64,000 nt of DNA from assembly GCA_947169265.1 (NCBI GenBank), contig CAMVPC010000002.1, positions 1 to 64,000 of the forward strand, written 5' to 3'. The stretch comes from an uncultured Prevotellaceae bacterium. Its GTDB lineage: Bacteria; Bacteroidota; Bacteroidia; Bacteroidales; Muribaculaceae. The notes beneath the pieces are model-generated. The model worked only from the letters and a program-made list of their open reading frames with translations. It had not been told where the DNA came from and ran no database searches. Shown piece after piece: positions 1-64,000 of the stretch. The translations under genes were made by a program, and so were the position numbers. How positions within the stretch are numbered: position 1 is the stretch's first letter; the number at the start of each line of letters is the position of its first letter.

Positions 1-13
1 CAGCAAAAATATA

Positions 14-45
14 AGGCGGGGAACCAAATATAACCCTCCCCGCCT
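14..45. other. Hairpin at window edge
   Basis: A 9-bp inverted repeat (AGGCGGGGA at 14-22, TCCCCGCCT at 37-45) with a 14-nt loop. Read on the minus strand it is followed by a T-rich stretch, so it may be a second terminator behind the large minus-strand gene or belong to a gene outside the window. No gene is supported between 46 and 200. Confidence 0.35.
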
Positions 46-200
46 CTAAAAAAATTAGCAATGAAAAAGAAACACCAAACGGCGGTGCTTCTGCATCGCT
101 ACGTGCAAATTTACTATTTTTCTCTGAAAAACGAAACATTATTTGACTTCAAAATCTTTTTTAAATGAAATTGCCGTGATTTCCCATAAAAAATGCGGTA

Positions 201-238
201 AAAAAGCGGCACCCTCGCGCGAGGATGCCGCCTTTTTA
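201..238 (-). terminator. Rho-independent terminator of the secreted repeat protein
   Basis: A GC-rich stem (GCGGCA..CCTCG paired with CGAGG..TGCCGC, 206-231) with one mismatch and a very short loop is flanked by A5-6 on the left and T5 on the right, so it can work on either strand. It lies 19 bases beyond the stop of the minus-strand gene ending at 257. Confidence 0.8.
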
Positions 239-256
239 TGATAGAAACGTGATGGC

Positions 257-3200
257 TTAGAAGCGCACCTTGGCGGCGGTGCCGTCGGTGTAGCGGATGA
301 TGTACACGCCGTTTTGGGCGTTCTTCACCTGCTGGCCGTTCACATTGTAGATACCTTGGATTTCCTTACCGTCGATGGCCTTCACGGTCTCAACGCCGGT
401 GGGCACCGAAGCCGCGGTGGCGTCGATGCGGATGTTCTCGAAGGCTTGGTCATCGTCGATGGCCACGCGGGCGGGAGCGCCTGTGGGAGCGTCCCAAGCG
501 GCCTTGAGTTCCACCACGCCGGTAATCGTCTGCTGCTTGCCGGCCACGATTTCGCCTACCATGTTGTCGGTAGCCATGGCGATGTGCAGGCCGCTACCCG
601 AACTGAAGGCGCAAAGCTCGCTCGTCTGGGTGTTGTAGTAACCCACAAAGTCGGCCACCTCGTTGGGCTTGAGCTCGGTGAGGGCCGTGCGGTGGATGGT
701 GCCCAGGTTGAGTTGCTTGGTGGTCACTTCCACTTGGTTGTCGCTTTCCACGAAGCCGGTGACGGTCATCACGGGGTTCAGTTCGAGGCCGCTGATGGTG
801 CCGGTGACATTGGTCACCACCTGACCTTGCTCGAGTTCGCTCGCGTTGGTGAGCTTGAGCCAGTTGCCCTCGCCGTCGCTCACGATGGCGTAGGCATTGT
901 TGGCCACAACCACCTGCATGTCGCTGATGATTTTCACGTCGCCGTTTTCGCCGGCGAGCGCCTCGGCCAGCGTCACGCCGGTCTCCTCAACCACTTCCTC
1001 GAAGCGGATGGGCATGAACTGCAAGTTTTCGTCAAAGATGCCGGTCACGCCATAGATGTCGTAGGTCTTGGTGAGGTCTTCGGGATCGTTCACGTCAAAG
1101 CGGTTGAAGCGAATCACGCTGTTTTCACCCACGACAATCTTGCCGTCGCTGGTGAGGGTAGCGCCCTTGATGACTGCATAGCGGAAGATGTTGTCAGCGG
1201 TCACCTGGTCAGGAGTGAGTTCAATCGGAGTCACCTCAACAGTCGAGGTGGCAGCGGTAAAGCCGGTAGCGTAAGTGAGTTCGGGCTGGTTTCTATAAAC
1301 AGTGTAGTTGCCCTGGAAGCCGGCGGGAATCACTTCGCCTAGGCTGTAGGTAACGCCGATACCGCCGCTCTTGTTGTTGTAAATCAACAAACCCTTCTCG
1401 CTGCTGGCGTCTTGAGCGTAGGTGTACTTCTTGTCGCTCGACTGAGCGATAGCGATTACGCTATTGGCAAATGCCACAGTGTTGCTGGGCTGTTGAGTGT
1501 AGAAGTCGGCAATGTTCTCCACACTGGGCAGAGCCTCGAAGGTCATGCTGGCCACATTGCTGCTCTTGCCGTCGACAATGGCGATAGCCTTCACGGTGGT
1601 GGTGGCAGTGATTTCGAAGGGAGCTTCGTAGAGCGTGCTGTTGGGCGTGGGGTCGGTACCGTCGATGGTGTAGCGGATGTCACCGGCTTGGGCGGTGATG
1701 GTCACCTCGGTGCTTCCCACAAACGGAGTGGTGCCGCTGATGGTGGGCATTTCCACCGCGCCTTCCTCAATCTTGGCGATAGTCACTGTCATATTCTTGA
1801 TTTGGGAATTGCCGTTACAAGTAAGCGTGAGGGTCGGCGTTTCACCGCTCCAGGTCTTAGCGGCATCTGAACCGCCAATAGTGCCATTGTCGGCTGTGAA
1901 ATTGAAGTTGCCACTCTTGTTGTTGAATGCGATGGCGGTCACATTGTAACCATTGGGAGCTGTCACTGTCATTGTGCCGCTATAAATGCGCAGGCGAGGC
2001 GAACTCTTCCAAATGCGGTTGGGAGTGCTGCCAGTGGCTGGTGAAATGGTTACCGAGATGTTGTCGACAGTTGCAGTTACAGCCTCAGTAATATTCACTT
2101 CGTTATTGGCAATGTCGCTGAAATCAAGCGTCGGGAATAGGGTCGCATAGTCGTTATCATAGTCGAACTGTGCGGTAAGAGGCTGGTCGCCGCCAGACTG
2201 TTGAATGGTATAGGCTGCGGTGGCCACTTCGCTGAAGAGGGCATTGTTGTCCATGGCCACAGCCTTGATGGTCATGGCCTCGTTCACGGTGACGGTAGCC
2301 ACGTTGCTTTCGGCGGTGAGGGCGGTGCTGCTCTCAACGGGGTCGGTGCCATCGGTGGTGTAAGTGATGGTAGTGCCCTCGGCGCCAGTGATGGTGACGA
2401 CGGTGCCGGCTTCCACTTTACCTGCTGCGGGCGAGAAGGTGGGTGCGGCGGGCATAATCAGCGTGTAGGCTGCGGTGGCCACCGAGCTCACATTCGTGCC
2501 ATTAGTGGCGAAAGCTTTGAGGGTGATGTTGTCGCAGATGAGTATGGTCTCCTCATTGCCATCAACGGTGAGAGCGGTTTCGCTCGTGGTGGGGTCGGTG
2601 CCATCGCTGGTGTAAGTGATGGTGGTACCCTGCTCGCTGCTGATGGTCACCTCAGTGCCGTATGCCACTTGGCCAGCGGCCGGGCTGAACGTGGGAGGAG
2701 CGACGATGACTACAGGGGGCGTGTCGCTGTCTTCAACGAGGAGCACCTCATCGAGGAAGAAGCGGTTGCTCGACGCGTTGGAGGCTTCCCACTTGATGTT
2801 GGCGGCGGCACTGGTGGCGGTGACCACGATGGAGTAATCACTCCAAGCGCCCTTGACGAGCTCGATGCTTTCCTCGCTCAGGGTGGCACCGGTGGCGCTC
2901 AGGTTGAGAGTGGTCTTCTCGCTGTTGGCGTTCCAAGCGGCAGCTTTGAAGGTCAGCGTGTAGGCTTGTCCTGCAGTCAAGGTGATTGTGGGTGTCTCGG
3001 CGGTGCCAAGCTTGCTGCCGGTGCCGAGCTTGATGCACTTGTTAGCGGCATAAGTGTTTTCGGTGGTCCAGCCTTCATTGTCATAAAATACAGCGGTTGT
3101 GTTGGCGATTTGTCCGCTCCACAGGTCGTCGTTGCCGCCTGTGCCTTCGGTTCCGTCGAACGACTCATAGAAGATGTAGCCGGTAGGAACAACCTTGATG

Positions 3201-3985
3201 GTGTAAGAAGCGGTGGCCACCTCGCTGATGTTGAGGTCGGCGTCCATAGCCACGGCCTTGATGGTCATGGTCTCGTTGACGGTGACGGTAGCCTCGTTGC
3301 CATCGACGGTGAGAGCGGTTTCACTCTCAGTCGGGTCGGTGCCATCGGTGGTGTAAGTAATCGTGGTGCCTTCGTCGCCAGTAATGGTCACCTCAGTGCC
3401 TGCAACCACCTCGCCGGCCGCCGGGTCGAACGTGGGAGGGGTAATCACCACAGGATCGTCGCCACCTGCATTCTTATAGAACTTGGCACCCACGAACTGA
3501 ACGTACTGATTAGAGGTGCCTGTGGTTACGTTAAACGTAAACTTGTAGTAAGCTCCGGTAGCCCACTCACTGCCCGTGGTGGGGACGAACGTGATGGTGC
3601 TGTTTGCTGTGAATGAGACGCTGGATTCATAGAGCTTTTTGCTGAAGTTAGCGTCGCTTGCCACAGTCAGTTTAATGGAATTGACGGTGAGATTAGCAGT
3701 ACCCACCTCAAGTGTGACCTTAGAGATGGCGCTTCCCATCGCGGTCGTGGAATACGCCTCGCGGTCCACATCGGTAAGGCTCTTTCCGCCAATGCGCCAC
3801 GGGTTCATCGTAGTATTACCCGTTACCATCCATGTCATTTCGGATTGGGTAATCTCAGATTCTGTAGCATAGCCACTGGTTCCACCGGTTATCGTGCCAT
3901 CGAGTGTATAAAACACAGTTTCGGCAGCCCAAGCGGTTCCAATGGCCATGACCATCATCAAAAGAAGAGATAGAAATTTCTTCAT
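257..3985 (-). CDS. Secreted multidomain protein with chitobiase-type C-terminal repeats and a probable type IX sorting tail
   Basis: A 1242-residue protein with a clear signal peptide (MKKFLSLLLMMVMAIGTAWA, cleaved about residue 20). Four related beta-sandwich units of the CHB_HEX_C type are visible at roughly 184-263, 430-510, 514-597 and 745-820, recognised by the recurring core TYTTDGTDP (TYTSDGTDP or RYTIDGTDP in two) followed by IKAVA-type strands. Between them are non-repeat domains (about 22-170, 268-420, 605-740) that resemble secreted carbohydrate-binding-like beta folds. An OB-like region follows at about 825-1180. The last 45 residues (GIYNVNGQQV, then a GVYIIRYTDG strand and a basic KVRF end) fit a Bacteroidales type IX C-terminal sorting domain. 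No catalytic domain is recognised, so the function is probably adhesion or glycan binding at the surface. Confidence 0.85.
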   Translation of the reverse strand: MKKFLSLLLMMVMAIGTAWAAETVFYTLDGTITGGTSGYATESEITQSEMTWMVTGNTTMNPWRIGGKSLTDVDREAYSTTAMGSAISKVTLEVGTANLTVNSIKLTVASDANFSKKLYESSVSFTANSTITFVPTTGSEWATGAYYKFTFNVTTGTSNQYVQFVGAKFYKNAGGDDPVVITPPTFDPAAGEVVAGTEVTITGDEGTTITYTTDGTDPTESETALTVDGNEATVTVNETMTIKAVAMDADLNISEVATASYTIKVVPTGYIFYESFDGTEGTGGNDDLWSGQIANTTAVFYDNEGWTTENTYAANKCIKLGTGSKLGTAETPTITLTAGQAYTLTFKAAAWNANSEKTTLNLSATGATLSEESIELVKGAWSDYSIVVTATSAAANIKWEASNASSNRFFLDEVLLVEDSDTPPVVIVAPPTFSPAAGQVAYGTEVTISSEQGTTITYTSDGTDPTTSETALTVDGNEETILICDNITLKAFATNGTNVSSVATAAYTLIMPAAPTFSPAAGKVEAGTVVTITGAEGTTITYTTDGTDPVESSTALTAESNVATVTVNEAMTIKAVAMDNNALFSEVATAAYTIQQSGGDQPLTAQFDYDNDYATLFPTLDFSDIANNEVNITEAVTATVDNISVTISPATGSTPNRIWKSSPRLRIYSGTMTVTAPNGYNVTAIAFNNKSGNFNFTADNGTIGGSDAAKTWSGETPTLTLTCNGNSQIKNMTVTIAKIEEGAVEMPTISGTTPFVGSTEVTITAQAGDIRYTIDGTDPTPNSTLYEAPFEITATTTVKAIAIVDGKSSNVASMTFEALPSVENIADFYTQQPSNTVAFANSVIAIAQSSDKKYTYAQDASSEKGLLIYNNKSGGIGVTYSLGEVIPAGFQGNYTVYRNQPELTYATGFTAATSTVEVTPIELTPDQVTADNIFRYAVIKGATLTSDGKIVVGENSVIRFNRFDVNDPEDLTKTYDIYGVTGIFDENLQFMPIRFEEVVEETGVTLAEALAGENGDVKIISDMQVVVANNAYAIVSDGEGNWLKLTNASELEQGQVVTNVTGTISGLELNPVMTVTGFVESDNQVEVTTKQLNLGTIHRTALTELKPNEVADFVGYYNTQTSELCAFSSGSGLHIAMATDNMVGEIVAGKQQTITGVVELKAAWDAPTGAPARVAIDDDQAFENIRIDATAASVPTGVETVKAIDGKEIQGIYNVNGQQVKNAQNGVYIIRYTDGTAAKVRF

Positions 3986-4439
3986 AAAGCTTGATTTGTT
4001 GTTAATTGGTTAATATAAGTGGTTTATTCTCAAAATCCGATAGTTACGCGATGCGGATGGGACCGCTTGTGATTCAATTCGCAAAATTACGCATTTTTTT
4101 TGAGTCGCGAAAGTTTTCGCCACATTATTAAATTAAAAAAACGTTTCGCGAGTGTGTGTTAACTTGCTCACGGTTTTATGTTTATGTTTAAGGAGTAACG
4201 AAAGGGGGTGAAATGTGAATGATTTCAATAAATCCGCCGTGTGTTTGCTTCGACCTTTAACTTAAATCGGTCGTGTTTTGACTGAACACAATGATTTGCC
4301 GGTGTCCCTGAATTTTGGATGATTTCCACGCGCCAGCGTGCTTATTGCGCCGTGTTCGGTTGTTGGCGGTGAGGGGTGGGGTTGATATGTGGTGAGGGCG
4401 CGTTTGGTCGTTTGGGCGAAAAGTAGTAATTTTGTGGGC
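3986..4439. promoter_or_regulatory. Divergent intergenic region with a minus-strand -7 box
   Basis: 454 bases without a supported gene. A -7 box TAATTTTG on the minus strand (4082-4089) probably drives the large secreted protein from a leader of about 90 nt. I see no good -33 match at the usual distance. The right end carries the prmC promoter, listed separately. The AT-rich stretch between holds only very short frames that I do not support. Confidence 0.5.
4403..4434 (+). promoter_or_regulatory. prmC promoter abutting the start codon
   Basis: TTTG at 4403-4406 and TAATTTTG at 4427-4434 are 20 bases apart, a textbook Bacteroidota promoter. The ATG at 4440 begins 6 bases after the -7 box, about where transcription should start. 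The mRNA is therefore leaderless or nearly so, and this fixes the start codon. Confidence 0.75.
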
Positions 4440-5285
4440 ATGAGAGCGAAAGAGATGATACAGCGGCTGGTGGCGGCGTGGACGCCGCGTCACGGCCATG
4501 ACGAGGCGCGCGCGATGGTGCGCGTGGTCTTCGAGGAGTTGATGCACTGGAGCACGGTCGACATGGTGTTGCGCGAGGAGCGCGAGCTCGACGACGCCGA
4601 GACGGCACGCCTCGACGAGGTGTCGCGTCGCGTGGCCGGCGGCGAACCGCTACAATATGTGCTGGGCGTGGCGCGCTTTCACGGCCTGCGCTTTGCGGTG
4701 ACCCCCGCGGTACTCATTCCGCGACCCGAGACCGAGCAGCTCGTCGACCTCATCGTTGACGAGAACCCGCGCGACGACCTGCGCGTGCTCGACCTGGGCA
4801 CGGGTAGCGGGTGCATCGCCATTGCCCTGGCCCGCGCGCTGAAGTTCGCCCGGGTGACGGCCATCGACATCAGTGCCGAGGCCCTCGCTGTGGCGCAGGA
4901 AAACGCGCGTGCGCTCAAGGCACGCGTGAACTTTGAGCGTGCCGATATCCTTGCGTTGCCCGCCACGAGTGGCGCCCAATGGGACATCGTGGTGAGCAAT
5001 CCGCCCTATGTGTGCCGCGGTGAGGCGGCCGCGATGGCCGAACATGTGGTGGCTCACGAGCCGGCGGGCGCGCTCTTCGTGCCCGACGACGACCCGCTGC
5101 GCTACTATCGCCCGCTGGTGGCCTACGCCGCGGCCACGCTGTCGCGTGGCGGCCGCCTCTACCTGGAGGTGAACAGCCGCTATGCCGACGACGTGGCGGC
5201 GCTGGCGCGGCGCGCCGGCCTTGCCGAGGCGCGTGTGCACCTCGACTTTACAGGCCGCCCGCGCTTTGTGGTAGGGAGATTTTAG
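4440..5285 (+). CDS. prmC: Peptide chain release factor N5-glutamine methyltransferase
   Basis: A 281-residue cytoplasmic methyltransferase that uses S-adenosylmethionine to methylate the glutamine of the GGQ motif in release factors RF1 and RF2. An N-terminal helical domain (about 1-85) contains GEPLQY at 68-73. The class I fold follows, with motif I DLGTGSG at 118-124 and the catalytic NPPY at 187-190. The length matches the family. An in-frame upstream extension to 4389 is rejected because the promoter overlaps it. Its substrate RF2 (prfB) is encoded nearby on the opposite strand. Confidence 0.93.
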   Translation: MRAKEMIQRLVAAWTPRHGHDEARAMVRVVFEELMHWSTVDMVLREERELDDAETARLDEVSRRVAGGEPLQYVLGVARFHGLRFAVTPAVLIPRPETEQLVDLIVDENPRDDLRVLDLGTGSGCIAIALARALKFARVTAIDISAEALAVAQENARALKARVNFERADILALPATSGAQWDIVVSNPPYVCRGEAAAMAEHVVAHEPAGALFVPDDDPLRYYRPLVAYAAATLSRGGRLYLEVNSRYADDVAALARRAGLAEARVHLDFTGRPRFVVGRF

Positions 5286-5291
5286 ATTAAT

Positions 5292-6083
5292 CTAAAGATT
5301 ATTGCGCTCAATGTCCTTGAAGTAGCGGTAGGTGCCCACTTTGAGCTCCATAGTGGCATCGTCGTCGGCCACGATGATGGCGCGGCGGTGCATCTGCAGG
5401 GCGCTGAGGGTGCACATGTGTGAGACGCCACCTTCGACGGCTTGTTGCAGCGCGCGCGCTTTCTTGTATCCGTTAACGATAATCATAACCTCACGGGCGG
5501 CCATGACGGTACCCACGCCCACGGTGAGCGCGGTCTTGGGCACCTGGTTGATGTCGTTGTCGAAGAAACGGCTGTTGGCGATGATAGTGTCTTGTGTAAG
5601 CGTCTTGATGCGCGTGAGCGAGGTGAGCGACGAGCCGGGCTCGTTGAACGCGATGTGTCCGTCGGGTCCCACACCACCCATAAACAGATCGATGCCGCCG
5701 GCAGCTTGGATGCGGCGCTCGTAAGCTTCACATTCGGCCTCGAGGTCGGTGGCGTTGCCGTTGAGGATGTTGACGTTAGCGGGGTCGATGTCGATGTGTG
5801 AGAAGAAGTTGTTCCACATGAAAGAGTGGTAGCTCTCGGGGTGATCTTCGGGGATGCCCACATATTCGTCCATGTTGAAGGTCACCACATGGCGGAACGA
5901 CACCTTGCCGGCCTTGTTAAGCTCGATGAGTTTGCGGTACATGCCCAGGGGCGAGCTGCCGGTGGGACAGCCCAGCACGAAGGGGCGTTGAGCGGTGGGA
6001 GCCGCCTCGTTGATGCGGCGGGCCACGTGTTCGGCCGCCCAGCGTGATACGTTCTCGTAATCGGGTTCGATGATAAGTCGCAT
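5292..6083 (-). CDS. nagB: Glucosamine-6-phosphate deaminase
   Basis: A 263-residue enzyme converting glucosamine 6-phosphate to fructose 6-phosphate and ammonia, linking amino-sugar catabolism to glycolysis. The key residues keep E. coli NagB numbering: D72 in MDEY and D141, H143 and E148 in [14 protein letters not shown]. The start is placed at [10 protein letters not shown], which matches the family N-terminus; 22 more codons upstream look like leader. It converges on prmC, with the stops 6 bases apart, and lies 95 bases downstream of prfB on the same strand. Confidence 0.95.
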
Positions 6084-6143
6084 TGGATAATAAATTTTAA
6101 AGTTAATAAAATTCCCTAATGTTGTTAAAATGCTGAATGATAG

Positions 6144-6171
6144 CGCCACGGCTCAAACCCGAGCCGTAGCG
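6144..6171 (-). terminator. Hairpin between prfB and nagB
   Basis: Minus-strand stem of about 11 bp with a 6-nt loop: core ACGGCTC/GAGCCGT, extended by one G-U and three further pairs. The sequence after it is T-rich but has no long T run. It could attenuate transcription from prfB into nagB. Confidence 0.4.
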
Positions 6172-6178
6172 GTGGCGG

Positions 6179-7289
6179 TCAGTCATCATTAAATTCCATG
6201 AGATAGGCTTTGATGAAACCGTCGAGGTCGCCGTCCATCACGCCGCCCACGTCGCTGGTCTGGAAACCAGTGCGGTGGTCCTTGACGCGACGGTCGTCGA
6301 AGACGTAGGAGCGGATTTGGCTGCCCCATTCTATTTTCTTCTTGCTGTCCTCGATTTTGCGCTGCTCCTCCTGTCGGTGCCTCAACTCCTTGTTGTAGAG
6401 AATCGACTTGAGGTTTCGCAGGGCATTCTCGCGGTTCTTGGGCTGGTCGCGCGTCTCGGTGTTCTCGACGAGAATTTCCTCCTCCTCGCCGGTGTAGGGG
6501 TCCTTGTACTGGTAACGCACGCGCACACCGCTCTCCACCTTGTTCACGTTCTGCCCGCCGGCACCGCCGCTGCGGAAGGTGTCCCACGAGATGCGTGCCG
6601 GGTCGAGGACGATTTCGATGGTGTCGTCGACCATGGGGGTGACAAAGACGCTGGCAAACGATGTCATGCGCTTGCCCTGGGCGTTGTAAGGCGAGACGCG
6701 CACGAGGCGGTGCACGCCGTTCTCGCTCTTGAGATAGCCGTAAGCGAAGTCGCCTTCGATGCCGATGGTGACGCTCTTGATGCCGGCCTCGTCGCCGTCG
6801 ACGAGGTGTTCGATAGACGTTTTGTAGCCGTGTGCCTCACACCATCGCAGGTACATTCTCATGAGCATCGAGGCCCAGTCCTGACTCTCGGTGCCGCCGG
6901 CACCCGAGTTGATTTTCATGATGGCGCTGAGCTTGTCTTCCTCGTGGCGGAGCATGTTCCGCAGTTCGAGCTTCTCAATTTTCTCGATGGCGTCGCGATA
7001 GAGTTCATCGAGTTCTTCCTCTTCGAGAACGCCTTCCTTGACGAACTCAAATCCGGTGGCGACTTCGCTCACGGCAGCTTCGACGGCCTTGCAGCTGTCA
7101 ATCCAAAAATGCAATGTTTTGATTTTGCGCATCTGCTTTTCGGCCTCTTTTTGGTTGCTCCAAAAGTCGGGCACATGGGTGCGCAGTTCTTCTTCTTCGA
7201 CTTCAATTACCTTGTTGTCGATGTCAAAGATACCTCCTCAACGCGTCCTTGCGTTCTTGTATCTCTTTTAGTTGTTCGGTTGTAATCAT
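6179..7289 (-). CDS. prfB: Peptide chain release factor 2, expressed by programmed +1 frameshifting
   Basis: RF2 terminates translation at UGA and UAA. The gene is in two frames. A 21-codon 5' segment (ATG at 7289, MITTEQLKEI...) ends in CTT TGA C, with the in-frame TGA at 7226-7224. Shifting +1 at the leucine codon gives GAC and continues in the main frame to 6179, for a 369-residue product (E. coli RF2 has 365). AGGAGG precedes the slip site at the spacing of the classic stimulatory site. The GGQ catalytic motif is at about residues 244-246 (RSGGAGGQNV). The stop-recognition tripeptide reads SPY rather than SPF, at about 199-201. The acyl-CoA synthetase gene lies 70 bases upstream on the same strand. 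Confidence 0.96.
7224..7238 (-). promoter_or_regulatory. RF2 autoregulatory +1 frameshift site
   Basis: Minus strand: AGG AGG TAT CTT TGA followed by C. The internal Shine-Dalgarno-like AGGAGG, the slippery CTT and the poorly terminating TGA-C match the known prfB recoding site. In the family, low RF2 favours the shift and so more RF2. Confidence 0.93.
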
Positions 7290-7359
7290 TCGAGCTAATG
7301 ATTAAGAGGGTTAATATTTAATGTGAATTATTTGGCTTATTATTTGAGGGTAAGACTGA

Positions 7360-9210
7360 TTACCCCTTCCCCTTTCCCCCTTCACCCTTATTAGAGGGCT
7401 TGCGGAAGTCGGCGGCATACATCGCGTCAATGAGGCGGGCGTAGCGCTTGTTGATGACGGCGCGTCGAATCTTGAGCGTGTTAGTGAGCTCGCCGTTCTC
7501 CATGGTGAAGGGTCGCGGTAGCAGCACGAATCGCTTGATTTGCTGGTAAGGGGCGAGCTCGCGCTGGTAATCGTTGATGCGCCGCTCCATCATCTTGTGG
7601 ATGTCGACGTGGTTGACGAGCTCCTCGGTGCTCTTGAAGGCGATGCGCGCCTTGGTGGCATACTCGCGCAGTTCGTCGAAATTGGGAACGATGAGGGCCG
7701 AGACATACTTGCGTCCGTCGCCGATGACGGCGACTTGCTCCACATACTTGTCCTGGCCGAGCATCGTCTCGAGCAGTTGCGGCGCGATATACTTGCCGTT
7801 GCTCGTCTTGTAGAGGTCCTTGAGGCGTTCGGTGAGGATGAGCTCTCCCTGCTCGTTGAGGGCACCGCAGTCGCCGGTGTGGAACCACCCGTCGTCGTCG
7901 ATGGCCTGTGCCGTCTCGTCGGGCATGTTGTAGTATCCCTGCATCACGGTGGGTCCCTTGACGAGAATCTCGTCGCTGTCGCCAATGCGCACCTCCACGC
8001 CCGGAATGGGTGTGCCCACGGTGCCCAGCGTCCAACCGGTGGCGGTGAAGAAGCTCACCGAGGCGTTAGTCTCGCTCAAGCCGTAGCCAATGACGATGTT
8101 GATGCCCATCGAATGCAATGTCTCGGTGATGTTGTCGCTGAGCATGGCGCCGGCCGTGGGGAAGAAGCGGCCCTGCTCGATGCCGATGGCGGCCCGCAAC
8201 CGGGCGAACACCTTGCGCTCGAAGTAGCGGTATTGCTGCTCGACGAGCATCGGCGCCTTTTTCCCCAGGCGCGTGTAGTTCATGTAGCGGTTGCGGCCCA
8301 CTTTGAGCGCGCGCTTGAAAAGCATGCGCACCACGGGCTTGGCGCGGCCCACGTTGTCGTTGATGGCGGTGTAGACCTTTTCCCAGAAGCGGGGCACCGA
8401 GCACATGCAGGTGGGTTTGATTTCTTTCACCGTTTTTTGTATCTCCTTGGGGTTGAGGTTGATGGCCACGCGCACGCCGTGCAGCAGGCAATACATGGTC
8501 CATCCCAGTTCAAAGATGTGGCTGAAGGGCAGGAAACTGAGCGACAAGTCGTGCTCGTCGTCGACGGGAATGCGCATCCCGTGGGCCATCATGGCGGCCT
8601 CGAAGTTGCTGTGCGAGAGCATCACGCCCTTGGGCGTGCCGGTGGTGCCGCTCGTGTAGATGAGGTACATCAAGTCGCCGCTGTGGCCGGCGCGCATGCG
8701 GTCGCGCACGCGTTGCCTCACCGTTTCGTCGACCTTGGCGCCGCGGCTCAGGAAGTGGCGCCACGAGAGGGCGCGCAGGTCGGTGACCTTGACGCGCGTG
8801 TCGAGGGCCACCACGAGTTGCAGCGAGGGACATTCGTCGAGCAGCTCGAGAGCCATGTCGACTTGTGCCTGGTCGCCGGCCATGAGGACCGTGGCGCCCG
8901 AGTCGTTGATGATATAGGCGGCCTCCTCCTTGCTGCTTGTGGCATAGATGGGCACGGGGATGGCGCGGTTGTAGAAAGCCGCGAAATGGGTGATGAGGAT
9001 CTCGGGGCAGTTCTGGGTGAGAATCGCCACCTTGCCCTGCTCGGCCACGCCGGCCTCGCACAATGCCGCCGCGCAGCGTTCCACGTCCTGGCTGAAACTG
9101 ATCCACGAGAGCGATGTCCACTGCCCGGTGATGTAATCCTTGAAACGAAGGGCCTCGCGCCGGCCATACTTGCGGGCCTGACTGGCCACTAAGCTCACAA
9201 ATTTGTTCAT
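7360..9210 (-). CDS. AMP-forming long-chain acyl-CoA synthetase
   Basis: A 616-residue adenylate-forming enzyme that should activate fatty acids to acyl-CoA through an acyl-adenylate. The ATP-binding P-loop TSGTTGTPKG is at 186-195. The later motifs GYGLSETNA and DGWFHTGDCG and a C-terminal lysine-bearing hinge are present. The start is set at MNKFVSL; the 61 codons upstream run through the promoter and have no family resemblance. The extreme C-terminus (KGEGGKGKG) is encoded by a G-rich repeat tract, so it may be acquired. The fatty-acid substrate is inferred from FadD/FAA-type similarity and not shown by sequence. Confidence 0.9.
   Translation of the reverse strand: MNKFVSLVASQARKYGRREALRFKDYITGQWTSLSWISFSQDVERCAAALCEAGVAEQGKVAILTQNCPEILITHFAAFYNRAIPVPIYATSSKEEAAYIINDSGATVLMAGDQAQVDMALELLDECPSLQLVVALDTRVKVTDLRALSWRHFLSRGAKVDETVRQRVRDRMRAGHSGDLMYLIYTSGTTGTPKGVMLSHSNFEAAMMAHGMRIPVDDEHDLSLSFLPFSHIFELGWTMYCLLHGVRVAINLNPKEIQKTVKEIKPTCMCSVPRFWEKVYTAINDNVGRAKPVVRMLFKRALKVGRNRYMNYTRLGKKAPMLVEQQYRYFERKVFARLRAAIGIEQGRFFPTAGAMLSDNITETLHSMGINIVIGYGLSETNASVSFFTATGWTLGTVGTPIPGVEVRIGDSDEILVKGPTVMQGYYNMPDETAQAIDDDGWFHTGDCGALNEQGELILTERLKDLYKTSNGKYIAPQLLETMLGQDKYVEQVAVIGDGRKYVSALIVPNFDELREYATKARIAFKSTEELVNHVDIHKMMERRINDYQRELAPYQQIKRFVLLPRPFTMENGELTNTLKIRRAVINKRYARLIDAMYAADFRKPSNKGEGGKGKG
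7361..7390 (-). repeat. G-rich tract at the 3' end of the acyl-CoA synthetase gene
   Basis: On the minus strand GGG, GGGGG, GGGG and GGGG are separated by 2-4 bases, a pattern able to form a G-quadruplex. It supplies the last codons of the gene. Similar tracts lie at 19813-19846, 41184-41212 and 60498-60513. Confidence 0.7.
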
Positions 9211-9272
9211 TGGCTTTTCTTTTTTTACCCCCGCGAGGCGCGATGCGTGCCGTCGCCGGGGTGTTTGTGCCG

Positions 9273-9304
9273 CAAAATTACACAAAAACTGACAACCCCT
9301 CAAA
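9273..9304 (-). promoter_or_regulatory. Promoter of the acyl-CoA synthetase gene
   Basis: Minus-strand -7 box TAATTTTG (9273-9280) and -33 TTTG (9301-9304), 20 bases apart. The leader would be about 55-60 nt. Confidence 0.75.
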
Positions 9305-9384
9305 AAAATAGCCCACAAAATGAGTGGCAAATTTGTGCCAACGTTATCGCGGGGGCATGTGAGGCAAGTGACGAGGCGGCGATG

Positions 9385-9421
9385 AAAAAACAACGGCCCC
9401 GGTCTTGAGCAAGACCGAGGC
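9385..9421 (-). terminator. Terminator of the HU gene
   Basis: An 11-bp stem (GCCTCGGTCTT paired with AAGACCGGGGC, one G-U) with loop GCTC, followed on the minus strand by CGTTG and T6. Strong intrinsic terminator, 34 bases after the HU stop. Confidence 0.9.
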
Positions 9422-9454
9422 GCGTTATTTTTTGTCGAGCAAAAAGGGCGTTTG

Positions 9455-9727
9455 TTATTTCACCTTCATCTCGAGTTCTTTGCCGGCTTTGAACTTCACC
9501 ACTTTCTTGGCGGCGATTTTAATCTTAGCGCCGGTAGCGGGGTTGACGCCCGTGCGAGCAGCCTTCTCGACCACTGCAAAGGTACCAAAGCCAATCAGCG
9601 AAATCTTGTCGCCTTTCTCAAGTGCGCCAGCCACTGCGTTCAGGGCAGCCTCGAGGGCAGCCTTAGCCTGAACCTTAGTTAACTTTGCCTCATTGGCAAT
9701 TGCATTTACGAGTTCCGTTTTGTTCAT
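9455..9727 (-). CDS. hup: DNA-binding protein HU
   Basis: A 90-residue histone-like protein that binds and bends DNA in the nucleoid as a dimer. It matches the HU family in length and in motifs: the N-terminal MNKTELVNAIA helix, the GFGTFAV strand and the R-x-G-x-NPATG arm region, and a basic C-terminal end. It is a single-gene unit with its own strong promoter and terminator. It lies between the acyl-CoA synthetase and the divergent rhomboid genes. Confidence 0.95.
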   Translation of the reverse strand: MNKTELVNAIANEAKLTKVQAKAALEAALNAVAGALEKGDKISLIGFGTFAVVEKAARTGVNPATGAKIKIAAKKVVKFKAGKELEMKVK

Positions 9728-9786
9728 AGTTGTGTTGATTTAATACTTAAAAGTTTAACAATATAGTTATTAAGCAATTATTGGCG

Positions 9787-9819
9787 CAAATATATAAATT
9801 TGGATTATTATGGCAAAAA
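9787..9819 (-). promoter_or_regulatory. HU promoter
   Basis: Minus-strand TATATTTG (9787-9794) with TTTTTG starting the -33 region (9814-9819), 19 bases between. The leader is about 55-60 nt in very AT-rich DNA. Confidence 0.8.
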
Positions 9820-9980
9820 TTTTTTGAGAATTTTTTTATTTTTTCCTTAAAAAAAGGCTTAAAACGTCAAAAATGCTACCCGTTTGCGACATTTTCATTA
9901 ATTTTGCAGGCCTAAACCTCAAGCCTGTTGTCGTGGCACGAAAATTGCGGCAGCAGCGGGAAAAGAACGATATTATTATA

Positions 9981-10733
9981 ATGAGATTAAATGACATTAC
10001 ACGCCGTCTCACTCCGGCAACATTGTGGCTCCTGGTGGCCAATGTGGTGATGTTTGTCGCCACTATACTGCTCAAGCAACTGGGAGTCATCGACTTGCGT
10101 TGGACCTTAGGGGCCCATTACTGGGGCAGCGAGGCTTTTGGGGTGTACCAGCTGTTGACAAGCATGTTTTTGCATGCCGACCTGATGCACCTGTTTTTCA
10201 ATATGTTTGCCTTGTTCACCTTTGGGCCGTGGGTGGAGCGCGCCTTTGGCACCAAGCGCTTTTTGGTGTTCTATTTCGTGTGTGGCTTGGGCGCCGGCCT
10301 GGTGCAGGAGCTCGTGTGGCAGTTCACGTGGCAGAGCATGAGCGTCCCCATCGAGGTGACTGAGGGTGGCGCCACGCGTGTTGTGGATATGGCGGTCACG
10401 CAGGTGCTTGCCGAGCACCCCGATTGGCTCAACGGTATTCTCAACTCGCTGTGCGCCATAGGCGCGAGCGGTGCCATGTTCGGGGTGATGCTGGCCTTTG
10501 CGGTGTGTTTTCCCAACGTGCCGCTCTACCTGTTCTTCATTCCCGTTCCCATCAAGGCGAAGTGGGCCGTGCTGGGCTACGGCGCGCTCGAGTTGGTGTT
10601 TGGGGTAAGCGGAACGTTTAGCGGTGTGGCCCATTTCGCCCACCTTGGCGGTCTGCTCTTTGGGGGGCTGTTGATAATTATATGGTTAAAAACCGGTACA
10701 TTAAAGCGCAATCCTTATTATGGCAATACATAA
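9981..10733 (+). CDS. Rhomboid-family intramembrane serine protease
   Basis: A 250-residue polytopic membrane protein with about six hydrophobic segments. Rhomboid hallmarks are present: the HADLMHLFFN motif near residues 65-74, the catalytic serine in GASG (161-164) and the catalytic histidine in AHLGG (H221). An insertion of about 30 polar residues (about 121-150) lies between the third and fourth segments. The start is set at MRLNDITRR; 36 upstream codons cover the promoter zone (TAATTTTG at 9899-9906). It overlaps the next rhomboid gene by 14 bases, so the two are probably co-translated. Substrates are unknown. Confidence 0.9.
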   Translation: MRLNDITRRLTPATLWLLVANVVMFVATILLKQLGVIDLRWTLGAHYWGSEAFGVYQLLTSMFLHADLMHLFFNMFALFTFGPWVERAFGTKRFLVFYFVCGLGAGLVQELVWQFTWQSMSVPIEVTEGGATRVVDMAVTQVLAEHPDWLNGILNSLCAIGASGAMFGVMLAFAVCFPNVPLYLFFIPVPIKAKWAVLGYGALELVFGVSGTFSGVAHFAHLGGLLFGGLLIIIWLKTGTLKRNPYYGNT

Positions 10734-11658
10734 CACATTCAAGCGACTGTTCGTTCGCGGCTCGTTGCTCACGCGTCTCATCTTGATTAATGTGGCCGTG
10801 TGGTTTGTGGTGAGCCTGGTTCTCGTGGTGTTCTTTTTGATGAAACGCGAGCCCGCCGGGTTCCTCGACTGGCTCATCATGCCCAGCGACCCGGCCCTGC
10901 TGGGGCGCCGGCCGTGGACGGTACTTACTTATATGTTTGTGCACGATGGCATTTGGCACATCTTGTTCAATATGCTGTGGCTCTACTGGATGGGAAAGAT
11001 TTTCGTGGCCTTTTTCCGTCCCAAGCAGCTCGGGGGGCTTTATTTCCTGGGCGGGCTGGGCGGCGCCGCGCTTTTCTTGCTCGCCGCTAACACCCTGCCG
11101 GTGTTTGCCGGCAACGTGCAGTACTTGTTGGGAGCCTCGGCAGCTGTGATGGCCGTGGCCGTGGGTATCGCTACTTACGCGCCCAATTTCGAGATAAGGC
11201 TCCTGTTCTTTGGCGGCGTGAAAATCAAGTGGCTCGCCATCGTCATGGTGGCCATCGACTTGGTGAGCATTATCGGGCAGAATGCCGCCGGCCACATCGC
11301 CCACCTGGGAGGCGCGCTCACCGGTGTGGCCTGGGCTGTGGCTATGCGCTATGGTCACGACCTCACCGCCGGCCCCAATCGTCTGCTCGACTGGATCGTG
11401 TCGCTTTTCAAGCGTCTCAAGCACCGCGAGCCGCGCATGGGCGAGCCAATCAAGGGCGGCGTGAAGGGCGGCGTGAAGGGCGGCGTGAAGGGCGGCGCTT
11501 ACCACTATCAGCCCGATGTGAGCGACCGCGAGTCGCCGTCGCCGACCGATGCCGAGTCGCGCCTCGACGAAATCCTGGGCAAACTCAAGCAAAGCGGCTA
11601 CGACGCACTTAGCGACGAGGAGAAGGAGTTCCTGTTTTCGGCCTCGAGAAAACGCTGA
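10720..11658 (+). CDS. Second rhomboid-family protein with a C-terminal helical domain
   Basis: A 312-residue rhomboid paralogue. The membrane core (about 15-225) has VHDGIWHILFN, a serine in GASAA (S140; the usual second glycine is alanine) and the histidine in AHLGG (H195). The cytoplasmic tail carries four tandem KGGV/KGGA-type units (about 244-260) encoded by a 12-bp DNA repeat. A short acidic C-terminal helix pair (DEILGKLKQSG...SDEEKEFL) follows, as seen in Bacteroidota rhomboids. The serine and histidine are kept, so activity is possible but the substituted GxSG is unusual. It shares 14 bases with the upstream rhomboid and 1 base with the downstream gene. Confidence 0.88.
   Translation: MAIHNTFKRLFVRGSLLTRLILINVAVWFVVSLVLVVFFLMKREPAGFLDWLIMPSDPALLGRRPWTVLTYMFVHDGIWHILFNMLWLYWMGKIFVAFFRPKQLGGLYFLGGLGGAALFLLAANTLPVFAGNVQYLLGASAAVMAVAVGIATYAPNFEIRLLFFGGVKIKWLAIVMVAIDLVSIIGQNAAGHIAHLGGALTGVAWAVAMRYGHDLTAGPNRLLDWIVSLFKRLKHREPRMGEPIKGGVKGGVKGGVKGGAYHYQPDVSDRESPSPTDAESRLDEILGKLKQSGYDALSDEEKEFLFSASRKR
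11449..11496 (+). repeat. 12-bp tandem repeat inside the second rhomboid gene
   Basis: Three exact copies of GTGAAGGGCGGC (11461-11496) preceded by one degenerate copy, ATCAAGGGCGGC. In-frame copy-number change would lengthen or shorten the basic KGG linker without a frameshift. Confidence 0.9.
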
Positions 11659-12800
11659 TGTCGCTCAAGAAAAACATAGCGTGCGTGTTGCGGTGGACGC
11701 TCATCGCGGTCCATTGCCTGCTTGCCGGCCTCCTTGTGGCCTCGGCGTGGGGCGGACTGGTGCACCCCGAGCACGGCTGGGTGTTTCCCATGCTCACCCT
11801 GGGGCTGCCTTTCCTGCTCGCCCTGGCGCTGGTCGATGTGGTGGTGATGGTCCTCTTGCGCCAATGGCGCTGGCTGGTCGTCATGCTTGCGGCGCTCGTG
11901 GTGGCGTGGCCCACGGCGCGCAACATTACGCCGCTCAACGTGGTGAGCTTCAAGCCTAAGGTCGACTCGACCGACAATATGCAGTTCACCATGCTCACCT
12001 ATAACGTGGAGAGCTTCGGGCGTTACGACACCACCAACCACGAGCCTAACGCCTCGATGCGCTATATTCTCGACACCGACGCCGATGTGGTGCTTGTGCA
12101 GGAAGGCTCGCCCGAGCGCGACTACCTCTTGCTCACGCAACTCGAAAAGATGATGGACGAGTTCAACCGCAAGTATCCCTACCACAGCGACGGCAACCGC
12201 GACCTGCTCATCTTCTCGAAGTACCCTTACACCGTGGGGCCCGATGTGGAGGTGAGGCCCGTCGCCTCGTCGGTTAACTATGTGGGCGGGCAGTATCACT
12301 ACTATGCCAAGACCTTCGACGTGGAGCTGCCGCAACGCCGCGTGCGTTTCGTGAACGTGCATCTGCAGTCGACGGGCCTGAACGACATGGACAAGATACG
12401 ATACATCGAGTTGCTGCACGGCCGGTTGCCGCGCAACGATTCGACCACGGCTGTGACCCATTCCGTTTTCGAGAAAATGAGCCTGGCCTTCAAGCAACGT
12501 GCCGTCGAGGCGCGCAACGTGAGGCGTGTGGTCGACGACAGCCGCACCGACGTGATTGTGTGCGGCGACTTCAACGACACGCCCGGCAGCTACACTTACC
12601 GCACCATCAAGGGCGACGACATGACCGATGCCTGGACCGAGTGCGGTCTGGGCCCTCTTCACACGTTCAACAACCACCACATGTACTTCAAGATTGACCA
12701 AGTGCTCTACAAGGGCAATCTTGAGGCCATCGCCATCAGTTGCGACAAGAAGGGCGCCAGCGACCACTACCCGTTGCTCACCACCTTCCGCCTCAAGTGA
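11658..12800 (+). CDS. Membrane-anchored endonuclease/exonuclease/phosphatase family protein
   Basis: A 380-residue protein with three N-terminal membrane segments (about 10-30, 42-66, 72-88) and a catalytic EEP domain (about 108-380). The EEP signature residues are present: YNVE, VLVQEGS (metal-binding acid), VNVHLQS, GDFND and the final SDHYP histidine. The family hydrolyses phosphodiesters or phosphomonoesters, including nucleic acids, inositol phosphates and sphingomyelin. The anchored topology is common in Bacteroidota, and the substrate cannot be read from sequence. It is the last gene of the two-rhomboid cluster (ATG overlaps the preceding TGA). Confidence 0.88.
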   Translation: MSLKKNIACVLRWTLIAVHCLLAGLLVASAWGGLVHPEHGWVFPMLTLGLPFLLALALVDVVVMVLLRQWRWLVVMLAALVVAWPTARNITPLNVVSFKPKVDSTDNMQFTMLTYNVESFGRYDTTNHEPNASMRYILDTDADVVLVQEGSPERDYLLLTQLEKMMDEFNRKYPYHSDGNRDLLIFSKYPYTVGPDVEVRPVASSVNYVGGQYHYYAKTFDVELPQRRVRFVNVHLQSTGLNDMDKIRYIELLHGRLPRNDSTTAVTHSVFEKMSLAFKQRAVEARNVRRVVDDSRTDVIVCGDFNDTPGSYTYRTIKGDDMTDAWTECGLGPLHTFNNHHMYFKIDQVLYKGNLEAIAISCDKKGASDHYPLLTTFRLK

Positions 12801-12838
12801 GACGGGCTCCGCTAATCCACAAAGCGGTAAAAATCAAA

Positions 12839-12882
12839 CTTTCGTCCAAATGTGGGTCGCGTGGACCACATTTGGACGAAAG
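12839..12882. repeat. 17-bp perfect inverted repeat between convergent genes
   Basis: Arms at 12839-12855 and 12866-12882 are perfect complements (CTTTCGTCCAAATGTGG and its complement) with a 10-nt loop. It lies between the 3' ends of the EEP and YitT genes. There is no T run on either side, so a normal intrinsic terminator is doubtful. Confidence 0.7.
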
Positions 12883-12928
12883 GTATGCTTCTCGCTACTG
12901 AGCCGGGAGCGGCTGCCGGGTGAGGTGA

Positions 12929-13870
12929 TTACGCCTGATTAGGAGCCGGTGTGTGCCCGGAATCGGGTGCGGGCCCGTGGGCAGATGCGTGGTCGTGATC
13001 TTTGAGCTTCACTTTTACCTCGTCGAAGCCCTGGCCATAGACACCGCTGATGTTAGTTTGCGAAATGAAGGCTTCGGGGTCAATCGACTTGATGACGCGA
13101 AAGATGTGGGTCTTCTCGAAACGGCGGCACAGCACCATGAGCACCTTCACGTCTTTCTTGCTGTACCACCCCATGCCGGTGAGTACGGTGCAACCGCGGT
13201 GCACCTCGGTGGTGATGGCGTTAGCGATTTCCTCCCAGTGCTTCGAGAGGATGAAGAACTGCACGGCCTGCCGATTGTTGTTGATGACCATGTCAACCAC
13301 AATCGAGAAGATGATGAGGAACACGAGGCCGTAGACGATAGTCTCGACCGAATGGAAGATAAACCACGACGAACCGATGATGCCCAAGTCGCAATAGAGC
13401 ATCATGCGGCCGAACGACACGTTGGTATATTTCGTCACCATCGCCGCGATGATGTCGGTGCCCGCGCTGCTGCCGTTGTTGGTGAACACCGTGCCGATGC
13501 CCACGCCGGCCAGCACCGAACCGATGATGGCGTTCATGAACGGCTGGTTGGGCACCAGCGGCTCGGCAAAGACAGGCTCAAGCACAGCGATGAGAATCGA
13601 GGCCGTGGTGGCCCCGAAGATGGTGCGAATCACAAACTGCTTGCCCAGTGTCTTGAAGGCGATGGCCAGCAAGATGGCATTAATAATATAATAGGTGAGG
13701 GCGATGTTCCAGTGCAGGCCATAGCCAAAGAGGGTGGCCAGACCGGTCACGCCGCCGGTTACAATCTCGTTAGGGATAATGAAAGCCGTGTAGCCAAACA
13801 CATAGATGAGCAGGCCCAGCACAATCATCAAATAGTCTTTGAGGGTCGAGTAAATTTTCTTCTTGTCCAT
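12929..13870 (-). CDS. YitT-family membrane protein (DUF161 with DUF2179)
   Basis: A 313-residue membrane protein with five or six hydrophobic segments in the first 220 residues (for example LMIVLGLLIYVFGYTAFIIP and GVGIGTVFTNNGSSAGTDII). A cytoplasmic DUF2179-type domain follows at about 225-290 (HRGCTVLTGMGWYSKKDVKVL). The tail is histidine- and proline-rich. The ATG at 13870 is chosen; a TTG five codons earlier would overlap the leader. Transport or regulatory function in this family is not established. A second family member is encoded at 60544-61488. Confidence 0.85.
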   Translation of the reverse strand: MDKKKIYSTLKDYLMIVLGLLIYVFGYTAFIIPNEIVTGGVTGLATLFGYGLHWNIALTYYIINAILLAIAFKTLGKQFVIRTIFGATTASILIAVLEPVFAEPLVPNQPFMNAIIGSVLAGVGIGTVFTNNGSSAGTDIIAAMVTKYTNVSFGRMMLYCDLGIIGSSWFIFHSVETIVYGLVFLIIFSIVVDMVINNNRQAVQFFILSKHWEEIANAITTEVHRGCTVLTGMGWYSKKDVKVLMVLCRRFEKTHIFRVIKSIDPEAFISQTNISGVYGQGFDEVKVKLKDHDHASAHGPAPDSGHTPAPNQA

Positions 13871-13889
13871 GATTTTCCTTTTCAAACCG

Positions 13890-13938
13890 CAAAATTACAC
13901 AAACATTTTCATTAGTTGCGCTTTTTTCGCTATTTTTG
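13890..13938. promoter_or_regulatory. Divergent promoter pair for the YitT gene and dgt
   Basis: Minus-strand -7 box TAATTTTG (13890-13897) faces the YitT gene; plus-strand TATTTTTG (13931-13938) faces dgt. The boxes are 33 bases apart in an 84-base intergenic region. Neither has a clear -33 at the usual spacing. Confidence 0.55.
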
Positions 13939-13954
13939 CCCAAAAATTGTGACT

Positions 13955-15280
13955 ATGATGAATTGGGACCAACTCATTTGCGACACGCGCCTGGGGCTTG
14001 AGCACTATCGCGACGATAAGGCCGGCGTGCGCAGCGACTTCGAGCGCGACTACGACCGCCTTGTGTTCTCCTCGCCCTTCCGCCGCTTGCAAAACAAAAC
14101 GCAGGTGTTCCCGTTGCCCGGCAGCATTATCGTCCACAACCGCCTCACCCACAGCCTGGAGGTGTCGTGCGTGGGACGTTCGCTGGCCAACGAGGTGGCC
14201 AAGCTGTTGTGGCCGCGCTACGAGAAGCTACCCTGGGTGGGAAAGCTGCGCGAGGCCGGCGACATTGTGGCGGCCGCTTGCCTGGCCCACGACCTGGGCA
14301 ATCCGCCCTTTGGCCATTCGGGCGAAAAAACCATCGGCGAGTTCTTCGCGCAGGGAAAAGGGCGTTTCTTGCAGGAGCGCCTCACCGCCGAGCAGTGGCA
14401 GGACCTTGTGCACTTCGAGGGTAACGCCAACTCGTTCCGCACCCTCGTGCACCAGTTCAAGGGACGCCGACCGGGGGGCTTCGCCATGACTTATTCCATG
14501 CTGGCCTCGATTGTCAAGTACCCTTACTGCTCGCGCTATGCCGGTGCCAAGGGCAAGTTCGGCTTCTTCACCACTGAGCGCCACCTCTTTGAGAAAATCG
14601 CCGACGCCCTGGGACTGATACGCCTCGACGAAGGCCGCTATTGCCGCCATCCGCTCGTCTATCTCGTGGAGGCTGCCGACGACATTTGCTACCAGGTGAT
14701 GGACATTGAGGACGGTCACAAACTCAAAATCATCAGCACCGACGAGACCATCGACTTGCTGCTGAGTTTCTTTGACGAGCGTGAGCGCGAGCACAAGCAC
14801 GACGTGATGGCACGTGTGGCCGACCCCAACGAGAAAATTGTGTACCTGCGCTCATGTGTCGTGGGCGAACTCGTGCAGCAATGTGCCACCGTCTTTGCCG
14901 ACCGCGAGCGGGAAATTCTCGACGGACAGTTCGATGGCTCACTCATCGGCCACCTGCCCGAGCTTCCCGCGCGGGGCTATAGCCGTTGCAGCGCCCTGGC
15001 GCGCGAGCGCCTGTACCGTGCCGGCTATGTGGTGGATGTGGACCTCGCGGGCATACGCATCATCAATGAGTTGCTCGACAAGCTCATCAACGCCGTGCTC
15101 AACCCGCAACTCAATTTCTCGCAACTGCTGCTCAACAAGTTCCCGCAGCAGTACGATGTGGCGGCTCCCACCCTGTTCGAGAAAATCCAGGCCGTGCTCG
15201 ACCACATCAGCGCCATGACCGATGTCTACGCCCTTGACCTCTACCGGCAGCTCAACGGCATCACCCTGCCTTCAGTGTAA
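13955..15280 (+). CDS. dgt: Deoxyguanosinetriphosphate triphosphohydrolase (dGTPase-like HD protein)
   Basis: A 441-residue HD-domain hydrolase expected to cleave dNTPs, typically dGTP, to the deoxynucleoside and triphosphate. Metal-binding residues are visible as RLTHSLEVS (H66) and the HD pair in CLAHDLGNPPFGHSGE (112-113). The N-terminal SPFRRLQNKTQVFPL is the family signature. The start could be the ATG at 13955 or 13958; upstream extension would cross the promoter. It diverges from the YitT gene and precedes rnr. Confidence 0.92.
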   Translation: MMNWDQLICDTRLGLEHYRDDKAGVRSDFERDYDRLVFSSPFRRLQNKTQVFPLPGSIIVHNRLTHSLEVSCVGRSLANEVAKLLWPRYEKLPWVGKLREAGDIVAAACLAHDLGNPPFGHSGEKTIGEFFAQGKGRFLQERLTAEQWQDLVHFEGNANSFRTLVHQFKGRRPGGFAMTYSMLASIVKYPYCSRYAGAKGKFGFFTTERHLFEKIADALGLIRLDEGRYCRHPLVYLVEAADDICYQVMDIEDGHKLKIISTDETIDLLLSFFDEREREHKHDVMARVADPNEKIVYLRSCVVGELVQQCATVFADREREILDGQFDGSLIGHLPELPARGYSRCSALARERLYRAGYVVDVDLAGIRIINELLDKLINAVLNPQLNFSQLLLNKFPQQYDVAAPTLFEKIQAVLDHISAMTDVYALDLYRQLNGITLPSV

Positions 15281-15309
15281 GCTGTGTGTGCTCTTTTTTT
15301 GTCAAATTA

Positions 15310-15341
15310 TTTGTGATAGTGGGCGATAAGGCTTAACTTTG
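15310..15341 (+). promoter_or_regulatory. rnr promoter
   Basis: TTTG (15310-15313) and TAACTTTG (15334-15341) with 20 bases between. It predicts a leader of about 70 nt containing a strong hairpin. Confidence 0.75.
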
Positions 15342-15359
15342 CGGAAAACTAACGTTTTG

Positions 15360-15391
15360 GGCTATCGGGCGAATGATTTTTCGCGATAGCC
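15360..15391 (+). promoter_or_regulatory. Hairpin in the rnr leader
   Basis: GGCTATCG (15360-15367) pairs with CGATAGCC (15384-15391), and the inner CGAA/TTCG extends the stem. It ends right before an in-frame-independent ATG (15392) of a 15-codon frame that overlaps the rnr start. It could modulate rnr translation or mRNA stability; this is inference. Confidence 0.5.
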
Positions 15392-15416
15392 ATGACAAAG
15401 AAATACATTCAGCAAT

Positions 15417-17813
15417 ATGGCAAGAAAAGACAAATATAGCACGCTGCGGCAAGAGCGCCGCGAGCTGCACGACCGTGTGATAAACCTTTATAACGGCACC
15501 GAGAGTGGCGCGCCGCTCAACTACAAGCAGGTGGCTGCGGCCATCGGCGCCACGTCGCCGCGTCAGCGCGCGCTCATCGTTGAAATTCTCGAGCAGCTGG
15601 CCACCGACGGTTTTCTGCGTCAGGTGGCCCCGGGCCGTTACCGCGCCGCCGGCCGCGCGAGCGCCGTGTCGACGGGCGTGTTTGTGCGTCGCAGCAACGG
15701 CAAGAACAGTGTGGTGCTTGACGATGACGCGAGCGGCGAGGCCATCATGGTTGCCGAGCGCAACTCGATGCACGCGCTCAACGGCGACCGCGTGATGGTG
15801 CACATCGGCGCGGTGCGCGCCGGCATGGAGCCTGAGGCCGAGGTTATCAAGATTGTCGAGCGCAAAGACCAGGTGTTTGTGGGCACGCTCAATGTGCAAA
15901 AGTACTATGCCGTGCTGGCCACCGACAGCAAGTTCCTGGCCACCGACATCTTCATCCCGCTCGACAAGCTGGGTGGTGGCGTCACCGGCGACAAGGCTGT
16001 GGTGCGCATCATCGAGTGGCCCGAGGATGCCAACAGCCCCATCGGCGCCGTGGAGGATATCCTGGGGCGCGCGGGCGAGAACAATGCCGAGATTCACGCC
16101 ATCCTCGCCGAGTTTGGCCTTCCTTATAAGTATCCGGCCAACGTGGAACGTGCCGCGCAACGCATTGAGGCCGGTATCACCGACGAAGAAGTGGCGCGCC
16201 GCCACGACATGCGCCAGGTGACCACGTTCACCATCGACCCGGCCGACGCTAAAGACTATGACGACGCCTTGTCGCTGCGGCAATTGCCCAACGGCCACTG
16301 GGAAGTGGGCGTCCACATCGCCGACGTGACCCACTACGTGACCCCGGGCACTATTATCGACAAGGAGGCATATGCGCGTGCCACCAGCGTCTATCTTGTG
16401 GACCGCACCATCCCCATGCTGCCCGAGAAGTTGTGCAACAACATCTGCTCGCTGCGCCCCCACGAGGATAAACTCACCCACTCGGTTATCGTTGAGCTTG
16501 ACGCCAACGCCAAGGTGAAGCGCTATCGCATTGAGCACACCGTCATCAACAGCGACCGCCGCTTCTCCTACGAAGAGGCTCAGCAAGTTATTGAAACGGG
16601 TACCGGCGACCTGGCCAACGAAATTCTCGTGCTCAACGACCTGGCGCAAAAACTGCGCGCGCGCCGCTTTGAGGACGGCGCTCTCGAGTTCAACCGCGTG
16701 GAGAAAGGTTTCAAGATTGATGAGAAGGGGCGTCCGGTCGAAGTTGTCATCCACGAGTCGAAGGAAGCCAACAAACTCATCGAGGAATTCATGCTCCTTG
16801 CCAACCGCCTCGTGGCTGCGCACATAGGCAACGTGAAGGGCAAGCGCGCGCCCAAGGCTATGGTCTATCGCGTGCACGGCGAGCCCGACGTGGAGAAACT
16901 GGCCAATGTGGCCGAAATCGCCGCCCACTTCGGCATCAAGCTCAAGACCAACGGCTCGATGCGCGAAGTGAATCGCAGCATCAACCAAATGTTGCTCAAA
17001 GCCAAGGGACGACCCGAGGAGGAACTGCTCTCGCTGTTGGCCATCCGCGCCATGGCTAAGGCAACTTATTCGACCGACAATGTGGGGCACTACGGCCTCG
17101 CCTTCGACTTCTACACCCACTTCACGTCGCCCATTCGCCGTTACCCCGACATGATGGTGCATCGCTTGCTCGACCGATATGCCGTGAAGGGCTCGCGCAG
17201 CGTGAACCAGGAGAAACTCGAGGAACAATGCAAGCACACCAGCGCGCAAGAGCAACTGGCCGCCAACGCCGAGCGCGCCTCTATTAAATATAAAGAGGTG
17301 GAATACATGGGTGAGCGCCTCGGCCAGGTGTTCAAGGGCCACATCTCGGGCGTGACCGAGTGGGGACTCTACGTGGAATGTGACGACAACCATTGCGAGG
17401 GCATGGTGCCGGTGCGCGACCTCGACGACGACTTCTATGAGTTCGACGAGAAAAACTATATGATGATAGGGCGACGCAAGAAACGCAAATACCAGCTTGG
17501 CGACCCCGTCACCATCCAGGTGGCCCGCGCCAATCTCGTCACCAAGCAACTCGATTTCGCGCTTGTCGACAAAGACAACCCCGCAGGAAGCCACCGCATC
17601 GACCGCGCCCCCATCACCCAAGAGGGACGTTTCCAGCAGGCCAAGCCCACTAAACAGCAGCAACAGCGCGCGCAATATGAGGGAGGCTCGGCGTCACGAC
17701 GGCAAAAACGCGGGCACCGCGGCAATTCCACACGTCGCGACGCTACTGTCACCGGCGGCCAAAAAGCCACCAAGGGACGAGGCAAGCGCCGCCAGCCGCG
17801 TCGTCGCCGTTAA
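15417..17813 (+). CDS. rnr: Ribonuclease R
   Basis: A 798-residue 3'-to-5' exoribonuclease that degrades structured RNA. An N-terminal winged-helix-like region (about 1-75) is followed by cold-shock domains (about 85-240) and the RNB catalytic domain (about 265-590). The metal-binding cluster is in IDPADAKDYDDALS, near residue 275. An S1 domain spans about 635-720. The C-terminal tail (about 740-798) is rich in K, R and Q, as in RNase R rather than RNase II. The ATG at 15417 gives the family N-terminus. Confidence 0.95.
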   Translation: MARKDKYSTLRQERRELHDRVINLYNGTESGAPLNYKQVAAAIGATSPRQRALIVEILEQLATDGFLRQVAPGRYRAAGRASAVSTGVFVRRSNGKNSVVLDDDASGEAIMVAERNSMHALNGDRVMVHIGAVRAGMEPEAEVIKIVERKDQVFVGTLNVQKYYAVLATDSKFLATDIFIPLDKLGGGVTGDKAVVRIIEWPEDANSPIGAVEDILGRAGENNAEIHAILAEFGLPYKYPANVERAAQRIEAGITDEEVARRHDMRQVTTFTIDPADAKDYDDALSLRQLPNGHWEVGVHIADVTHYVTPGTIIDKEAYARATSVYLVDRTIPMLPEKLCNNICSLRPHEDKLTHSVIVELDANAKVKRYRIEHTVINSDRRFSYEEAQQVIETGTGDLANEILVLNDLAQKLRARRFEDGALEFNRVEKGFKIDEKGRPVEVVIHESKEANKLIEEFMLLANRLVAAHIGNVKGKRAPKAMVYRVHGEPDVEKLANVAEIAAHFGIKLKTNGSMREVNRSINQMLLKAKGRPEEELLSLLAIRAMAKATYSTDNVGHYGLAFDFYTHFTSPIRRYPDMMVHRLLDRYAVKGSRSVNQEKLEEQCKHTSAQEQLAANAERASIKYKEVEYMGERLGQVFKGHISGVTEWGLYVECDDNHCEGMVPVRDLDDDFYEFDEKNYMMIGRRKKRKYQLGDPVTIQVARANLVTKQLDFALVDKDNPAGSHRIDRAPITQEGRFQQAKPTKQQQQRAQYEGGSASRRQKRGHRGNSTRRDATVTGGQKATKGRGKRRQPRRRR

Positions 17814-17892
17814 CCATTATGACCGGTTTGGGTTGAAATGGTGATGAAAAGGGTAGTTTTAGTGTGCCAAAAGCGGCTATTTATAGAAATAA

Positions 17893-17924
17893 TTTGTGTA
17901 AGCGAAAAATATTCACTATATTTG
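17893..17924 (+). promoter_or_regulatory. argR promoter
   Basis: TTTG (17893-17896) and TATATTTG (17917-17924) with 20 bases between, about 60 bases before the argR start. Confidence 0.8.
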
Positions 17925-17987
17925 CATAAAATTACAATAACCCCAAAAATATCCAATATTTATAAATCACTCTATTGCTAACTATTT

Positions 17988-18467
17988 ATGAAAAGAAAAA
18001 GAGACCGATTAATGCTGATTAGGAAACTGATTATGCACAACCATGTCACCAGTCAAGGCGAATTGGTGCAACTGCTTGCTGAGCAAGGTATCAACGTGAC
18101 GCAGGCCACCTTGTCGCGCGACCTCAAGGAACTGCACGTTACAAAGGTGCCGGCACCGTTCGGGTATGTGTATATCGTTCCTCATGACAACGACATCCAG
18201 GACAGTTTGTTGCGCAGTGGACAGCGAAGTATCACCGCGAAGCAAAAGCTGGGTTTCGTTTCGATAGAGTTTTCAGGCAATTTTGCCGTAATCAAGACGC
18301 GCAACGGATATGCCGCGGGCTTGGCCTACGATATTGACATGAGCAACTCGCGCGAGGTGCTCGGCACTATCGCCGGAGCCGACACCGTGTTTGCCATCCT
18401 GCGCGAAGGGGTGACGCAAGAGCGGGCAATCGACTTCTTCTCTCGCTTTGTCCCGGTTGACAATTAG
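17988..18467 (+). CDS. argR: Arginine repressor ArgR
   Basis: A 159-residue arginine-responsive transcription factor. The N-terminal winged helix (about 1-75) contains the recognition sequence QATLSRDLKELHV. The C-terminal hexamerisation and arginine-binding domain includes GTIAGADTVFAILRE. In the family it represses arginine biosynthesis when arginine is bound. Only an unusual argC-like gene and ssb follow (gaps of 3 and 17 bases); the usual argG/argD neighbours are absent. Confidence 0.93.
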   Translation: MKRKRDRLMLIRKLIMHNHVTSQGELVQLLAEQGINVTQATLSRDLKELHVTKVPAPFGYVYIVPHDNDIQDSLLRSGQRSITAKQKLGFVSIEFSGNFAVIKTRNGYAAGLAYDIDMSNSREVLGTIAGADTVFAILREGVTQERAIDFFSRFVPVDN

Positions 18468-18470
18468 CGT

Positions 18471-19376
18471 ATGATTAATGTAGCCATCACGGGTGCCGAC
18501 ACCCTTCATGCCGGCGAATTGATAAGAATTTTAGTCAACCACCCCGACGTGGAGCTGGCATGGCTCGCGGCCCCCACCCATGGTGGCGAGGAAGTGGCGC
18601 GTTTCCATCGTGGTCTCACGGGCGAGACGACGGCGGTTTTTGCCGATGCGATGGGACCCCTCGACGAGGTGGACGTGCTGTTCCAGGCCGATGTGACGCC
18701 GGGTGCCGGACGCGCGCTGATGGCTGCCTTGCCGGGCGATACGCAACTGAAAATCATCGACTTGTCGCCCGACTTCGCCGACGAGAGCGAAGGCTTTGTG
18801 TATGGGCTGAGTGAGCTTAACCGCCGACGCATCGTGCACGATTGCACGCGTGTGGCCTGCCCTTCGCCCATCGCGGCCGCCGCCCTCGTGTCGTTGATGC
18901 CGCTGGCGCGTAACCTGTTGCTGGGCGCTCCCGTGACGATTACCGTCGAGGGCGACGCGGTGCCCGACGCCGGTGTCGCCGCCGAGGTGTCGCAAGTGTT
19001 GCGTCAAGCGCAAAGCAGTTTCGGCCACGAAGTGGAAATCGTGGCGCGCACTGCCGCTGTCACGTCGCCGCGCGCGCTCGTGTTGCGTGTCGAAACGGAC
19101 TGTGGCGTTGACGAGGCATTGCTCGACGAACTCTACGACAAATATTTCGATGACCACAACTTCACGTTTCCCGTCAAGACGGTGGTGGGCGTGGACGACG
19201 TGCTCAACACTAACAAGTGTCTCCTGAGACTCGCCCGACGCGGACAACGCGTGACAATCGATGTGGTAATCGACGCTTGGCTCAAGGGTGGCGCCGGCAA
19301 TGCCGTGCACTTGATGAACCTGTTGTGTGGCCTGCACGAGCGCGTGGGACTTCGGTTAAAAGCCTCGTTAGTTTAA
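18471..19376 (+). CDS. Divergent N-acetyl-gamma-glutamyl-phosphate reductase-like protein (ArgC-like)
   Basis: A 301-residue protein, shorter than typical ArgC (about 320-350). The N-terminus keeps a Rossmann-like start (VAITGADTLHAGELIRIL). The C-terminus keeps the ArgC signature region (TNKCLLRL, then DAWLKGGAGNAVHLMNLLCGL, comparable to [21 protein letters not shown]). In the middle, the active-site NPGCY block is replaced by VACPSPIAA, which keeps a cysteine, and the histidine-rich PHL-type motif is not recognisable. I infer either a catalytically altered ArgC or one that has lost activity. It is in the argR transcript. Confidence 0.7.
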   Translation: MINVAITGADTLHAGELIRILVNHPDVELAWLAAPTHGGEEVARFHRGLTGETTAVFADAMGPLDEVDVLFQADVTPGAGRALMAALPGDTQLKIIDLSPDFADESEGFVYGLSELNRRRIVHDCTRVACPSPIAAAALVSLMPLARNLLLGAPVTITVEGDAVPDAGVAAEVSQVLRQAQSSFGHEVEIVARTAAVTSPRALVLRVETDCGVDEALLDELYDKYFDDHNFTFPVKTVVGVDDVLNTNKCLLRLARRGQRVTIDVVIDAWLKGGAGNAVHLMNLLCGLHERVGLRLKASLV

Positions 19377-19393
19377 ACTATACAGCACTGCTT

Positions 19394-19741
19394 ATGAGCG
19401 TCAATAAAGTTATATTACTGGGAAATGTGGGCCGCGAGCCCAAGATGAGCTACCCCTCGAAGGGACATGCCGTGGCACAATTCTCCATGGCCACCAACGA
19501 GCGGAAACGCGCCACCGAGTCGTCGCCCGAAACCGAGCGCACCGAGTGGCACAACATCGTCATGATGGGGCGCAATGCCGAACTTGCCGAGCGCTATATA
19601 CACAAGGGGACGCGACTTTATGTCGAGGGCAAATTGCGCACCCGCTCGTGGAACGATAAGAATGGTATTACCCACTACATCACCGAGGTTTACGTCGACA
19701 CGTTCGAGCTGCTGGGCAGCACGCCCGTGAACGGCGAGTGA
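19394..19741 (+). CDS. ssb: Single-stranded DNA-binding protein, short form
   Basis: A 115-residue OB-fold protein that should bind single-stranded DNA. The family start SVNKVILLGNVGREP and the strands TEWHNIVMMGRNAELAE, YVEGKLRTRSW and YVDTFELLG are clear. It stops after the OB fold and lacks the usual flexible linker and acidic DDDIPF-type tail that recruits repair and replication partners. The annotated start is the ATG at 19394. It is translationally close to the argC-like gene and may be an accessory SSB paralogue. Confidence 0.88.
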   Translation: MSVNKVILLGNVGREPKMSYPSKGHAVAQFSMATNERKRATESSPETERTEWHNIVMMGRNAELAERYIHKGTRLYVEGKLRTRSWNDKNGITHYITEVYVDTFELLGSTPVNGE

Positions 19742-19812
19742 CATCCTTACACCATGCCACGGCATGGGGTTGCGCGCCGTCGATGGCGCGCACTATTTTT
19801 GTGCCGTTAGTT

Positions 19813-19846
19813 GGGGTAGGGGGTAAAGGGTAAAGGGTAAAGGGTG
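19813..19846 (+). repeat. G-rich TAAAGGG repeat tract
   Basis: Five G runs (4, 5, 3, 3, 3) separated by TA or TAAA, followed by TGG; the pattern resembles a telomeric repeat and could form a G-quadruplex. It lies in the ssb 3' flank. Confidence 0.85.
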
Positions 19847-19926
19847 GCTACCGCGGCATCTCGTTTTTCGTTCAAGATTAAGGATTTTATTTCGTCAATC
19901 TATATTTCGTTAATCAGGTCTATACT

Positions 19927-20169
19927 ATGAAACAAAACACTAAAGATTGGCTGCAATATGGCAGCGCGCTGGCTATGCTGGTGAGCGCCATTGTGCTCGC
20001 CGTGATTAATTTCCTGCTGGAACACCTCATCCACAGTTCGGTTCTCGTCTATGTGAGCGAGGCCTTGGCCTTTGTGGCCGCGGTTTACGGCATCGCCACT
20101 TATACCAACCACAAAATCCGCGAGCTGGGCGACCGGTTGCGCGACGAGCTCTCGCGCGGCAACCAATAA
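19927..20169 (+). CDS. Small membrane protein of unknown function
   Basis: An 80-residue protein not assigned to a family. It has two probable membrane segments (about 12-30 and 42-60) and a charged C-terminal helix (HKIRELGDRLRDELSR). Size and topology resemble small holin-like or stress-associated membrane proteins, but no motif supports either. A weak -7-like TATATTTC lies about 30 bases upstream. It is followed by a large palindrome that may end its transcript. Confidence 0.65.
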   Translation: MKQNTKDWLQYGSALAMLVSAIVLAVINFLLEHLIHSSVLVYVSEALAFVAAVYGIATYTNHKIRELGDRLRDELSRGNQ

Positions 20170-20180
20170 GAAAAAGGCTG

Positions 20181-20229
20181 AATAACACCCGCATATTGAT
20201 AAAAATTTTTTATCTTTGCGGGTGTTATT
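20181..20229 (+). promoter_or_regulatory. Large palindrome overlapping the promoter of the CCHC/WG gene
   Basis: 13-bp arms (AATAACACCCGCA at 20181-20193, complement at 20217-20229) flank a 23-base AT-rich centre that is itself nearly palindromic. The -7 box TATCTTTG (20211-20218) overlaps the right arm. T6 follows at about 20234. The element could be both terminator for the upstream gene and an operator. Confidence 0.6.
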
Positions 20230-20260
20230 GATGTTTTTTACCAATTAAAACCGACTGATT

Positions 20261-21757
20261 ATGAAACGAATTATTGTGATTGCCTTATTGGGCTTGATTG
20301 CAGTAACAGTTAAGGCACAGATTCCGACCCCACCCGATCCGGTTTGTGCCTTTTGCGGCGTGGATTTAAAATCAGGAGAAGCCCACAAACCCGGTTGCAG
20401 ATATTACCAAGCGCCTGATGATGACTCGGAGTCGTCATCAAGTTCAACACATTTGAAAGATTACACACCGATGTCCGAGATGTCGGCCATCGAGTACGCG
20501 TTGATATATGAGGTTGGAGTTAATGGAAAGAAGCCATGCAGCCATTGTCTGAGCCTTATTCACCAGCCATGGTGTGAAATTATTAATATGCAAAAATGGG
20601 CCAAGGAATATCGGGCTAAAGCCGGTAACGCCTCAACCGAGGCCGAGCGTAAGCAAGCCTTGTGGGACTACAAACGCATGGTTGACAATTTGAAATTGTT
20701 TCTTGACCTCAATTACACTATAGAGGATACCAAACCTCTTCCCGAGGTGAAAAGCCGGCTGAATATAGACCGTGAAAAATATGGAATGCTTTACAGAGTA
20801 GGTGTGAGAGGTTTTAATATGACGTGTCCTGTTTGCGGTAGTATGGCTCATGGTGAGTGGTGCCCTTATTTTATGTTACAGTTGATGGCAGTTGAGGCAA
20901 AGGACAAAGCAAATGCAACGACCACACTCAAAGAGCGCGAAAAGGCGATAATCGATTTTCATGTTTGTGAAGACAACTTACTTGCTTCTTATGAGCATAA
21001 TACAAAGAAACGGGAAGAAGTTCAGCAGAACACTTCTCCCGCCCCTGCTGGCTATCAGCACCTCTCGAGCGTTGACATCAAGGGCAACTACGACAAGAAA
21101 CTTGGTTACGGCAATTGGGCCACTGCATACGGCAAGACATTTCCTAACGGAGAGGAACAATGGGTGCTCTATGACCAAGACGGGCAAGAAGTGGGACAAT
21201 TCTCAAAGGTTGAGCCAACGGCGGTACCCAGCGGTTTGGACGTTTTCTTGGTGAGAGACTTCAATGGCAAGTGGGGCGTGTACAATGCTGGCGGAGGCGC
21301 CATCATAGAGCCGAAATATGAGAGCGTTAAAGTCGTAGTCGCTCAGCAAGGGGGCGAAACGCGGGAGTTCTATGACGTAACACTGCGCGACGAGCGTGGC
21401 GTGTTGCGTCACGGCATCATTAATGGTGCAATAGCCGACAGCGACAATCAGACCGTCCCTTGTGCTTGCGACCGCATCGAGTTGATTGACCGCAGCCCGT
21501 CGAACCGCGGTGTGTTGGCAAAATTCACAATTGACGGAAGCATGGGTGTCATCGATGCCGACAGCGGCGATGTGCTCATCCAGCCCGGATATTCTTACGT
21601 CAACACCTACTTCAGCCCCAAGGGCATGTATTTCATCGTGGGCGACGGCACGCAATTCGGCGCATACAATGCCGCGACAATGGAGGCTGTGGTTTCCCCC
21701 GATGCCGGCAAGACTTTAGACCAAGTTAGAAGCATTGTCGACCAGCGCGACCGATAA
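20261..21757 (+). CDS. Secreted protein with three CCHC cysteine modules and WG-type repeats
   Basis: A 498-residue protein with a signal peptide (cleavage near AQ, residue 20). Three cysteine modules are visible: C29-x2-C32-x9-H42-x3-C46, C93-x2-C96-x4-H101-x3-C105 and C189-x2-C192-x4-H197-x3-C201. All have the order CxxC-H-C, like a zinc knuckle. The C-terminal half (about 270-490) has WG-like beta repeats, for example NGKWGVYNAGGGAIIEPKY and GSMGVIDADSGDVLIQPGY. Metal binding is inferred. Its last 151 bases overlap the 3' end of the opposite-strand serine hydrolase gene. I do not recognise a named family for the N-terminal half. Confidence 0.82.
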   Translation: MKRIIVIALLGLIAVTVKAQIPTPPDPVCAFCGVDLKSGEAHKPGCRYYQAPDDDSESSSSSTHLKDYTPMSEMSAIEYALIYEVGVNGKKPCSHCLSLIHQPWCEIINMQKWAKEYRAKAGNASTEAERKQALWDYKRMVDNLKLFLDLNYTIEDTKPLPEVKSRLNIDREKYGMLYRVGVRGFNMTCPVCGSMAHGEWCPYFMLQLMAVEAKDKANATTTLKEREKAIIDFHVCEDNLLASYEHNTKKREEVQQNTSPAPAGYQHLSSVDIKGNYDKKLGYGNWATAYGKTFPNGEEQWVLYDQDGQEVGQFSKVEPTAVPSGLDVFLVRDFNGKWGVYNAGGGAIIEPKYESVKVVVAQQGGETREFYDVTLRDERGVLRHGIINGAIADSDNQTVPCACDRIELIDRSPSNRGVLAKFTIDGSMGVIDADSGDVLIQPGYSYVNTYFSPKGMYFIVGDGTQFGAYNAATMEAVVSPDAGKTLDQVRSIVDQRDR

Positions 21758-23292
21758 TCAAGGGTGAAGGGGATGATGATAGGCGACTGCTGCGCCCAGT
21801 TGTGGACAATGGTCAGCGTGCCTGCGATGAAATCGATGGTCATCGTGCGTCCGGCGAACCAGGTGGGCCACTCTTGGCGAATGACGAGGGTGTGCGGACC
21901 GGTCCATCCGTAGGAGGCGGCGCAGCGGAAGTCGTTCTCGAGCCCGTCGAAGCGCGCTTGCGCCTTTACGTTATAGGGTGGGAGGGGATTGCGTGCCCCT
22001 AACGATTCGTTGATTACCCATTTTCCGTTGCCGGCACCATAAGCGAATGAGTCGTCGTTCACGGTCATGTTCAGCATATCACCATCCATGTAAAAATTGA
22101 GGGTTTTCAGCCCCCAATCATTGTCTTCGAGCGTGAGGGTGCAAATTTGGCTGTTTTTCACCCATTTTTCCGCAGATTTTCGGGTACTGCGCATGGGCGG
22201 AATTTCCGAAGATATCGGACGCTCCAACGATTTCGCCAATTTCCGTTCGTCGGCCTTTGAGGCGGTGACGGGCGTGTCGTGCAACGCGGGCACGAGGATG
22301 TCCCAAATGTGCCCCAGTTCTATCCATCCGTTGAGGCGGTAGCTCACGCTGTTGATGACAACGGCCAGGTCGAGGTGCGGCACCATGACGATATATTGAG
22401 CGAAAGCGCCGTCGGCGCGCAGTGCGCCTGGCATGCGGCACATCCAAATCTGGTAGCCGTAGCCCTGGTTGCCCTCGGTGGGCGGCGTGGTCTCGGGCTT
22501 GGGGTCGATTTGCTTGGCGCACATGAGGTTGAGCCACTCTTCGCTCACGAGCTGGCGGCCTTCCCAGTTTCCTCTGTTGTTGATGAGCAGGGCCAGCTTG
22601 GCCTGGCTCTCGGCCTGCAGACGCAGGCCCCATCCGCCGGCAGTGATGCCGTCGGGGCTGTGTTCCCAGTCGAGGCGTGTGATGCCCATTGGGGTGAACA
22701 GGCGGTCCCTGAGGTAGTCGAGCACCGTCATGCCGGTGACGCGCTGCACAATGGCCGACAGCACAAAGGTGCACATCGAGTCGTACTGGTAAGGCGCCTC
22801 GGGGTTGATTTCTTGCGACAGGTAGGACGCCACCCAGTCGTCGGTGCCGTTGCGCACGACATCGGTGGGCGTAATGCCGGTGTGCATCGTGAGCAGGTCG
22901 TGCACTGTGAGGCGTGCCAATTCAGGCGACACGATGGGCGGTAACTTTTGCGGGAAGAAGGCGGCGACGCGGTCGGTGACGCGAAGCCGGTTCTCATCCA
23001 CGGCGATACCCACGGCCAGCGCCGTGAACGTCTTGCTGCACGAGAACAGTGTGTGGGGGTCGTCGGCGCGGTAAGGTGCCGGGTGCACCTCGGCGATGAC
23101 TTTACCGTGCCGCAGCACCATCAGGTGGTGGATGTCGGTGCGTGGCACCGCCATCATGCTGTCGACGAAGCGTGCCAGAGCCGCCGGCTCCACGCCTTGC
23201 GCGGCCGCCGTGCTTCGTGGCAGTACGTTGATTTGCGCTGTAGACGCGGCGGCGATGCAAGCGGCGCACAGTATTGAGAGTGCTTTCTTCAT
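21607..23292 (-). CDS. Serine hydrolase of the beta-lactamase/penicillin-binding family, with a readthrough tail
   Basis: A 561-residue exported protein (signal peptide about 1-19). The beta-lactamase-like domain covers about 30-340: the nucleophile motif SCSK in TLFSCSKTFTAL, YDS in QYDSMCTF at the YxN position, and GYGYQIW later. A C-terminal beta-rich domain of about 170 residues follows. It aligns along its length with its upstream neighbour, which stops about 45 residues sooner. The final 50 residues are antisense to the CCHC/WG gene, suggesting loss of the original stop. Start overlaps the upstream stop as ATGA. Confidence 0.85.
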   Translation of the reverse strand: MKKALSILCAACIAAASTAQINVLPRSTAAAQGVEPAALARFVDSMMAVPRTDIHHLMVLRHGKVIAEVHPAPYRADDPHTLFSCSKTFTALAVGIAVDENRLRVTDRVAAFFPQKLPPIVSPELARLTVHDLLTMHTGITPTDVVRNGTDDWVASYLSQEINPEAPYQYDSMCTFVLSAIVQRVTGMTVLDYLRDRLFTPMGITRLDWEHSPDGITAGGWGLRLQAESQAKLALLINNRGNWEGRQLVSEEWLNLMCAKQIDPKPETTPPTEGNQGYGYQIWMCRMPGALRADGAFAQYIVMVPHLDLAVVINSVSYRLNGWIELGHIWDILVPALHDTPVTASKADERKLAKSLERPISSEIPPMRSTRKSAEKWVKNSQICTLTLEDNDWGLKTLNFYMDGDMLNMTVNDDSFAYGAGNGKWVINESLGARNPLPPYNVKAQARFDGLENDFRCAASYGWTGPHTLVIRQEWPTWFAGRTMTIDFIAGTLTIVHNWAQQSPIIIPFTLDYRSRWSTMLLTWSKVLPASGETTASIVAALYAPNCVPSPTMKYMPLGLK

Positions 23293-24854
23293 TTATGTGT
23301 CGTGATTTTGGTGATGGGGATGACGTGCCTCTTGGTGGGCGCGTAGTTGTGGGTCACGGTTACCGTCTTCGCCTTGAGGTCGATGGTGAGGTGCCGCGCG
23401 CTGTACCAGGTGGTCCACTGCTGGTCTATCTCGACAACGTGGCCACTCGTCCAGCCGTAGGAATTCCACGGTGCAAAGTCGGGCGTGAGCCCTTCCATGC
23501 GGTTGCGGGCCCCAATACTATAAGGCGGAAAAGGGTAGGCGGCGCCCGGGCGTCGGTCCGAGAGCCATCCGCCGTGTCCGCAGCTGAATCGCAGCGAGGC
23601 GTCGTTGTTGAGCGTCATGGTTATTTCGGGGAATCCGGCGCCGCGTTGCCGTCGCAGCTCGAGCGAGCGCCACGCGAATTCGTTGGCTCCCAACGTGAGG
23701 TTGATGACGCCCGACTTGCCCCATTTCTCGGGCGACTTAGGTAATCCGGCCACCGGTGCTATCTCGTTTTGGTGAGCGTTGTGGAGCGCTGTCTGGAGTG
23801 CGAAATTGGCTGATTCGTCGGCAGGCAACGCTTTGTCTTTCACGCCGGGCACGAGAATGTCCCAGATGGCGGCCAGCATCTTGTCCCCGTTGTGACTGGT
23901 GCTGTTGATGACCACTACCAGGTCGTGACCGGGAACGACGACGATATACTGCCCCAGCGCTCCGGCGGCGCGCACGGCTCCCGGCTCCCGGCACAGCCAC
24001 AGCTGATAGCCATAGCCGGGGTCGTTTTTCTTGGCCTGCTTACTGTCGTTTTTTGTGCTTATGTGCTTCGACATCATGGCATTGACCCATCGCTCGCTCA
24101 CGAGCTGCTGTCCCTGCCAGCGTCCGTGTCCCAGCAGCAGCAATCCTATTTTGGCTTGCGACTCGGCGGTGAGGCGCAGGCCCCAGCCGCCGGTGTTCAC
24201 ACCATCGGGGCTTTGCTCCCACTCAGCGCGTGTGATGCCCATGGGCTCAAAAATGCGTTCCTTGAGCAGCTCGAGCATGGTTCGGCCGGTGACGCGCTGC
24301 ACGATGGCCGAGAGTATGAACGAGCACATCGAGTCGTACTGGAACGGCGCGCTACTGTCAACGTCCTTGGCAAGCCAGCACCGCGCCCAGTCGCTGACCG
24401 TGTCGCGCAACTGCCAGTCGGGCTTGATGCCGCTGTGCATCGTGAGCAGGTCCTCAACGGTCATTCGCGCCAACGCCTTCCGTGAGGCGGGCGTTACCTT
24501 GTCGGGGAAAAAGTCGACGACACGGTCGTCCACTTTCAGCAGCTTATCGTCAATGGCAAGGCCCACGGCCAGCGCTGTGAACGTCTTGCTCACCGAGAAC
24601 AGCGTGTGCCGGTCGCGACCGTGATAGGGCTTGGGGTGCACCTCGGCGATGACCTTGCCGTGGCGCACCACAACCAGGTGGTGCACGTCGGTCCGGGGGA
24701 CGGCCATGAGCGTGTCGACGAAGCGCGCCAGCGCCACCGGGTCAACGCCTTCGTCGGCCGCCGTGCCGCGTGGCAGGCGCGAGCCTTGAGGAGCTTGGGC
24801 CGCGAGCGAAATCACGCCCAACGCGGCCATGAAAATCAATAGCAGGCGTTTCAT
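23289..24854 (-). CDS. Serine hydrolase of the beta-lactamase/penicillin-binding family
   Basis: A 521-residue exported protein (signal peptide about 1-19, ISLAAQA). The catalytic domain has SVSK in TLFSVSKTFTAL, YDS in QYDSMCSF and GYGYQLWLCREPG. The C-terminal domain (about 350-521) is shared with the downstream paralogue. The family includes DD-peptidases, esterases and class C-like lactamases, and the substrate is not deducible. The ATG at 24854 is preferred over a TTG two codons earlier. It is the first gene of a two-gene tandem duplicate; neither copy is obviously inactivated. Confidence 0.87.
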   Translation of the reverse strand: MKRLLLIFMAALGVISLAAQAPQGSRLPRGTAADEGVDPVALARFVDTLMAVPRTDVHHLVVVRHGKVIAEVHPKPYHGRDRHTLFSVSKTFTALAVGLAIDDKLLKVDDRVVDFFPDKVTPASRKALARMTVEDLLTMHSGIKPDWQLRDTVSDWARCWLAKDVDSSAPFQYDSMCSFILSAIVQRVTGRTMLELLKERIFEPMGITRAEWEQSPDGVNTGGWGLRLTAESQAKIGLLLLGHGRWQGQQLVSERWVNAMMSKHISTKNDSKQAKKNDPGYGYQLWLCREPGAVRAAGALGQYIVVVPGHDLVVVINSTSHNGDKMLAAIWDILVPGVKDKALPADESANFALQTALHNAHQNEIAPVAGLPKSPEKWGKSGVINLTLGANEFAWRSLELRRQRGAGFPEITMTLNNDASLRFSCGHGGWLSDRRPGAAYPFPPYSIGARNRMEGLTPDFAPWNSYGWTSGHVVEIDQQWTTWYSARHLTIDLKAKTVTVTHNYAPTKRHVIPITKITTHK

Positions 24855-24917
24855 TGTCAATCGATGTGAAATGTGATAAAAAGAAGTGGGACGGCATGGT
24901 TGCCGCCCCGCGAGGTC

Positions 24918-25430
24918 TTATTTAACGGTGTCGATAGCGGTCACGATGCGCGTGTTCTCGCCCCGCCACGGCAACGTGCCGTGATATTCCTTGTAGTGAA
25001 GCTCCACGCGCAGCCCGGTGCCGGCCAATAGGCTCAGCTGGTGGGCCACCTCGTGGTCGGTGACCGAGAATTCAAAGTCGGTCTCGTAGGCATAAGGGGC
25101 CTGGATGAGTCGTTGCGACATCATTTTTCCCTCGTAGGTCTTGAAGATAGTGCCACGGTTTTCGATTTTCATCACCACACCTTTCTCGCTACTCTCGCTA
25201 TAGACGTGGCCAAAGTGGTTCCACACCCACGCCACGAGCAACATCACGGCGAGCGCGGTGCCGGCGATGACGGCGATGCGCTTGATGTTGTAGCGGCGCT
25301 CGATGGTGCTTTCGCGCAATTCACGCTCCTCGCGTTCCTCGGGCGTTTCGACGTGAGGTGTTTCCACTTTCTTGGGGGCTTCGGCATCATCCATAAAGTG
25401 GTCGTCGAAGTTGTCGTCCATTATCTTCAT
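24918..25430 (-). CDS. Single-span membrane protein of unknown function
   Basis: A 170-residue protein with an acidic cytoplasmic N-terminus (1-48, about 20 D/E residues), one membrane segment (about 50-68, IAVIAGTALAVMLLVAWVW) and an extracytoplasmic domain of about 100 residues with alternating strands (GVVMKIENRGTIFKTYEG). This domain type is common as a hypothetical protein in Bacteroidales. I cannot assign a function. MKIMDDNF at the first ATG is accepted; MDDNF three codons later is possible. It is transcribed alone from a promoter next to a 91-bp tandem repeat. Confidence 0.75.
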   Translation of the reverse strand: MKIMDDNFDDHFMDDAEAPKKVETPHVETPEEREERELRESTIERRYNIKRIAVIAGTALAVMLLVAWVWNHFGHVYSESSEKGVVMKIENRGTIFKTYEGKMMSQRLIQAPYAYETDFEFSVTDHEVAHQLSLLAGTGLRVELHYKEYHGTLPWRGENTRIVTAIDTVK

Positions 25431-25468
25431 ATTCGTGAAAAAGTAAGCTGTAGTTCTCTAATTTTCCA

Positions 25469-25499
25469 CAAAGGTAGTGCAAATCGAGAGCAATACAAA
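25469..25499 (-). promoter_or_regulatory. Promoter of the single-span membrane protein gene
   Basis: Minus-strand -7 box TACCTTTG (25469-25476) and TTTTG (-33, 25496-25499 plus flank), 19 bases between. The -33 lies inside the first copy of the 91-bp tandem repeat. Confidence 0.75.
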
Positions 25500-25698
25500 A
25501 TGAAACACGAAGTTTTTCATTTTTATTGCCGAGATGCCGCCTACCTTAGGCCGCCAGGCCAACGATAGTGCAAATCGAGAGCAATACAAAATGAAACACG
25601 AAGTTTTTCATTTTTATTGCCGAGATGCCGCCTACCTTAGGCCGCCAGGCCAACGATAGTGCAAATCGAGAGCAATACAAAATGAAACACGAAGTTTT
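25475..25698. repeat. 91-bp direct tandem repeat, about 2.5 copies
   Basis: Identical units at 25475-25565 and 25566-25656, then a 42-base partial copy from 25657. Each begins TAGTGCAAATCGAGAGC and contains CCGCCTACCTTAGGCCGCC. It is contiguous, without spacers, so it is not CRISPR. Confidence 0.95.
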
Positions 25699-25701
25699 GG
25701 G

Positions 25702-26112
25702 TCACCCGCAAAACCCTGTGTTTGTCAAACAAGTATTAGCCCCGCCAGGGGCGACATTTTTTAGGCAGGGGTGTAGCGCGACAGCGCGAAACCCCTGTAT
25801 CCATCGCATTACGTTTCGTGTAGCCCCGATAGGGGCGACACAAGCGACATCGGTCCCAAATTGTGTCGCCCCGAATGGGGCTAATATTTGGTGGGGTGCC
25901 TATCACAGGGGTTCCGCGCTGTCGCGCTACACCCCTGCCTACAATCTGTCGCCCCTATCGGGGCTTATCAGCCACGACAACACGACGGTTCGCCGCGCTG
26001 TCGCGCTGCACCCCTGCCTACTATCTGCCGCCCCTGGCGGGGCTACTTAGAGGCGATGATTACAAAATTCCGGTCACCCGCAAAACGAACACAGGGTTTT
26101 GCAGGTGATAGG
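25702..26112. repeat. REP-like palindrome array
   Basis: Five copies of a 14-base palindrome GCCCCGNNNGGGGC or its inverse (25739, 25823, 25868, 25951, 26030) alternate with two or three longer hairpins having CAGGGGT/ACCCCTG arms and GCGCGACAGCGC-like centres (25766-25797, 25906-25937, half copy near 25995-26018). The array is bounded by CACCCGCAAAAC/GTTTTGCGGGTG sequences, which also occur at about 37867-37888. Copies change orientation in the middle. No gene is supported inside. Confidence 0.85.
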
Positions 26113-26233
26113 AAGTTTTTCATTTTTAATACCTCAAATGTTTAGTCAGACAATGAAGACAACGAAGACAATGAAAACAATGAAATTTTCGGCGGTATTT
26201 TACTTAAAGTGGTAAGGATTTTTCGCTGTCTCG

Positions 26234-26263
26234 TTGAAAAGTCATGAAAATGTTGTATATTTG
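26234..26263 (+). promoter_or_regulatory. Promoter of the dockerin/EF-hand surface protein
   Basis: GTTG (ending 26236) and TATATTTG (26256-26263), 19 bases between. It predicts a leader of about 35 nt and supports the ATG at 26306. Confidence 0.7.
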
Positions 26264-26305
26264 CAGTTTAAAAAGTGATTATTGTCAATGACTGATTGTG
26301 GAAAT

Positions 26306-28333
26306 ATGAAATTGAGAATAGGCGTTCTGCTTATCGCGCTCACTTGCTGCATGCATGCCGGTGCTTTGGTTATCTATGTGAACGGCAACAAAATCACCGG
26401 TAGCACCACGATAAACACCGGTGGCGGCACGGTGAAATATGTGAGCGGTTCCAAGGTACTCAGTATTACTGACGTGACGTTCGAGCGGTCGGGGAGTGAC
26501 AACAACGGCATCGACAACCAGGATGTGGATGGCTTGATTATCAACTTCTTTGGTAACAACTCGATGACTATTAACAATGCCGACGTGCTCAACCTCAAGG
26601 CCAAAACCACGATTAATATTAAAGACGGAACCACCACCCTCAAGTGCACCGCGGGTGGCCAAAACGCCATCAAGGCGCGCGGCGCCGACGTGACAGTGCT
26701 GGGCAATGGCAAACTCGTGCTCAAATCGACTGACGGTCCCGCCATCGAGGGTAGCAAAGGTACCGAGACCGTGGAGATGAAAATCGCGCAGTGCGACATC
26801 ACCGGTGCCCGTGGCGACTTTTATAATCTCTATGGTCTCAAAATCCTGCCAGTGACCGAAGGTGGCGCCTATTCCACTAAAATCACGCTCAACCCCACGG
26901 GTGGCTCAAGCTATGCCCACGTCCGCTCGGTGAATATGAGCCACTGGGAGATTGGCGAGAATATGAAAATCGTTACCCCAGAATGGGGAGCCTTCAGCGA
27001 GCTCACCAACGATAGCTTCTATTTCAAGAAGTATGTCATTGCCGACATTCCCTCCAGCTACATCAATTATGGTGAATTCCCCGACTACGAATTCCGCGCC
27101 TACATATCAAGGAACTTCGATGGCAATAATGACGGCTACCTCTCGCCCGAAGAAATCGCTAAAGCCACTACATTATCAATGAACAGCCTTAAAATCAGGG
27201 ACCTCACCGGCATCAAATATTTCACCGCTGCCACCCTGATTAAATGCAACGACAATCTGCTATCAAGCATCGACGTGAGTGGTTTGAAAAGCCTCGTTCA
27301 ACTACAATGCAGCGGCAATCAGCTAACGAGCTTGAATGTGAGCGGAACCACAAGCCTTGAAAGAATATATTGTCACAAAAACCAATTGGGTTCGGCGGCT
27401 ATGGCCGCTTTGGTGAATGGCTTGCCCAACTATTCAACACCTACCGGACAATTATATGTGGCCATGGACGACAATGACCAGAACATCATCACCACCACGC
27501 AAGTGGAGCGTGCTCGCGCCAAAGGATGGACGGTGTACTACAGGTCGGGTGAGGCTCACAAAGGAATGCTTGAAATTAACGCCACCAACTTCCCCGATGC
27601 CAACTTCCGTAACACCATAGCCGGTAGCGCCTACGACACGAACCGCGACGGATATTTCTCGCCCACTGAGCTTGGTGAATTCAGCATACTCGACTTGACA
27701 AACAAAGGAATTAGCGACTTGACGGGCATCAATTATCTCACAGCCCTCAACACGCTCTTGTGTGGCCAAAATAATTTGAGGACCCTTGATGTGAGCGCTC
27801 TTACATCGCTGAAGGTACTCAACTGTTACAACAACTCACTCACATCGTTACAGGTGTCAGGGCTGAGCCAATTAACGAAATTAGATTGCAGCGACAACCA
27901 GCTTTCTACATTAGATTGCACCGGTACCAGTTTGATATATCTCTACATCTATTGCAATTCAATCACCGGCGACAAGATGACCCGGCTCATCAACACTCTC
28001 CCGACCTACAGCATACCAGAGGGTTCGCTTTATGCCCTTTTCCAAGATAATGATAACGAAGGCAACATGCTGTCCAGGACACAAGTACATTTAGCCCGTG
28101 ACAACAAAGGCTGGAGGGTATTCTACTACAACGGTAGCATTTGGGGTAACTATGCCGGCGACGGCGAGGTGGGCGACGTGAATGGTGACGGCATCGTGAG
28201 CGGTGCCGACGTGACGGCGCTTTACGGCTACCTGCTCGACAGCAAGGAGGCCGGCGGCGACGCCGATGTGAGCGGCGACGGTGTCGTGAGCGGTGCCGAC
28301 GTGACCGCCCTGTACAATATATTACTCAAATAA
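26306..28333 (+). CDS. Exported leucine-rich-repeat protein with two EF-hand-like loops and a C-terminal dockerin-like pair
   Basis: A 675-residue protein with a signal peptide (MKLRIGVLLIALTCCMHAGA). The N-terminal part (about 30-190) is a repetitive beta region like a carbohydrate-binding or beta-helix fold. EF-hand-like loops DGNNDGYLSPEE (near 272) and DTNRDGYFSPTE (near 443) each precede a block of leucine-rich repeats with LxCSxNQLTSL character. The last 55 residues hold two dockerin type I-like Ca-binding segments (GDVNGDGIVSGAD and ADVSGDGVVSGAD, each followed by VTALY). The same module ends two proteins near 50 kb. Surface display or complex assembly is inferred. A lipoprotein gene follows after 25 bases. 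Confidence 0.85.
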   Translation: MKLRIGVLLIALTCCMHAGALVIYVNGNKITGSTTINTGGGTVKYVSGSKVLSITDVTFERSGSDNNGIDNQDVDGLIINFFGNNSMTINNADVLNLKAKTTINIKDGTTTLKCTAGGQNAIKARGADVTVLGNGKLVLKSTDGPAIEGSKGTETVEMKIAQCDITGARGDFYNLYGLKILPVTEGGAYSTKITLNPTGGSSYAHVRSVNMSHWEIGENMKIVTPEWGAFSELTNDSFYFKKYVIADIPSSYINYGEFPDYEFRAYISRNFDGNNDGYLSPEEIAKATTLSMNSLKIRDLTGIKYFTAATLIKCNDNLLSSIDVSGLKSLVQLQCSGNQLTSLNVSGTTSLERIYCHKNQLGSAAMAALVNGLPNYSTPTGQLYVAMDDNDQNIITTTQVERARAKGWTVYYRSGEAHKGMLEINATNFPDANFRNTIAGSAYDTNRDGYFSPTELGEFSILDLTNKGISDLTGINYLTALNTLLCGQNNLRTLDVSALTSLKVLNCYNNSLTSLQVSGLSQLTKLDCSDNQLSTLDCTGTSLIYLYIYCNSITGDKMTRLINTLPTYSIPEGSLYALFQDNDNEGNMLSRTQVHLARDNKGWRVFYYNGSIWGNYAGDGEVGDVNGDGIVSGADVTALYGYLLDSKEAGGDADVSGDGVVSGADVTALYNILLK

Positions 28334-28358
28334 TTAATTACAAACTATTTCTTGACAC

Positions 28359-28529
28359 ATGCGAAAGATATTACTATTAGCCGTAGCGCTGGCGACACTC
28401 ATGGGACTCGCCTCGTGCCACCGCGACATCGCCACCGCCGATAGCGAGGAGGACTACTACTTGTGGCAGTCGGTGATGCGCGAGGCCGATGCCGACAGTT
28501 ATGAGTGGGAACTCAATTATAGCGAGTGA
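28359..28529 (+). CDS. Small lipoprotein
   Basis: A 56-residue protein with a lipoprotein signal and lipobox LASC (cysteine at about 20): MRKILLLAVALATLMGLASC. The mature part is short and acidic (DSEEDYYLWQSV...). It lies 25 bases after the dockerin protein gene on the same strand, so is probably co-transcribed. The function is unknown. It could be a small partner of the preceding surface protein. Confidence 0.65.
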   Translation: MRKILLLAVALATLMGLASCHRDIATADSEEDYYLWQSVMREADADSYEWELNYSE

Positions 28530-28604
28530 TTCGCGACTTTTGGGCCTCACCGACCTCGAAAAATATGTTTTACGACATATTCTCACTTTTTCTGGTAAAA
28601 AGAT

Positions 28605-28635
28605 TTTGCCAATCGCGCCTTATTGACTATATTTG
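28605..28635 (+). promoter_or_regulatory. Distal promoter of the leuS leader
   Basis: TTTG (28605-28608) and TATATTTG (28628-28635), 19 bases between, among the best promoter matches in the window. It starts about 285 bases before leuS. Confidence 0.8.
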
Positions 28636-28639
28636 CAAT

Positions 28640-28815
28640 CGAAAAAGCGTGTGAACTCTGTGCGGCCCATGTGCGACAGGGCCGCGTGAAATCATTTAGT
28701 CTAAATTTCCCTATGTTGTTCCCGCCCGAAAGGGTGCATGAGAAATGTAGAATGGAGGCGCGGCACACAACAAGTGAGGGCTTTCCCGGTAATCAGGGAG
28801 GGCCCTCATTCTTTA
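28640..28815 (+). ncRNA. Structured RNA leader or independent small RNA upstream of leuS
   Basis: The predicted transcript starts near 28642. It contains a 7-bp hairpin GCGGCCC/GGGCCGC, a CCC-GAAA-GGG tetraloop hairpin, and a final 13-bp hairpin (28775-28787 with 28796-28808, loop GGTAATCA) followed by TTCTTT, resembling a terminator. It could be an attenuator of leuS or a stand-alone RNA of about 175 nt. No Rfam family is assigned by eye. Confidence 0.5.
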
Positions 28816-28888
28816 ATTACGTTTACTCATTTTCCCTCTTGTGTGGAAAAAAGTGTGGTTGCGGGCAAAATGAATGGCAAAAAATGTG

Positions 28889-28896
28889 TAATTTTG
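28889..28896 (+). promoter_or_regulatory. Proximal leuS -7 box
   Basis: TAATTTTG, about 30 bases before the leuS ATG. No -33 box at normal spacing, so it may be a weak constitutive promoter downstream of the hairpin. Confidence 0.45.
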
Positions 28897-28925
28897 CGGC
28901 TTGTAACGAAAATCAATTCATAGCT

Positions 28926-31697
28926 ATGGAATATAACTTTAACGAGATCGAGAAAAAGTGGCAACAGTACTGGCGCGACAACCACACTTACCGCACCACT
29001 GTTGACACGAGCAAACCCAAGTACTACGTGCTCGACATGTTTCCTTATCCCAGTGGCGCGGGCCTGCACGTGGGGCACCCGCTGGGCTATATCGCCAGCG
29101 ACATCTATGCGCGCTACAAACGACTTAACGGCTTCAACGTGCTCCATCCCATGGGCTACGACGCTTATGGCCTGCCCGCCGAGCAATATGCCATCCAAAC
29201 GGGCCAGCACCCCGAAGTGACGACGTTCAAGAATATCGAGCGCTACCGCGAGCAACTCGACAAGATAGGCTTTTGCTACGACTGGGACCGCGAGGTTAAG
29301 ACGTGTGACCCGGCCTACTATAAATGGACGCAGTGGGCCTTCCTGAAAATGTTCGGCAGCTACTACGACACCGGCCGCGAGCAGGCCCGTCCCATCGAGG
29401 AACTCATCGCCCACCTTGAGGCCCATGGCACCGAGGGTCTTCACGCCGCCTGCAGTGAGGAACTGACATTTACCGCCGGCGAGTGGAACGCGCTGAGCAA
29501 GGCCGAGCGCGATGCCCGCCTGATGAACTATCGCATCGCTTATCGCGGTAATACCATGGTCAACTGGTGCCCCAAGCTGGGTACCGTGCTGGCCAACGAC
29601 GAGGTGAGCGAGGGACTATCGATTCGCGGCGGATACCCCGTGGAGCAAAAACTCATGAGCCAGTGGTGCCTGCGCGTGAGCGCTTACGCGCCGCGCCTGC
29701 TCGACGACCTCGACACGCTGGAGTGGACCGAGAGTATCAAGGAGACGCAACGCAACTGGATAGGCCGCAGCGAGGGAGCCGAGATGCTGTTCCCCATCGT
29801 GGGCCGCGACGAGCAACTGCTCATCTTCACCACGCGTGCCGACACCATTTTCGGTGTCACCTTCATGGTGCTGGCCCCCGAGAGTGACTATGTGGACCTG
29901 GTAACGACCGACGAGCGCCGCGCCGCTGTCGACGCCTATCTCGACGAGGTTAAACACAAGACCGAGCGTGAGCGCATGATTGACAAGAAGGTGAGCGGCG
30001 TGTTCAGCGGCTCTAACGCCATCAACCCCGTCACCGGCAAGGAAATTCCCATCTACATCAGCGACTATGTGCTCGCCGGCTACGGCACGGGAGCCATTAT
30101 GGCCGTTCCCGCCCACGACAGCCGCGACTACGCTTTTGCACGCCACTTCGATCTGCCCATCATTCCGCTCATCGAGGGCGCCGACGTGAGCAGCGAGAGT
30201 TTCGACGCCAAAGAAGGCATCATGACCAACTCCAGCAACGAGCGTCTGCAGCTCAACGGATTGCAGGTGAAAGAGGCTATCGCCCGCACCAAGGAATATA
30301 TCGCGCGGGCCGGCATAGGACGCGTGAAAGTCAACTACCGCTTGCGCGACGCCATCTTCAGCCGCCAGCGCTACTGGGGCGAGCCTTTCCCTATCTACTA
30401 CGACGAGCAGGGTCAACCACAAGCCCTCGACGAGAGCCTGCTGCCCCTCAAGCTCCCCGAGGTGGACAAATTCCTGCCCACCGAGACCGGTGAGCCGCCG
30501 CTGGGACGCGCCAAGAACTGGACGGCGCCCAATGGCCGCCCTCTGGAGCTGTGCACCATGCCGGGCTTTGCCGGTTCGAGCGCTTACTACTTGCGCTACA
30601 TGGACCCGCACAACGACAAGGCGCTCGTCGACAAGGACGTGAACGCCTATTGGCGCCAGGTGGACCTCTATGTGGGAGGCACCGAGCACGCCACCGGACA
30701 CCTGATTTACAGCCGTTTCTGGAATAAGTTCCTCTACGACTACGGTTTCGTGTGTGAGCCCGAGCCTTTCAAGAAGCTCATCAACCAGGGCATGATACAG
30801 GGCCGCTCGAACTTTGTGTATCGCGTGAAAGACAGCAATACCTTCGTCACGAGTGAGCTCAAAGACAACTATGAGGTGACACCCATCCACGTAGACGTGA
30901 ACATCGTCAAGAACGATATCCTCGACATCGACAAGTTCCGCGCCTGGAGACCTGAGTTCGCCGACGCCGAGTTCATCCTCAACGACGGCAAGTACACCTG
31001 CGGGTGGGCCATCGAGAAGATGTCGAAGTCGATGTTCAACGTCGTTAATCCCGATGACGTGGTGGCCAACTATGGCGCCGACACGCTGCGACTCTACGAG
31101 ATGTTCCTGGGACCCATCGAAGCCAGTAAGCCCTGGGACACCAACGGCATCGACGGTGTGCACCGTTTCCTCAAGAAACTGTGGAACCAGTTCTTCGAGG
31201 GTGACAAGCTGCGACTCACCGACGGACAACCCTCGCCCGAGGCCCTCAAGTCGCTCCACAAGCTCATCAAGAAGGTGACGCAGGACATCGAAGCCTTCTC
31301 TTACAATACCAGCGTGGCCGCCTTCATGATATGCCTCAACGAGCTCACGGCAATGAAGTGCCGCGACAAGGCCATCTACGAGCCCCTCGTGGTGTTGCTG
31401 GCTCCCTTCGCGCCCCACATCGCCGAAGAGCTGTGGCACGCTCTGGGCCACGCCGAGAGTGTCACCGGCGCCTCGTGGCCCGTGTGGAACGAGGAATATC
31501 TCAAGGAATCGACCATCAACTACACGGTGTCGTTCAACGGCAAGCCCCGCTTTAATATCGCCGTGCCCGCCGCCACTTCGCGCGACGAGGTGCAGCAACT
31601 GGCGCTCGCCCACGAAGGAGCCGCGCGCTGGCTCGACGGTAAGCAGCCGCGCAAGGTCATCGTCGTGCCGGGCAAGTTGGTGAACGTGGTGGTGTAA
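28926..31697 (+). CDS. leuS: Leucyl-tRNA synthetase
   Basis: A 923-residue class Ia synthetase that charges tRNA-Leu. The HIGH-type motif is in [15 protein letters not shown] (about 40-54), and KMSKS is near residue 698 ([10 protein letters not shown]). An editing domain (CP1) lies between them, with [12 protein letters not shown]. The anticodon-binding domain and C-terminal beta domain follow. The start [16 protein letters not shown] matches the family; 101 upstream codons in frame run through the leader RNA and are not coding. A hairpin at 31722-31764 follows the stop. Confidence 0.95.
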
Positions 31698-31721
31698 AGC
31701 AGGTTTTCCCTCCCCCTAAAA

Positions 31722-31768
31722 AGCACGATAGCCTGGGCCTCACAGCTCAAGCTACCGTGTTTCTTTGC
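31722..31768 (+). terminator. Probable leuS terminator
   Basis: CACGATAGC and GCTACCGTG form an imperfect outer stem (one mismatch) around a short inner pairing, followed by TTTCTTT. Confidence 0.55.
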
Positions 31769-32082
31769 GCTTTCGCGCTCCGAATCAATTACTAAACCCA
31801 AAAATGTTTCCCATGAAAAAACAACAAAATGTTATCATTAAACAAGCCTAAAACAATTTTTACCTTTTTGCCTATGAAACACGTTGCAAATTTACAATCG
31901 CTTTTACAATTCGCCAACTAAAATCTTCAAATCCTCACATTTTATAGACAAAACGCCCTCAATAGGCTACAACCCGTCATCTCACATTGTCAAAAACGCA
32001 AGCTTAATCCTACCTATATAAATAGGTTACGGGAAAATAACCACGCGAAAAAAATCACCGCCGGCCGGCAAAGCGCGCGGTT
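31769..32082. other. AT-rich intergenic region between convergent leuS and mgtE
   Basis: About 310 bases with no supported gene. Two very short frames (12 and 15 codons) start with ATG but have no supporting signal. A CCTA..TAGG inverted sequence lies near 32010-32030. I see nothing else definite. Confidence 0.5.
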
Positions 32083-33474
32083 TTAGAGCGTAAAGTTGGT
32101 GAAAGTGTTGATGAGCCAGGTGCTCAACACCATGTAGATGATCATGCCCACGATGTCGTTAGTCACTGTTACAAACGGCCCGGTGGCAATGGCCGGGTCA
32201 ATCTTGAGCTTCTCGAGGACGATGGGTACTAACGAACCGAAGAGTGAGGCGAAGATAATCACGCAAAATAGCGACAGTGTCACGGCCATGGTGATGACCT
32301 GGGCCTTCGATACGTCGTCGTCGGCCGGAATAATAAGGTTGTAAACGAGCACCAGCGCCGAAATCACCAGCGCGTTGAACATCGCCGTGCCAAACTCCTT
32401 AATCAAGTGGCGGCCGGCACGCTTGATGTCGAGACTGCCGTTGGCGAGGCCTTGCACCACAATGGCGCTCGACTGGGTGCCCACATTACCGCCGGTGCCG
32501 CCAATCAACGGAATGAAAAGCGCCATGCCCGGCAACAGCGCCAGCAGGTTGCTGTCGCCGCCACCCAGAATGATGGCGTTGAGAATACCTCCCACGAGGC
32601 CGATGAAGAGCCACGGCAGTCGCGCCTTGACTTGCTTGAAGATGCTGTCGTCGGTCTCGACATCGCGTGCGATACCGCTCGCCAACTGGTAGTCGCGCTC
32701 GCTTTGCTCGCGTACCTCGTCCATGATGTCGTCCACCGTGATGCGCCCCACCAAGCGCCCGATGCCATCGACAACGGGCATAGCCACAAGGTCATATTTC
32801 TCGAAGTCGAGGGCCACGTCTTCGATGGGCGTGTCGGTGCGTACGCTGATGGGGTCGGGCTCCATGACGTGCTTGATTTTTGACGCCGAGGGGTTGGTGA
32901 TGGTGGTCTTGAGCGGGAAGATGCCGCGCAGGCGGTTGTCGTCGTCCACGACATAGATGTTGTAGATTTCGTCCATATCCTCGGCCTGCTGACGCATGGC
33001 CTTGATGCAGTCGGGCATACTCAAGTTCTCGTTGACGACAATCATCTCGGTGGACATGTGTCCGCCGGCGGTGTCCTCGTCGTACTGCAGCAAGTCGACG
33101 ATGTCGCCAGCCTGCTCCACGTCGTCGATGCGCTTGATGACGTCTTCGCGGTCTTCCTCGTCGAGTTCCTGGATGACATCGACGGCATCATCGGCGTCCA
33201 TCTGCTCGAGCTTGCGCGCGATGCTCTCGTTGGGCATGCGCTCGAGCAGGTCGTGGCGCTCATCTTCGTCAAGTTCGGTAAGAACATCGGCGGCCGTCTC
33301 GTCGTCGAGTTGCCGCAACACGAGCAATTGGTCGTCCACATCGCTTAAGTCGGCGATAAATTCGGCGATGTCGGCGGGGTGGCGCGCCGTGAGCAATTCG
33401 CGCAGTTGTTCCTCATTGCCGCTCTCGATGAGTTCCTTGAGGGTATCGATGTGGGATTGGGTAAATTCTTTCAT
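32083..33474 (-). CDS. mgtE: Magnesium transporter MgtE
   Basis: A 463-residue divalent-cation channel or transporter. The acidic MgtE N-domain (about 1-130) contains repeated ELDEDERHDLLERMP-type helices. Two CBS domains (about 135-255) are typical Mg sensors. Five membrane segments (about 285-460) include PLIGGTGGNVGTQSS, where the ion pathway forms. The start codon overlaps the rsmA stop by 4 bases (ATGA), so the two are co-translated, a common Bacteroidales arrangement. Confidence 0.94.
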   Translation of the reverse strand: MKEFTQSHIDTLKELIESGNEEQLRELLTARHPADIAEFIADLSDVDDQLLVLRQLDDETAADVLTELDEDERHDLLERMPNESIARKLEQMDADDAVDVIQELDEEDREDVIKRIDDVEQAGDIVDLLQYDEDTAGGHMSTEMIVVNENLSMPDCIKAMRQQAEDMDEIYNIYVVDDDNRLRGIFPLKTTITNPSASKIKHVMEPDPISVRTDTPIEDVALDFEKYDLVAMPVVDGIGRLVGRITVDDIMDEVREQSERDYQLASGIARDVETDDSIFKQVKARLPWLFIGLVGGILNAIILGGGDSNLLALLPGMALFIPLIGGTGGNVGTQSSAIVVQGLANGSLDIKRAGRHLIKEFGTAMFNALVISALVLVYNLIIPADDDVSKAQVITMAVTLSLFCVIIFASLFGSLVPIVLEKLKIDPAIATGPFVTVTNDIVGMIIYMVLSTWLINTFTNFTL

Positions 33475-34283
33475 AGCTGGCTGGTTGACGAGGGTGAATG
33501 GCCGCGGAGGCCGTCGATAAGGTTGGTTAACTCAATAAATTGTGACACGCTCAGTTGCTCGGGACGTAGCGCGAAAACCGGGTCGGCGAGCGATGGCGAC
33601 GATGCCGGCGGCAACAGGCCGCGCAACGAGTTGCGCAACGTTTTGCGGCGTTGCCCGAACGCCGTCTTGACCACAATCTTAAACAACCGCTCGTCGCAGC
33701 CCAGCGAGGTGACGCTGTTGCGTGTGAGGCGGATAACACCGCTCTTTACCTTGGGAGGCGGGTTGAATACGTGTTCGTCGACGGTGAAAAGGTATTCCAC
33801 GTCGTACCACGCCTGCAGTAACACGCTCACAATGCCGTAGGTCTTGCTACCCGGCGGCGCGGCCACGCGCTGGGCCACCTCGCGCTGGAACATGCCGCTG
33901 CAGCAGGTCACATGGTCCTTGTATTCGAGCACATGGAAGAGAATTTGCGACGAAATGTTGTAGGGGTAGTTCCCTATGACGCAAAAACGGCCGTCGCCCC
34001 CCACCGTGGTCAGGTTGAGCTTGAGAAAGTCGTGCTCGATGATGCGCCCTTCGAGCCGCGGAAAGTGCTCGTGAAGATAGGCCACGCTGTCGCGGTCGAG
34101 TTCCACCACCGTCAAGTCGTGGCCGGCCTCAAGCAGGAACTGCGACAGCACGCCCATGCCCGGCCCCACCTCGATGACGGGAAGGCCTTGCCACGGGTCG
34201 AGCGTGGCGGCGATGCGTCGCGCCACGTCCATGTCGGTGAGGAAGTGTTGTCCCAGCGATTTTTTTGCTCTCACTTGTCGCAT
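33471..34283 (-). CDS. rsmA: 16S rRNA (adenine1518-N6/adenine1519-N6)-dimethyltransferase
   Basis: A 270-residue SAM-dependent enzyme that dimethylates two adjacent adenosines in helix 45 of 16S rRNA during small-subunit maturation. The N-terminal KKSLGQHFLTD is diagnostic. Motif I is VIEVGPGMGVLS (about 36-47), and the catalytic NYPYNISS starts at 105. The C-terminal domain of about 80 residues is normal. It is the first gene of a two-gene unit with mgtE and diverges from the flippase-like gene. Confidence 0.95.
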   Translation of the reverse strand: MRQVRAKKSLGQHFLTDMDVARRIAATLDPWQGLPVIEVGPGMGVLSQFLLEAGHDLTVVELDRDSVAYLHEHFPRLEGRIIEHDFLKLNLTTVGGDGRFCVIGNYPYNISSQILFHVLEYKDHVTCCSGMFQREVAQRVAAPPGSKTYGIVSVLLQAWYDVEYLFTVDEHVFNPPPKVKSGVIRLTRNSVTSLGCDERLFKIVVKTAFGQRRKTLRNSLRGLLPPASSPSLADPVFALRPEQLSVSQFIELTNLIDGLRGHSPSSTSQL

Positions 34284-34351
34284 AACGTAAGGGGGGTAAG
34301 TGTTAAAGGAATTGATAAAACTACATTCTCGGGCCGAAAAACCGTTTCACG

Positions 34352-34384
34352 TTGCGAAGAAACCGATAAAATCCACTATCTTTG
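34352..34384 (+). promoter_or_regulatory. Promoter of the flippase-like gene
   Basis: TTG (34352-34354) and TATCTTTG (34377-34384), 22 bases between, slightly long. The leader is about 115 nt in the 223-base divergent region. Confidence 0.5.
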
Positions 34385-34506
34385 CACCGTTAAAACGTGC
34401 AAAGTTACGCTAAAAGCGGCGAAATCTCAAACAATCAAGGCATGTTTTTGCCGCCCGCGCGCGTTTTTGGCACATTTCCGTTAACCTAAGCATTAACACC
34501 ACTGCA

Positions 34507-35508
34507 GTGAAAAAGATACTATCACTTTTAATAAAATATGGCATACCCATCGCCATCAGCGCCGCACTGGCGTGGTTCCTGTCGAAAAACGTCGACTGGA
34601 GCGCCATCAAGAAGAGTTTGCAACAAGACGTGAACTACTGGTGGTTTGTGCCGGTGGTCGTCGTGAGCGTCTTCAGCCATGTGTTCAGGGCCATGCGGTG
34701 GCGCCTGCAGCTGCGTGCCCTCGACATCAAGCCGCCGTTGCGCGCCCTGGTGTGCTCCATCTTTGGCACTTATTTCGTCAACCTGCTGTTTCCCCGGTTG
34801 GGCGAGGTGTGGCGTTGCGGCTACATCGCGCGTCGCGAAAAAGCGCCTTTCACCACCGTGGTAGGCTCGATGGTGGGCGACCGGTTGAGCGACACGGTCA
34901 CGGTGGCGTTGCTCACCGTGGTCACTTTCTTCCTGGCTACGCCCGAGATGAACAAGTTCCTGGCCTCGCGTGGCGACGGGGGCGACGCGAGCATTTTCAC
35001 GGCATGGTGGTTCTGGCTCGTGGTCGCGCTGGGCGTGCTGGGTGTCGCTTTCGTGTGGTGGCTCTTCAAGGCCGATGTGAGTAACAAACTGCTGCTCAAG
35101 TTGCGCGATATGGTGAAGAACCTGTGGGACGGATTTGCCGCCATCGGCAAGATGGAGGGCAAGTGGATGTTCCTGCTTTACACGTTGCTCATCTGGGGTT
35201 GCTATTTCATGCAGCTCTACATCGCCACCTTCGCCTTCTCGTTTACCGCCCACTTGGGTGTGATTCCGGTGCTCGTGCTGTTTGTGCTTAGTAGCATCGG
35301 CATGGCCGTGCCCACCAATGGTGGCCTGGGTGCCTGGCAGTTTGCCATCATCTTTGGCCTGGCCATCTACGGCGTGGGAAGCCTGCCGCTGTCCACGCCG
35401 TTCAACGAGCAGGCCAGCGCCTTCGCCTGGCTCGTGTGGGGCATCCAGACGCTGCTGCTCATCGTGCTGGGCATTTACGCCTTCCTCACCATCAAGCTCA
35501 AGGATTAA
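34507..35508 (+). CDS. Flippase-like membrane protein (LPG synthase transmembrane-region family)
   Basis: A 333-residue polytopic protein with eight or so hydrophobic segments, matching the UPF0104/lysylphosphatidylglycerol-synthase N-terminal domain family. Landmarks are RAMRWRLQL near 61, the LFPRLGEVWRCGY loop near 100, VVGSMVGDRLSDT near 120 and AVPTNGGLGAWQFA near 270. It lacks the cytosolic aminoacyl-transferase domain, so a lipid flippase or related role is likelier than lipid lysylation. The start is GTG. It stands alone. Confidence 0.82.
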   Translation: MKKILSLLIKYGIPIAISAALAWFLSKNVDWSAIKKSLQQDVNYWWFVPVVVVSVFSHVFRAMRWRLQLRALDIKPPLRALVCSIFGTYFVNLLFPRLGEVWRCGYIARREKAPFTTVVGSMVGDRLSDTVTVALLTVVTFFLATPEMNKFLASRGDGGDASIFTAWWFWLVVALGVLGVAFVWWLFKADVSNKLLLKLRDMVKNLWDGFAAIGKMEGKWMFLLYTLLIWGCYFMQLYIATFAFSFTAHLGVIPVLVLFVLSSIGMAVPTNGGLGAWQFAIIFGLAIYGVGSLPLSTPFNEQASAFAWLVWGIQTLLLIVLGIYAFLTIKLKD

Positions 35509-35574
35509 GGTGCGCGGCCAAATGCGCGGCCAAATTAGGTTACGTCAATAAAAAACTTCAGTTTTCATTTTGCA

Positions 35575-35669
35575 TTGCGCTCAATTTGCACTAATTTTAG
35601 ATAAATTAGGCTGCATTTCGGCAAAAATCAAAGTAAACTTTGTTTTTGCGCTCAATTTGCACTAATTTT
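35575..35669 (+). promoter_or_regulatory. Duplicated promoter segment upstream of ychF
   Basis: A 24-base sequence starting TTGCGCTCAATTTGCACTAA occurs at 35575-35598 and 35646-35669. The second copy completes a -7 box TAATTTTG (35663-35670) with TTTG at 35639-35642, 20 bases upstream. The first copy reads TAATTTTA, a decayed box. Confidence 0.7.
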
Positions 35670-35720
35670 GCAAAAAAATGTGGGGGCGCTTGCCTCTATT
35701 GTTTATAATATAAGTTATCT

Positions 35721-36821
35721 ATGGCACTACAATGCGGTATTGTGGGTCTCCCTAATGTGGGTAAATCGACCCTTTTTAATTGTCTTTCAAACGCTAAGGC
35801 CCAGTCGGCCAATTTCCCTTTTTGCACCATCGAGCCTAACGTGGGCGTTATCACCGTGCCCGACGAGCGCCTTAACAAGCTCGCCGAGCTTGTGCACCCG
35901 GCGCGTGTCGTCCCCACCACAGTCGAGATTGTCGATATTGCCGGCCTGGTGAAGGGAGCCAGCCGTGGCGAGGGCTTAGGCAATAAATTCCTGGCTAACA
36001 TCCGCGAGACCGATGCCATCATCCATGTGCTGCGCTGCTTCGACGACGACAATATCACCCATGTGGACGGCACTGTCGACCCGGTGCGCGACAAGGAGGT
36101 GATTGACACTGAGCTGCAGTTGCGCGACCTTGAGACTATCGAGAGCCGGATAGGGCGCGTGCAAAAGCAGGCAGCCGCCGGCGACCGCGAGGCGAAAGCC
36201 GCCGCCGAGGTCTACGGCCGTTACCGCGATGCGCTCGCCCAGGGCAAGAGCGCACGCTCGGTGGAATTGCTCAACAAGGAGGAAGAGAAGATAGCCCACG
36301 ATTTGTTCCTGCTCACTAACAAGCCGGTACTCTATGTGTGTAACGTGGACGATGCCAGCGCCGCCACCGGCAACGAATATGTGGAGGCCGTGCGCGAAGC
36401 CGTCAAGGATGAGCATGCCGAAATCCTCGTCGTGGCCGCGCAAACCGAGAGCGAAATCGCCGAACTCGAAACGGCCGAGGAGCGAGAGATGTTCCTCGCC
36501 GAGATAGGACTCGAGGAGAGCGGCGTGAACCGCCTCATCAAGGCCGCTTACCGCTTGCTCAACCTGGAGACCTTCCTCACCGCCGGACCTAAGGAAGTGC
36601 GCGCTTGGACCTATCGCAAGGGCAGCAAGGCGCCGCAGTGTGCCGGTGTGATTCACAGCGACTTCGAGCGCGGCTTCATCCGTGCCGAGATTATCAAGTA
36701 TGACGACTACATCCACTATGGCAGCGAGGCGGCCGTCAAGGAAGCGGGCAAGATGCACACCGAAGGGAAGGACTACGTGTTCCAAGACGGCGACATCGTG
36801 GTATTCCGCTTTAATGTGTGA
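35721..36821 (+). CDS. ychF: YchF/OLA1-family ribosome-associated ATPase
   Basis: A 366-residue Obg-like P-loop NTPase. The G1 motif GLPNVGKST is at 9-17, DIAGLVKGA (G3) near 72 and the altered NKPVLYVCNVD in the G4 region. A coiled-coil insert (about 130-200) and a C-terminal TGS domain (about 280-366, ending FQDGDIVVFRFNV) complete the family pattern. It binds ribosomes and prefers ATP in characterised homologues. The start MALQCGIVGLPNV is the family N-terminus. It is followed by a hairpin at 36867-36892. Confidence 0.95.
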   Translation: MALQCGIVGLPNVGKSTLFNCLSNAKAQSANFPFCTIEPNVGVITVPDERLNKLAELVHPARVVPTTVEIVDIAGLVKGASRGEGLGNKFLANIRETDAIIHVLRCFDDDNITHVDGTVDPVRDKEVIDTELQLRDLETIESRIGRVQKQAAAGDREAKAAAEVYGRYRDALAQGKSARSVELLNKEEEKIAHDLFLLTNKPVLYVCNVDDASAATGNEYVEAVREAVKDEHAEILVVAAQTESEIAELETAEEREMFLAEIGLEESGVNRLIKAAYRLLNLETFLTAGPKEVRAWTYRKGSKAPQCAGVIHSDFERGFIRAEIIKYDDYIHYGSEAAVKEAGKMHTEGKDYVFQDGDIVVFRFNV

Positions 36822-36866
36822 TGACCTCGCTTGAGCGGTAATCCGCGACTTATCAACGATAAATAG

Positions 36867-36892
36867 AGGGCGTGCCACTAATGGTGCGCCCT
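36867..36892 (+). terminator. Hairpin after ychF
   Basis: 11-bp stem AGGGCGTGCCA/TGGTGCGCCCT (two wobble pairs) with loop CTAA; no T run follows, so termination may be inefficient. Confidence 0.45.
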
Positions 36893-36983
36893 TGTGGTGC
36901 GAAATGGGAAAAATGTCGGCGTATTCATGTCGGTTCCTAAAAAGAAGGGCGACATTTTCTCATGACCGATATAGTGGTCATAT

Positions 36984-37143
36984 TTTTGGGACACACGCAA
37001 ATCATTGTGTCTTGATAGGACGCTAGTACCTCAGGCACACATCGCCGAAAGGCGATGGCCAGCGTGAAAACCCCACCATGACAGGAGCGTAGCGACTGAA
37101 TGGTGGGGGTATAGGGGACGTGTAAGGTCGTTCCTCGTGAGAG
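36984..37143 (+). repeat. Left inverted arm of the IS200-like element
   Basis: Starts TTTTGGGACACACGCAAATC and includes two hairpins; complementary to the right arm at 37660-37821. Confidence 0.85.
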
Positions 37144-37150
37144 AAATACT

Positions 37151-37182
37151 TTTGCTGATGTCGGCACCTTCTCGTAATTTTG
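37151..37182 (+). promoter_or_regulatory. Transposase promoter abutting the start codon
   Basis: TTTG (37151-37154) and TAATTTTG (37175-37182), 20 bases between. The ATG at 37187 is 4 bases after the box, implying leaderless mRNA. The promoter is inside the left part of the element, outside the hairpin arm. Confidence 0.75.
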
Positions 37183-37186
37183 CGGC

Positions 37187-37624
37187 ATGAGTCTCGCCGC
37201 ATTATACTTTCACCTTGTCGTCCGCACCAAGAACGGCAGTATGACTATCCCCGAAGCCGATAAAGGCGACTTGTATGCCTACATGGCCGGAATCATCTCT
37301 AACAGGGGGTGTGAGGCATTGATTATCAATGGCACGCCAAATCACATCCATCTGCTCATCAAGGTCACTCCGTCGACAAAGTTTGCCGACCTTGTCCATG
37401 ACCTGAAACTCGGCGCCACACATTATATCAAGACCCATCGCGCGCGTTTCGCCGATTTTGAGGGGTGGGGCAAGGAGTATGCGGTATTCAGTTGCTCGGC
37501 GGCCGACCGTACGCGCATCATCAGTTACATAAAGAATCAGCGGGAGCACCATCGCACGCTCAGCGCCGAAGACGAGCTGCGTCGGTTCTGCGATATGGCG
37601 CACATTGACTATTACGAGTCATAG
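37187..37624 (+). CDS. tnpA: IS200/IS605-type (Y1) single-strand transposase
   Basis: A 145-residue HUH-type transposase. The metal-binding HUH motif is in NHIHLLI (about 52-58) and the catalytic tyrosine is probably in YIKNQREHH (about 114). The N-terminus SLAALYFHLVVRTKNG and the EYAVFSCS strand match the family. It should nick and join single-stranded DNA by a 5'-phosphotyrosine intermediate, recognising hairpins at the element ends. The gene appears intact. No tnpB or IscB-like partner follows. Confidence 0.92.
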   Translation: MSLAALYFHLVVRTKNGSMTIPEADKGDLYAYMAGIISNRGCEALIINGTPNHIHLLIKVTPSTKFADLVHDLKLGATHYIKTHRARFADFEGWGKEYAVFSCSAADRTRIISYIKNQREHHRTLSAEDELRRFCDMAHIDYYES

Positions 37625-37659
37625 CGGCTCGGCGAATGGCCCGCGCTATGCCGGTGTTC

Positions 37660-37821
37660 CTCTCACGAGGAACGCTTTCGTGTGCTGTTCCTTCTCCCCA
37701 CCATTCAGTCGCTACGCTCCTGTCATGGTGGGGTTTTCACGCTGGTCATCGCCCAAAGGCGATGTGTGCTTGAGGGCATTCTCGTCCTATCAAGACGCGA
37801 TGATTTGCGTGTGTCCCAAAA
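37660..37821 (-). repeat. Right inverted arm of the IS200-like element
   Basis: Mirror of the left arm, ending GATTTGCGTGTGTCCCAAAA. The inner end CTCTCACGAGGAACG pairs with 37129-37143. Confidence 0.85.
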
Positions 37822-37866
37822 TTTCTTGAAATTATTTTGAGGGCGAAACTTACTTTAGGCGAAACG

Positions 37867-37888
37867 AAACACAGGGTTTTGCGGGTGA
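37867..37888 (+). repeat. Dispersed GTTTTGCGGGTGA repeat
   Basis: AACACAGGGTTTTGCGGGTGA, also seen (inverted or nearly identical) bounding the REP-like array at 25702-25722 and 26088-26110. It lies 46 bases beyond the IS200-like element, so an unrelated repeat family shares this locus. Confidence 0.75.
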
Positions 37889-37889
37889 G

Positions 37890-38075
37890 TCATATTTTTT
37901 TTAGGCTTTCTCCCTTGAGCGTGGTGACCTCTATTAGCGCGTTGTCTTCGCCATGTTCCACGTCGCTCTTTTTGCCTTCGCTCAGCACCTTGTAGTAGTA
38001 ATCGCCTTTTTCGTCGATACTGTCTTTGGGATGATTTGTTTTTTGCAGATGCTCGTCTCGATGGCTGGCTGTCAA
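37890..38075 (-). CDS. Possible small protein after the alcohol dehydrogenase gene
   Basis: A 61-codon frame with the charged sequence KGDYYYKVLSEGKKSD near its middle and no membrane segment. Its only available start is TTG, overlapping the dehydrogenase stop (TTGA); an in-frame TAA lies just upstream. Codon use is less GC-rich than its neighbours. It could be a translationally coupled protein or a decayed gene end next to the mobile element. I do not recognise it. Confidence 0.3.
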   Translation of the reverse strand: MTASHRDEHLQKTNHPKDSIDEKGDYYYKVLSEGKKSDVEHGEDNALIEVTTLKGESLKKI

Positions 38076-39238
38076 TCGTTATTGACAGTCTCGCGGCGAT
38101 AAGCAAGGCGGTACAGCTCCTGGATGGCCGCCGCGGTATATTCCTTGGGGGCATGGCTGGGGCTGCCGCTCTTGATGGCGTCGTGGGTCATCTTCTCGAT
38201 GGCGTCCATGTATTCGGCCTCGTCGATGCCGTAGTCTTTGAGCGACGGCACGTTGAGTTTGTCGACAAGGCTGTCGACCTCGGCCACAAATTTCTCGCTC
38301 GCGTCGATTTCGTCGACAGCCTGCAGGCGCAGGTAAGTGGCGATGCGCGCGAAGTTGTGGCGCGCGGCCTGCTCCATGTCGCTAAGGCACGTGCGCAGCA
38401 GCATCGCGTTCGACAGCCCGTGGGGCACGTGGAACAGCGCGCCGATGGGGCGGCTCATGCCGTGCACCAGCGTCACGCTACTGTTGTTGATGCACAAGCC
38501 GGCCTGCGTGGCGGCGATAGCCATCTCGCGGCGGGCGTCGCGGTCGGCGCCATCGCGGTAAGCCTTGGGCAGGTAGCGCATGATGCGCTTGATGGCCGAT
38601 AGGGCCAGCGCGTCGCTCAGCGGTTGCGCCTTGACGCTGATAAAAGCCTCGATGGCGTGGGTGAGCGCGTCGAGACCGGTGGCCGCGGTAATCGACGGCG
38701 GGCACCCGTTGCTAAAGGAGTAGTCAATCATGGCCACCCGCGGCAGCAGGCTCTCGCCCAGCAACAGCATCTTGTCGCCGTTGTGCTCATCGGTGATGAT
38801 GGTGTATTTTGTCACTTCGCTGCCGGTGCCGCTCGTGGTGGGAATACACACCACCGGGGGCAGGTCGGCCTCGATGGCGATGCCGCGATAGTCGCTGATG
38901 GCACCGGGTAGCACGGCCATGGCCGCGATGGCCTTCGCCGCGTCGAGGGGGCTGCCACCACCCAGCCCGATGAGGAAGTCACAGTTATTGTCTTTATATA
39001 TCCGCGCGCCGTGGGTAATCATTCCCACGGTGGGTTCGCCCAGGATGTCGTCGAGCACGGTGTAGCGCACGCGGTCGTTGTCGAGGGTGCGCTCAAGGGT
39101 GGCCACCATGGTGCTCTTGCCCACGTGAGGGCCGGTGACGATGAGCGCGTGCTTGCCCAGTTTTGGGAACACTCCCACAGCGTTGGCGACGATATTGTCG
39201 CCCATCAGTATTTTTTCGGGGGTAGTGAATTGAAACAT
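38072..39238 (-). CDS. Iron-containing alcohol dehydrogenase
   Basis: A 388-residue group III (iron-activated) dehydrogenase acting on alcohols or aldehydes with NAD(P)H. The nucleotide-binding GGGSPLDAAKAIA is near 93-105, and PTTSGTGSEVT near 134. Metal ligands are expected in GLDALTHAIEAF (D and H, near 190-200) and in HGMSRPIGALFHVPHG (histidines near 253-268). The substrate (1,3-propanediol, butanol, lactaldehyde or other) cannot be decided. It has its own promoter and diverges from nothing nearby. Confidence 0.9.
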   Translation of the reverse strand: MFQFTTPEKILMGDNIVANAVGVFPKLGKHALIVTGPHVGKSTMVATLERTLDNDRVRYTVLDDILGEPTVGMITHGARIYKDNNCDFLIGLGGGSPLDAAKAIAAMAVLPGAISDYRGIAIEADLPPVVCIPTTSGTGSEVTKYTIITDEHNGDKMLLLGESLLPRVAMIDYSFSNGCPPSITAATGLDALTHAIEAFISVKAQPLSDALALSAIKRIMRYLPKAYRDGADRDARREMAIAATQAGLCINNSSVTLVHGMSRPIGALFHVPHGLSNAMLLRTCLSDMEQAARHNFARIATYLRLQAVDEIDASEKFVAEVDSLVDKLNVPSLKDYGIDEAEYMDAIEKMTHDAIKSGSPSHAPKEYTAAAIQELYRLAYRRETVNND

Positions 39239-39279
39239 AATTTTGCGCGTTTGAATTGAGAACTCTTTCTTTCAATCCA

Positions 39280-39310
39280 CAAAATTAGTTAAAAAAATAC
39301 ACATAACAAA
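39280..39310 (-). promoter_or_regulatory. Promoter of the iron-containing alcohol dehydrogenase
   Basis: Minus-strand TAATTTTG (39280-39287) and TTTG (39307-39310), 19 bases between; leader about 45 nt. Confidence 0.75.
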
Positions 39311-39406
39311 TCTTTTAGCCGCCAAATATTAATGAATTATCGTTTATAAAGTTCTAAAACTTTATAAACTTGAGATTTACCGCACGCGATGAGCGCGGTG
39401 AGGGCT

Positions 39407-40453
39407 TTACTTGAGGAACTCGCCTATTGAGGCGGTGATGTTGAGCATGAACGTGGTGGCGCCGCTGTGGGGTTGGGCAAAGGCGGCCCCGAAGCCGAGG
39501 CCCTTGACGCGCAGTCCGCCGCCCACCGAGAAGCCGCTCAGGAAGCTGCGCTTGTAGGTCGACATGTCGGTGCGCGTCTTGTAGTTGTAACCCAGTGACA
39601 GGTAAAAGCGCTCGCTCGGGTTGAAGTCGAGGCCAAACACGAGGTGGCGAAGCAGGTTGGAGCCGAAGTTTTCCTTCTTGATCAGGTCGCTTGTCACGTC
39701 GTTGGCGTCCTTTGGTACGTAGTAAGGCAGTTTCCAACGGTGCAGGTTGTAAACTGTGAGCGACAGGCGGAACGGCGTGTTGCCCAGTCCCTTGGTGATA
39801 CCCAGCTGGATGTCCCAGGGCACCTTGTCTTTTTTCTCGTTGAACTTTTTCACCTGGCCGCCCAGGTTCTTGCCCACGATAGCCAGCGACAGGTCTTTTT
39901 CTTCGTTGAAGTAGCTCAAACCCAAGTCGACGGCGATGGCGCCGGCGCTGTATTCGGCGTAGCTCGAATGGATATATTTGAGCGTGATGCCGCCGCGCAG
40001 GCGGTCGGTCACGTCGTGGCTGTAAGTCACCGAGAAGCACAGGTCGCTGGCGTTGAACGAGCCGGTGATGACACCCGAGGCGTCGGCGCTGGTGATGCTG
40101 CCGTAGCCGTAATGCTGCAGGCCGCCGGCGATAGAGCCATGGGCACCGATGCCCTGGCCGTAGCGCACGCCCATGAAGTTGGTGCCGCCCACATACCGCA
40201 TATAGTTGACACCCGCCTGGTGGTCAAACTCGGCGCCAAGCAATGCCGGGTTTTGCTCCACGAGGTTGATGTCGTCGTCGATGAGCGTGATGTTGTGGCC
40301 GCCCAGCGCGTAAACGTGGCTCGAGGGAGTGACCTCGAGAAACTGATAGGCCGTGGTGCCGTCTTGCGCCCGCAGCCACGGGGCAACGGCCACCCACAGC
40401 GCCACCGCTGCCGCGCGTGCCGCCCACTTGCGTGATGTGGAAAACATACCCAT
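39407..40453 (-). CDS. porQ: Type IX secretion system protein PorQ
   Basis: A 348-residue outer-membrane beta-barrel-like protein with a signal peptide (about 1-29, ending WLRAQ). PorQ features are visible: YQFLEVTPSSHVYALGG near the N-terminus, DDDINLVEQNPALLG, the NYMRYVGGTNFMGV strand and repeated amphipathic strands to the C-terminus. In the family it is part of the machinery that attaches type IX cargo to the surface. That fits the sorting-domain-like tail of the protein at 257-3985. MGMFST or MFSTS (two codons later) are both possible starts. Confidence 0.85.
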   Translation of the reverse strand: MGMFSTSRKWAARAAAVALWVAVAPWLRAQDGTTAYQFLEVTPSSHVYALGGHNITLIDDDINLVEQNPALLGAEFDHQAGVNYMRYVGGTNFMGVRYGQGIGAHGSIAGGLQHYGYGSITSADASGVITGSFNASDLCFSVTYSHDVTDRLRGGITLKYIHSSYAEYSAGAIAVDLGLSYFNEEKDLSLAIVGKNLGGQVKKFNEKKDKVPWDIQLGITKGLGNTPFRLSLTVYNLHRWKLPYYVPKDANDVTSDLIKKENFGSNLLRHLVFGLDFNPSERFYLSLGYNYKTRTDMSTYKRSFLSGFSVGGGLRVKGLGFGAAFAQPHSGATTFMLNITASIGEFLK

Positions 40454-40733
40454 AACACCATTATAACGTCAAAAGGCCCTCAATAGTATTTCGCGCGCCA
40501 TTTTTTTCGTCTTCGACACCTCGCCGGCCGGTCGGTCTTTCTTAAAAATTGTTATTAGTTTCGTTTTGTTATTATCTATTTGTAAAAAAACACAAAACAT
40601 TATTAATCATATTCAAAAAGCGTGCGGCAACCGCTTGCGATGTCATTTTTTGACATTATATTTGCACTACAGTTAGCGACAAGGCTGCCCGAGAGCGGCC
40701 CTGTGTGCCGCCAAGAATGAAGCCTACTACCTT
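40454..40733. promoter_or_regulatory. Divergent region between porQ and the TonB-C protein gene
   Basis: The plus-strand promoter TTG (40635-40637) with TATATTTG (40657-40664), 19 bases apart, drives the TonB-C protein. I see no clear porQ promoter in the AT-rich middle. Confidence 0.6.
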
Positions 40734-41177
40734 ATGTCACGATCGTTAAGAACATTACTGTTGATAATTGCCGTCCTGGCGACCTTCATGGCCCAGGGCC
40801 AAATCAGGCGTGTGACCACCGTCAATCCCATGTCGCCCGACAAGAGTGCTTATATCGATGTGTATGAGTATGATTATGTCGACATTCGTCCCCAGTTTCC
40901 CGGCGGTGAGCGGGGGCTTATCAACTTTATCAACGAAACGCGTGAGTATCCTTACAATGCCTACAAGAAAGGCATCGAGGGGCGCGTGGTGTGCAGTTTT
41001 GTGGTAGGCACCGACGGCAAGGTGAGTCACATTGAGGTCATTCGCGGGGCTAACGACGAGACGCTCAACCGCGAGGCGGTGCGCGTCATCAGCAAGATGC
41101 CTCGCTGGAGCGTGGGAAAAATTGATGGCGCCAAAGTACCCGTGCGTTGCGTGTTGCCCATCGCCTTCCGTCTGTGA
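40734..41177 (+). CDS. Exported TonB C-terminal domain protein
   Basis: A 147-residue protein with a signal peptide or N-terminal anchor (about 1-22, ending FMAQGQ). One TonB_C domain (about 55-145) follows, with PQFPGGERGLINFI, GIEGRVVCSFVVGTDGKVS and REAVRVISKMPRWS. It lacks the long proline-rich spacer of classical TonB, so it cannot span the periplasm alone. It may bind receptors or peptidoglycan-bound partners. Such minimal TonB-C proteins are common in Bacteroidales. It converges on the response regulator gene. Confidence 0.82.
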   Translation: MSRSLRTLLLIIAVLATFMAQGQIRRVTTVNPMSPDKSAYIDVYEYDYVDIRPQFPGGERGLINFINETREYPYNAYKKGIEGRVVCSFVVGTDGKVSHIEVIRGANDETLNREAVRVISKMPRWSVGKIDGAKVPVRCVLPIAFRL

Positions 41178-41183
41178 TGATTC

Positions 41184-41212
41184 TTACCCATTACCCCCTT
41201 CCCCCTTTAACC
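41184..41212 (-). repeat. G-rich tract at the 3' end of the response regulator gene
   Basis: Minus-strand G runs of 5, 5 and 3 with short A/T spacers, supplying codons for the terminal KGEGGNG and stop. Related to 7361-7390 and 19813-19846. Confidence 0.75.
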
Positions 41213-41900
41213 TGACCATAACCTCGTCCTGATAGGCGCGGCCTATGGGGATTGTTGTCTCGCACGCGTGCAGCTCGATGCGGTCGCGCGTGAAGCCGGC
41301 CACGTGCTTGAGGCCCACGATGTACGACTTGTGGACGCGCGCAAACTCATCGCCGGGCAACAGCTCCATGATGGCTTTCATGCTCATTTGGGTGAGCACC
41401 TTGCTGCCGTCGGCCATGACGAGGCGCACGTAGTTGTCCATAGCGTTGACATAGAGCACCTGCGACGCGTCGACGGTCACGTTCTTGTATTCGCTTTTCA
41501 CCGTAAACGTCACGGCGCGGTTTGTGGCTTCGTGACGCAGCCGGCGCAGTTGGGCCACGGCTTCCACCTTGTCGAGGGCGGTGGCGAATCGGGCGTAAGA
41601 GAACGGCTTGTGCAGGAAATCGATGGCGTTGACCTCAAAGCCGTCGAGCGCGTATTTTGAGTAAGCCGTAGTGAAGACTATCATCGTGTCGGGCGGCACG
41701 GTGCGGGCCAGGGCCACACCGTTGCTGCCGCTCATCTCGATGTCGAGCAGCAACAGGTCGGGGTGGGAGGTGCGCACAGCCTCGATGCCTGCCACGGGGT
41801 CGGTAAAGGTGGTGAGGTCGATGCCGCCTCGCTGCTCGCAATACTTCTTGATGATGCGCAGCGCGAGTGGTTCGTCGTCGATGGCGATACACTTAATCAT
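41184..41900 (-). CDS. LytTR-family response regulator
   Basis: A 238-residue regulator with a receiver domain (1-120; acidic pair DD at 8-9, phosphoacceptor D53 in LLLLDIEMSG, K107-type lysine in FLHKPFSYA). A LytTR DNA-binding domain follows (about 130-232, YVNAMDNYVRLVMADG and FARVHKSYIVGL). The start is MIKCIAIDDEP; the ATG lies inside the last codons of the kinase gene. The last residues (KGEGGNG) are encoded by a G-rich repeat tract. It pairs with the upstream sensor kinase. Confidence 0.92.
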   Translation of the reverse strand: MIKCIAIDDEPLALRIIKKYCEQRGGIDLTTFTDPVAGIEAVRTSHPDLLLLDIEMSGSNGVALARTVPPDTMIVFTTAYSKYALDGFEVNAIDFLHKPFSYARFATALDKVEAVAQLRRLRHEATNRAVTFTVKSEYKNVTVDASQVLYVNAMDNYVRLVMADGSKVLTQMSMKAIMELLPGDEFARVHKSYIVGLKHVAGFTRDRIELHACETTIPIGRAYQDEVMVRLKGEGGNG

Positions 41901-42976
41901 AGCAAATCGATGATGAGGGTTACATGGTATTCTTTCTTGTCGGCATCGGGACCACATTCGAGCTTGTGGTGCCCGGAGTATAGCAGCTCGAGGCGGCGAC
42001 GGCAGTTGGCGATGCCTATTCCGGCTCCTGTGGCGTCGGGGTTGACGATGGTGTTGGCGCTGTGGAACTTGAACTTGCCGTCGGCGATGGCGAGGTTTAT
42101 CGCGATGTGGCTCGGCGTGTGGGACGAGGCGCCATACTTGAAGGCGTTTTCCACAAAGGTGATGAGCAACATGGGCGCGATGGTGGCGCCGGGCACGCTG
42201 CCGTCGTCGTTGTGATTGAAGTCGATAGTGGTGAGGTCGCTCAAGCGGAACCGCTCGAGTTTGATGAACCGGTCGATGTAGTCCACTTCCACATCGAAGG
42301 GCACGGTGTCGTCCTGCGCGTTCTCATACTGGTATTTCATCAGGCTCGTGAAGTGCAGGAAGGCGTCCTCGGCCTTGGGCTGGTCGGTGAGCATGAGGCC
42401 GTAGAGCGTGTTGAGTGTGTTGAACAGGAAGTGCGGATTGATTTGCGCCTTGTAGAGCGCCAACTCGGCTTTATCCCGGGCCAACTCAAGCTCTTGCCGC
42501 TTGAGCAACAGCTTGTTCACCTTTACCAGCAGGCCCACAGCGGTCCCGAAGGCCGCTACCGTGACAAAGAGGAACCACACCGCCTGGCGCACGCGGTTGT
42601 AGAAGCCGGCGGCGCGGCGCGACGCGTGCCGCGACATCTCGTCGGCGCCCTGAGCGCCCGGCGGCATGTGGCCGCGCGGGCCGTGAGGGCCATGGGGCGG
42701 CGGTGTGAGGTCATATTGTGTGAGCCACCATGTGAGGCCCACAGCCACTACCACGAGTCCCGCGGCGACAACTTGTCGCGTGCGGTCACCGCTCAGCAGC
42801 ATGGGCACCACGGCGTGGCGGAACAAAAAGTAGGCCGCGTAGAGCCACGCCACGAGCAGCGCCACGAAGGTGGCGTCGTGTTGTTGCCACCGCTCGAGGG
42901 GCAGCAACAGTAGCATGGTGGGCAACAGTACCAGGCAAAAGGCGGCGTCGATGATGAGAGGCAGGTGGCGTTTCAT
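41897..42976 (-). CDS. LytS-like sensor histidine kinase
   Basis: A 359-residue membrane kinase of the His_kinase (PF06580) type. Four membrane segments are likely (about 8-27, 36-54, 69-87, 132-152), with a histidine- and proline-rich extracytoplasmic loop (HGPHGPRGHMPPG, about 95-107). The phosphoacceptor histidine is in NPHFLFNTLN (H182), and the GHKL ATP-binding part has ITFVENAFKYG and the G-box GAGIGIANCRRRLE. Start MKRHLPLI overlaps the esterase stop by 4 bases; its own stop overlaps the response regulator. Confidence 0.92.
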   Translation of the reverse strand: MKRHLPLIIDAAFCLVLLPTMLLLLPLERWQQHDATFVALLVAWLYAAYFLFRHAVVPMLLSGDRTRQVVAAGLVVVAVGLTWWLTQYDLTPPPHGPHGPRGHMPPGAQGADEMSRHASRRAAGFYNRVRQAVWFLFVTVAAFGTAVGLLVKVNKLLLKRQELELARDKAELALYKAQINPHFLFNTLNTLYGLMLTDQPKAEDAFLHFTSLMKYQYENAQDDTVPFDVEVDYIDRFIKLERFRLSDLTTIDFNHNDDGSVPGATIAPMLLITFVENAFKYGASSHTPSHIAINLAIADGKFKFHSANTIVNPDATGAGIGIANCRRRLELLYSGHHKLECGPDADKKEYHVTLIIDLL

Positions 42977-43899
42977 GCTGCTTTCTTGCTGGCGACGGCC
43001 TTGGGCATGACGTGGCTGTCGAGTGAGGGCTGCTTGCCCTTGAAACACTGGTCGAAAAACGCGAGGTGGAGCACCACCGAGCGTGCCCAGTAGTCCCACG
43101 TGTGGGCGCCGGGGAGAATGTCAAACTTGTGGGCGATGCCGCGGGCCGTGAGGGCCTCATGGAGCGCGATGTTCACGTCGTAGAAGAAGTCGGCGTCGCC
43201 ATCGTCGATGATGATTTGCTGGCGGTTGTCGACGAGCGTCGGCACCAGGCTCGCCACCGTGTGGGCGCGCCACAATGCCTCATTGCCCGCGTAGGGGCCC
43301 AGCCGGTCGGGCAGGTGCCACGAGCGTGGCCATGGCGTGAAATCCACGCCGCCGCTCATGCTGCCGCATGCGCCGTAGAGGTCGGGATGTCGCCAGGCGA
43401 GCCACAGCGCCCCGTGTCCCCCCATGCTCAGCCCGGTGATGGCGCGTCCGTGCCGGTCGTGGCGGGTGCGGTAAGAGTTGTCGACGGCTTGCCGCAGCTC
43501 GGTAGTGATATAGGTCTCGAACTGCATCGTCGGGTCGATGGGCGAGTCGAAATACCAGCTGTCCTGTCCGTCGGGACACACGATAATCATGCCGTACTCA
43601 CTGGCCAGCGCCGGCAACGATTTCACGCGAGGCCAGTCCTTGTAGCAGCCTCCGGCGCCGTGCAGCAGGTACACCACGGGATAGTGCGTGGTGTCGCCCT
43701 GGGCGAAGTACCGCGCCGGCAGGATGACCGTGTTCTTGATTTCGCGGCCCATCTTGCCGCTAAATACTAATAAGGTGTCGGCTCCGGGACTAATGGGCGC
43801 CGTGACCACGGCGGCGGGCGAACTTTTTTGGGCCTTCGATGTGCAGCACGAAGAGGTCGCCACAGTCGCCACAATGAGCAAAATCAACCATTTTTTCAT
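42973..43899 (-). CDS. Secreted alpha/beta-hydrolase esterase (esterase D/S-formylglutathione hydrolase-like)
   Basis: A 308-residue lipoprotein-like exported hydrolase (cysteines in ATSSCC at about 17-19 could form a lipobox). The alpha/beta fold has the oxyanion loop LLHGAGG (near 79), the nucleophile elbow GLSMGGHG (serine near 157), and the final histidine in GAHTWDYW (near 265). Feruloyl and acetyl-xylan esterases share this family, and the substrate is not deduced. It is the first gene of a unit with the sensor kinase and response regulator, which might sense its product. Confidence 0.87.
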   Translation of the reverse strand: MKKWLILLIVATVATSSCCTSKAQKSSPAAVVTAPISPGADTLLVFSGKMGREIKNTVILPARYFAQGDTTHYPVVYLLHGAGGCYKDWPRVKSLPALASEYGMIIVCPDGQDSWYFDSPIDPTMQFETYITTELRQAVDNSYRTRHDRHGRAITGLSMGGHGALWLAWRHPDLYGACGSMSGGVDFTPWPRSWHLPDRLGPYAGNEALWRAHTVASLVPTLVDNRQQIIIDDGDADFFYDVNIALHEALTARGIAHKFDILPGAHTWDYWARSVVLHLAFFDQCFKGKQPSLDSHVMPKAVASKKAA

Positions 43900-43965
43900 G
43901 TTGGGGAGTATGTTTCGGTTCTTGTATTCCTTGCTGCGGGGGCCATGAGTACTGACATCCGCCGG

Positions 43966-44295
43966 TCACGAGAGCAGCTTGTCGATGCCGGTGGCGCGGC
44001 AGATGGTACCCAGCAGGGCCAGCTCGCGGGTGTCGACGGTGCCGTCGGCGTCGATGGCGCGCGTGAGGAGCTTGCCCACGGCGATTTTCTTGCTGTCGTC
44101 GAGGCGCGACACCAGGGCCATGGCATGCTCCGGCTTGAGCCTGACGCCCAGGTTGAACGTGTCGGCGTCCACGGCGAGCTCGCGCACGATGACATTGGTC
44201 GTGAGCAACTCTTGATAAGTGACACTGCCATCGCTGTTAATCATTTCGATGATTAAACTCACGATGGCAGCTTTTTCTTCGCGGGTAAAGGCCAT
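43966..44295 (-). CDS. TerB-like small helical protein
   Basis: A 109-residue all-helical acidic protein resembling the tellurite-resistance TerB fold (ELAVDADTFN, then AIDADGTVDTRELALL with acid residues in loop positions). TerB domains bind metal or act as scaffolds in the cytoplasm and membrane. It sits between gyrB (24-base gap) and the esterase (66-base gap), so a shared transcript is likely. Tellurite resistance is not implied. Confidence 0.75.
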   Translation of the reverse strand: MAFTREEKAAIVSLIIEMINSDGSVTYQELLTTNVIVRELAVDADTFNLGVRLKPEHAMALVSRLDDSKKIAVGKLLTRAIDADGTVDTRELALLGTICRATGIDKLLS

Positions 44296-44319
44296 GAGGC
44301 TGTGGGGTGAGGTGTGACG

Positions 44320-46370
<2,051 letters not shown>

Positions 46371-46426
46371 AAATACCTCACGTTTTTGCGGACGTTTTTT
46401 GCGGAGATGGTGTAAGGGAAAGGGAG

Positions 46427-46475
46427 AGCTCGCAGCCCAAAGCTCGCAGCTCGCAGCCCAAAGTTCAAAGCTCAC
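46427..46475. repeat. Degenerate AGCTC/AAAGCTC tandem repeat
   Basis: Alternating GCTCGCAG, CCCAAAG and TTCAAAGCTC units between gyrB and the AraC gene, reaching the AraC stop. Similar degenerate heptamers are at 48964-48990, 51210-51275, 53483-53537 and 53644-53670. Confidence 0.6.
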
Positions 46476-47365
46476 TTGCCGTAGTGGTTGATGCGGCGGA
46501 AGTGGTTGGGCGACGCCCCCAGGTGCTTCTTGACATATTTGCCGAAGAACGAGAGGTTCTCAAATCGCATCTGCGTGGCGATTTCCTTAACGGTGGCGTC
46601 GCTGTAGAGCAGCATCTGCTTGATGCGGTTCACCACGCTCATCGTGATGAGCTCGCTGGCGGTGAGGTGGGCGTTTTTCGTGCAAATGCTCGTGAGGTAT
46701 TTCGAGCTCACACACAGCTGGTCGGCATAGTACTTGACACCGCGCTCGGTGCCGCCGCTGCCGGCAAGCATGAGCACAAAGCGGCGAAAGAGCTTGTCGC
46801 CTTGTCGCATCATCGAGTCGGGGTCGTTCTCGATGTGGGCGTTGACACACGTGATGAGGTCGAGCACATAGGCTTGCAGCAGGTTGCGCATCGACTCTTT
46901 GCCATAGAACATGTTTTTGTGTTCGAGCTTGAAATCGACGAGCGAATAGTATTTTCCCAGCAGCGACATCTCGTTGGGGGTGAAGTGGACCACGGGGTTC
47001 ATTTTCACCGTCATGAAGGTCTCGAAGATGCCTTTGTTCACAAACGAGAGGCCCACGTTATTGGCCAATCCCACGATTTTGCACTCAAAGGTGTCGTCGT
47101 GCGCGATGTCGCTGATTACGCTCTGGGCGTCGACAAAGAGCCCATCGTTCTTTTTGATGGAATATTTCACCGAGTTCATGCGCAACGTGAGCTCGCCGTC
47201 CACGCAAAAGATGAGGGCAAACAGGTTGACCTTGAAGATGTTGCTGAGTAGGTTGATAGACTTCACCTTGTCGGCGAATGCCACTTCGCCGTCGTAGTAC
47301 CTGAGCCCCTGGTCAAGGAGCTGGACGTCGTCGAAGTTGAGTTGTTTGATATCTTTTTCGGTCAT
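46472..47365 (-). CDS. AraC-family transcriptional regulator
   Basis: A 297-residue regulator. The N-terminal part (about 1-180) is a cupin-like sensing domain. The C-terminal AraC-type HTH domain (about 200-295) has VKYYADQLCVSSKYLTSICTK and the second helix VKEIATQMRFENLSFFGKYVKKHLGASPNHFR. The start MTEKDIKQL is preferred to an ATG ten codons earlier. A -7 box TATCTTTG lies at 47393-47400 on the minus strand. It diverges from the FadL-like gene, which it might control; that is inference. Confidence 0.9.
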   Translation of the reverse strand: MTEKDIKQLNFDDVQLLDQGLRYYDGEVAFADKVKSINLLSNIFKVNLFALIFCVDGELTLRMNSVKYSIKKNDGLFVDAQSVISDIAHDDTFECKIVGLANNVGLSFVNKGIFETFMTVKMNPVVHFTPNEMSLLGKYYSLVDFKLEHKNMFYGKESMRNLLQAYVLDLITCVNAHIENDPDSMMRQGDKLFRRFVLMLAGSGGTERGVKYYADQLCVSSKYLTSICTKNAHLTASELITMSVVNRIKQMLLYSDATVKEIATQMRFENLSFFGKYVKKHLGASPNHFRRINHYGK

Positions 47366-47567
47366 GGAACGTGCGAAATGAGGTTTATACCGCAAAGATA
47401 GGAATTGTGTTTTAAAAAATGTTTTATTTTGCGCTTTTTAACTGAAATTATTACAAATGTTAACATAATAAGGCGAAAATACCAATTTTTTAGCGAAACA
47501 GAACAGTCGAATGGAAACTTTACTGTAATTTTGCCGGCCTAAAACCGATAATAAATAATTTGAAAAG

Positions 47568-48965
47568 ATGAGAAAGATAGCATTATTGATTGCCGCGGCC
47601 GCAGTCGCCGTGGCGGCCCAAGCGGGCGGATTGTTGCACAACACTAACCAGCACATCAATTTCGTGCGCATGATGGCGCGCGGTGCCTCGACCGACATCG
47701 ACGCCATCTATACCAACCCGGCCGGCATCGGCTTCATGGACCACGACGGATGGGCACTGTCGCTCAATATCCAGAGCGCGTTCCAAACGCGCGACGTGCG
47801 GGCCACGTTCCCGCTGTTCCCCACGCCCGACCACACCAAGAAATATGACGGCGATGCGGCGGCTCCCGTCATCCCGTCGGCCTATGCCGCTTATAAGAAA
47901 GGGAACTGGGCCATTACAGGCTTCTTCGGCATCATCGGTGGCGGTGGCAAGTGTTCGTTCGACAGCGGCTTGCCCATGTTCGACGCCGCCGTCATGACCG
48001 GCATCTACAGCCGCACCGGCGCCCTGGTGGCATCGAATCCCGCTGTGGCCGCCGTGCTCGGTGGCCCCGTGACCCCCGACCAATACACCATCAGTTCGTC
48101 GATGCGTGGTCGCCAGTACATTTACGGCGGGCAGTTGGGATTCACTTATCGCTTCAACGACCATTTCTCGGGATTCGTGGGTGGACGAATGAACTATTTC
48201 AGCGGTAACTACCGCGGATATGTCACGGCCACCGCCGGCGAGGCCCTCGAGGCGAAGCTCAAGGTGCTGGGCCAGCCCGAGACGATGGCCCACATCGCCC
48301 TCGACTGCGACCAGACGGGCTGGGGCTTGACTCCCATCCTGGGTCTCGACTACCGCGTGGCGGGCCTCACGCTGGCCGCGAAATATGAGTTCCGCACCAA
48401 CCTCAACATCGAGAACGACACCAAGGAGCTCACGACCGAGCCCGCCGAGTTCCGTACCGCGCTCGCCAGCTTTGAGCACGGCGTGAACACGCCCAGCGAC
48501 CTGCCGTCGATTCTCGCTGTGGCAGCCGGCTACGAGATTCTTCCCGGCAAGCTGCGCGCCGCCCTCGAGTATCATTACTATGACGACCGCGCCGCCGAGA
48601 TGGCCGACAATAAGCAAAAGGCCCTCACCCACGGCACTCACGAGATACTCGCCGGTGTGGAGTGGGACATCAACAAGACGTTCACCGTGAGCTGCGGCGC
48701 GCAACGCACCGACTACGGCCTGAGCGACGACTATCAGACTCACACCTCGTTCTCGTGCGACAGCTACTCGGTGGGCCTGGGTGGCGCCGTCCACTTCAAC
48801 AAGCACCTCACACTGAACGCGGGCTACTTCTGGACCATGTATAGCGACTACAGCAAAAACGTGCCGGCAGGCAATCCGGGCTACTGCAAGACTACGCTCG
48901 CCGGCAAAGACGTGTACTCGCGTTCCAACAAGGTCTTCGGCCTGGGTATCGACTACCGCTTTTAA
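47568..48965 (+). CDS. FadL/OmpP1-family outer-membrane transport protein
   Basis: A 465-residue outer-membrane barrel with a signal peptide (about 1-19, VAVAAQA). The N-terminal region GGLLHNTNQHINFVRMMARGASTDIDAIYTNPAG matches the FadL plug and the NPAG signature. Repeated amphipathic strands run to a terminal aromatic (DYRF). FadL proteins let hydrophobic compounds such as long-chain fatty acids pass the outer membrane. An acyl-CoA synthetase is encoded far away at 7360-9210. A -7 box TAATTTTG is at 47526-47533. It ends in a strong terminator. Confidence 0.85.
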   Translation: MRKIALLIAAAAVAVAAQAGGLLHNTNQHINFVRMMARGASTDIDAIYTNPAGIGFMDHDGWALSLNIQSAFQTRDVRATFPLFPTPDHTKKYDGDAAAPVIPSAYAAYKKGNWAITGFFGIIGGGGKCSFDSGLPMFDAAVMTGIYSRTGALVASNPAVAAVLGGPVTPDQYTISSSMRGRQYIYGGQLGFTYRFNDHFSGFVGGRMNYFSGNYRGYVTATAGEALEAKLKVLGQPETMAHIALDCDQTGWGLTPILGLDYRVAGLTLAAKYEFRTNLNIENDTKELTTEPAEFRTALASFEHGVNTPSDLPSILAVAAGYEILPGKLRAALEYHYYDDRAAEMADNKQKALTHGTHEILAGVEWDINKTFTVSCGAQRTDYGLSDDYQTHTSFSCDSYSVGLGGAVHFNKHLTLNAGYFWTMYSDYSKNVPAGNPGYCKTTLAGKDVYSRSNKVFGLGIDYRF

Positions 48966-49022
48966 GCTTCGAGTTTCGAGCTTTGAGCGACGCGATTTCC
49001 CCTTTGTGAGCCATGAGGCATG

Positions 49023-49069
49023 AATGCCTGAAATCGGCGTTTTTTCCGTCGATTTCAGGCATTTTTTTT
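49023..49069 (+). terminator. Terminator after the FadL-like gene
   Basis: A 14-bp perfect stem (49023-49036 and 49050-49063, core TGCCTGAAATCG) followed by T8. Confidence 0.92.
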
Positions 49070-49194
49070 GTGCGATAGACAAAACTGCAACCAAAAACAC
49101 ACAAAAGTGCAACCAACTTTGTCTCCAATAATAATGTAATAATAATTTTTAATAATAATTTTGCTGAAAACATTTAAACTTAAAACAAAATAGC

Positions 49195-51210
49195 ATGCGT
49201 ATGAAACGAATATTACTTTTATTTGGCGTCGTGGCGATGCTCGCCATGAATGCAACCGCAAACATTAGGGTTACTATGGGCAAACTGCAATTCTGGGTTT
49301 GCGACGACGGCAAGTCGGTGTATCTTCAAAAAGTGGTGGATGGTCAGACTGTATCGGGCGACCTCTATATTCCCCAAATAGTGAGCGACGGTGATAAAGA
49401 ATATACCGTTGTGGCGATTTCGTCGAATGCATTTTACAAACAGACGGGATTAACGAGTGTTTACATCCCCAGCACCGTCAAATACATCCATAGGTTAGCA
49501 TTCTATGGCTGCACCAGTTTGACCAATGTCACCATTCCGAACAATCTGGAATTTCTCGGCGATCAAGTATTTGACAATACGCCGTGGTTCAACGCCATGC
49601 CTGACGGTCCAGTGTATTTCGGCAATACGTTCTATGTCTATAAAAACCCCAACTCCATGCCCGCCGGCACTAACATCGTGATTAAAGACGGCACAACCCA
49701 TATAGCGAGTCGTGCCTTTGTGAACTGCGCTAATCTATCAAGTATTCACATTCCCAACAGTGTCACCAGCATTGGTGATCGCGCCTTCACTCATTGCACC
49801 GGCCTGACAAGCGTGACCTTGCCCAACTCGGCAAAGAATCTCGCCAACGGCTTGTTCAATGACTGCACCGGCTTGACCAGTGTGATCCTTCCCAACACAA
49901 TCACATCTATCCCTGCCCAACTTTTCTACGGTTGTACTGCATTGCAAAGCATTACCATCCCCAGCACTGTCGAGACGATCTTTGCTAATGCGTTCTACAA
50001 CTGCAAGAGTTTGACAAGTGTAACCATTCCCGCCAAAGTGAAAGCAATAGGCGAACGCGCTTTTAATGGCTGCACCAATTTGACCGATATTACCGTTCCC
50101 GCTTCGGTGAGATATATCGCTAACGATGCGTTGACAAATACCGCTTGGCTCAACAATCAGCCCGACGGCATTGTGTATATCGGCAATGTGGCATATACCT
50201 ATAAGGGCACGCCCTCGGGCATTCTCACCATTAAAGACGGCACCACCGCCATAGCAAACAAGGCCTTCTCCGGATGTTCCGGCATCACCGTGTTGCGCCT
50301 TCCCGCCTCGCTGCTGTATATCGGGGAAGAGGCGTTCTACAACTGCACGAGCTTGACCTACTTGAACCTTCCCGGTAATGTGAAGGCCATAGGTCATGTT
50401 GCGTTCAGTGGTTGCACCAACTTGACCGAAATTTCCTTCCCCAATTCCCTTATTTCGGTGGGGGGTGGCAGTAGTAGTTATAACTCCGGCATCAGCGTGT
50501 TCTCTGGCACACAGTGGTACACCGATCAACCCGATGGCGTCGTTTATGCCGGCCCGGTGGCAATTGGCTATAAAGGTTCCTTGCCCGCCGACAAAACAGT
50601 TATCGTAAAAGAAGGTACAAAGGCCATAGCGGGTTATGGAGTGGGAAAATATGCCGAAAAAGTAATTCTTCCCAACAGCGTCACGACATTGGGGATGTAT
50701 GCCTTTTATGACAGCTATATAAAAGAGATTAATATTCCTCAGTCAGTAACCAGCATAGGTCGTAGTGCATTCTCCGGCATGCGCTCCCTGGAGAGGATTG
50801 ACGCATACGTGGACCCGGCTAATGTGGCGATTGGTGATGACGCCCTCATTTTGGGTATGCCATATCTTGATGACTATTATGACAGAATAGGTACCGGCAT
50901 TTGTTTCTTCTTCTCTAACACTAATCATGAGATGGACGATTGCGTGCTCCACGTGCTACCCGGCAAGGAGGAGAGCTTCGCCAACGCCTGGAGCTGGGCA
51001 CGATTCAAGCACATCGTGGGCGACCTGAGCGAGGGCGACGGCGAGCCAGGTGACGTGAATGGCGACGGCCTGGTGAGTGGCGCCGATGTGACCGCCCTCT
51101 ACAATGTGCTGCTCGACAATGCCTCGGTTGCCGGTAACGCCGACGTGAACGGCGACGGCGTGGTGAGTGGTGCCGACGTGACCGCCCTCTACAACCTGCT
51201 GCTCAATTAA
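49195..51210 (+). CDS. BspA-type leucine-rich-repeat surface protein with C-terminal dockerin-like pair (copy 1)
   Basis: A 671-residue protein with a signal peptide (about 1-22, AMNATA). From about 70 to 560 it is built of repeated LRR_5/BspA units with VTIPNSV, GCTSLTSV and AF-YNC motifs, often interrupted by TAWLNNQPDG-type loops. The C-terminal 55 residues hold two Ca-loop segments, GDVNGDGLVSGAD and ADVNGDGVVSGAD, each followed by VTALYN. Adhesion to host or glycan is typical for BspA-like repeats; the dockerin part suggests assembly. A -7 box TAATTTTG is at 49156-49163. A near-identical copy follows. Confidence 0.9.
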   Translation: MRMKRILLLFGVVAMLAMNATANIRVTMGKLQFWVCDDGKSVYLQKVVDGQTVSGDLYIPQIVSDGDKEYTVVAISSNAFYKQTGLTSVYIPSTVKYIHRLAFYGCTSLTNVTIPNNLEFLGDQVFDNTPWFNAMPDGPVYFGNTFYVYKNPNSMPAGTNIVIKDGTTHIASRAFVNCANLSSIHIPNSVTSIGDRAFTHCTGLTSVTLPNSAKNLANGLFNDCTGLTSVILPNTITSIPAQLFYGCTALQSITIPSTVETIFANAFYNCKSLTSVTIPAKVKAIGERAFNGCTNLTDITVPASVRYIANDALTNTAWLNNQPDGIVYIGNVAYTYKGTPSGILTIKDGTTAIANKAFSGCSGITVLRLPASLLYIGEEAFYNCTSLTYLNLPGNVKAIGHVAFSGCTNLTEISFPNSLISVGGGSSSYNSGISVFSGTQWYTDQPDGVVYAGPVAIGYKGSLPADKTVIVKEGTKAIAGYGVGKYAEKVILPNSVTTLGMYAFYDSYIKEINIPQSVTSIGRSAFSGMRSLERIDAYVDPANVAIGDDALILGMPYLDDYYDRIGTGICFFFSNTNHEMDDCVLHVLPGKEESFANAWSWARFKHIVGDLSEGDGEPGDVNGDGLVSGADVTALYNVLLDNASVAGNADVNGDGVVSGADVTALYNLLLN

Positions 51211-51308
51211 GCATTGAGTATTAAGATTGAGTATTAAGCATTGAGCTTTGAGCTTCGAGTTTCGAGCTTTGAGCGACACGATTTCCCCTTTGTGAGCCAT
51301 GAGGCATG

Positions 51309-51356
51309 AATGCCTGAAATCGGCGGTTTTTCCGTCGATTTCAGGCATTTTTTTTT
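51309..51356 (+). terminator. Terminator after BspA copy 1
   Basis: The same 14-bp stem as at 49023 (51309-51322 and 51336-51349), followed by T9-10. It was duplicated with the gene unit. Confidence 0.92.
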
Positions 51357-51482
51357 GTGCGATAGACAAAACTGCAACCAAAAACACACAAAAGTGCAAC
51401 CAACTTTGTCTCCAATAATAATGTAATAATAATTTTTAATAATAATTTTGCCAAAAACATTTAAACTTAAAACAAAAATAGC

Positions 51483-53483
51483 ATGCGTATGAAACGATTA
51501 TTACTTCTATTTGCCGCTGCGGCGATGCTCGCCATGAATGCAACTGCAAACATTAGGTTTACTATGGGCAAACTGCAATTCTGGGTTTGCGACGACGGCA
51601 AGTCGGTTTACCTTAATGGATTGGCAGATAATCAGACAATATCGGGCGACCTCTATATTCCCCAGACAGTGACTGACGGAGATAAAGAATATACCGTTGT
51701 GGGACTTTCGGGGAGTTCATTTTCCAGACAAACCGGATTAACGAGTGTTTACATCCCCAACAGCGTGAAATACATCCATGGGCTTGCATTTTATGGCTGC
51801 ACCAGTTTGACCAATGTCACCATTCCGAACAATCTGGAATATCTCGGTGACAATGTGTTTGACAATACTCCGTGGTTCAACGCCATGCCTGACGGCCCAG
51901 TGTATTTCGGCAACACATTCTATGTCTATAAAAAGCCCAGCACCATGCCCTCCGGCACTAACTTCGTGATTAAAGACGGCACGACCCATATAGCGTCTCA
52001 TGCCTTTGAGGACTGCGCTAATCTATCGAATATCCACATTCCCAACAGTGTCACCAGCATAGGAGAAAGTGCCTTCTGTCGTTGCACCGGCCTGACAATC
52101 GTGACCCTCCCCAACTCGGCAAAGAATCTCGGCTACGATTTGTTCTATGGCTGCATCGGTTTGACCAGTGTGACCCTTCCCAACACAATCACATCTATCC
52201 CTGCCCAATTTTTCTACGGATGTCGAGCATTGTCAAGCATTACCATTCCCAATACTGTCGAGACAATCTTCAACTATGCGTTCGCCAACTGCAAAAGTTT
52301 GACCAGTGTGAACATTCCCACCAAAGTGAAAGCAATAGGCTACAATGCTTTCTTGGGCTGCACCGATTTGACCGATATTACCGTTCCCGCTTCGGTGAGA
52401 TATATCGATCAATACGCGTTTGAAAATACCGCTTGGCTCAACAATCAGCCCGACGGCATTGTGTATGCCGGCAATGTGGCATATACCTATAAGGGCACGC
52501 CCACGGGAGTACTCACCATTAAAGACGGCACCACCGCCATAGCGAACAGTGCCTTCTCCGGATGCTCCGGCATCACCGTGTTGCGCCTCCCCAGCTCGCT
52601 CCTGTATATAGGCAACACGGCGTTCCTCAACTGCACGAGCTTGACCCACTTGACCCTTCCCGGTAATGTGAAGGCATTAGGCACTAATGCGTTTTCTGGT
52701 TGCACCAACTTGACCGAAATCAGCTTCCCCAATTCCCTTCTTATGGTGGGTCGCGGTGGTTACGGTAGTAGCGTGTTCTCTGGTTCACAGTGGTACACCG
52801 ATCAACCCGATGGCGTTGTCTATGCCGGCCCGGTGGCGATTGGCTATAAAGGTTCCTTGCCAGCCGACAAAACAGTTACCGTGAAAGATGGTACAAAGGC
52901 CATAGCGGGTCGTGGAGTGGGAAATGGTGCCGATAAAGTAATTCTTCCCAACAGTGTCACAACTATTGGTGAGTCGGCTTTTGAAGGCAGCTATATAAAA
53001 GAGATTAATATTCCTCAGTCAGTAACCAGCATAGGTTTAAGGGCATTCATCGACATACGCTCCCTGGAGAGGATTGACGCATACGTGGATCCGGCTAATG
53101 TGGCGCTTGGTGATGATGCCGTCATTATGGGTAAGCCATATCTTGATGACTATTATGACAGAATGGGTATCGGCGTTTGTTTCTTCTTCCAAGGCAGTCG
53201 TGAGATGGACGATTGCGTGCTTCACGTGCTACCCGGCAAGGAGGAGAGCTTCGCCAACGCATTGAGCTGGGCACGATTCAAGCACATAGTGGGCGACCTG
53301 AGCGAGGGCGACGGCGAGCCCGGTGACGTGAACGGCGACGGCCTGGTGAGTGGCGCCGATGTGACCGCCCTCTACAATGTGCTGCTCGACAATGCCTCGG
53401 TTGCCGGTAACGCCGACGTGAACGGCGACGGCGTGGTGAGTGGTGCCGACGTGACCGCCCTCTACAACCTGTTGCTCAATTAA
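51483..53483 (+). CDS. BspA-type leucine-rich-repeat surface protein with C-terminal dockerin-like pair (copy 2)
   Basis: A 666-residue paralogue of the preceding gene with the same signal peptide, repeat architecture and dockerin-like tail (GDVNGDGLVSGAD and ADVNGDGVVSGAD). Divergence is greatest in surface-facing repeat positions, for example NLGYDLFYGC instead of NLANGLFNDC, as if diversifying. It lacks the intrinsic terminator of copy 1 and is followed instead by degenerate repeats and an 18-bp inverted repeat. Both copies appear intact. Confidence 0.9.
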   Translation: MRMKRLLLLFAAAAMLAMNATANIRFTMGKLQFWVCDDGKSVYLNGLADNQTISGDLYIPQTVTDGDKEYTVVGLSGSSFSRQTGLTSVYIPNSVKYIHGLAFYGCTSLTNVTIPNNLEYLGDNVFDNTPWFNAMPDGPVYFGNTFYVYKKPSTMPSGTNFVIKDGTTHIASHAFEDCANLSNIHIPNSVTSIGESAFCRCTGLTIVTLPNSAKNLGYDLFYGCIGLTSVTLPNTITSIPAQFFYGCRALSSITIPNTVETIFNYAFANCKSLTSVNIPTKVKAIGYNAFLGCTDLTDITVPASVRYIDQYAFENTAWLNNQPDGIVYAGNVAYTYKGTPTGVLTIKDGTTAIANSAFSGCSGITVLRLPSSLLYIGNTAFLNCTSLTHLTLPGNVKALGTNAFSGCTNLTEISFPNSLLMVGRGGYGSSVFSGSQWYTDQPDGVVYAGPVAIGYKGSLPADKTVTVKDGTKAIAGRGVGNGADKVILPNSVTTIGESAFEGSYIKEINIPQSVTSIGLRAFIDIRSLERIDAYVDPANVALGDDAVIMGKPYLDDYYDRMGIGVCFFFQGSREMDDCVLHVLPGKEESFANALSWARFKHIVGDLSEGDGEPGDVNGDGLVSGADVTALYNVLLDNASVAGNADVNGDGVVSGADVTALYNLLLN

Positions 53484-53549
53484 GCATTGAGTATTAAGCA
53501 TTGAGCTTTGGGCTTTGAGCTTTGAGCCTTGAGCTTTTGAACTTATAGC

Positions 53550-53631
53550 GAGGCAAGCCTCGCGACCACCCAACGGATTTAGCGCCAGTTTTTTTAAGGG
53601 CAATCCGTCGCAAGGTCGCGAGGCTTGCCTC
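53550..53631. repeat. 18-bp perfect inverted repeat with nested stem
   Basis: Arms 53550-53567 and 53614-53631 (GAGGCAAGCCTCGCGACC and its complement). The loop contains a second stem ACGGATT/AATCCGT. It lies between BspA copy 2 and nadK and could end both convergent transcripts or be a REP-like element. Confidence 0.8.
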
Positions 53632-53672
53632 ACGATGGTCGCGCGGCTCAAAGCTCACAGCTCAAAAGCTCG

Positions 53673-54536
53673 TCACGCTCCCCACAGGAGCTTGCGGCGC
53701 AGGGTTACGGCGAAGTTGTGGTCGGGACCCAGGACGAGACGCAGGGGGTGGGGGGCCTTGGTGATGGCCACCGTGGCGCCGTTGGGGCACACGAAGGTGT
53801 CGCCGTCGATGCTCACCTGGTATTGTGGCGTGCGTGAGCGCGTGGTGATGGTGATGACGGCGTCGTCGCGCACCACCATGGGGCGCATCGTGAGCGAGTG
53901 GGGCGACAGGGGCGTGAGTGCCAGACATGCCGTGGTGGGGCTCATGATGGGCCCGCCGGCGCTCAGGTTGTAGGCTGTGGAGCCGCTGGGGGTGCACACG
54001 ACGAGTCCATCGCCTTTATACACGGTGAGGGGCACGCCGTTGATGCGCGTCTCCATCTCAATCATCGACGACGTGTCGTGGCGCAGGATGGCGACCTCGT
54101 TGAGCGCTGTGGCGTGGACACACGACGGCAGGCACGTGCCGTCGGGGCGCGAGACGGTGAGCATCGTGCGCTCCTCGAGGCGGCACTCGCCGCGCGCGAA
54201 GCGCGCCACCATGTCGCGGGCCTCGCTCAGCGAGCCCGCCGTGAGGTATCCCAAATGCCCCGTGTTGAGACCCATCACGGGCGTTCCCACGGCATGCAGC
54301 AACCGTGCCGTGCGCAGCAGTGTGCCGTCGCCTCCCAGGCTCAGCGCCAGGTCGTGGGGCGCGTCGTGCTTGGCGATGTCCCAGTCGCGTGGCGTGCCTG
54401 TGGCGGCCGTGAGATAGTCGGCAAAGCTTTTCTCTATCGCCAGGCGGTGGCCGTCGTGCTGCAGCTGCGTCAGCAGCCTACTCACCGCCTCGAGGTGCTT
54501 GCCCTGATACTCGTTACCGTAAATCGCGATGTCCAT
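53673..54536 (-). CDS. nadK: NAD kinase
   Basis: A 287-residue enzyme phosphorylating NAD to NADP. The diagnostic GGDGT is at 68-72 (LSLGGDGTLLRTA), the NTGHLGYL loop follows, and the TPSGSTAYNLSAGGP and SIDGD motifs are present in the C-terminal beta domain. The start is the ATG at 54536; a TTG three codons upstream is less likely. It diverges from pdxJ across about 230 bases that hold the minus-strand box TACCTTTG (54685-54692) and a plus-strand TATTTTTG (54658-54665). Confidence 0.94.
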   Translation of the reverse strand: MDIAIYGNEYQGKHLEAVSRLLTQLQHDGHRLAIEKSFADYLTAATGTPRDWDIAKHDAPHDLALSLGGDGTLLRTARLLHAVGTPVMGLNTGHLGYLTAGSLSEARDMVARFARGECRLEERTMLTVSRPDGTCLPSCVHATALNEVAILRHDTSSMIEMETRINGVPLTVYKGDGLVVCTPSGSTAYNLSAGGPIMSPTTACLALTPLSPHSLTMRPMVVRDDAVITITTRSRTPQYQVSIDGDTFVCPNGATVAITKAPHPLRLVLGPDHNFAVTLRRKLLWGA

Positions 54537-54657
54537 AAAACTCAAAAAAGAGGTCTTAAAGCGTTAATAATCGTTGAAAGAGTGGCAAAGTAAGTGAAAA
54601 AACACTGAAAAAACGCTTTTCGTGGGCAAATTGTTTTTATTTTTCGCCAAGAACAAG

Positions 54658-54692
54658 TATTTTTGCATTTACTTTTGTCGTGTGCAAAGGTA
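54658..54692. promoter_or_regulatory. Overlapping divergent -7 boxes for pdxJ and nadK
   Basis: Plus-strand TATTTTTG (54658-54665) and minus-strand TACCTTTG (54685-54692), 19 bases apart. Both have weak -33 matches. If used, leaders would be about 95 nt (pdxJ) and 140 nt (nadK). Confidence 0.45.
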
Positions 54693-54765
54693 AACAAATT
54701 TCCACAAAGCGGACCCTTCGCGGCCCAAAAAAGACATATAAACTAACCAACAACATATTACCGTC

Positions 54766-55479
54766 ATGGTAAATTTGAGCGTAAACATCAATAAAGTGGC
54801 CACCCTGCGCAACGCGCGAGGCGGCAATATCCCCAATGTGGAAAGAGTAGCCATGGACTGCGAGAGCTTTGGCGCCGATGGCATCACCGTGCATCCCCGT
54901 CCCGACGCGCGCCACATCCGTTACGACGACGTGTTTGCCCTGCGCCCGTTGATTCGCACCGAGTTTAACATCGAGGGCTTCCCCAGCGAGGAATTCATGA
55001 AGCTGGTGCTGCAAGTGAAGCCCACGCAGGTGACGCTGGTGCCCGACGCGCCCAATGTGCTCACCTCGTCGCAGGGCTGGGCCGTTGACGAGCACTTCGA
55101 TTTCCTCACCTCGATAGTCGACCGTCTCAAAGAAGCCGGCATACGCACCAGCATCTTTGTCGACGCCACCGAGGAGCGTGTGCGCCAGGCCGCCAAGACG
55201 GGTACCGACCGCATCGAGCTTTACACCGGCCCCTATGCCGAGGCTTTCCCCATTGACCCCGAGGGTGCCGTGGCCCCCTATGTGACGGCGGCGCAGGCGG
55301 CGCGCAAGGTGGGGCTGGGCTTGAACGCGGGCCACGACCTGAACCTGGAGAACCTCAAGTATTTCAAGGAGCACGTGCCGCATCTGCAGGAGGTTTCGAT
55401 CGGCCACTCGCTCATCAGCGACTCGCTCTATATGGGTCTTGAGCAGGCCATCAAGGCTTACAAGCAATGTCTCAAGTAA
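54766..55479 (+). CDS. pdxJ: Pyridoxine 5'-phosphate synthase
   Basis: A 237-residue TIM-barrel enzyme condensing 1-deoxy-D-xylulose 5-phosphate with 3-amino-2-oxopropyl phosphate in vitamin B6 synthesis. The family core [17 protein letters not shown] and the downstream [16 protein letters not shown] (His and Arg binding phosphate), NIEG and GLNAGHDLN are clear. The length matches the family. It starts a run with exbB, exbD and tonB-like genes (gaps 42, 30 and 32 bases). Confidence 0.95.
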
Positions 55480-55521
55480 AAAATCACTTTGTCATCACAC
55501 CAATAAACGTAAATAACAGCT

Positions 55522-56256
55522 ATGACTATTCTTCAAATCCTCTTGGCCGCCGCCCCTCAACCCGCGCAGGGCGGCATCACGATAGAGCGCGTGTGGGACC
55601 TCACCCTCAAGGGAGGCTGGATCATGATCCCGCTGGCGCTGCTGGCCATCGTGAGCATCTATATCTTTTTCGAGCGGTTTTTCGTCATCAATGCCGCCGC
55701 CCGTGAAGACAAACGCTTCATGAAGAAAATCAAGAAACTCATCCACGAGGGCAATGTGGTCGAGGCCCGCAAGCTGTGCAAGGCCACCAACACGCCTTAC
55801 GCGCGCATGATAGAAAAAGGCGTGTCGCGCATCGGCCGCCCCATGAACGACGTGCTCGTCACTATCGAGAACGTGGGTAACATGGAGATTTCCAAGCTCG
55901 AGAAAGGATTCGGGTGGCTCGCCACCACGGCCTCGGGCGCCCCTATGCTGGGCTTCCTGGGAACCGTTACCGGTATGGTCAAGGCGTTCTTCAACCTGGC
56001 CGCCGAAACCGGGCAGAACAGCGGCGTGAGCCTTATCGCCAGCGGTATCTACGAGGCACTGGTGACCACCGTGGCCGGTCTTGTGGTGGGTATTATCGCC
56101 CTGTTCGCTTACAACTACCTCACCGGCCGTGTCAACAAGGTGATGAACAAACTCGAAGGCAACACCATGGAGTTCATGGACCTGCTCAACGAGCCGGCGC
56201 AAGCTAATGATGTCGACGATGCCGAGCTTGACGATGACACCGACGAGGCCGAGTAA
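55522..56256 (+). CDS. exbB: ExbB/TolQ/MotA-family proton channel subunit
   Basis: A 244-residue inner-membrane protein with three membrane segments (about 30-50, 150-170, 180-205). The family region FLGTVTGMVKAFFNLA and GIYEALVTTVAGLVVGI contains the channel helices. It pairs with the ExbD-like product to use the proton gradient. The C-terminus is acidic (DDAELDDDTDEAE). It is in a unit between pdxJ and exbD. Confidence 0.92.
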   Translation: MTILQILLAAAPQPAQGGITIERVWDLTLKGGWIMIPLALLAIVSIYIFFERFFVINAAAREDKRFMKKIKKLIHEGNVVEARKLCKATNTPYARMIEKGVSRIGRPMNDVLVTIENVGNMEISKLEKGFGWLATTASGAPMLGFLGTVTGMVKAFFNLAAETGQNSGVSLIASGIYEALVTTVAGLVVGIIALFAYNYLTGRVNKVMNKLEGNTMEFMDLLNEPAQANDVDDAELDDDTDEAE

Positions 56257-56286
56257 CACCTTATTAAATCGGGAGGCTACCGCACT

Positions 56287-56784
56287 ATGGCACTGAAACG
56301 ACAACACACGACCCAGGCGATGTTCAGCATGTCGTCGATGACCGACGTCATCTTCCTGCTGCTCATCTTCTTCATGGTCACTTCAACCTTTGTACAGCCC
56401 AGCGAAATCGAGGTGAACTTGCCGCAAAGCACTCAGCAGGCCGCCATCAGGCCCACCACGAGCATCTTTATCGACAAGGACAGCAAGCTCTACTGGGTGC
56501 AGACCGACACCGCCGGCAACACGTTACCCGCCGTGGCCATCAATAACGACCAAATGCTGGGACTGATGCGGTCGCTCAAAGAAAGCGACCCCGACCAGTT
56601 TGTGGCTCTGCACGCCGACACCATCGTCCCTTACGGACAAATCGTCGATGTGCTTGACCGCGGCTCGCAGGCCGGCTTGCGCATCGTGCTGGCCACCACG
56701 CCGCGCAGCCACCCTGCCGGCGAGACATCGTCACCTGCCGGCGAGACATCGTCGGCTCCCGCCGCCGCTCCCGCGGCACAGTAA
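56287..56784 (+). CDS. exbD: ExbD/TolR-family protein
   Basis: A 165-residue protein with a single N-terminal membrane segment (about 17-38) containing the conserved aspartate of the ExbD ion pathway (SSMTDVIFLLLIFFMVTST). The periplasmic domain is about 45-140. The tail carries two copies of a 21-base repeat encoding PAGETSS and an alanine-rich end, presumably flexible. It pairs with exbB. Confidence 0.92.
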   Translation: MALKRQHTTQAMFSMSSMTDVIFLLLIFFMVTSTFVQPSEIEVNLPQSTQQAAIRPTTSIFIDKDSKLYWVQTDTAGNTLPAVAINNDQMLGLMRSLKESDPDQFVALHADTIVPYGQIVDVLDRGSQAGLRIVLATTPRSHPAGETSSPAGETSSAPAAAPAAQ

Positions 56785-56816
56785 TTTCCACAGTTTGTCA
56801 ACTCATTCACGCTTTC

Positions 56817-57704
56817 ATGGCCACTCAGGAAAATAAAGAACGTCGCTACCAACTCATTGCCGCGCTGCTCACGCTGCTCATCACCGTGGGCACCTTGACC
56901 CTATTGTGGTTCTCGACACTGCGCTTCCAGTGGCCGCCCGAAGACGGCACGCGCACCGTGGCGCAACAAGATTCCATCCTCTTCGGAGGAGAATATGTGC
57001 AGCTTGGCGACCTTGACTTCCCCACCGACGACGACGAGATGGCCGCTCCCGGAAACCCCGACGACGCAGACCGGCCCGCTGAGCCCGCCGTGCAGGGCGA
57101 CGCCCCCGACGACAACGGCAACGAGGCCGAGCGGGAGAAGCCCAAGGTGACCCAGGAGAAACCTTCGCCGGCCAAGGAGACGAAGAAAGAGGAGCCCAAG
57201 CCCGAGAAAACCGGCACGGCCAAGAAGAAAGATGAGAGTAAGCCCGAGCAAAAGAAGAAGAACGACAAGGCTACCGACAACAAAAAGAACGACAATAGCA
57301 GTAACAAGAACAATAATAATAACAAAGCGGCCGACAACAGCCGCAACGCGCCCAACCCCGCCGCCGGAAAATTCGGTAACGGCAGCAAGGGCGGCACGCA
57401 AGGTTCGAAAGACGGCAACAGCAACACGGGCGCGAAAACCGGTGTGGGCAGTATAGGCTCGGGACTCGTGGGCTATGGCCCCAAAAATTTCCCCAAGCCG
57501 CATGGACCCGAGTCGGGCACTGTGATAGTGCGCGTGCGTGTCAAGGCCGACGGCAAGGTGCACAGCGCCGAGATTGCGGGTGGCACCATCAAGAACGCGT
57601 CGCAGCGGCAGGAATGTCTCAACAAGGCGCTTGCCTCGCAGTTCAGCGTTCCCACCAACAAAATCACCGAGGGCGTGGGCACCATCGTTTACCGCTTCCC
57701 GTGA
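56817..57704 (+). CDS. TonB/TolA-like energy transducer
   Basis: A 295-residue protein with one N-terminal anchor (about 14-33, AALLTLLITVGTLTLLWFS). A long low-complexity charged and asparagine-rich spacer spans about 85-200 (KEEPKPEKTGTAKKKDE, NNNNNKAADNS). A C-terminal TonB/TolA-type domain lies at about 215-295 (GTVIVRVRVKADGKVHSAEI). It transmits ExbBD-derived energy across the periplasm. Its C-terminal fold resembles TonB_C but is short, so its partner may be a receptor or the Tol system; I do not separate these. Confidence 0.8.
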   Translation: MATQENKERRYQLIAALLTLLITVGTLTLLWFSTLRFQWPPEDGTRTVAQQDSILFGGEYVQLGDLDFPTDDDEMAAPGNPDDADRPAEPAVQGDAPDDNGNEAEREKPKVTQEKPSPAKETKKEEPKPEKTGTAKKKDESKPEQKKKNDKATDNKKNDNSSNKNNNNNKAADNSRNAPNPAAGKFGNGSKGGTQGSKDGNSNTGAKTGVGSIGSGLVGYGPKNFPKPHGPESGTVIVRVRVKADGKVHSAEIAGGTIKNASQRQECLNKALASQFSVPTNKITEGVGTIVYRFP

Positions 57705-57719
57705 TGCTAACGAGCAACA

Positions 57720-60449
57720 ATGTCAAAACTTCCTTATAAAGGACTCACCGACGACGAGGTGGCCAGGAGCCGCGCCCGTCATGGTGCCAATGTGTTCACG
57801 CCGCGTGAACGCGAAAGCGCGTGGAAACGCTTCTTTGAGAAACTTACCGGTCCGCTGGGTCACCACATCCGTGGGTGGCACGATGGCGACCACCTTATTT
57901 TCATCCTCGAGATAGCCGCCGTGCTCTCGGTGCTCATTTCGCTGGCCGAGTATAACGGCTGGATGGGCCTCACGCAGCGCGGCCTGCAAGTGTTCTTTGA
58001 GCCGGTGGGCATCCTGCTGGCCATATTGCTGGCCACGGGAATCGCTTTTATCTTCGAGCTCAAGGCCGACAAGGAGTTTGTGTTGCTCAACAAGGTGGGC
58101 GACGAGGAAAAGGTGCACGCCCTGCGCAACGGCAGCGCTGTGGTCATCGAGCGCCGCGACGTGGTGGTGGACGATATCATCTTCCTCGAGACGGGGCAGG
58201 AGATTCCCGCCGACGGACTCTTGCTCGAGGCCGTGTCGCTCACCGTCGACGAATCGTCGCTCACCGGCGAGCCTTCCTGCGACAAGACCGTGAACGAGGA
58301 GCACTTCGATGCCCAGGCTACCTATCCCAGCAACATGGTGCTGCGTGGCACCAAGGTGATGGAAGGACATGGTGTGTATCGCGTCACGGCCGTGGGCGAC
58401 GCCACCGAGAACGGCAAAGTGTACGAGGAGACGCAAATCGACGACAGCGTCAAGACACCGCTCTCCGAGCAACTCGATGGCTTGGGACGCCTCATCAGCG
58501 TGTTCAGCTATGTCATCGCGGGGCTGGTGGTGGGCGGCCGCGTCCTGTCTTATTTTCTTAACGACACCTTCGTGTGGGCCGACTTTATCACCTATCTGCT
58601 CGAAACGTTCATGATTGCCGTTACGCTCATCGTGGTCGCAGTGCCCGAGGGACTTCCCATGGCTGTGACGCTGAGCCTGGCCTATTCCATGAGGCGCATG
58701 CTCAAGACGCAGAATCTGGTGCGGCGCATTCATGCCTGCGAGACCATGGGCGCCACCACGGTGATTTGCACCGACAAAACCGGGACGCTCACCCAAAACG
58801 AGATGCGCGTGGCTCACGCCCACTTCTTCGGACTTCAAGAAGACGGGAATTTGCCCGATAATGCCGCCGGTAACGTCGTGGCGACGGGCATCGCCGCCAA
58901 TTCCACCGCCCACTTGCAATTCACTCCCGGGCATGCGCCCGTGGTGGTGGGCAACCCCACCGAGGGGGCCTTGCTGCTGTGGCTCCACGCGGCGGGCGTG
59001 GATTACCGCTCGCTCAAAGCGCAATGTGAGGTGGTGGCCGAGATCCCGTTCAGTACCGAGCGCAAGTTTATGGCCGTCGTGGCGCTTTGCCCCGACGGCG
59101 TGAGGCGACTCTTTGTCAAGGGAGCGCCCGAACTGTTGTTCGAGCGATGCGCCACGGTGGCCGGCGACGTGCCGCGCGACGAGGTGCCGCGACTGCTCAA
59201 AGGCTATCAGCAACAAGCCATGCGCACCCTTGCCTTTGCCGCGCAAGAGCTGGCCGACGACGAGCGGGGCATCATCGACGGCGAGCTCGCCGCTCAGCGC
59301 CTGCAATTCCTGGGACTTGTGGCCATCGCCGACCCCGTGCGCGACGACGTGCCCGATGCCGTGGCGCGTTGCCGCGAGGCCGGCATCAGGGTAATCGTAA
59401 TCACCGGCGACACCGAGGGCACCGCCCGCGAGGTGGGACGCCAGGTGGGCATTTGGAGCGACGAGGATACCGACGCCAATCACGCCACCGGTCAGCAAGT
59501 GGCGGCCATGAGCGACGACGAGCTCATGGAACGCGTGAAGACGCTCAAAATCGTGTCGCGGGCGCGCCCCGGCGACAAGCGGCGCATCGTCAAGGCCCTT
59601 ATCGCTAACGGCGAGGTGGTGGCCGTGACCGGCGACGGCACTAACGACGCCCCCGCCCTCAACGCGGCCCATGTGGGCCTCTCGATGGGCGATGGCACCG
59701 CCGTGGCCAAGGAGGCCAGCGACATCACCATCATCGACAACTCGTTTGCCAGCATTGGGCGCGCCGTGATGTGGGGACGCTCGTTATACAAGAACATACA
59801 GCGCTTTGTCCTGTTCCAGCTTACCGTCAACGTCGCCGCATGCCTTGTGGTGCTCGTGGGCGCTTTCCTGGGAAAGGAAACGCCGCTCACCGTCACCCAA
59901 ATGCTGTGGGTGAACCTTATCATGGACACTTTCGCGGCCATGGCTTTCGCCTCGTTGCCGCCCTCGCCCCAGGTGATGCGCGACAAGCCGCGCGACCGCA
60001 CGGCGTTCATCATCTCGCGGCCCATGTGGTTGCAAATTCTGGGCTTGGGGGGGATATTCTCCGTGTTACTGATAATCTTCTTCTATCTGCTCGACCACAG
60101 CAATCTGCATAGCCTGCTCGAACTGAATCTGGCTAATATCACGCACCGCTTTGAGGGTATCAACTCCCACGAGCTGAGCCTCTTCTTCACGGCTTTCGTG
60201 ATGCTGCAGTTCTGGAACATGTTCAACGCCAAGGCCTTCGGGACGCGGCACGACGACACCGATTGGAAAGACTGTCGCGGCTTTTGGTTTATCACCGCCA
60301 TCATCCTGGTGGGGCAGGTGCTAATCGTCACCTTTGGCGGTGCCTTCTTCAATGTGGAGCCGCTGGCCCCCATTGAGTGGCTGCTCATCATCGTCGCCAC
60401 CTCGTTGGTGCTGCTGGTGCGCCCAGTGGCACGTTTCCTCTTCCGCTGA
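57720..60449 (+). CDS. Calcium-transporting P-type ATPase (PMCA-like)
   Basis: A 909-residue P2-type ATPase. Key sites: DKTGTLT with the phosphorylated aspartate near 352, the PEGLP motif in transmembrane segment 4 (AVPEGLPMAVTL), TGE in the actuator domain (SSLTGEPS), TGDGTNDAPAL in the hinge and about ten membrane segments. The closest families are plasma-membrane-type calcium ATPases, inferred from the PEGLP and general layout. It follows the tonB-like gene by 15 bases. Calcium homeostasis would fit the Ca-loop modules of exported dockerin proteins, but this link is speculative. Confidence 0.9.
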   Translation: MSKLPYKGLTDDEVARSRARHGANVFTPRERESAWKRFFEKLTGPLGHHIRGWHDGDHLIFILEIAAVLSVLISLAEYNGWMGLTQRGLQVFFEPVGILLAILLATGIAFIFELKADKEFVLLNKVGDEEKVHALRNGSAVVIERRDVVVDDIIFLETGQEIPADGLLLEAVSLTVDESSLTGEPSCDKTVNEEHFDAQATYPSNMVLRGTKVMEGHGVYRVTAVGDATENGKVYEETQIDDSVKTPLSEQLDGLGRLISVFSYVIAGLVVGGRVLSYFLNDTFVWADFITYLLETFMIAVTLIVVAVPEGLPMAVTLSLAYSMRRMLKTQNLVRRIHACETMGATTVICTDKTGTLTQNEMRVAHAHFFGLQEDGNLPDNAAGNVVATGIAANSTAHLQFTPGHAPVVVGNPTEGALLLWLHAAGVDYRSLKAQCEVVAEIPFSTERKFMAVVALCPDGVRRLFVKGAPELLFERCATVAGDVPRDEVPRLLKGYQQQAMRTLAFAAQELADDERGIIDGELAAQRLQFLGLVAIADPVRDDVPDAVARCREAGIRVIVITGDTEGTAREVGRQVGIWSDEDTDANHATGQQVAAMSDDELMERVKTLKIVSRARPGDKRRIVKALIANGEVVAVTGDGTNDAPALNAAHVGLSMGDGTAVAKEASDITIIDNSFASIGRAVMWGRSLYKNIQRFVLFQLTVNVAACLVVLVGAFLGKETPLTVTQMLWVNLIMDTFAAMAFASLPPSPQVMRDKPRDRTAFIISRPMWLQILGLGGIFSVLLIIFFYLLDHSNLHSLLELNLANITHRFEGINSHELSLFFTAFVMLQFWNMFNAKAFGTRHDDTDWKDCRGFWFITAIILVGQVLIVTFGGAFFNVEPLAPIEWLLIIVATSLVLLVRPVARFLFR

Positions 60450-60497
60450 ACACATAAGTAAATCACCGAGCCCACATTAAAAAGTGACCCCGGCGAT

Positions 60498-60513
60498 TTA
60501 CCCTTTACCCCTC
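60498..60513 (-). repeat. Short G-rich tract between convergent genes
   Basis: Minus-strand GAGGGGTAAAGGGTAA, the same TAAAGGG unit as at 19813-19846. Adjacent to a long palindrome. Confidence 0.6.
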
Positions 60514-60539
60514 AATATTTTGAGGCCTCAAAATATTGA
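60512..60539. repeat. 28-base perfect palindrome
   Basis: TCAATATTTTGAGG followed immediately by its complement. It lies in the 94-base gap between the convergent Ca-ATPase and YitT genes. It could be a cruciform, a bidirectional terminator or a binding site. Confidence 0.85.
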
Positions 60540-60543
60540 ATAA

Positions 60544-61488
60544 TTACTTAGGTAGCTGGTGGAAGCCTTTGCCCAGCACTTCGGCACTGTCCATGATGTT
60601 GACGAATGCGGCAGGGTCGAGGTCGTAGAGCGCGTCGCGCAGCTTCACCGTGCCCGAGCGGTCGAGTGTCACGTAAATCATCTTGCGCTCCTTGCCCTTG
60701 TAGAGGCCTTCGCCGGTGAGGCACGTGCCGCTGCGGTGCAGCTGGTTGACGATGTAGTCGCGGATGGGCTCGGGATTGTCGGTGATAATCATCATGGTCT
60801 TGTCGCTCTTGAGACCGTCGACCACCATGTCGATTACCTTGCCCTCAATGAAGATGATGATGGTGGAGTAGATGGGGAGCCTAATGTCGCCAAAGGCCAC
60901 AAAGGTGCTCAGCGTGATGATGCCGTCCACAATCATCACCAGCGTGCCCAGCGAAATGTGGGTGTACTTGTGCAATATCATCGAAATGATGTCGGAGCCG
61001 CCGCTCGTCGCGCCCGAGCGGAAGATGAGACCGATGGCCACACCATAGATGATGCCGGCCACCACCGTGTTGAGGAAGTAGTCGGGACGGAACCACTCGC
61101 TACCGCCCGGAATGGGCAACATCCCCTCAGCCTTGGTGGCGGCGAAAGCACCGTCGTAGATGGCCGGGTTATAGCCCCACACACTCTCGAGGACGTAAGT
61201 AAACAAGAAAATCAGTGCCGTCGAGATGATGGTCTTCACGCCGAACTTGGGTCCCAGCACCCAGGTGCCTATCAGCAGCAGGGGCACATCCATGCAGATG
61301 GCGTAGAACGAGATTTTCCACGGCCACAGCGTGTTGAACACGTTGCTCAAGCCATAGGTGCCGCCGGGAGCCATCAAGTAAGGGTTCACAAACATCACGT
61401 CGCCCACGGCAAACAGGGCGCTGCCCACGATGAGCAGGAAATAGGCAAAGATTTCGCGTTGCCACTTTTTCTTGTTGATTTTAACCAT
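60544..61488 (-). CDS. YitT-family membrane protein (DUF161 with DUF2179), second copy
   Basis: A 314-residue paralogue of the protein at 12929-13870. Membrane segments in the first 220 residues include FAYFLLIVGSALFAVGDVMF and the SGATSGGSDIISMIL stretch. A cytoplasmic DUF2179-like domain follows (about 225-300, HRSGTCLTGEGLYKGKERKMIYV). Function is not established for the family. A minus-strand -7 box TAATTTTG lies at 61519-61526, about 30 bases before the start. Confidence 0.85.
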   Translation of the reverse strand: MVKINKKKWQREIFAYFLLIVGSALFAVGDVMFVNPYLMAPGGTYGLSNVFNTLWPWKISFYAICMDVPLLLIGTWVLGPKFGVKTIISTALIFLFTYVLESVWGYNPAIYDGAFAATKAEGMLPIPGGSEWFRPDYFLNTVVAGIIYGVAIGLIFRSGATSGGSDIISMILHKYTHISLGTLVMIVDGIITLSTFVAFGDIRLPIYSTIIIFIEGKVIDMVVDGLKSDKTMMIITDNPEPIRDYIVNQLHRSGTCLTGEGLYKGKERKMIYVTLDRSGTVKLRDALYDLDPAAFVNIMDSAEVLGKGFHQLPK

Positions 61489-61789
61489 GATTATTGATGT
61501 CGTTTAGAAATTGAGCCGCAAAATTACACATATTTTTTTGATTTGAGCCACCATTCGCCCAAAAACCATTTACCCGCGCCCCCACCACGAGCTTTCACGA
61601 TAAAGAGGTGAGCTCTCGTGGTTCTATGTTAATTGTGCGATTTTCCTGAAAAAATCTATCTTTTTCTTAATAAATGTAATAATTTTTTGTTTTTGTGTTG
61701 CGGTTGCACTAATTTTGCGCATAGATGACGAGTTGTGTGCTCAAACTGAAATATAAACTTGATTTTATAATAGATAGAACTTTAAACTT
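61489..61789. promoter_or_regulatory. Divergent intergenic region with the GHL10 gene promoter
   Basis: TTTG (61686-61689) and TAATTTTG (61710-61717), 20 bases between, drive the plus-strand gene with a leader of about 65 nt. The minus-strand box at 61519-61526 serves the YitT gene. The middle is AT-rich and shows no gene. Confidence 0.75.
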
Positions 61790-64000
61790 ATGAGACGAAA
61801 ATTATTACCGGTCGTGGTGGCGATGCTGCTGGCTTGCGCGCTGCCCGCGCACGCCCAAAACGACCTCAAGCGCGAGTTCCGCGCCGTGTGGTTTACCACG
61901 ATGGCCAACATCGACTGGCCGATGCAGCGTGGCACCGACGCCTCGACGGTGGCCAACCAAAAGGCGTCGATGCTCGAGTATCTCGACGGCTTTGCCGCCA
62001 CCAACATCAACATGGTGTTTTTCCAGGTGCGCCCCATGGCCGACGCCTTTTACCGCTCGAGCTACGAGCCCTGGTCGGCTTTCCTGACGGGCACGCGCGG
62101 CAAGGACCCGGGGTGGGACCCGCTCGCGTTTTGTGTCGAGGAGTGTCACAAGCGCGGCATGGAGTGTCACGCCTGGATTAATCCTTACCGCTTTGCCAAC
62201 GGCAACCTGAACAACTGGAACACGCCGCAGGACGAGGCCGTCAAGAACAGCGGCGTGCTGATGACCTACAACGGCACCACGATTTTCAATCCCGGCGACC
62301 CGCGCTCGCGCGAGCGCCTGGTGAACGTGTGCCGCGACATTATCACGCATTATGAGATTGACGGTATCATTTTCGACGACTACTTCTATGTGAACGGCAC
62401 GCCCGCCAACAGCGACTATGCCGACTATCAAATATGGAAGAACTCGGGAAGTTCGATGACTTTCGCCAACTGGCGCCGCGCGCAGGTGAATCTCATGGTG
62501 AGCGATGTGATGAATGTCGTGACCGAACTCAAGCCGCAGATGCGATTCGGCATAGGTCCCGCCGGTGTGGCCGGCACCGCGTCGACGAGCGCGTCGAAAC
62601 ACCATGTGGACCCGTGTCCCACAGGCAGCGACTGGCAGTACAACGGACTCTACAGCGACCCGCTGGCGTGGCTCGAGGAGGGCACTATCGACTATATCTC
62701 GCCGCAGCTCTACTGGAAGACGACCCACTCAACCAATCCCTTCGGCCCGCTCACTAAGTGGTGGAGCTATATAGCCAAACACTTCAACCGCCACCACTTC
62801 GCGAGCCACAACATCTATTTTATGCAGAATGCGGGTGAGGGTAACAACACCACGAGTTGGAACGAAATCCTCACGCAGGTGAGGCTCAGCCGCCAGTATA
62901 ACGAAGACGGCGCGCCCGGTTTTAACTTCTACTCGTCGAAGTATATCAACGGGCCGTCGATGTCGGGACTCGGCAACTACATGGTGCAGAACCTTGTGCC
63001 GCTCAAGGCGTTGCCGCCGGCTGTGACGTGGCGACAAGGACCCTCTTACGGCGCGCCCACAGGCCTGACCTACGACGGCGCTACCCTCACGTGGAACAAG
63101 GTTGACGGCAGCCTCGTCAAGTACACGGTGTACGCCATCCCCAGCAATGTGTCGCCCGGCGATGCCGTCACGCCCGAGTCGGGCTTCAAGGCGGAGTATC
63201 TGCTGGGTTTCACCTATGAACCGTCCTTCACGTTGCCCGCGTCGAAAGCCGACGGCCACTGGTATGTGGTGTGTGTGCTCGATGGCTACGGCAACGAATA
63301 TTCTCCCGCTTACTACGGCATCCCCGTCGATGATGCCGCCGATGTGTCGCTTTATTCACCCATTAACCATGCCTCCGTCGCGTGGCAACAACAATTTTCC
63401 TGGCAAGAGGCGCAGGACGCCACGTTTCGCCTCCAGGTGAGCGAAAGTCAAGACTTCTCGACGTTAGTCATCAACCAAAGCGGAATTACCGACAACGAGC
63501 CCACGATCGACCTGTCGGCGCTCAAAAGCGCCACCACTTATTACTGGCGCGTCGTCACCTCGCAACCCTCGCGGCTCGACAAGGTGAGCACGCAGGTGGG
63601 CGAGTTTGTGACGCTGCAGCGCGACTTCGCGCCCGTGGCGCGCCTGCTCAGTCCCGAGGATGGCGCCCAAATTGACGATAATTTCAAGTTTCTTGTCGAG
63701 AAAACCGAGGGCGTAACCAACTATCGTCTCGAGCTGTCGAAAGACCCCGCTTTCGGCACGCTCATCACTAACAATAACATGGTCGACAACGGCGAGGCTA
63801 TGCAACTCGACGGCATTGTGGCCTACCTGGGTCTGGGCACTTTTTACTGGCGCGTGGCCACCGCGGCGCAGGGCTGCGACGAGAGTCTGAGCGCTGTGCG
63901 CTCGTTCACGGTCACCGCGATAGGAACCGGTGCCACCGAGCCGGGCTATGTGATTAAGAAAGATATTGATAACGCCAGCTACGAGCCTGTCGATGGCGTG
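61790..64000 (+). CDS. Glycosyl-hydrolase-like-10 protein (COG1649 type), truncated by the window end
   Basis: At least 737 residues, continuing beyond the window. A signal peptide (MRRKLLPVVVAMLLACALPA) is followed by the GHL10 domain (about 25-390): REFRAVWFTTMANIDWP, NMVFFQVRPMADAFY, CHAWINPYRF, DGIIFDDYFY and DYISPQLYWK. The family is proposed to act on peptidoglycan or other glycans, but activity is not proved. The C-terminal part has fibronectin-like domains with YYWRV repeats (SATTYYWRVVTS, LGTFYWRVATAA). No stop codon in the window. Confidence 0.88.
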   Translation, partial: MRRKLLPVVVAMLLACALPAHAQNDLKREFRAVWFTTMANIDWPMQRGTDASTVANQKASMLEYLDGFAATNINMVFFQVRPMADAFYRSSYEPWSAFLTGTRGKDPGWDPLAFCVEECHKRGMECHAWINPYRFANGNLNNWNTPQDEAVKNSGVLMTYNGTTIFNPGDPRSRERLVNVCRDIITHYEIDGIIFDDYFYVNGTPANSDYADYQIWKNSGSSMTFANWRRAQVNLMVSDVMNVVTELKPQMRFGIGPAGVAGTASTSASKHHVDPCPTGSDWQYNGLYSDPLAWLEEGTIDYISPQLYWKTTHSTNPFGPLTKWWSYIAKHFNRHHFASHNIYFMQNAGEGNNTTSWNEILTQVRLSRQYNEDGAPGFNFYSSKYINGPSMSGLGNYMVQNLVPLKALPPAVTWRQGPSYGAPTGLTYDGATLTWNKVDGSLVKYTVYAIPSNVSPGDAVTPESGFKAEYLLGFTYEPSFTLPASKADGHWYVVCVLDGYGNEYSPAYYGIPVDDAADVSLYSPINHASVAWQQQFSWQEAQDATFRLQVSESQDFSTLVINQSGITDNEPTIDLSALKSATTYYWRVVTSQPSRLDKVSTQVGEFVTLQRDFAPVARLLSPEDGAQIDDNFKFLVEKTEGVTNYRLELSKDPAFGTLITNNNMVDNGEAMQLDGIVAYLGLGTFYWRVATAAQGCDESLSAVRSFTVTAIGTGATEPGYVIKKDIDNASYEPVDGV

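Follow-up and report, generated by a model that had tools for sequence, protein, structure and literature searches.

Organization of the locus

A gene for an IS200-like transposase that lies between two inverted palindromic arms raises the question of whether enzyme and arms constitute a unit resembling a REPtron, and by which activity such a unit and its parts would spread. We have investigated this question for a locus in a stretch of 64,000 nucleotides from an uncultured member of the Bacteroidales, referred to as the window, which encompasses bases 1-64000 of contig C2 in a genome (G000) of 2.9 Mb in 74 contigs. The gene tnpA (37187..37624, plus strand) is located between two genes whose names reflect our reading of the list of open frames, ychF, which ends at 36821, and an alcohol-dehydrogenase-like gene on the minus strand (38072-39238).

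Around tnpA, three colinear blocks recur in inverted orientation, pairing 36984-37022 with 37783-37821 (39 nt, 95%), 37029-37108 with 37696-37775 (80 nt, 93%) and 37129-37149 with 37654-37674 (21 nt, 90%). When aligned over their entire length, the arms match in 143 of 171 columns and have an inverted-repeat score of 198, whereas none of 50 dinucleotide shuffles scored above 25. The left arm (37029..37149, plus strand) contains a hairpin at 37040-37057 with a C-GAAA-G loop and a second one at 37071-37108 (CCCCACCAT...ATGGTGGGG, with an inner GC-GTA-GC), followed by a degenerate third block (37129-37149). The right arm (37654..37775, minus strand) carries inverted copies of these elements with hairpins at 37654-37674, 37696-37733 and 37747-37764. 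Treated as single-stranded DNA, the arms fold with z-scores between -4.3 and -5.7, which is equalled by 0 of 200 shuffles. The inverted arms of the original prediction are thus confirmed, whereas the number of hairpins, two for each arm in that prediction, is three for the right arm and, counting firm ones, two for the left.

Arms and tnpA are in turn enclosed by an outer shell. On its left side, a terminal repeat (GGGACACACGCAAAT..., 36988..37010, plus strand), comparable to the motif GGGWCACCCGCAAAA, is preceded by the octamer ATATTTTT (36980..36987). On its right side, the terminal repeat is found twice. The inner copy (37783..37821, minus strand, with a 15-mer at 37803-37817), which closes the right arm on its outer side, is flanked by 8-mers that are mismatched at 3 of 8 positions, and a degenerate outer copy (37877..37891, minus strand, reverse complement GACTCACCCGCAAAA) is directly followed by an exact second ATATTTTT (37892..37899). 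The right edge of the element, previously placed at 37821, is thus probably found at 37891. The duplicated octamer is A/T-rich and of low complexity. A second shell in the window with the same type of ends (GGGTCACCCGCAAAA..., 25699..26111) is devoid of tnpA and contains two inverted arms of another kind. It is surrounded by an exact 8-bp duplication GAAGTTTT (25691-25698 and 26112-26119). At both shells, a control with displaced 8-mers gave no match.

The ychF loci of 29 relatives, inspected with about 1500 nt of flanking sequence, contain no tnpA match and provide no clean empty site for the window unit. The dehydrogenase gene is in reach in only one of them (G027, YchF 97%), where it is about 40 nt distant from ychF compared to 1250 nt in the window. 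This comparison is one of presence versus absence with no base-exact join, and both an insertion in the lineage of the window and a deletion in G027 are possible.

Features of the transposase

As originally predicted, the transposase is intact, with a frame that is open for 145 amino acids and a product that matches the Pfam family Y1_Tnp with an E-value of 7.7e-19. Within this domain, the protein combines a HUH motif of the sequence NHIH (H53-I-H55) with a single catalytic tyrosine (Y114), which identifies it as a Y1/HUH enzyme. The tyrosine is part of a motif YIKNQREHH that also contains Q118, H121 and H122. The named histidine, tyrosine and glutamine residues are invariant among 13 aligned sequences, and the H-x-H and the tyrosine are aligned in PDB matches, which are transposases of the IS200/IS605 kind including ISHp608. 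The score for the NCBIfam IS200 model (47.5 bits) is below its cut-off of 55, and tnpB was recognised by eye in none of the listed open frames of the window.

The available part of Quentin et al. (2018; PMC6006769) describes a subclass 1.2 with proteins of about 148 residues, which is characterized by the signature Y-x-x-x-Q-x-x-HH and a HUH motif DH[IV]H, and which occurs at low copy number in Bacteroidetes and Cyanobacteria, without REPs, generally without ends of the IS200 type and as a group that "does not share IS properties". The window TnpA resembles this subclass in its signature, its approximate length, its presence in Bacteroidetes and its low genomic copy number, but it departs from it in its NHIH motif and in its association with hairpin arms, shell ends and target duplications. 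Since the Y motif fits and the HUH motif differs from the DH[IV]H of the published table, we refer to the protein, by its signature, as putatively subclass 1.2-like, and either the published description of the subclass is incomplete or the protein belongs to a neighbouring group. DHIH and DHVH are found in some TnpA relatives from other families.

Matches to TnpA at an E-value of 1e-10 or better were detected in 102 of 150 searched genomes, with one to seven copies per genome that are mostly divergent and include near-identical pairs. The genome of the window contains a second tnpA (L014, G000:C8:31514-31933), which is 43% identical and accompanied by its own, different palindrome. The palindrome region of its left arm has 25 additional matches, among them its own right arm, and several of these copies form regular direct clusters (C7, C32). 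A third relative (L015, G000:C32:23560-23826) with 33% identity and a DHLH motif is apparently truncated at its 5' end.

Conservation of the arms and their divergence with TnpA

The same-genus relatives are metagenome-assembled genomes labelled as Muribaculaceae, Bacteroidales, Prevotellaceae or Porphyromonadaceae, many of them from the ruminant gut. The inverted-repeat score exceeds that of every shuffle at 30 of 31 oriented tnpA loci, with L023 as the failure and L035 reaching only 22 nt. In a set of 72 named loci, which remained after 8 of 80 had been left out for too little flank and which mostly originates from the same genomes as the 31, inverted arms were found beside 68, whereas ychF genes had them in 1 of 28 cases and random windows in 2 of 137; at 8 of the 72, direct repeats score above inverted ones. 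A further set of 39 tnpA loci contained 37 that could be tested, with 31 passing, and in twenty more loci the inverted-repeat score is at least 40 in 15, a count obtained without shuffle control and with many loci shared with the 72. Within the set of 39, other families of the order contribute 8 passing loci out of 13, one of them narrowly (L223, 34 vs 33). Flanking direct repeats score higher than inverted ones at five loci from these families (L214, L215, L217, L220 and L222).

By eye, the arms of the 31 loci group into three kinds, termed a (the kind of the window), b and c, each with its own TnpA group, and more kinds were seen in the set of 39. Across 65 loci, arm similarity correlates with TnpA identity (rho 0.68-0.71), compared to a maximum of 0.23 in the null distribution, but only 21 of the 65 left arms find their best match in the right arm of the same locus. 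Two genomes, G000 and G005, each hold two kinds of TnpA with different arms, which in G000 are kind a in the window and kind c at C8:31514. Since two kinds with separate arms can coexist in a single genome, the parallel divergence of arms and TnpA does not result from host descent alone. The transposase itself is under purifying selection, as evident from a median pN of 0.058 vs a median pS of 0.762 in 36 kind-b pairs and a dN/dS of 0.04 for the tnpA pair L018/L019.

Hairpin stems and loops

Co-variation of the stems was demonstrated for one arm kind. In kind b, which provided 62 distinct 36-nt cores, 96.5% of 372 cells are paired, double changes are found at all six pairs, and the covariation score of 0.835 compares to 0.235 in shuffled and at most 0.169 in slid alignments. 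The stems of the left and the right arm of the same locus often differ, with each being self-complementary, which argues that the hairpin of each arm is maintained in its own right and not only the pairing between arms. The loops carry an additional asymmetry. Read on the strand leading from the outside towards tnpA, 64 of 85 triloops in the arms are GNA and none is TNC, compared to 10 GNA and 16 TNC among 143 triloops in control flanks. GNA loops form very stable DNA minihairpins, and their restriction to one strand marks this strand as the one that folds. An excess of G.T over A.C in stem cells (15 vs 4) equally marks one folding strand and is compatible with either RNA or single-stranded DNA, and the placement of inverted arms around the gene would fit a role as DNA better than as RNA. 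Rfam searches gave no match at gathering thresholds, and visual inspection of the stem bases at the 31 oriented loci revealed no REP foot GT[AG]G.

Arm copies at sites without tnpA

The original prediction had proposed that the arms might be substrate and also spread as short elements, and a search of the own genome and its relatives located solo kind-a arms at two places in the former. Among 101 same-genus genomes, the kind-a pattern is present in 15 with 56 places in total, the kind-b pattern in 67 with up to 74 places in a single genome, and the kind-c pattern in 6 with 17 places in G000, counts that all include the arms at tnpA; reversed patterns, used as control, gave zero matches for each kind. 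The kind-a pattern is present in 6/6 genomes with a kind-a tnpA and in 8/85 without (p 4.5e-6), and the association persists if arms at tnpA sites are excluded (5/6 vs 8/85, p 1.5e-4). Of eight inspected arm pairs devoid of tnpA, five are inverted and begin 143-147 nt from each other, two are spaced more widely and one has the opposite arrangement. The ten solo copies of G005 were assigned by eye to the right-arm type in nine cases and to the left-arm type in one, with two carrying a piece of tnpA. Solo arms, whose absence had been named as an argument against the proposal, do exist, and arm similarity follows TnpA identity, so that neither this objection nor that of an unrelated flanking duplication shared with the arms applies.

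Several of these sites have features of their own. One solo arm in G000 (L006, G000:C21:62113-62611), located near a contig end beside about three tandem copies of ~90 nt, showed no pair of shell ends in a scan with looser end definition. The genome G088 contains ten near-identical elements of 205 nt (L162-L172) that end in GGGTGTGTCATAATTC and carry one kind-b arm each. No target duplication was detected in these ten elements, whose left flank mostly ends with CG and whose right flank mostly begins with TC. The same genome harbours a MITE-like family of seven copies (L173-L179) ending in TTCAAGTTTCTAAAGTAG, also with one kind-b arm, whose A/T-rich flanks contain a suggestive 7-bp duplication.

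Shell ends and target duplications

The ends of the shell around arms and tnpA conform to the sequence GGNWCAsC. With up to one mismatch, the terminal motif was found at 37 places in G000, 43 in G005 and 3 in G027, compared to 2, 0 and 1 for the respective reversed patterns. Inverted pairs of the motif enclose either an empty palindrome of 37-41 nt, arm sequence in elements of 134-476 nt, or arms and tnpA in units of 822-942 nt. The minimal palindromic shell was matched in only 3 of 101 genomes.

Exact 8-bp duplications surround six distinct tnpA units (the window unit, L277, L281, L286, L295 and L296) and three shells without tnpA (L342, L343 and the one at 25699 in the window). Among 14 elements with paired ends, 5 have an 8-bp duplication with at most one mismatch where 0.15 are expected. 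A scan with a looser definition of the ends, whose nearest-pair rule replaced the units L295 and L347 by inner end copies, gave 3 among 26 elements where 0.16 are expected. Of seven tnpA rows with GGNWCAsC at both ends, six show an exact 8-bp duplication, which corresponds to 5/6 distinct loci as two rows describe the same one. When 102 tnpA loci, some of them duplicated, were scanned with no end motif presupposed, six rows showed an exact 8-mer and similar ends, compared to an expectation of 0.00; five of these have GGNWCAsC ends (four distinct loci) and one is of low complexity. Mobility of entire units is illustrated by L277 and L281, which reside in the same genome, share 99.3% identity over precisely the extent of the shell (826 and 828 nt) and are bordered by duplications that differ from each other. 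The closest homologue of the window unit, in G005, has perfect shell ends and no duplication.

The shell ends are alike across TnpA kinds, whereas the arms change with TnpA, and the same end type accompanies different kinds of arms. Conversely, kind-b arms reside in the two other shell types of G088, one without duplication and one with the suggestive 7 bp. The arms of the second window shell (AGCCCCG... and GGCAGGGGTG...CCCCTG, 25691-26119 with the duplication) resemble those flanking the tnpA genes of L228-L230 and L248.

Bacterial MITEs of DDE-type insertion sequences are short elements with terminal inverted repeats and a target duplication that lack a DDE gene of their own. The shells without tnpA look like MITEs, with terminal inverted repeats and a duplication of fixed length (8 bp), and many elements with such ends have no duplication; different from MITEs, some units carry an intact Y1 transposase gene and hairpin arms. 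As many of the tnpA-less copies are shrunken shells of this type, the spread of arms need not be the work of TnpA. The assignment as a REPtron-like locus of the IS200 clade in Bacteroidales in the original prediction largely holds but had missed the outer shell and its 8-bp duplications.

A candidate enzyme for movement of the shell was sought in two DDE families. Partners of the families PF12762 (IS1595) and PF00872 (IS256) were found in 0 of 4 and 0 of 9 genomes, respectively, and 10 open frames located in the vicinity of single shell ends, several of these frames probably non-coding, revealed no transposase in Pfam searches. In seven units with ends and duplication, from 1.14 Mb of sequence biased towards tnpA loci, the longest open frame spans 116-163 residues, and tnpA is thus the only gene seen in them.

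A proposed two-layer unit and its alternatives

Our preferred interpretation, to which we assign a probability of about one half, is that of a unit with two layers, in which TnpA and its cognate hairpin arms would reside inside a shell moved by a separate, probably DDE-type enzyme. In its REPtron-like core, a Y1/HUH TnpA resembling subclass 1.2 would act on the two inverted arms as its substrate, and may do so by binding the GNA-loop strand of an arm in single-stranded form, for example on the lagging-strand template. The shell with its GGNWCAsC ends would be inserted through a staggered reaction on both strands, with duplication of 8 bp of a mostly A+T-rich target, most likely catalyzed in trans by a DDE-type transposase, and units that lose tnpA would persist as MITE-like shells with one arm, two arms or a palindrome of 37-41 nt. 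Two layers are favoured because neither terminal inverted repeats nor larger target duplications are a feature of known IS200/IS605 elements according to the accessible text of PMC2817692, because the shell ends stay similar while the arms change with TnpA, and because kind-b arms are also found in the two other shell types of G088. The interpretation is weakened by the negative outcome for PF12762 and PF00872, by tnpA as the sole gene seen in units with ends and duplication, by the many elements with such ends that show no duplication, among them the homologue in G005, by the A/T-rich octamer and the degenerate right end of the window unit, by the left arms that match another arm better than their own partner, and by the loci at which direct repeats score higher.

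These same observations render it doubtful that TnpA itself moves the whole unit, in which case a Y1 HUH element bounded by terminal inverted repeats would generate 8-bp duplications by an undescribed route, since shell ends have been retained despite the divergence of arms and TnpA, and the same kind of arm resides in shells that differ in their ends and in their duplication behaviour. As no DDE enzyme was found in our limited searches, movement by TnpA still has to be considered, and it would account for the fact that tnpA is the only gene in units with ends and duplication, for the exact end-to-end transposition of L277 and L281, and for the presence of arm sequence, as judged by eye, in all seven inspected tnpA-less shells above 100 nt, two of which had been chosen for their arms. 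It would also be in line with Y1 genes flanked by terminal inverted repeats with the motif GGGGWSAS, to which GGGWCAC fits, in the available part of PMC3733652. In its full form, with TnpA as sole mover that employs both the inverted GGNWCAsC ends and the hairpin arms with their strand signature and leaves target duplications of 8 bp, we consider this mechanism unlikely.

We find it similarly improbable that TnpA and its arms are domesticated passengers of a MITE shell with a non-mobile task, such as the processing of hairpins at replication forks, whose arms spread only as cargo. Purifying selection on TnpA, the few and mostly divergent copies per genome, notwithstanding the near-identical pairs, and the location of several solo arms inside shells would agree with such a role, but arms and TnpA diverge together as expected for substrate and enzyme, and the solo arm L006 has no pair of shell ends.

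Finally, an ordinary IS200/IS605 insertion sequence, to which the Pfam and PDB matches would point, or an artefact of chance or duplication is highly improbable in light of the NCBIfam score below cut-off, the inverted-repeat ends with target duplications, the recurrence of the arms in relatives with negative ychF and random-window controls, the covariation of the stems and the copies that are 99.3% identical over the extent of the shell.

Relation to known systems and implications

With respect to known systems, the HUH/Y1 core and hairpins near the ends are shared with IS200/IS605 elements such as IS608 and ISDra2, which differ in the absence of terminal inverted repeats and of larger target duplications (PMC2817692, accessible text). 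Like the REPtrons of RAYTs, as portrayed in the same text (Nunvar et al., 2010), the locus contains a Y1 gene between inverted palindromes that recur dispersed in the genome, and inverted arm pairs without a gene resemble REPINs. In contrast to REPtrons, the enzyme is of a Y...Q and not of the class 2 (Y...NP) type, and the arms are about 100-170 nt long, contain several hairpins and are surrounded by an outer shell with target duplication. The nearest precedent, as far as the available part of De Nocera et al. (2013; PMC3733652) extends, are TIRtrons, in which a Y1 gene (TIRYT) is placed between long terminal inverted repeats, some self-complementary and repeated in the genome, with a motif GGGGWSAS that is similar to the GGNWCAsC ends in a comparison of the motif alone. 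The terms 'duplicat' and 'target site' are absent from that available text, and the 26 TIRYTs belong to subclasses 2.1, 2.2 and 2.5 in the accessible part of PMC6006769, different from the enzyme described here. A MITE of Porphyromonas gingivalis has ends of the IS5 type in the visible part of PMC4596501 and is, to this extent, unrelated. Searches of an open-access library listed no paper in which subclass 1.2 is credited with REP-like arms or with target duplications.

The arms thus provide a probable substrate for a group of transposases that was published as having none and whose relatives are common in Bacteroidales, and their co-varying, strand-marked hairpins make the specificity between enzyme and substrate directly testable. 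The 8-bp duplications at units in which a Y1 gene is the only one seen imply either that REP-type systems ride in DDE-type MITEs or that HUH enzymes do something undescribed. If TnpA were the sole mover, HUH enzymes would have an undescribed mode of transposition, which TIRtrons in other phyla may share.
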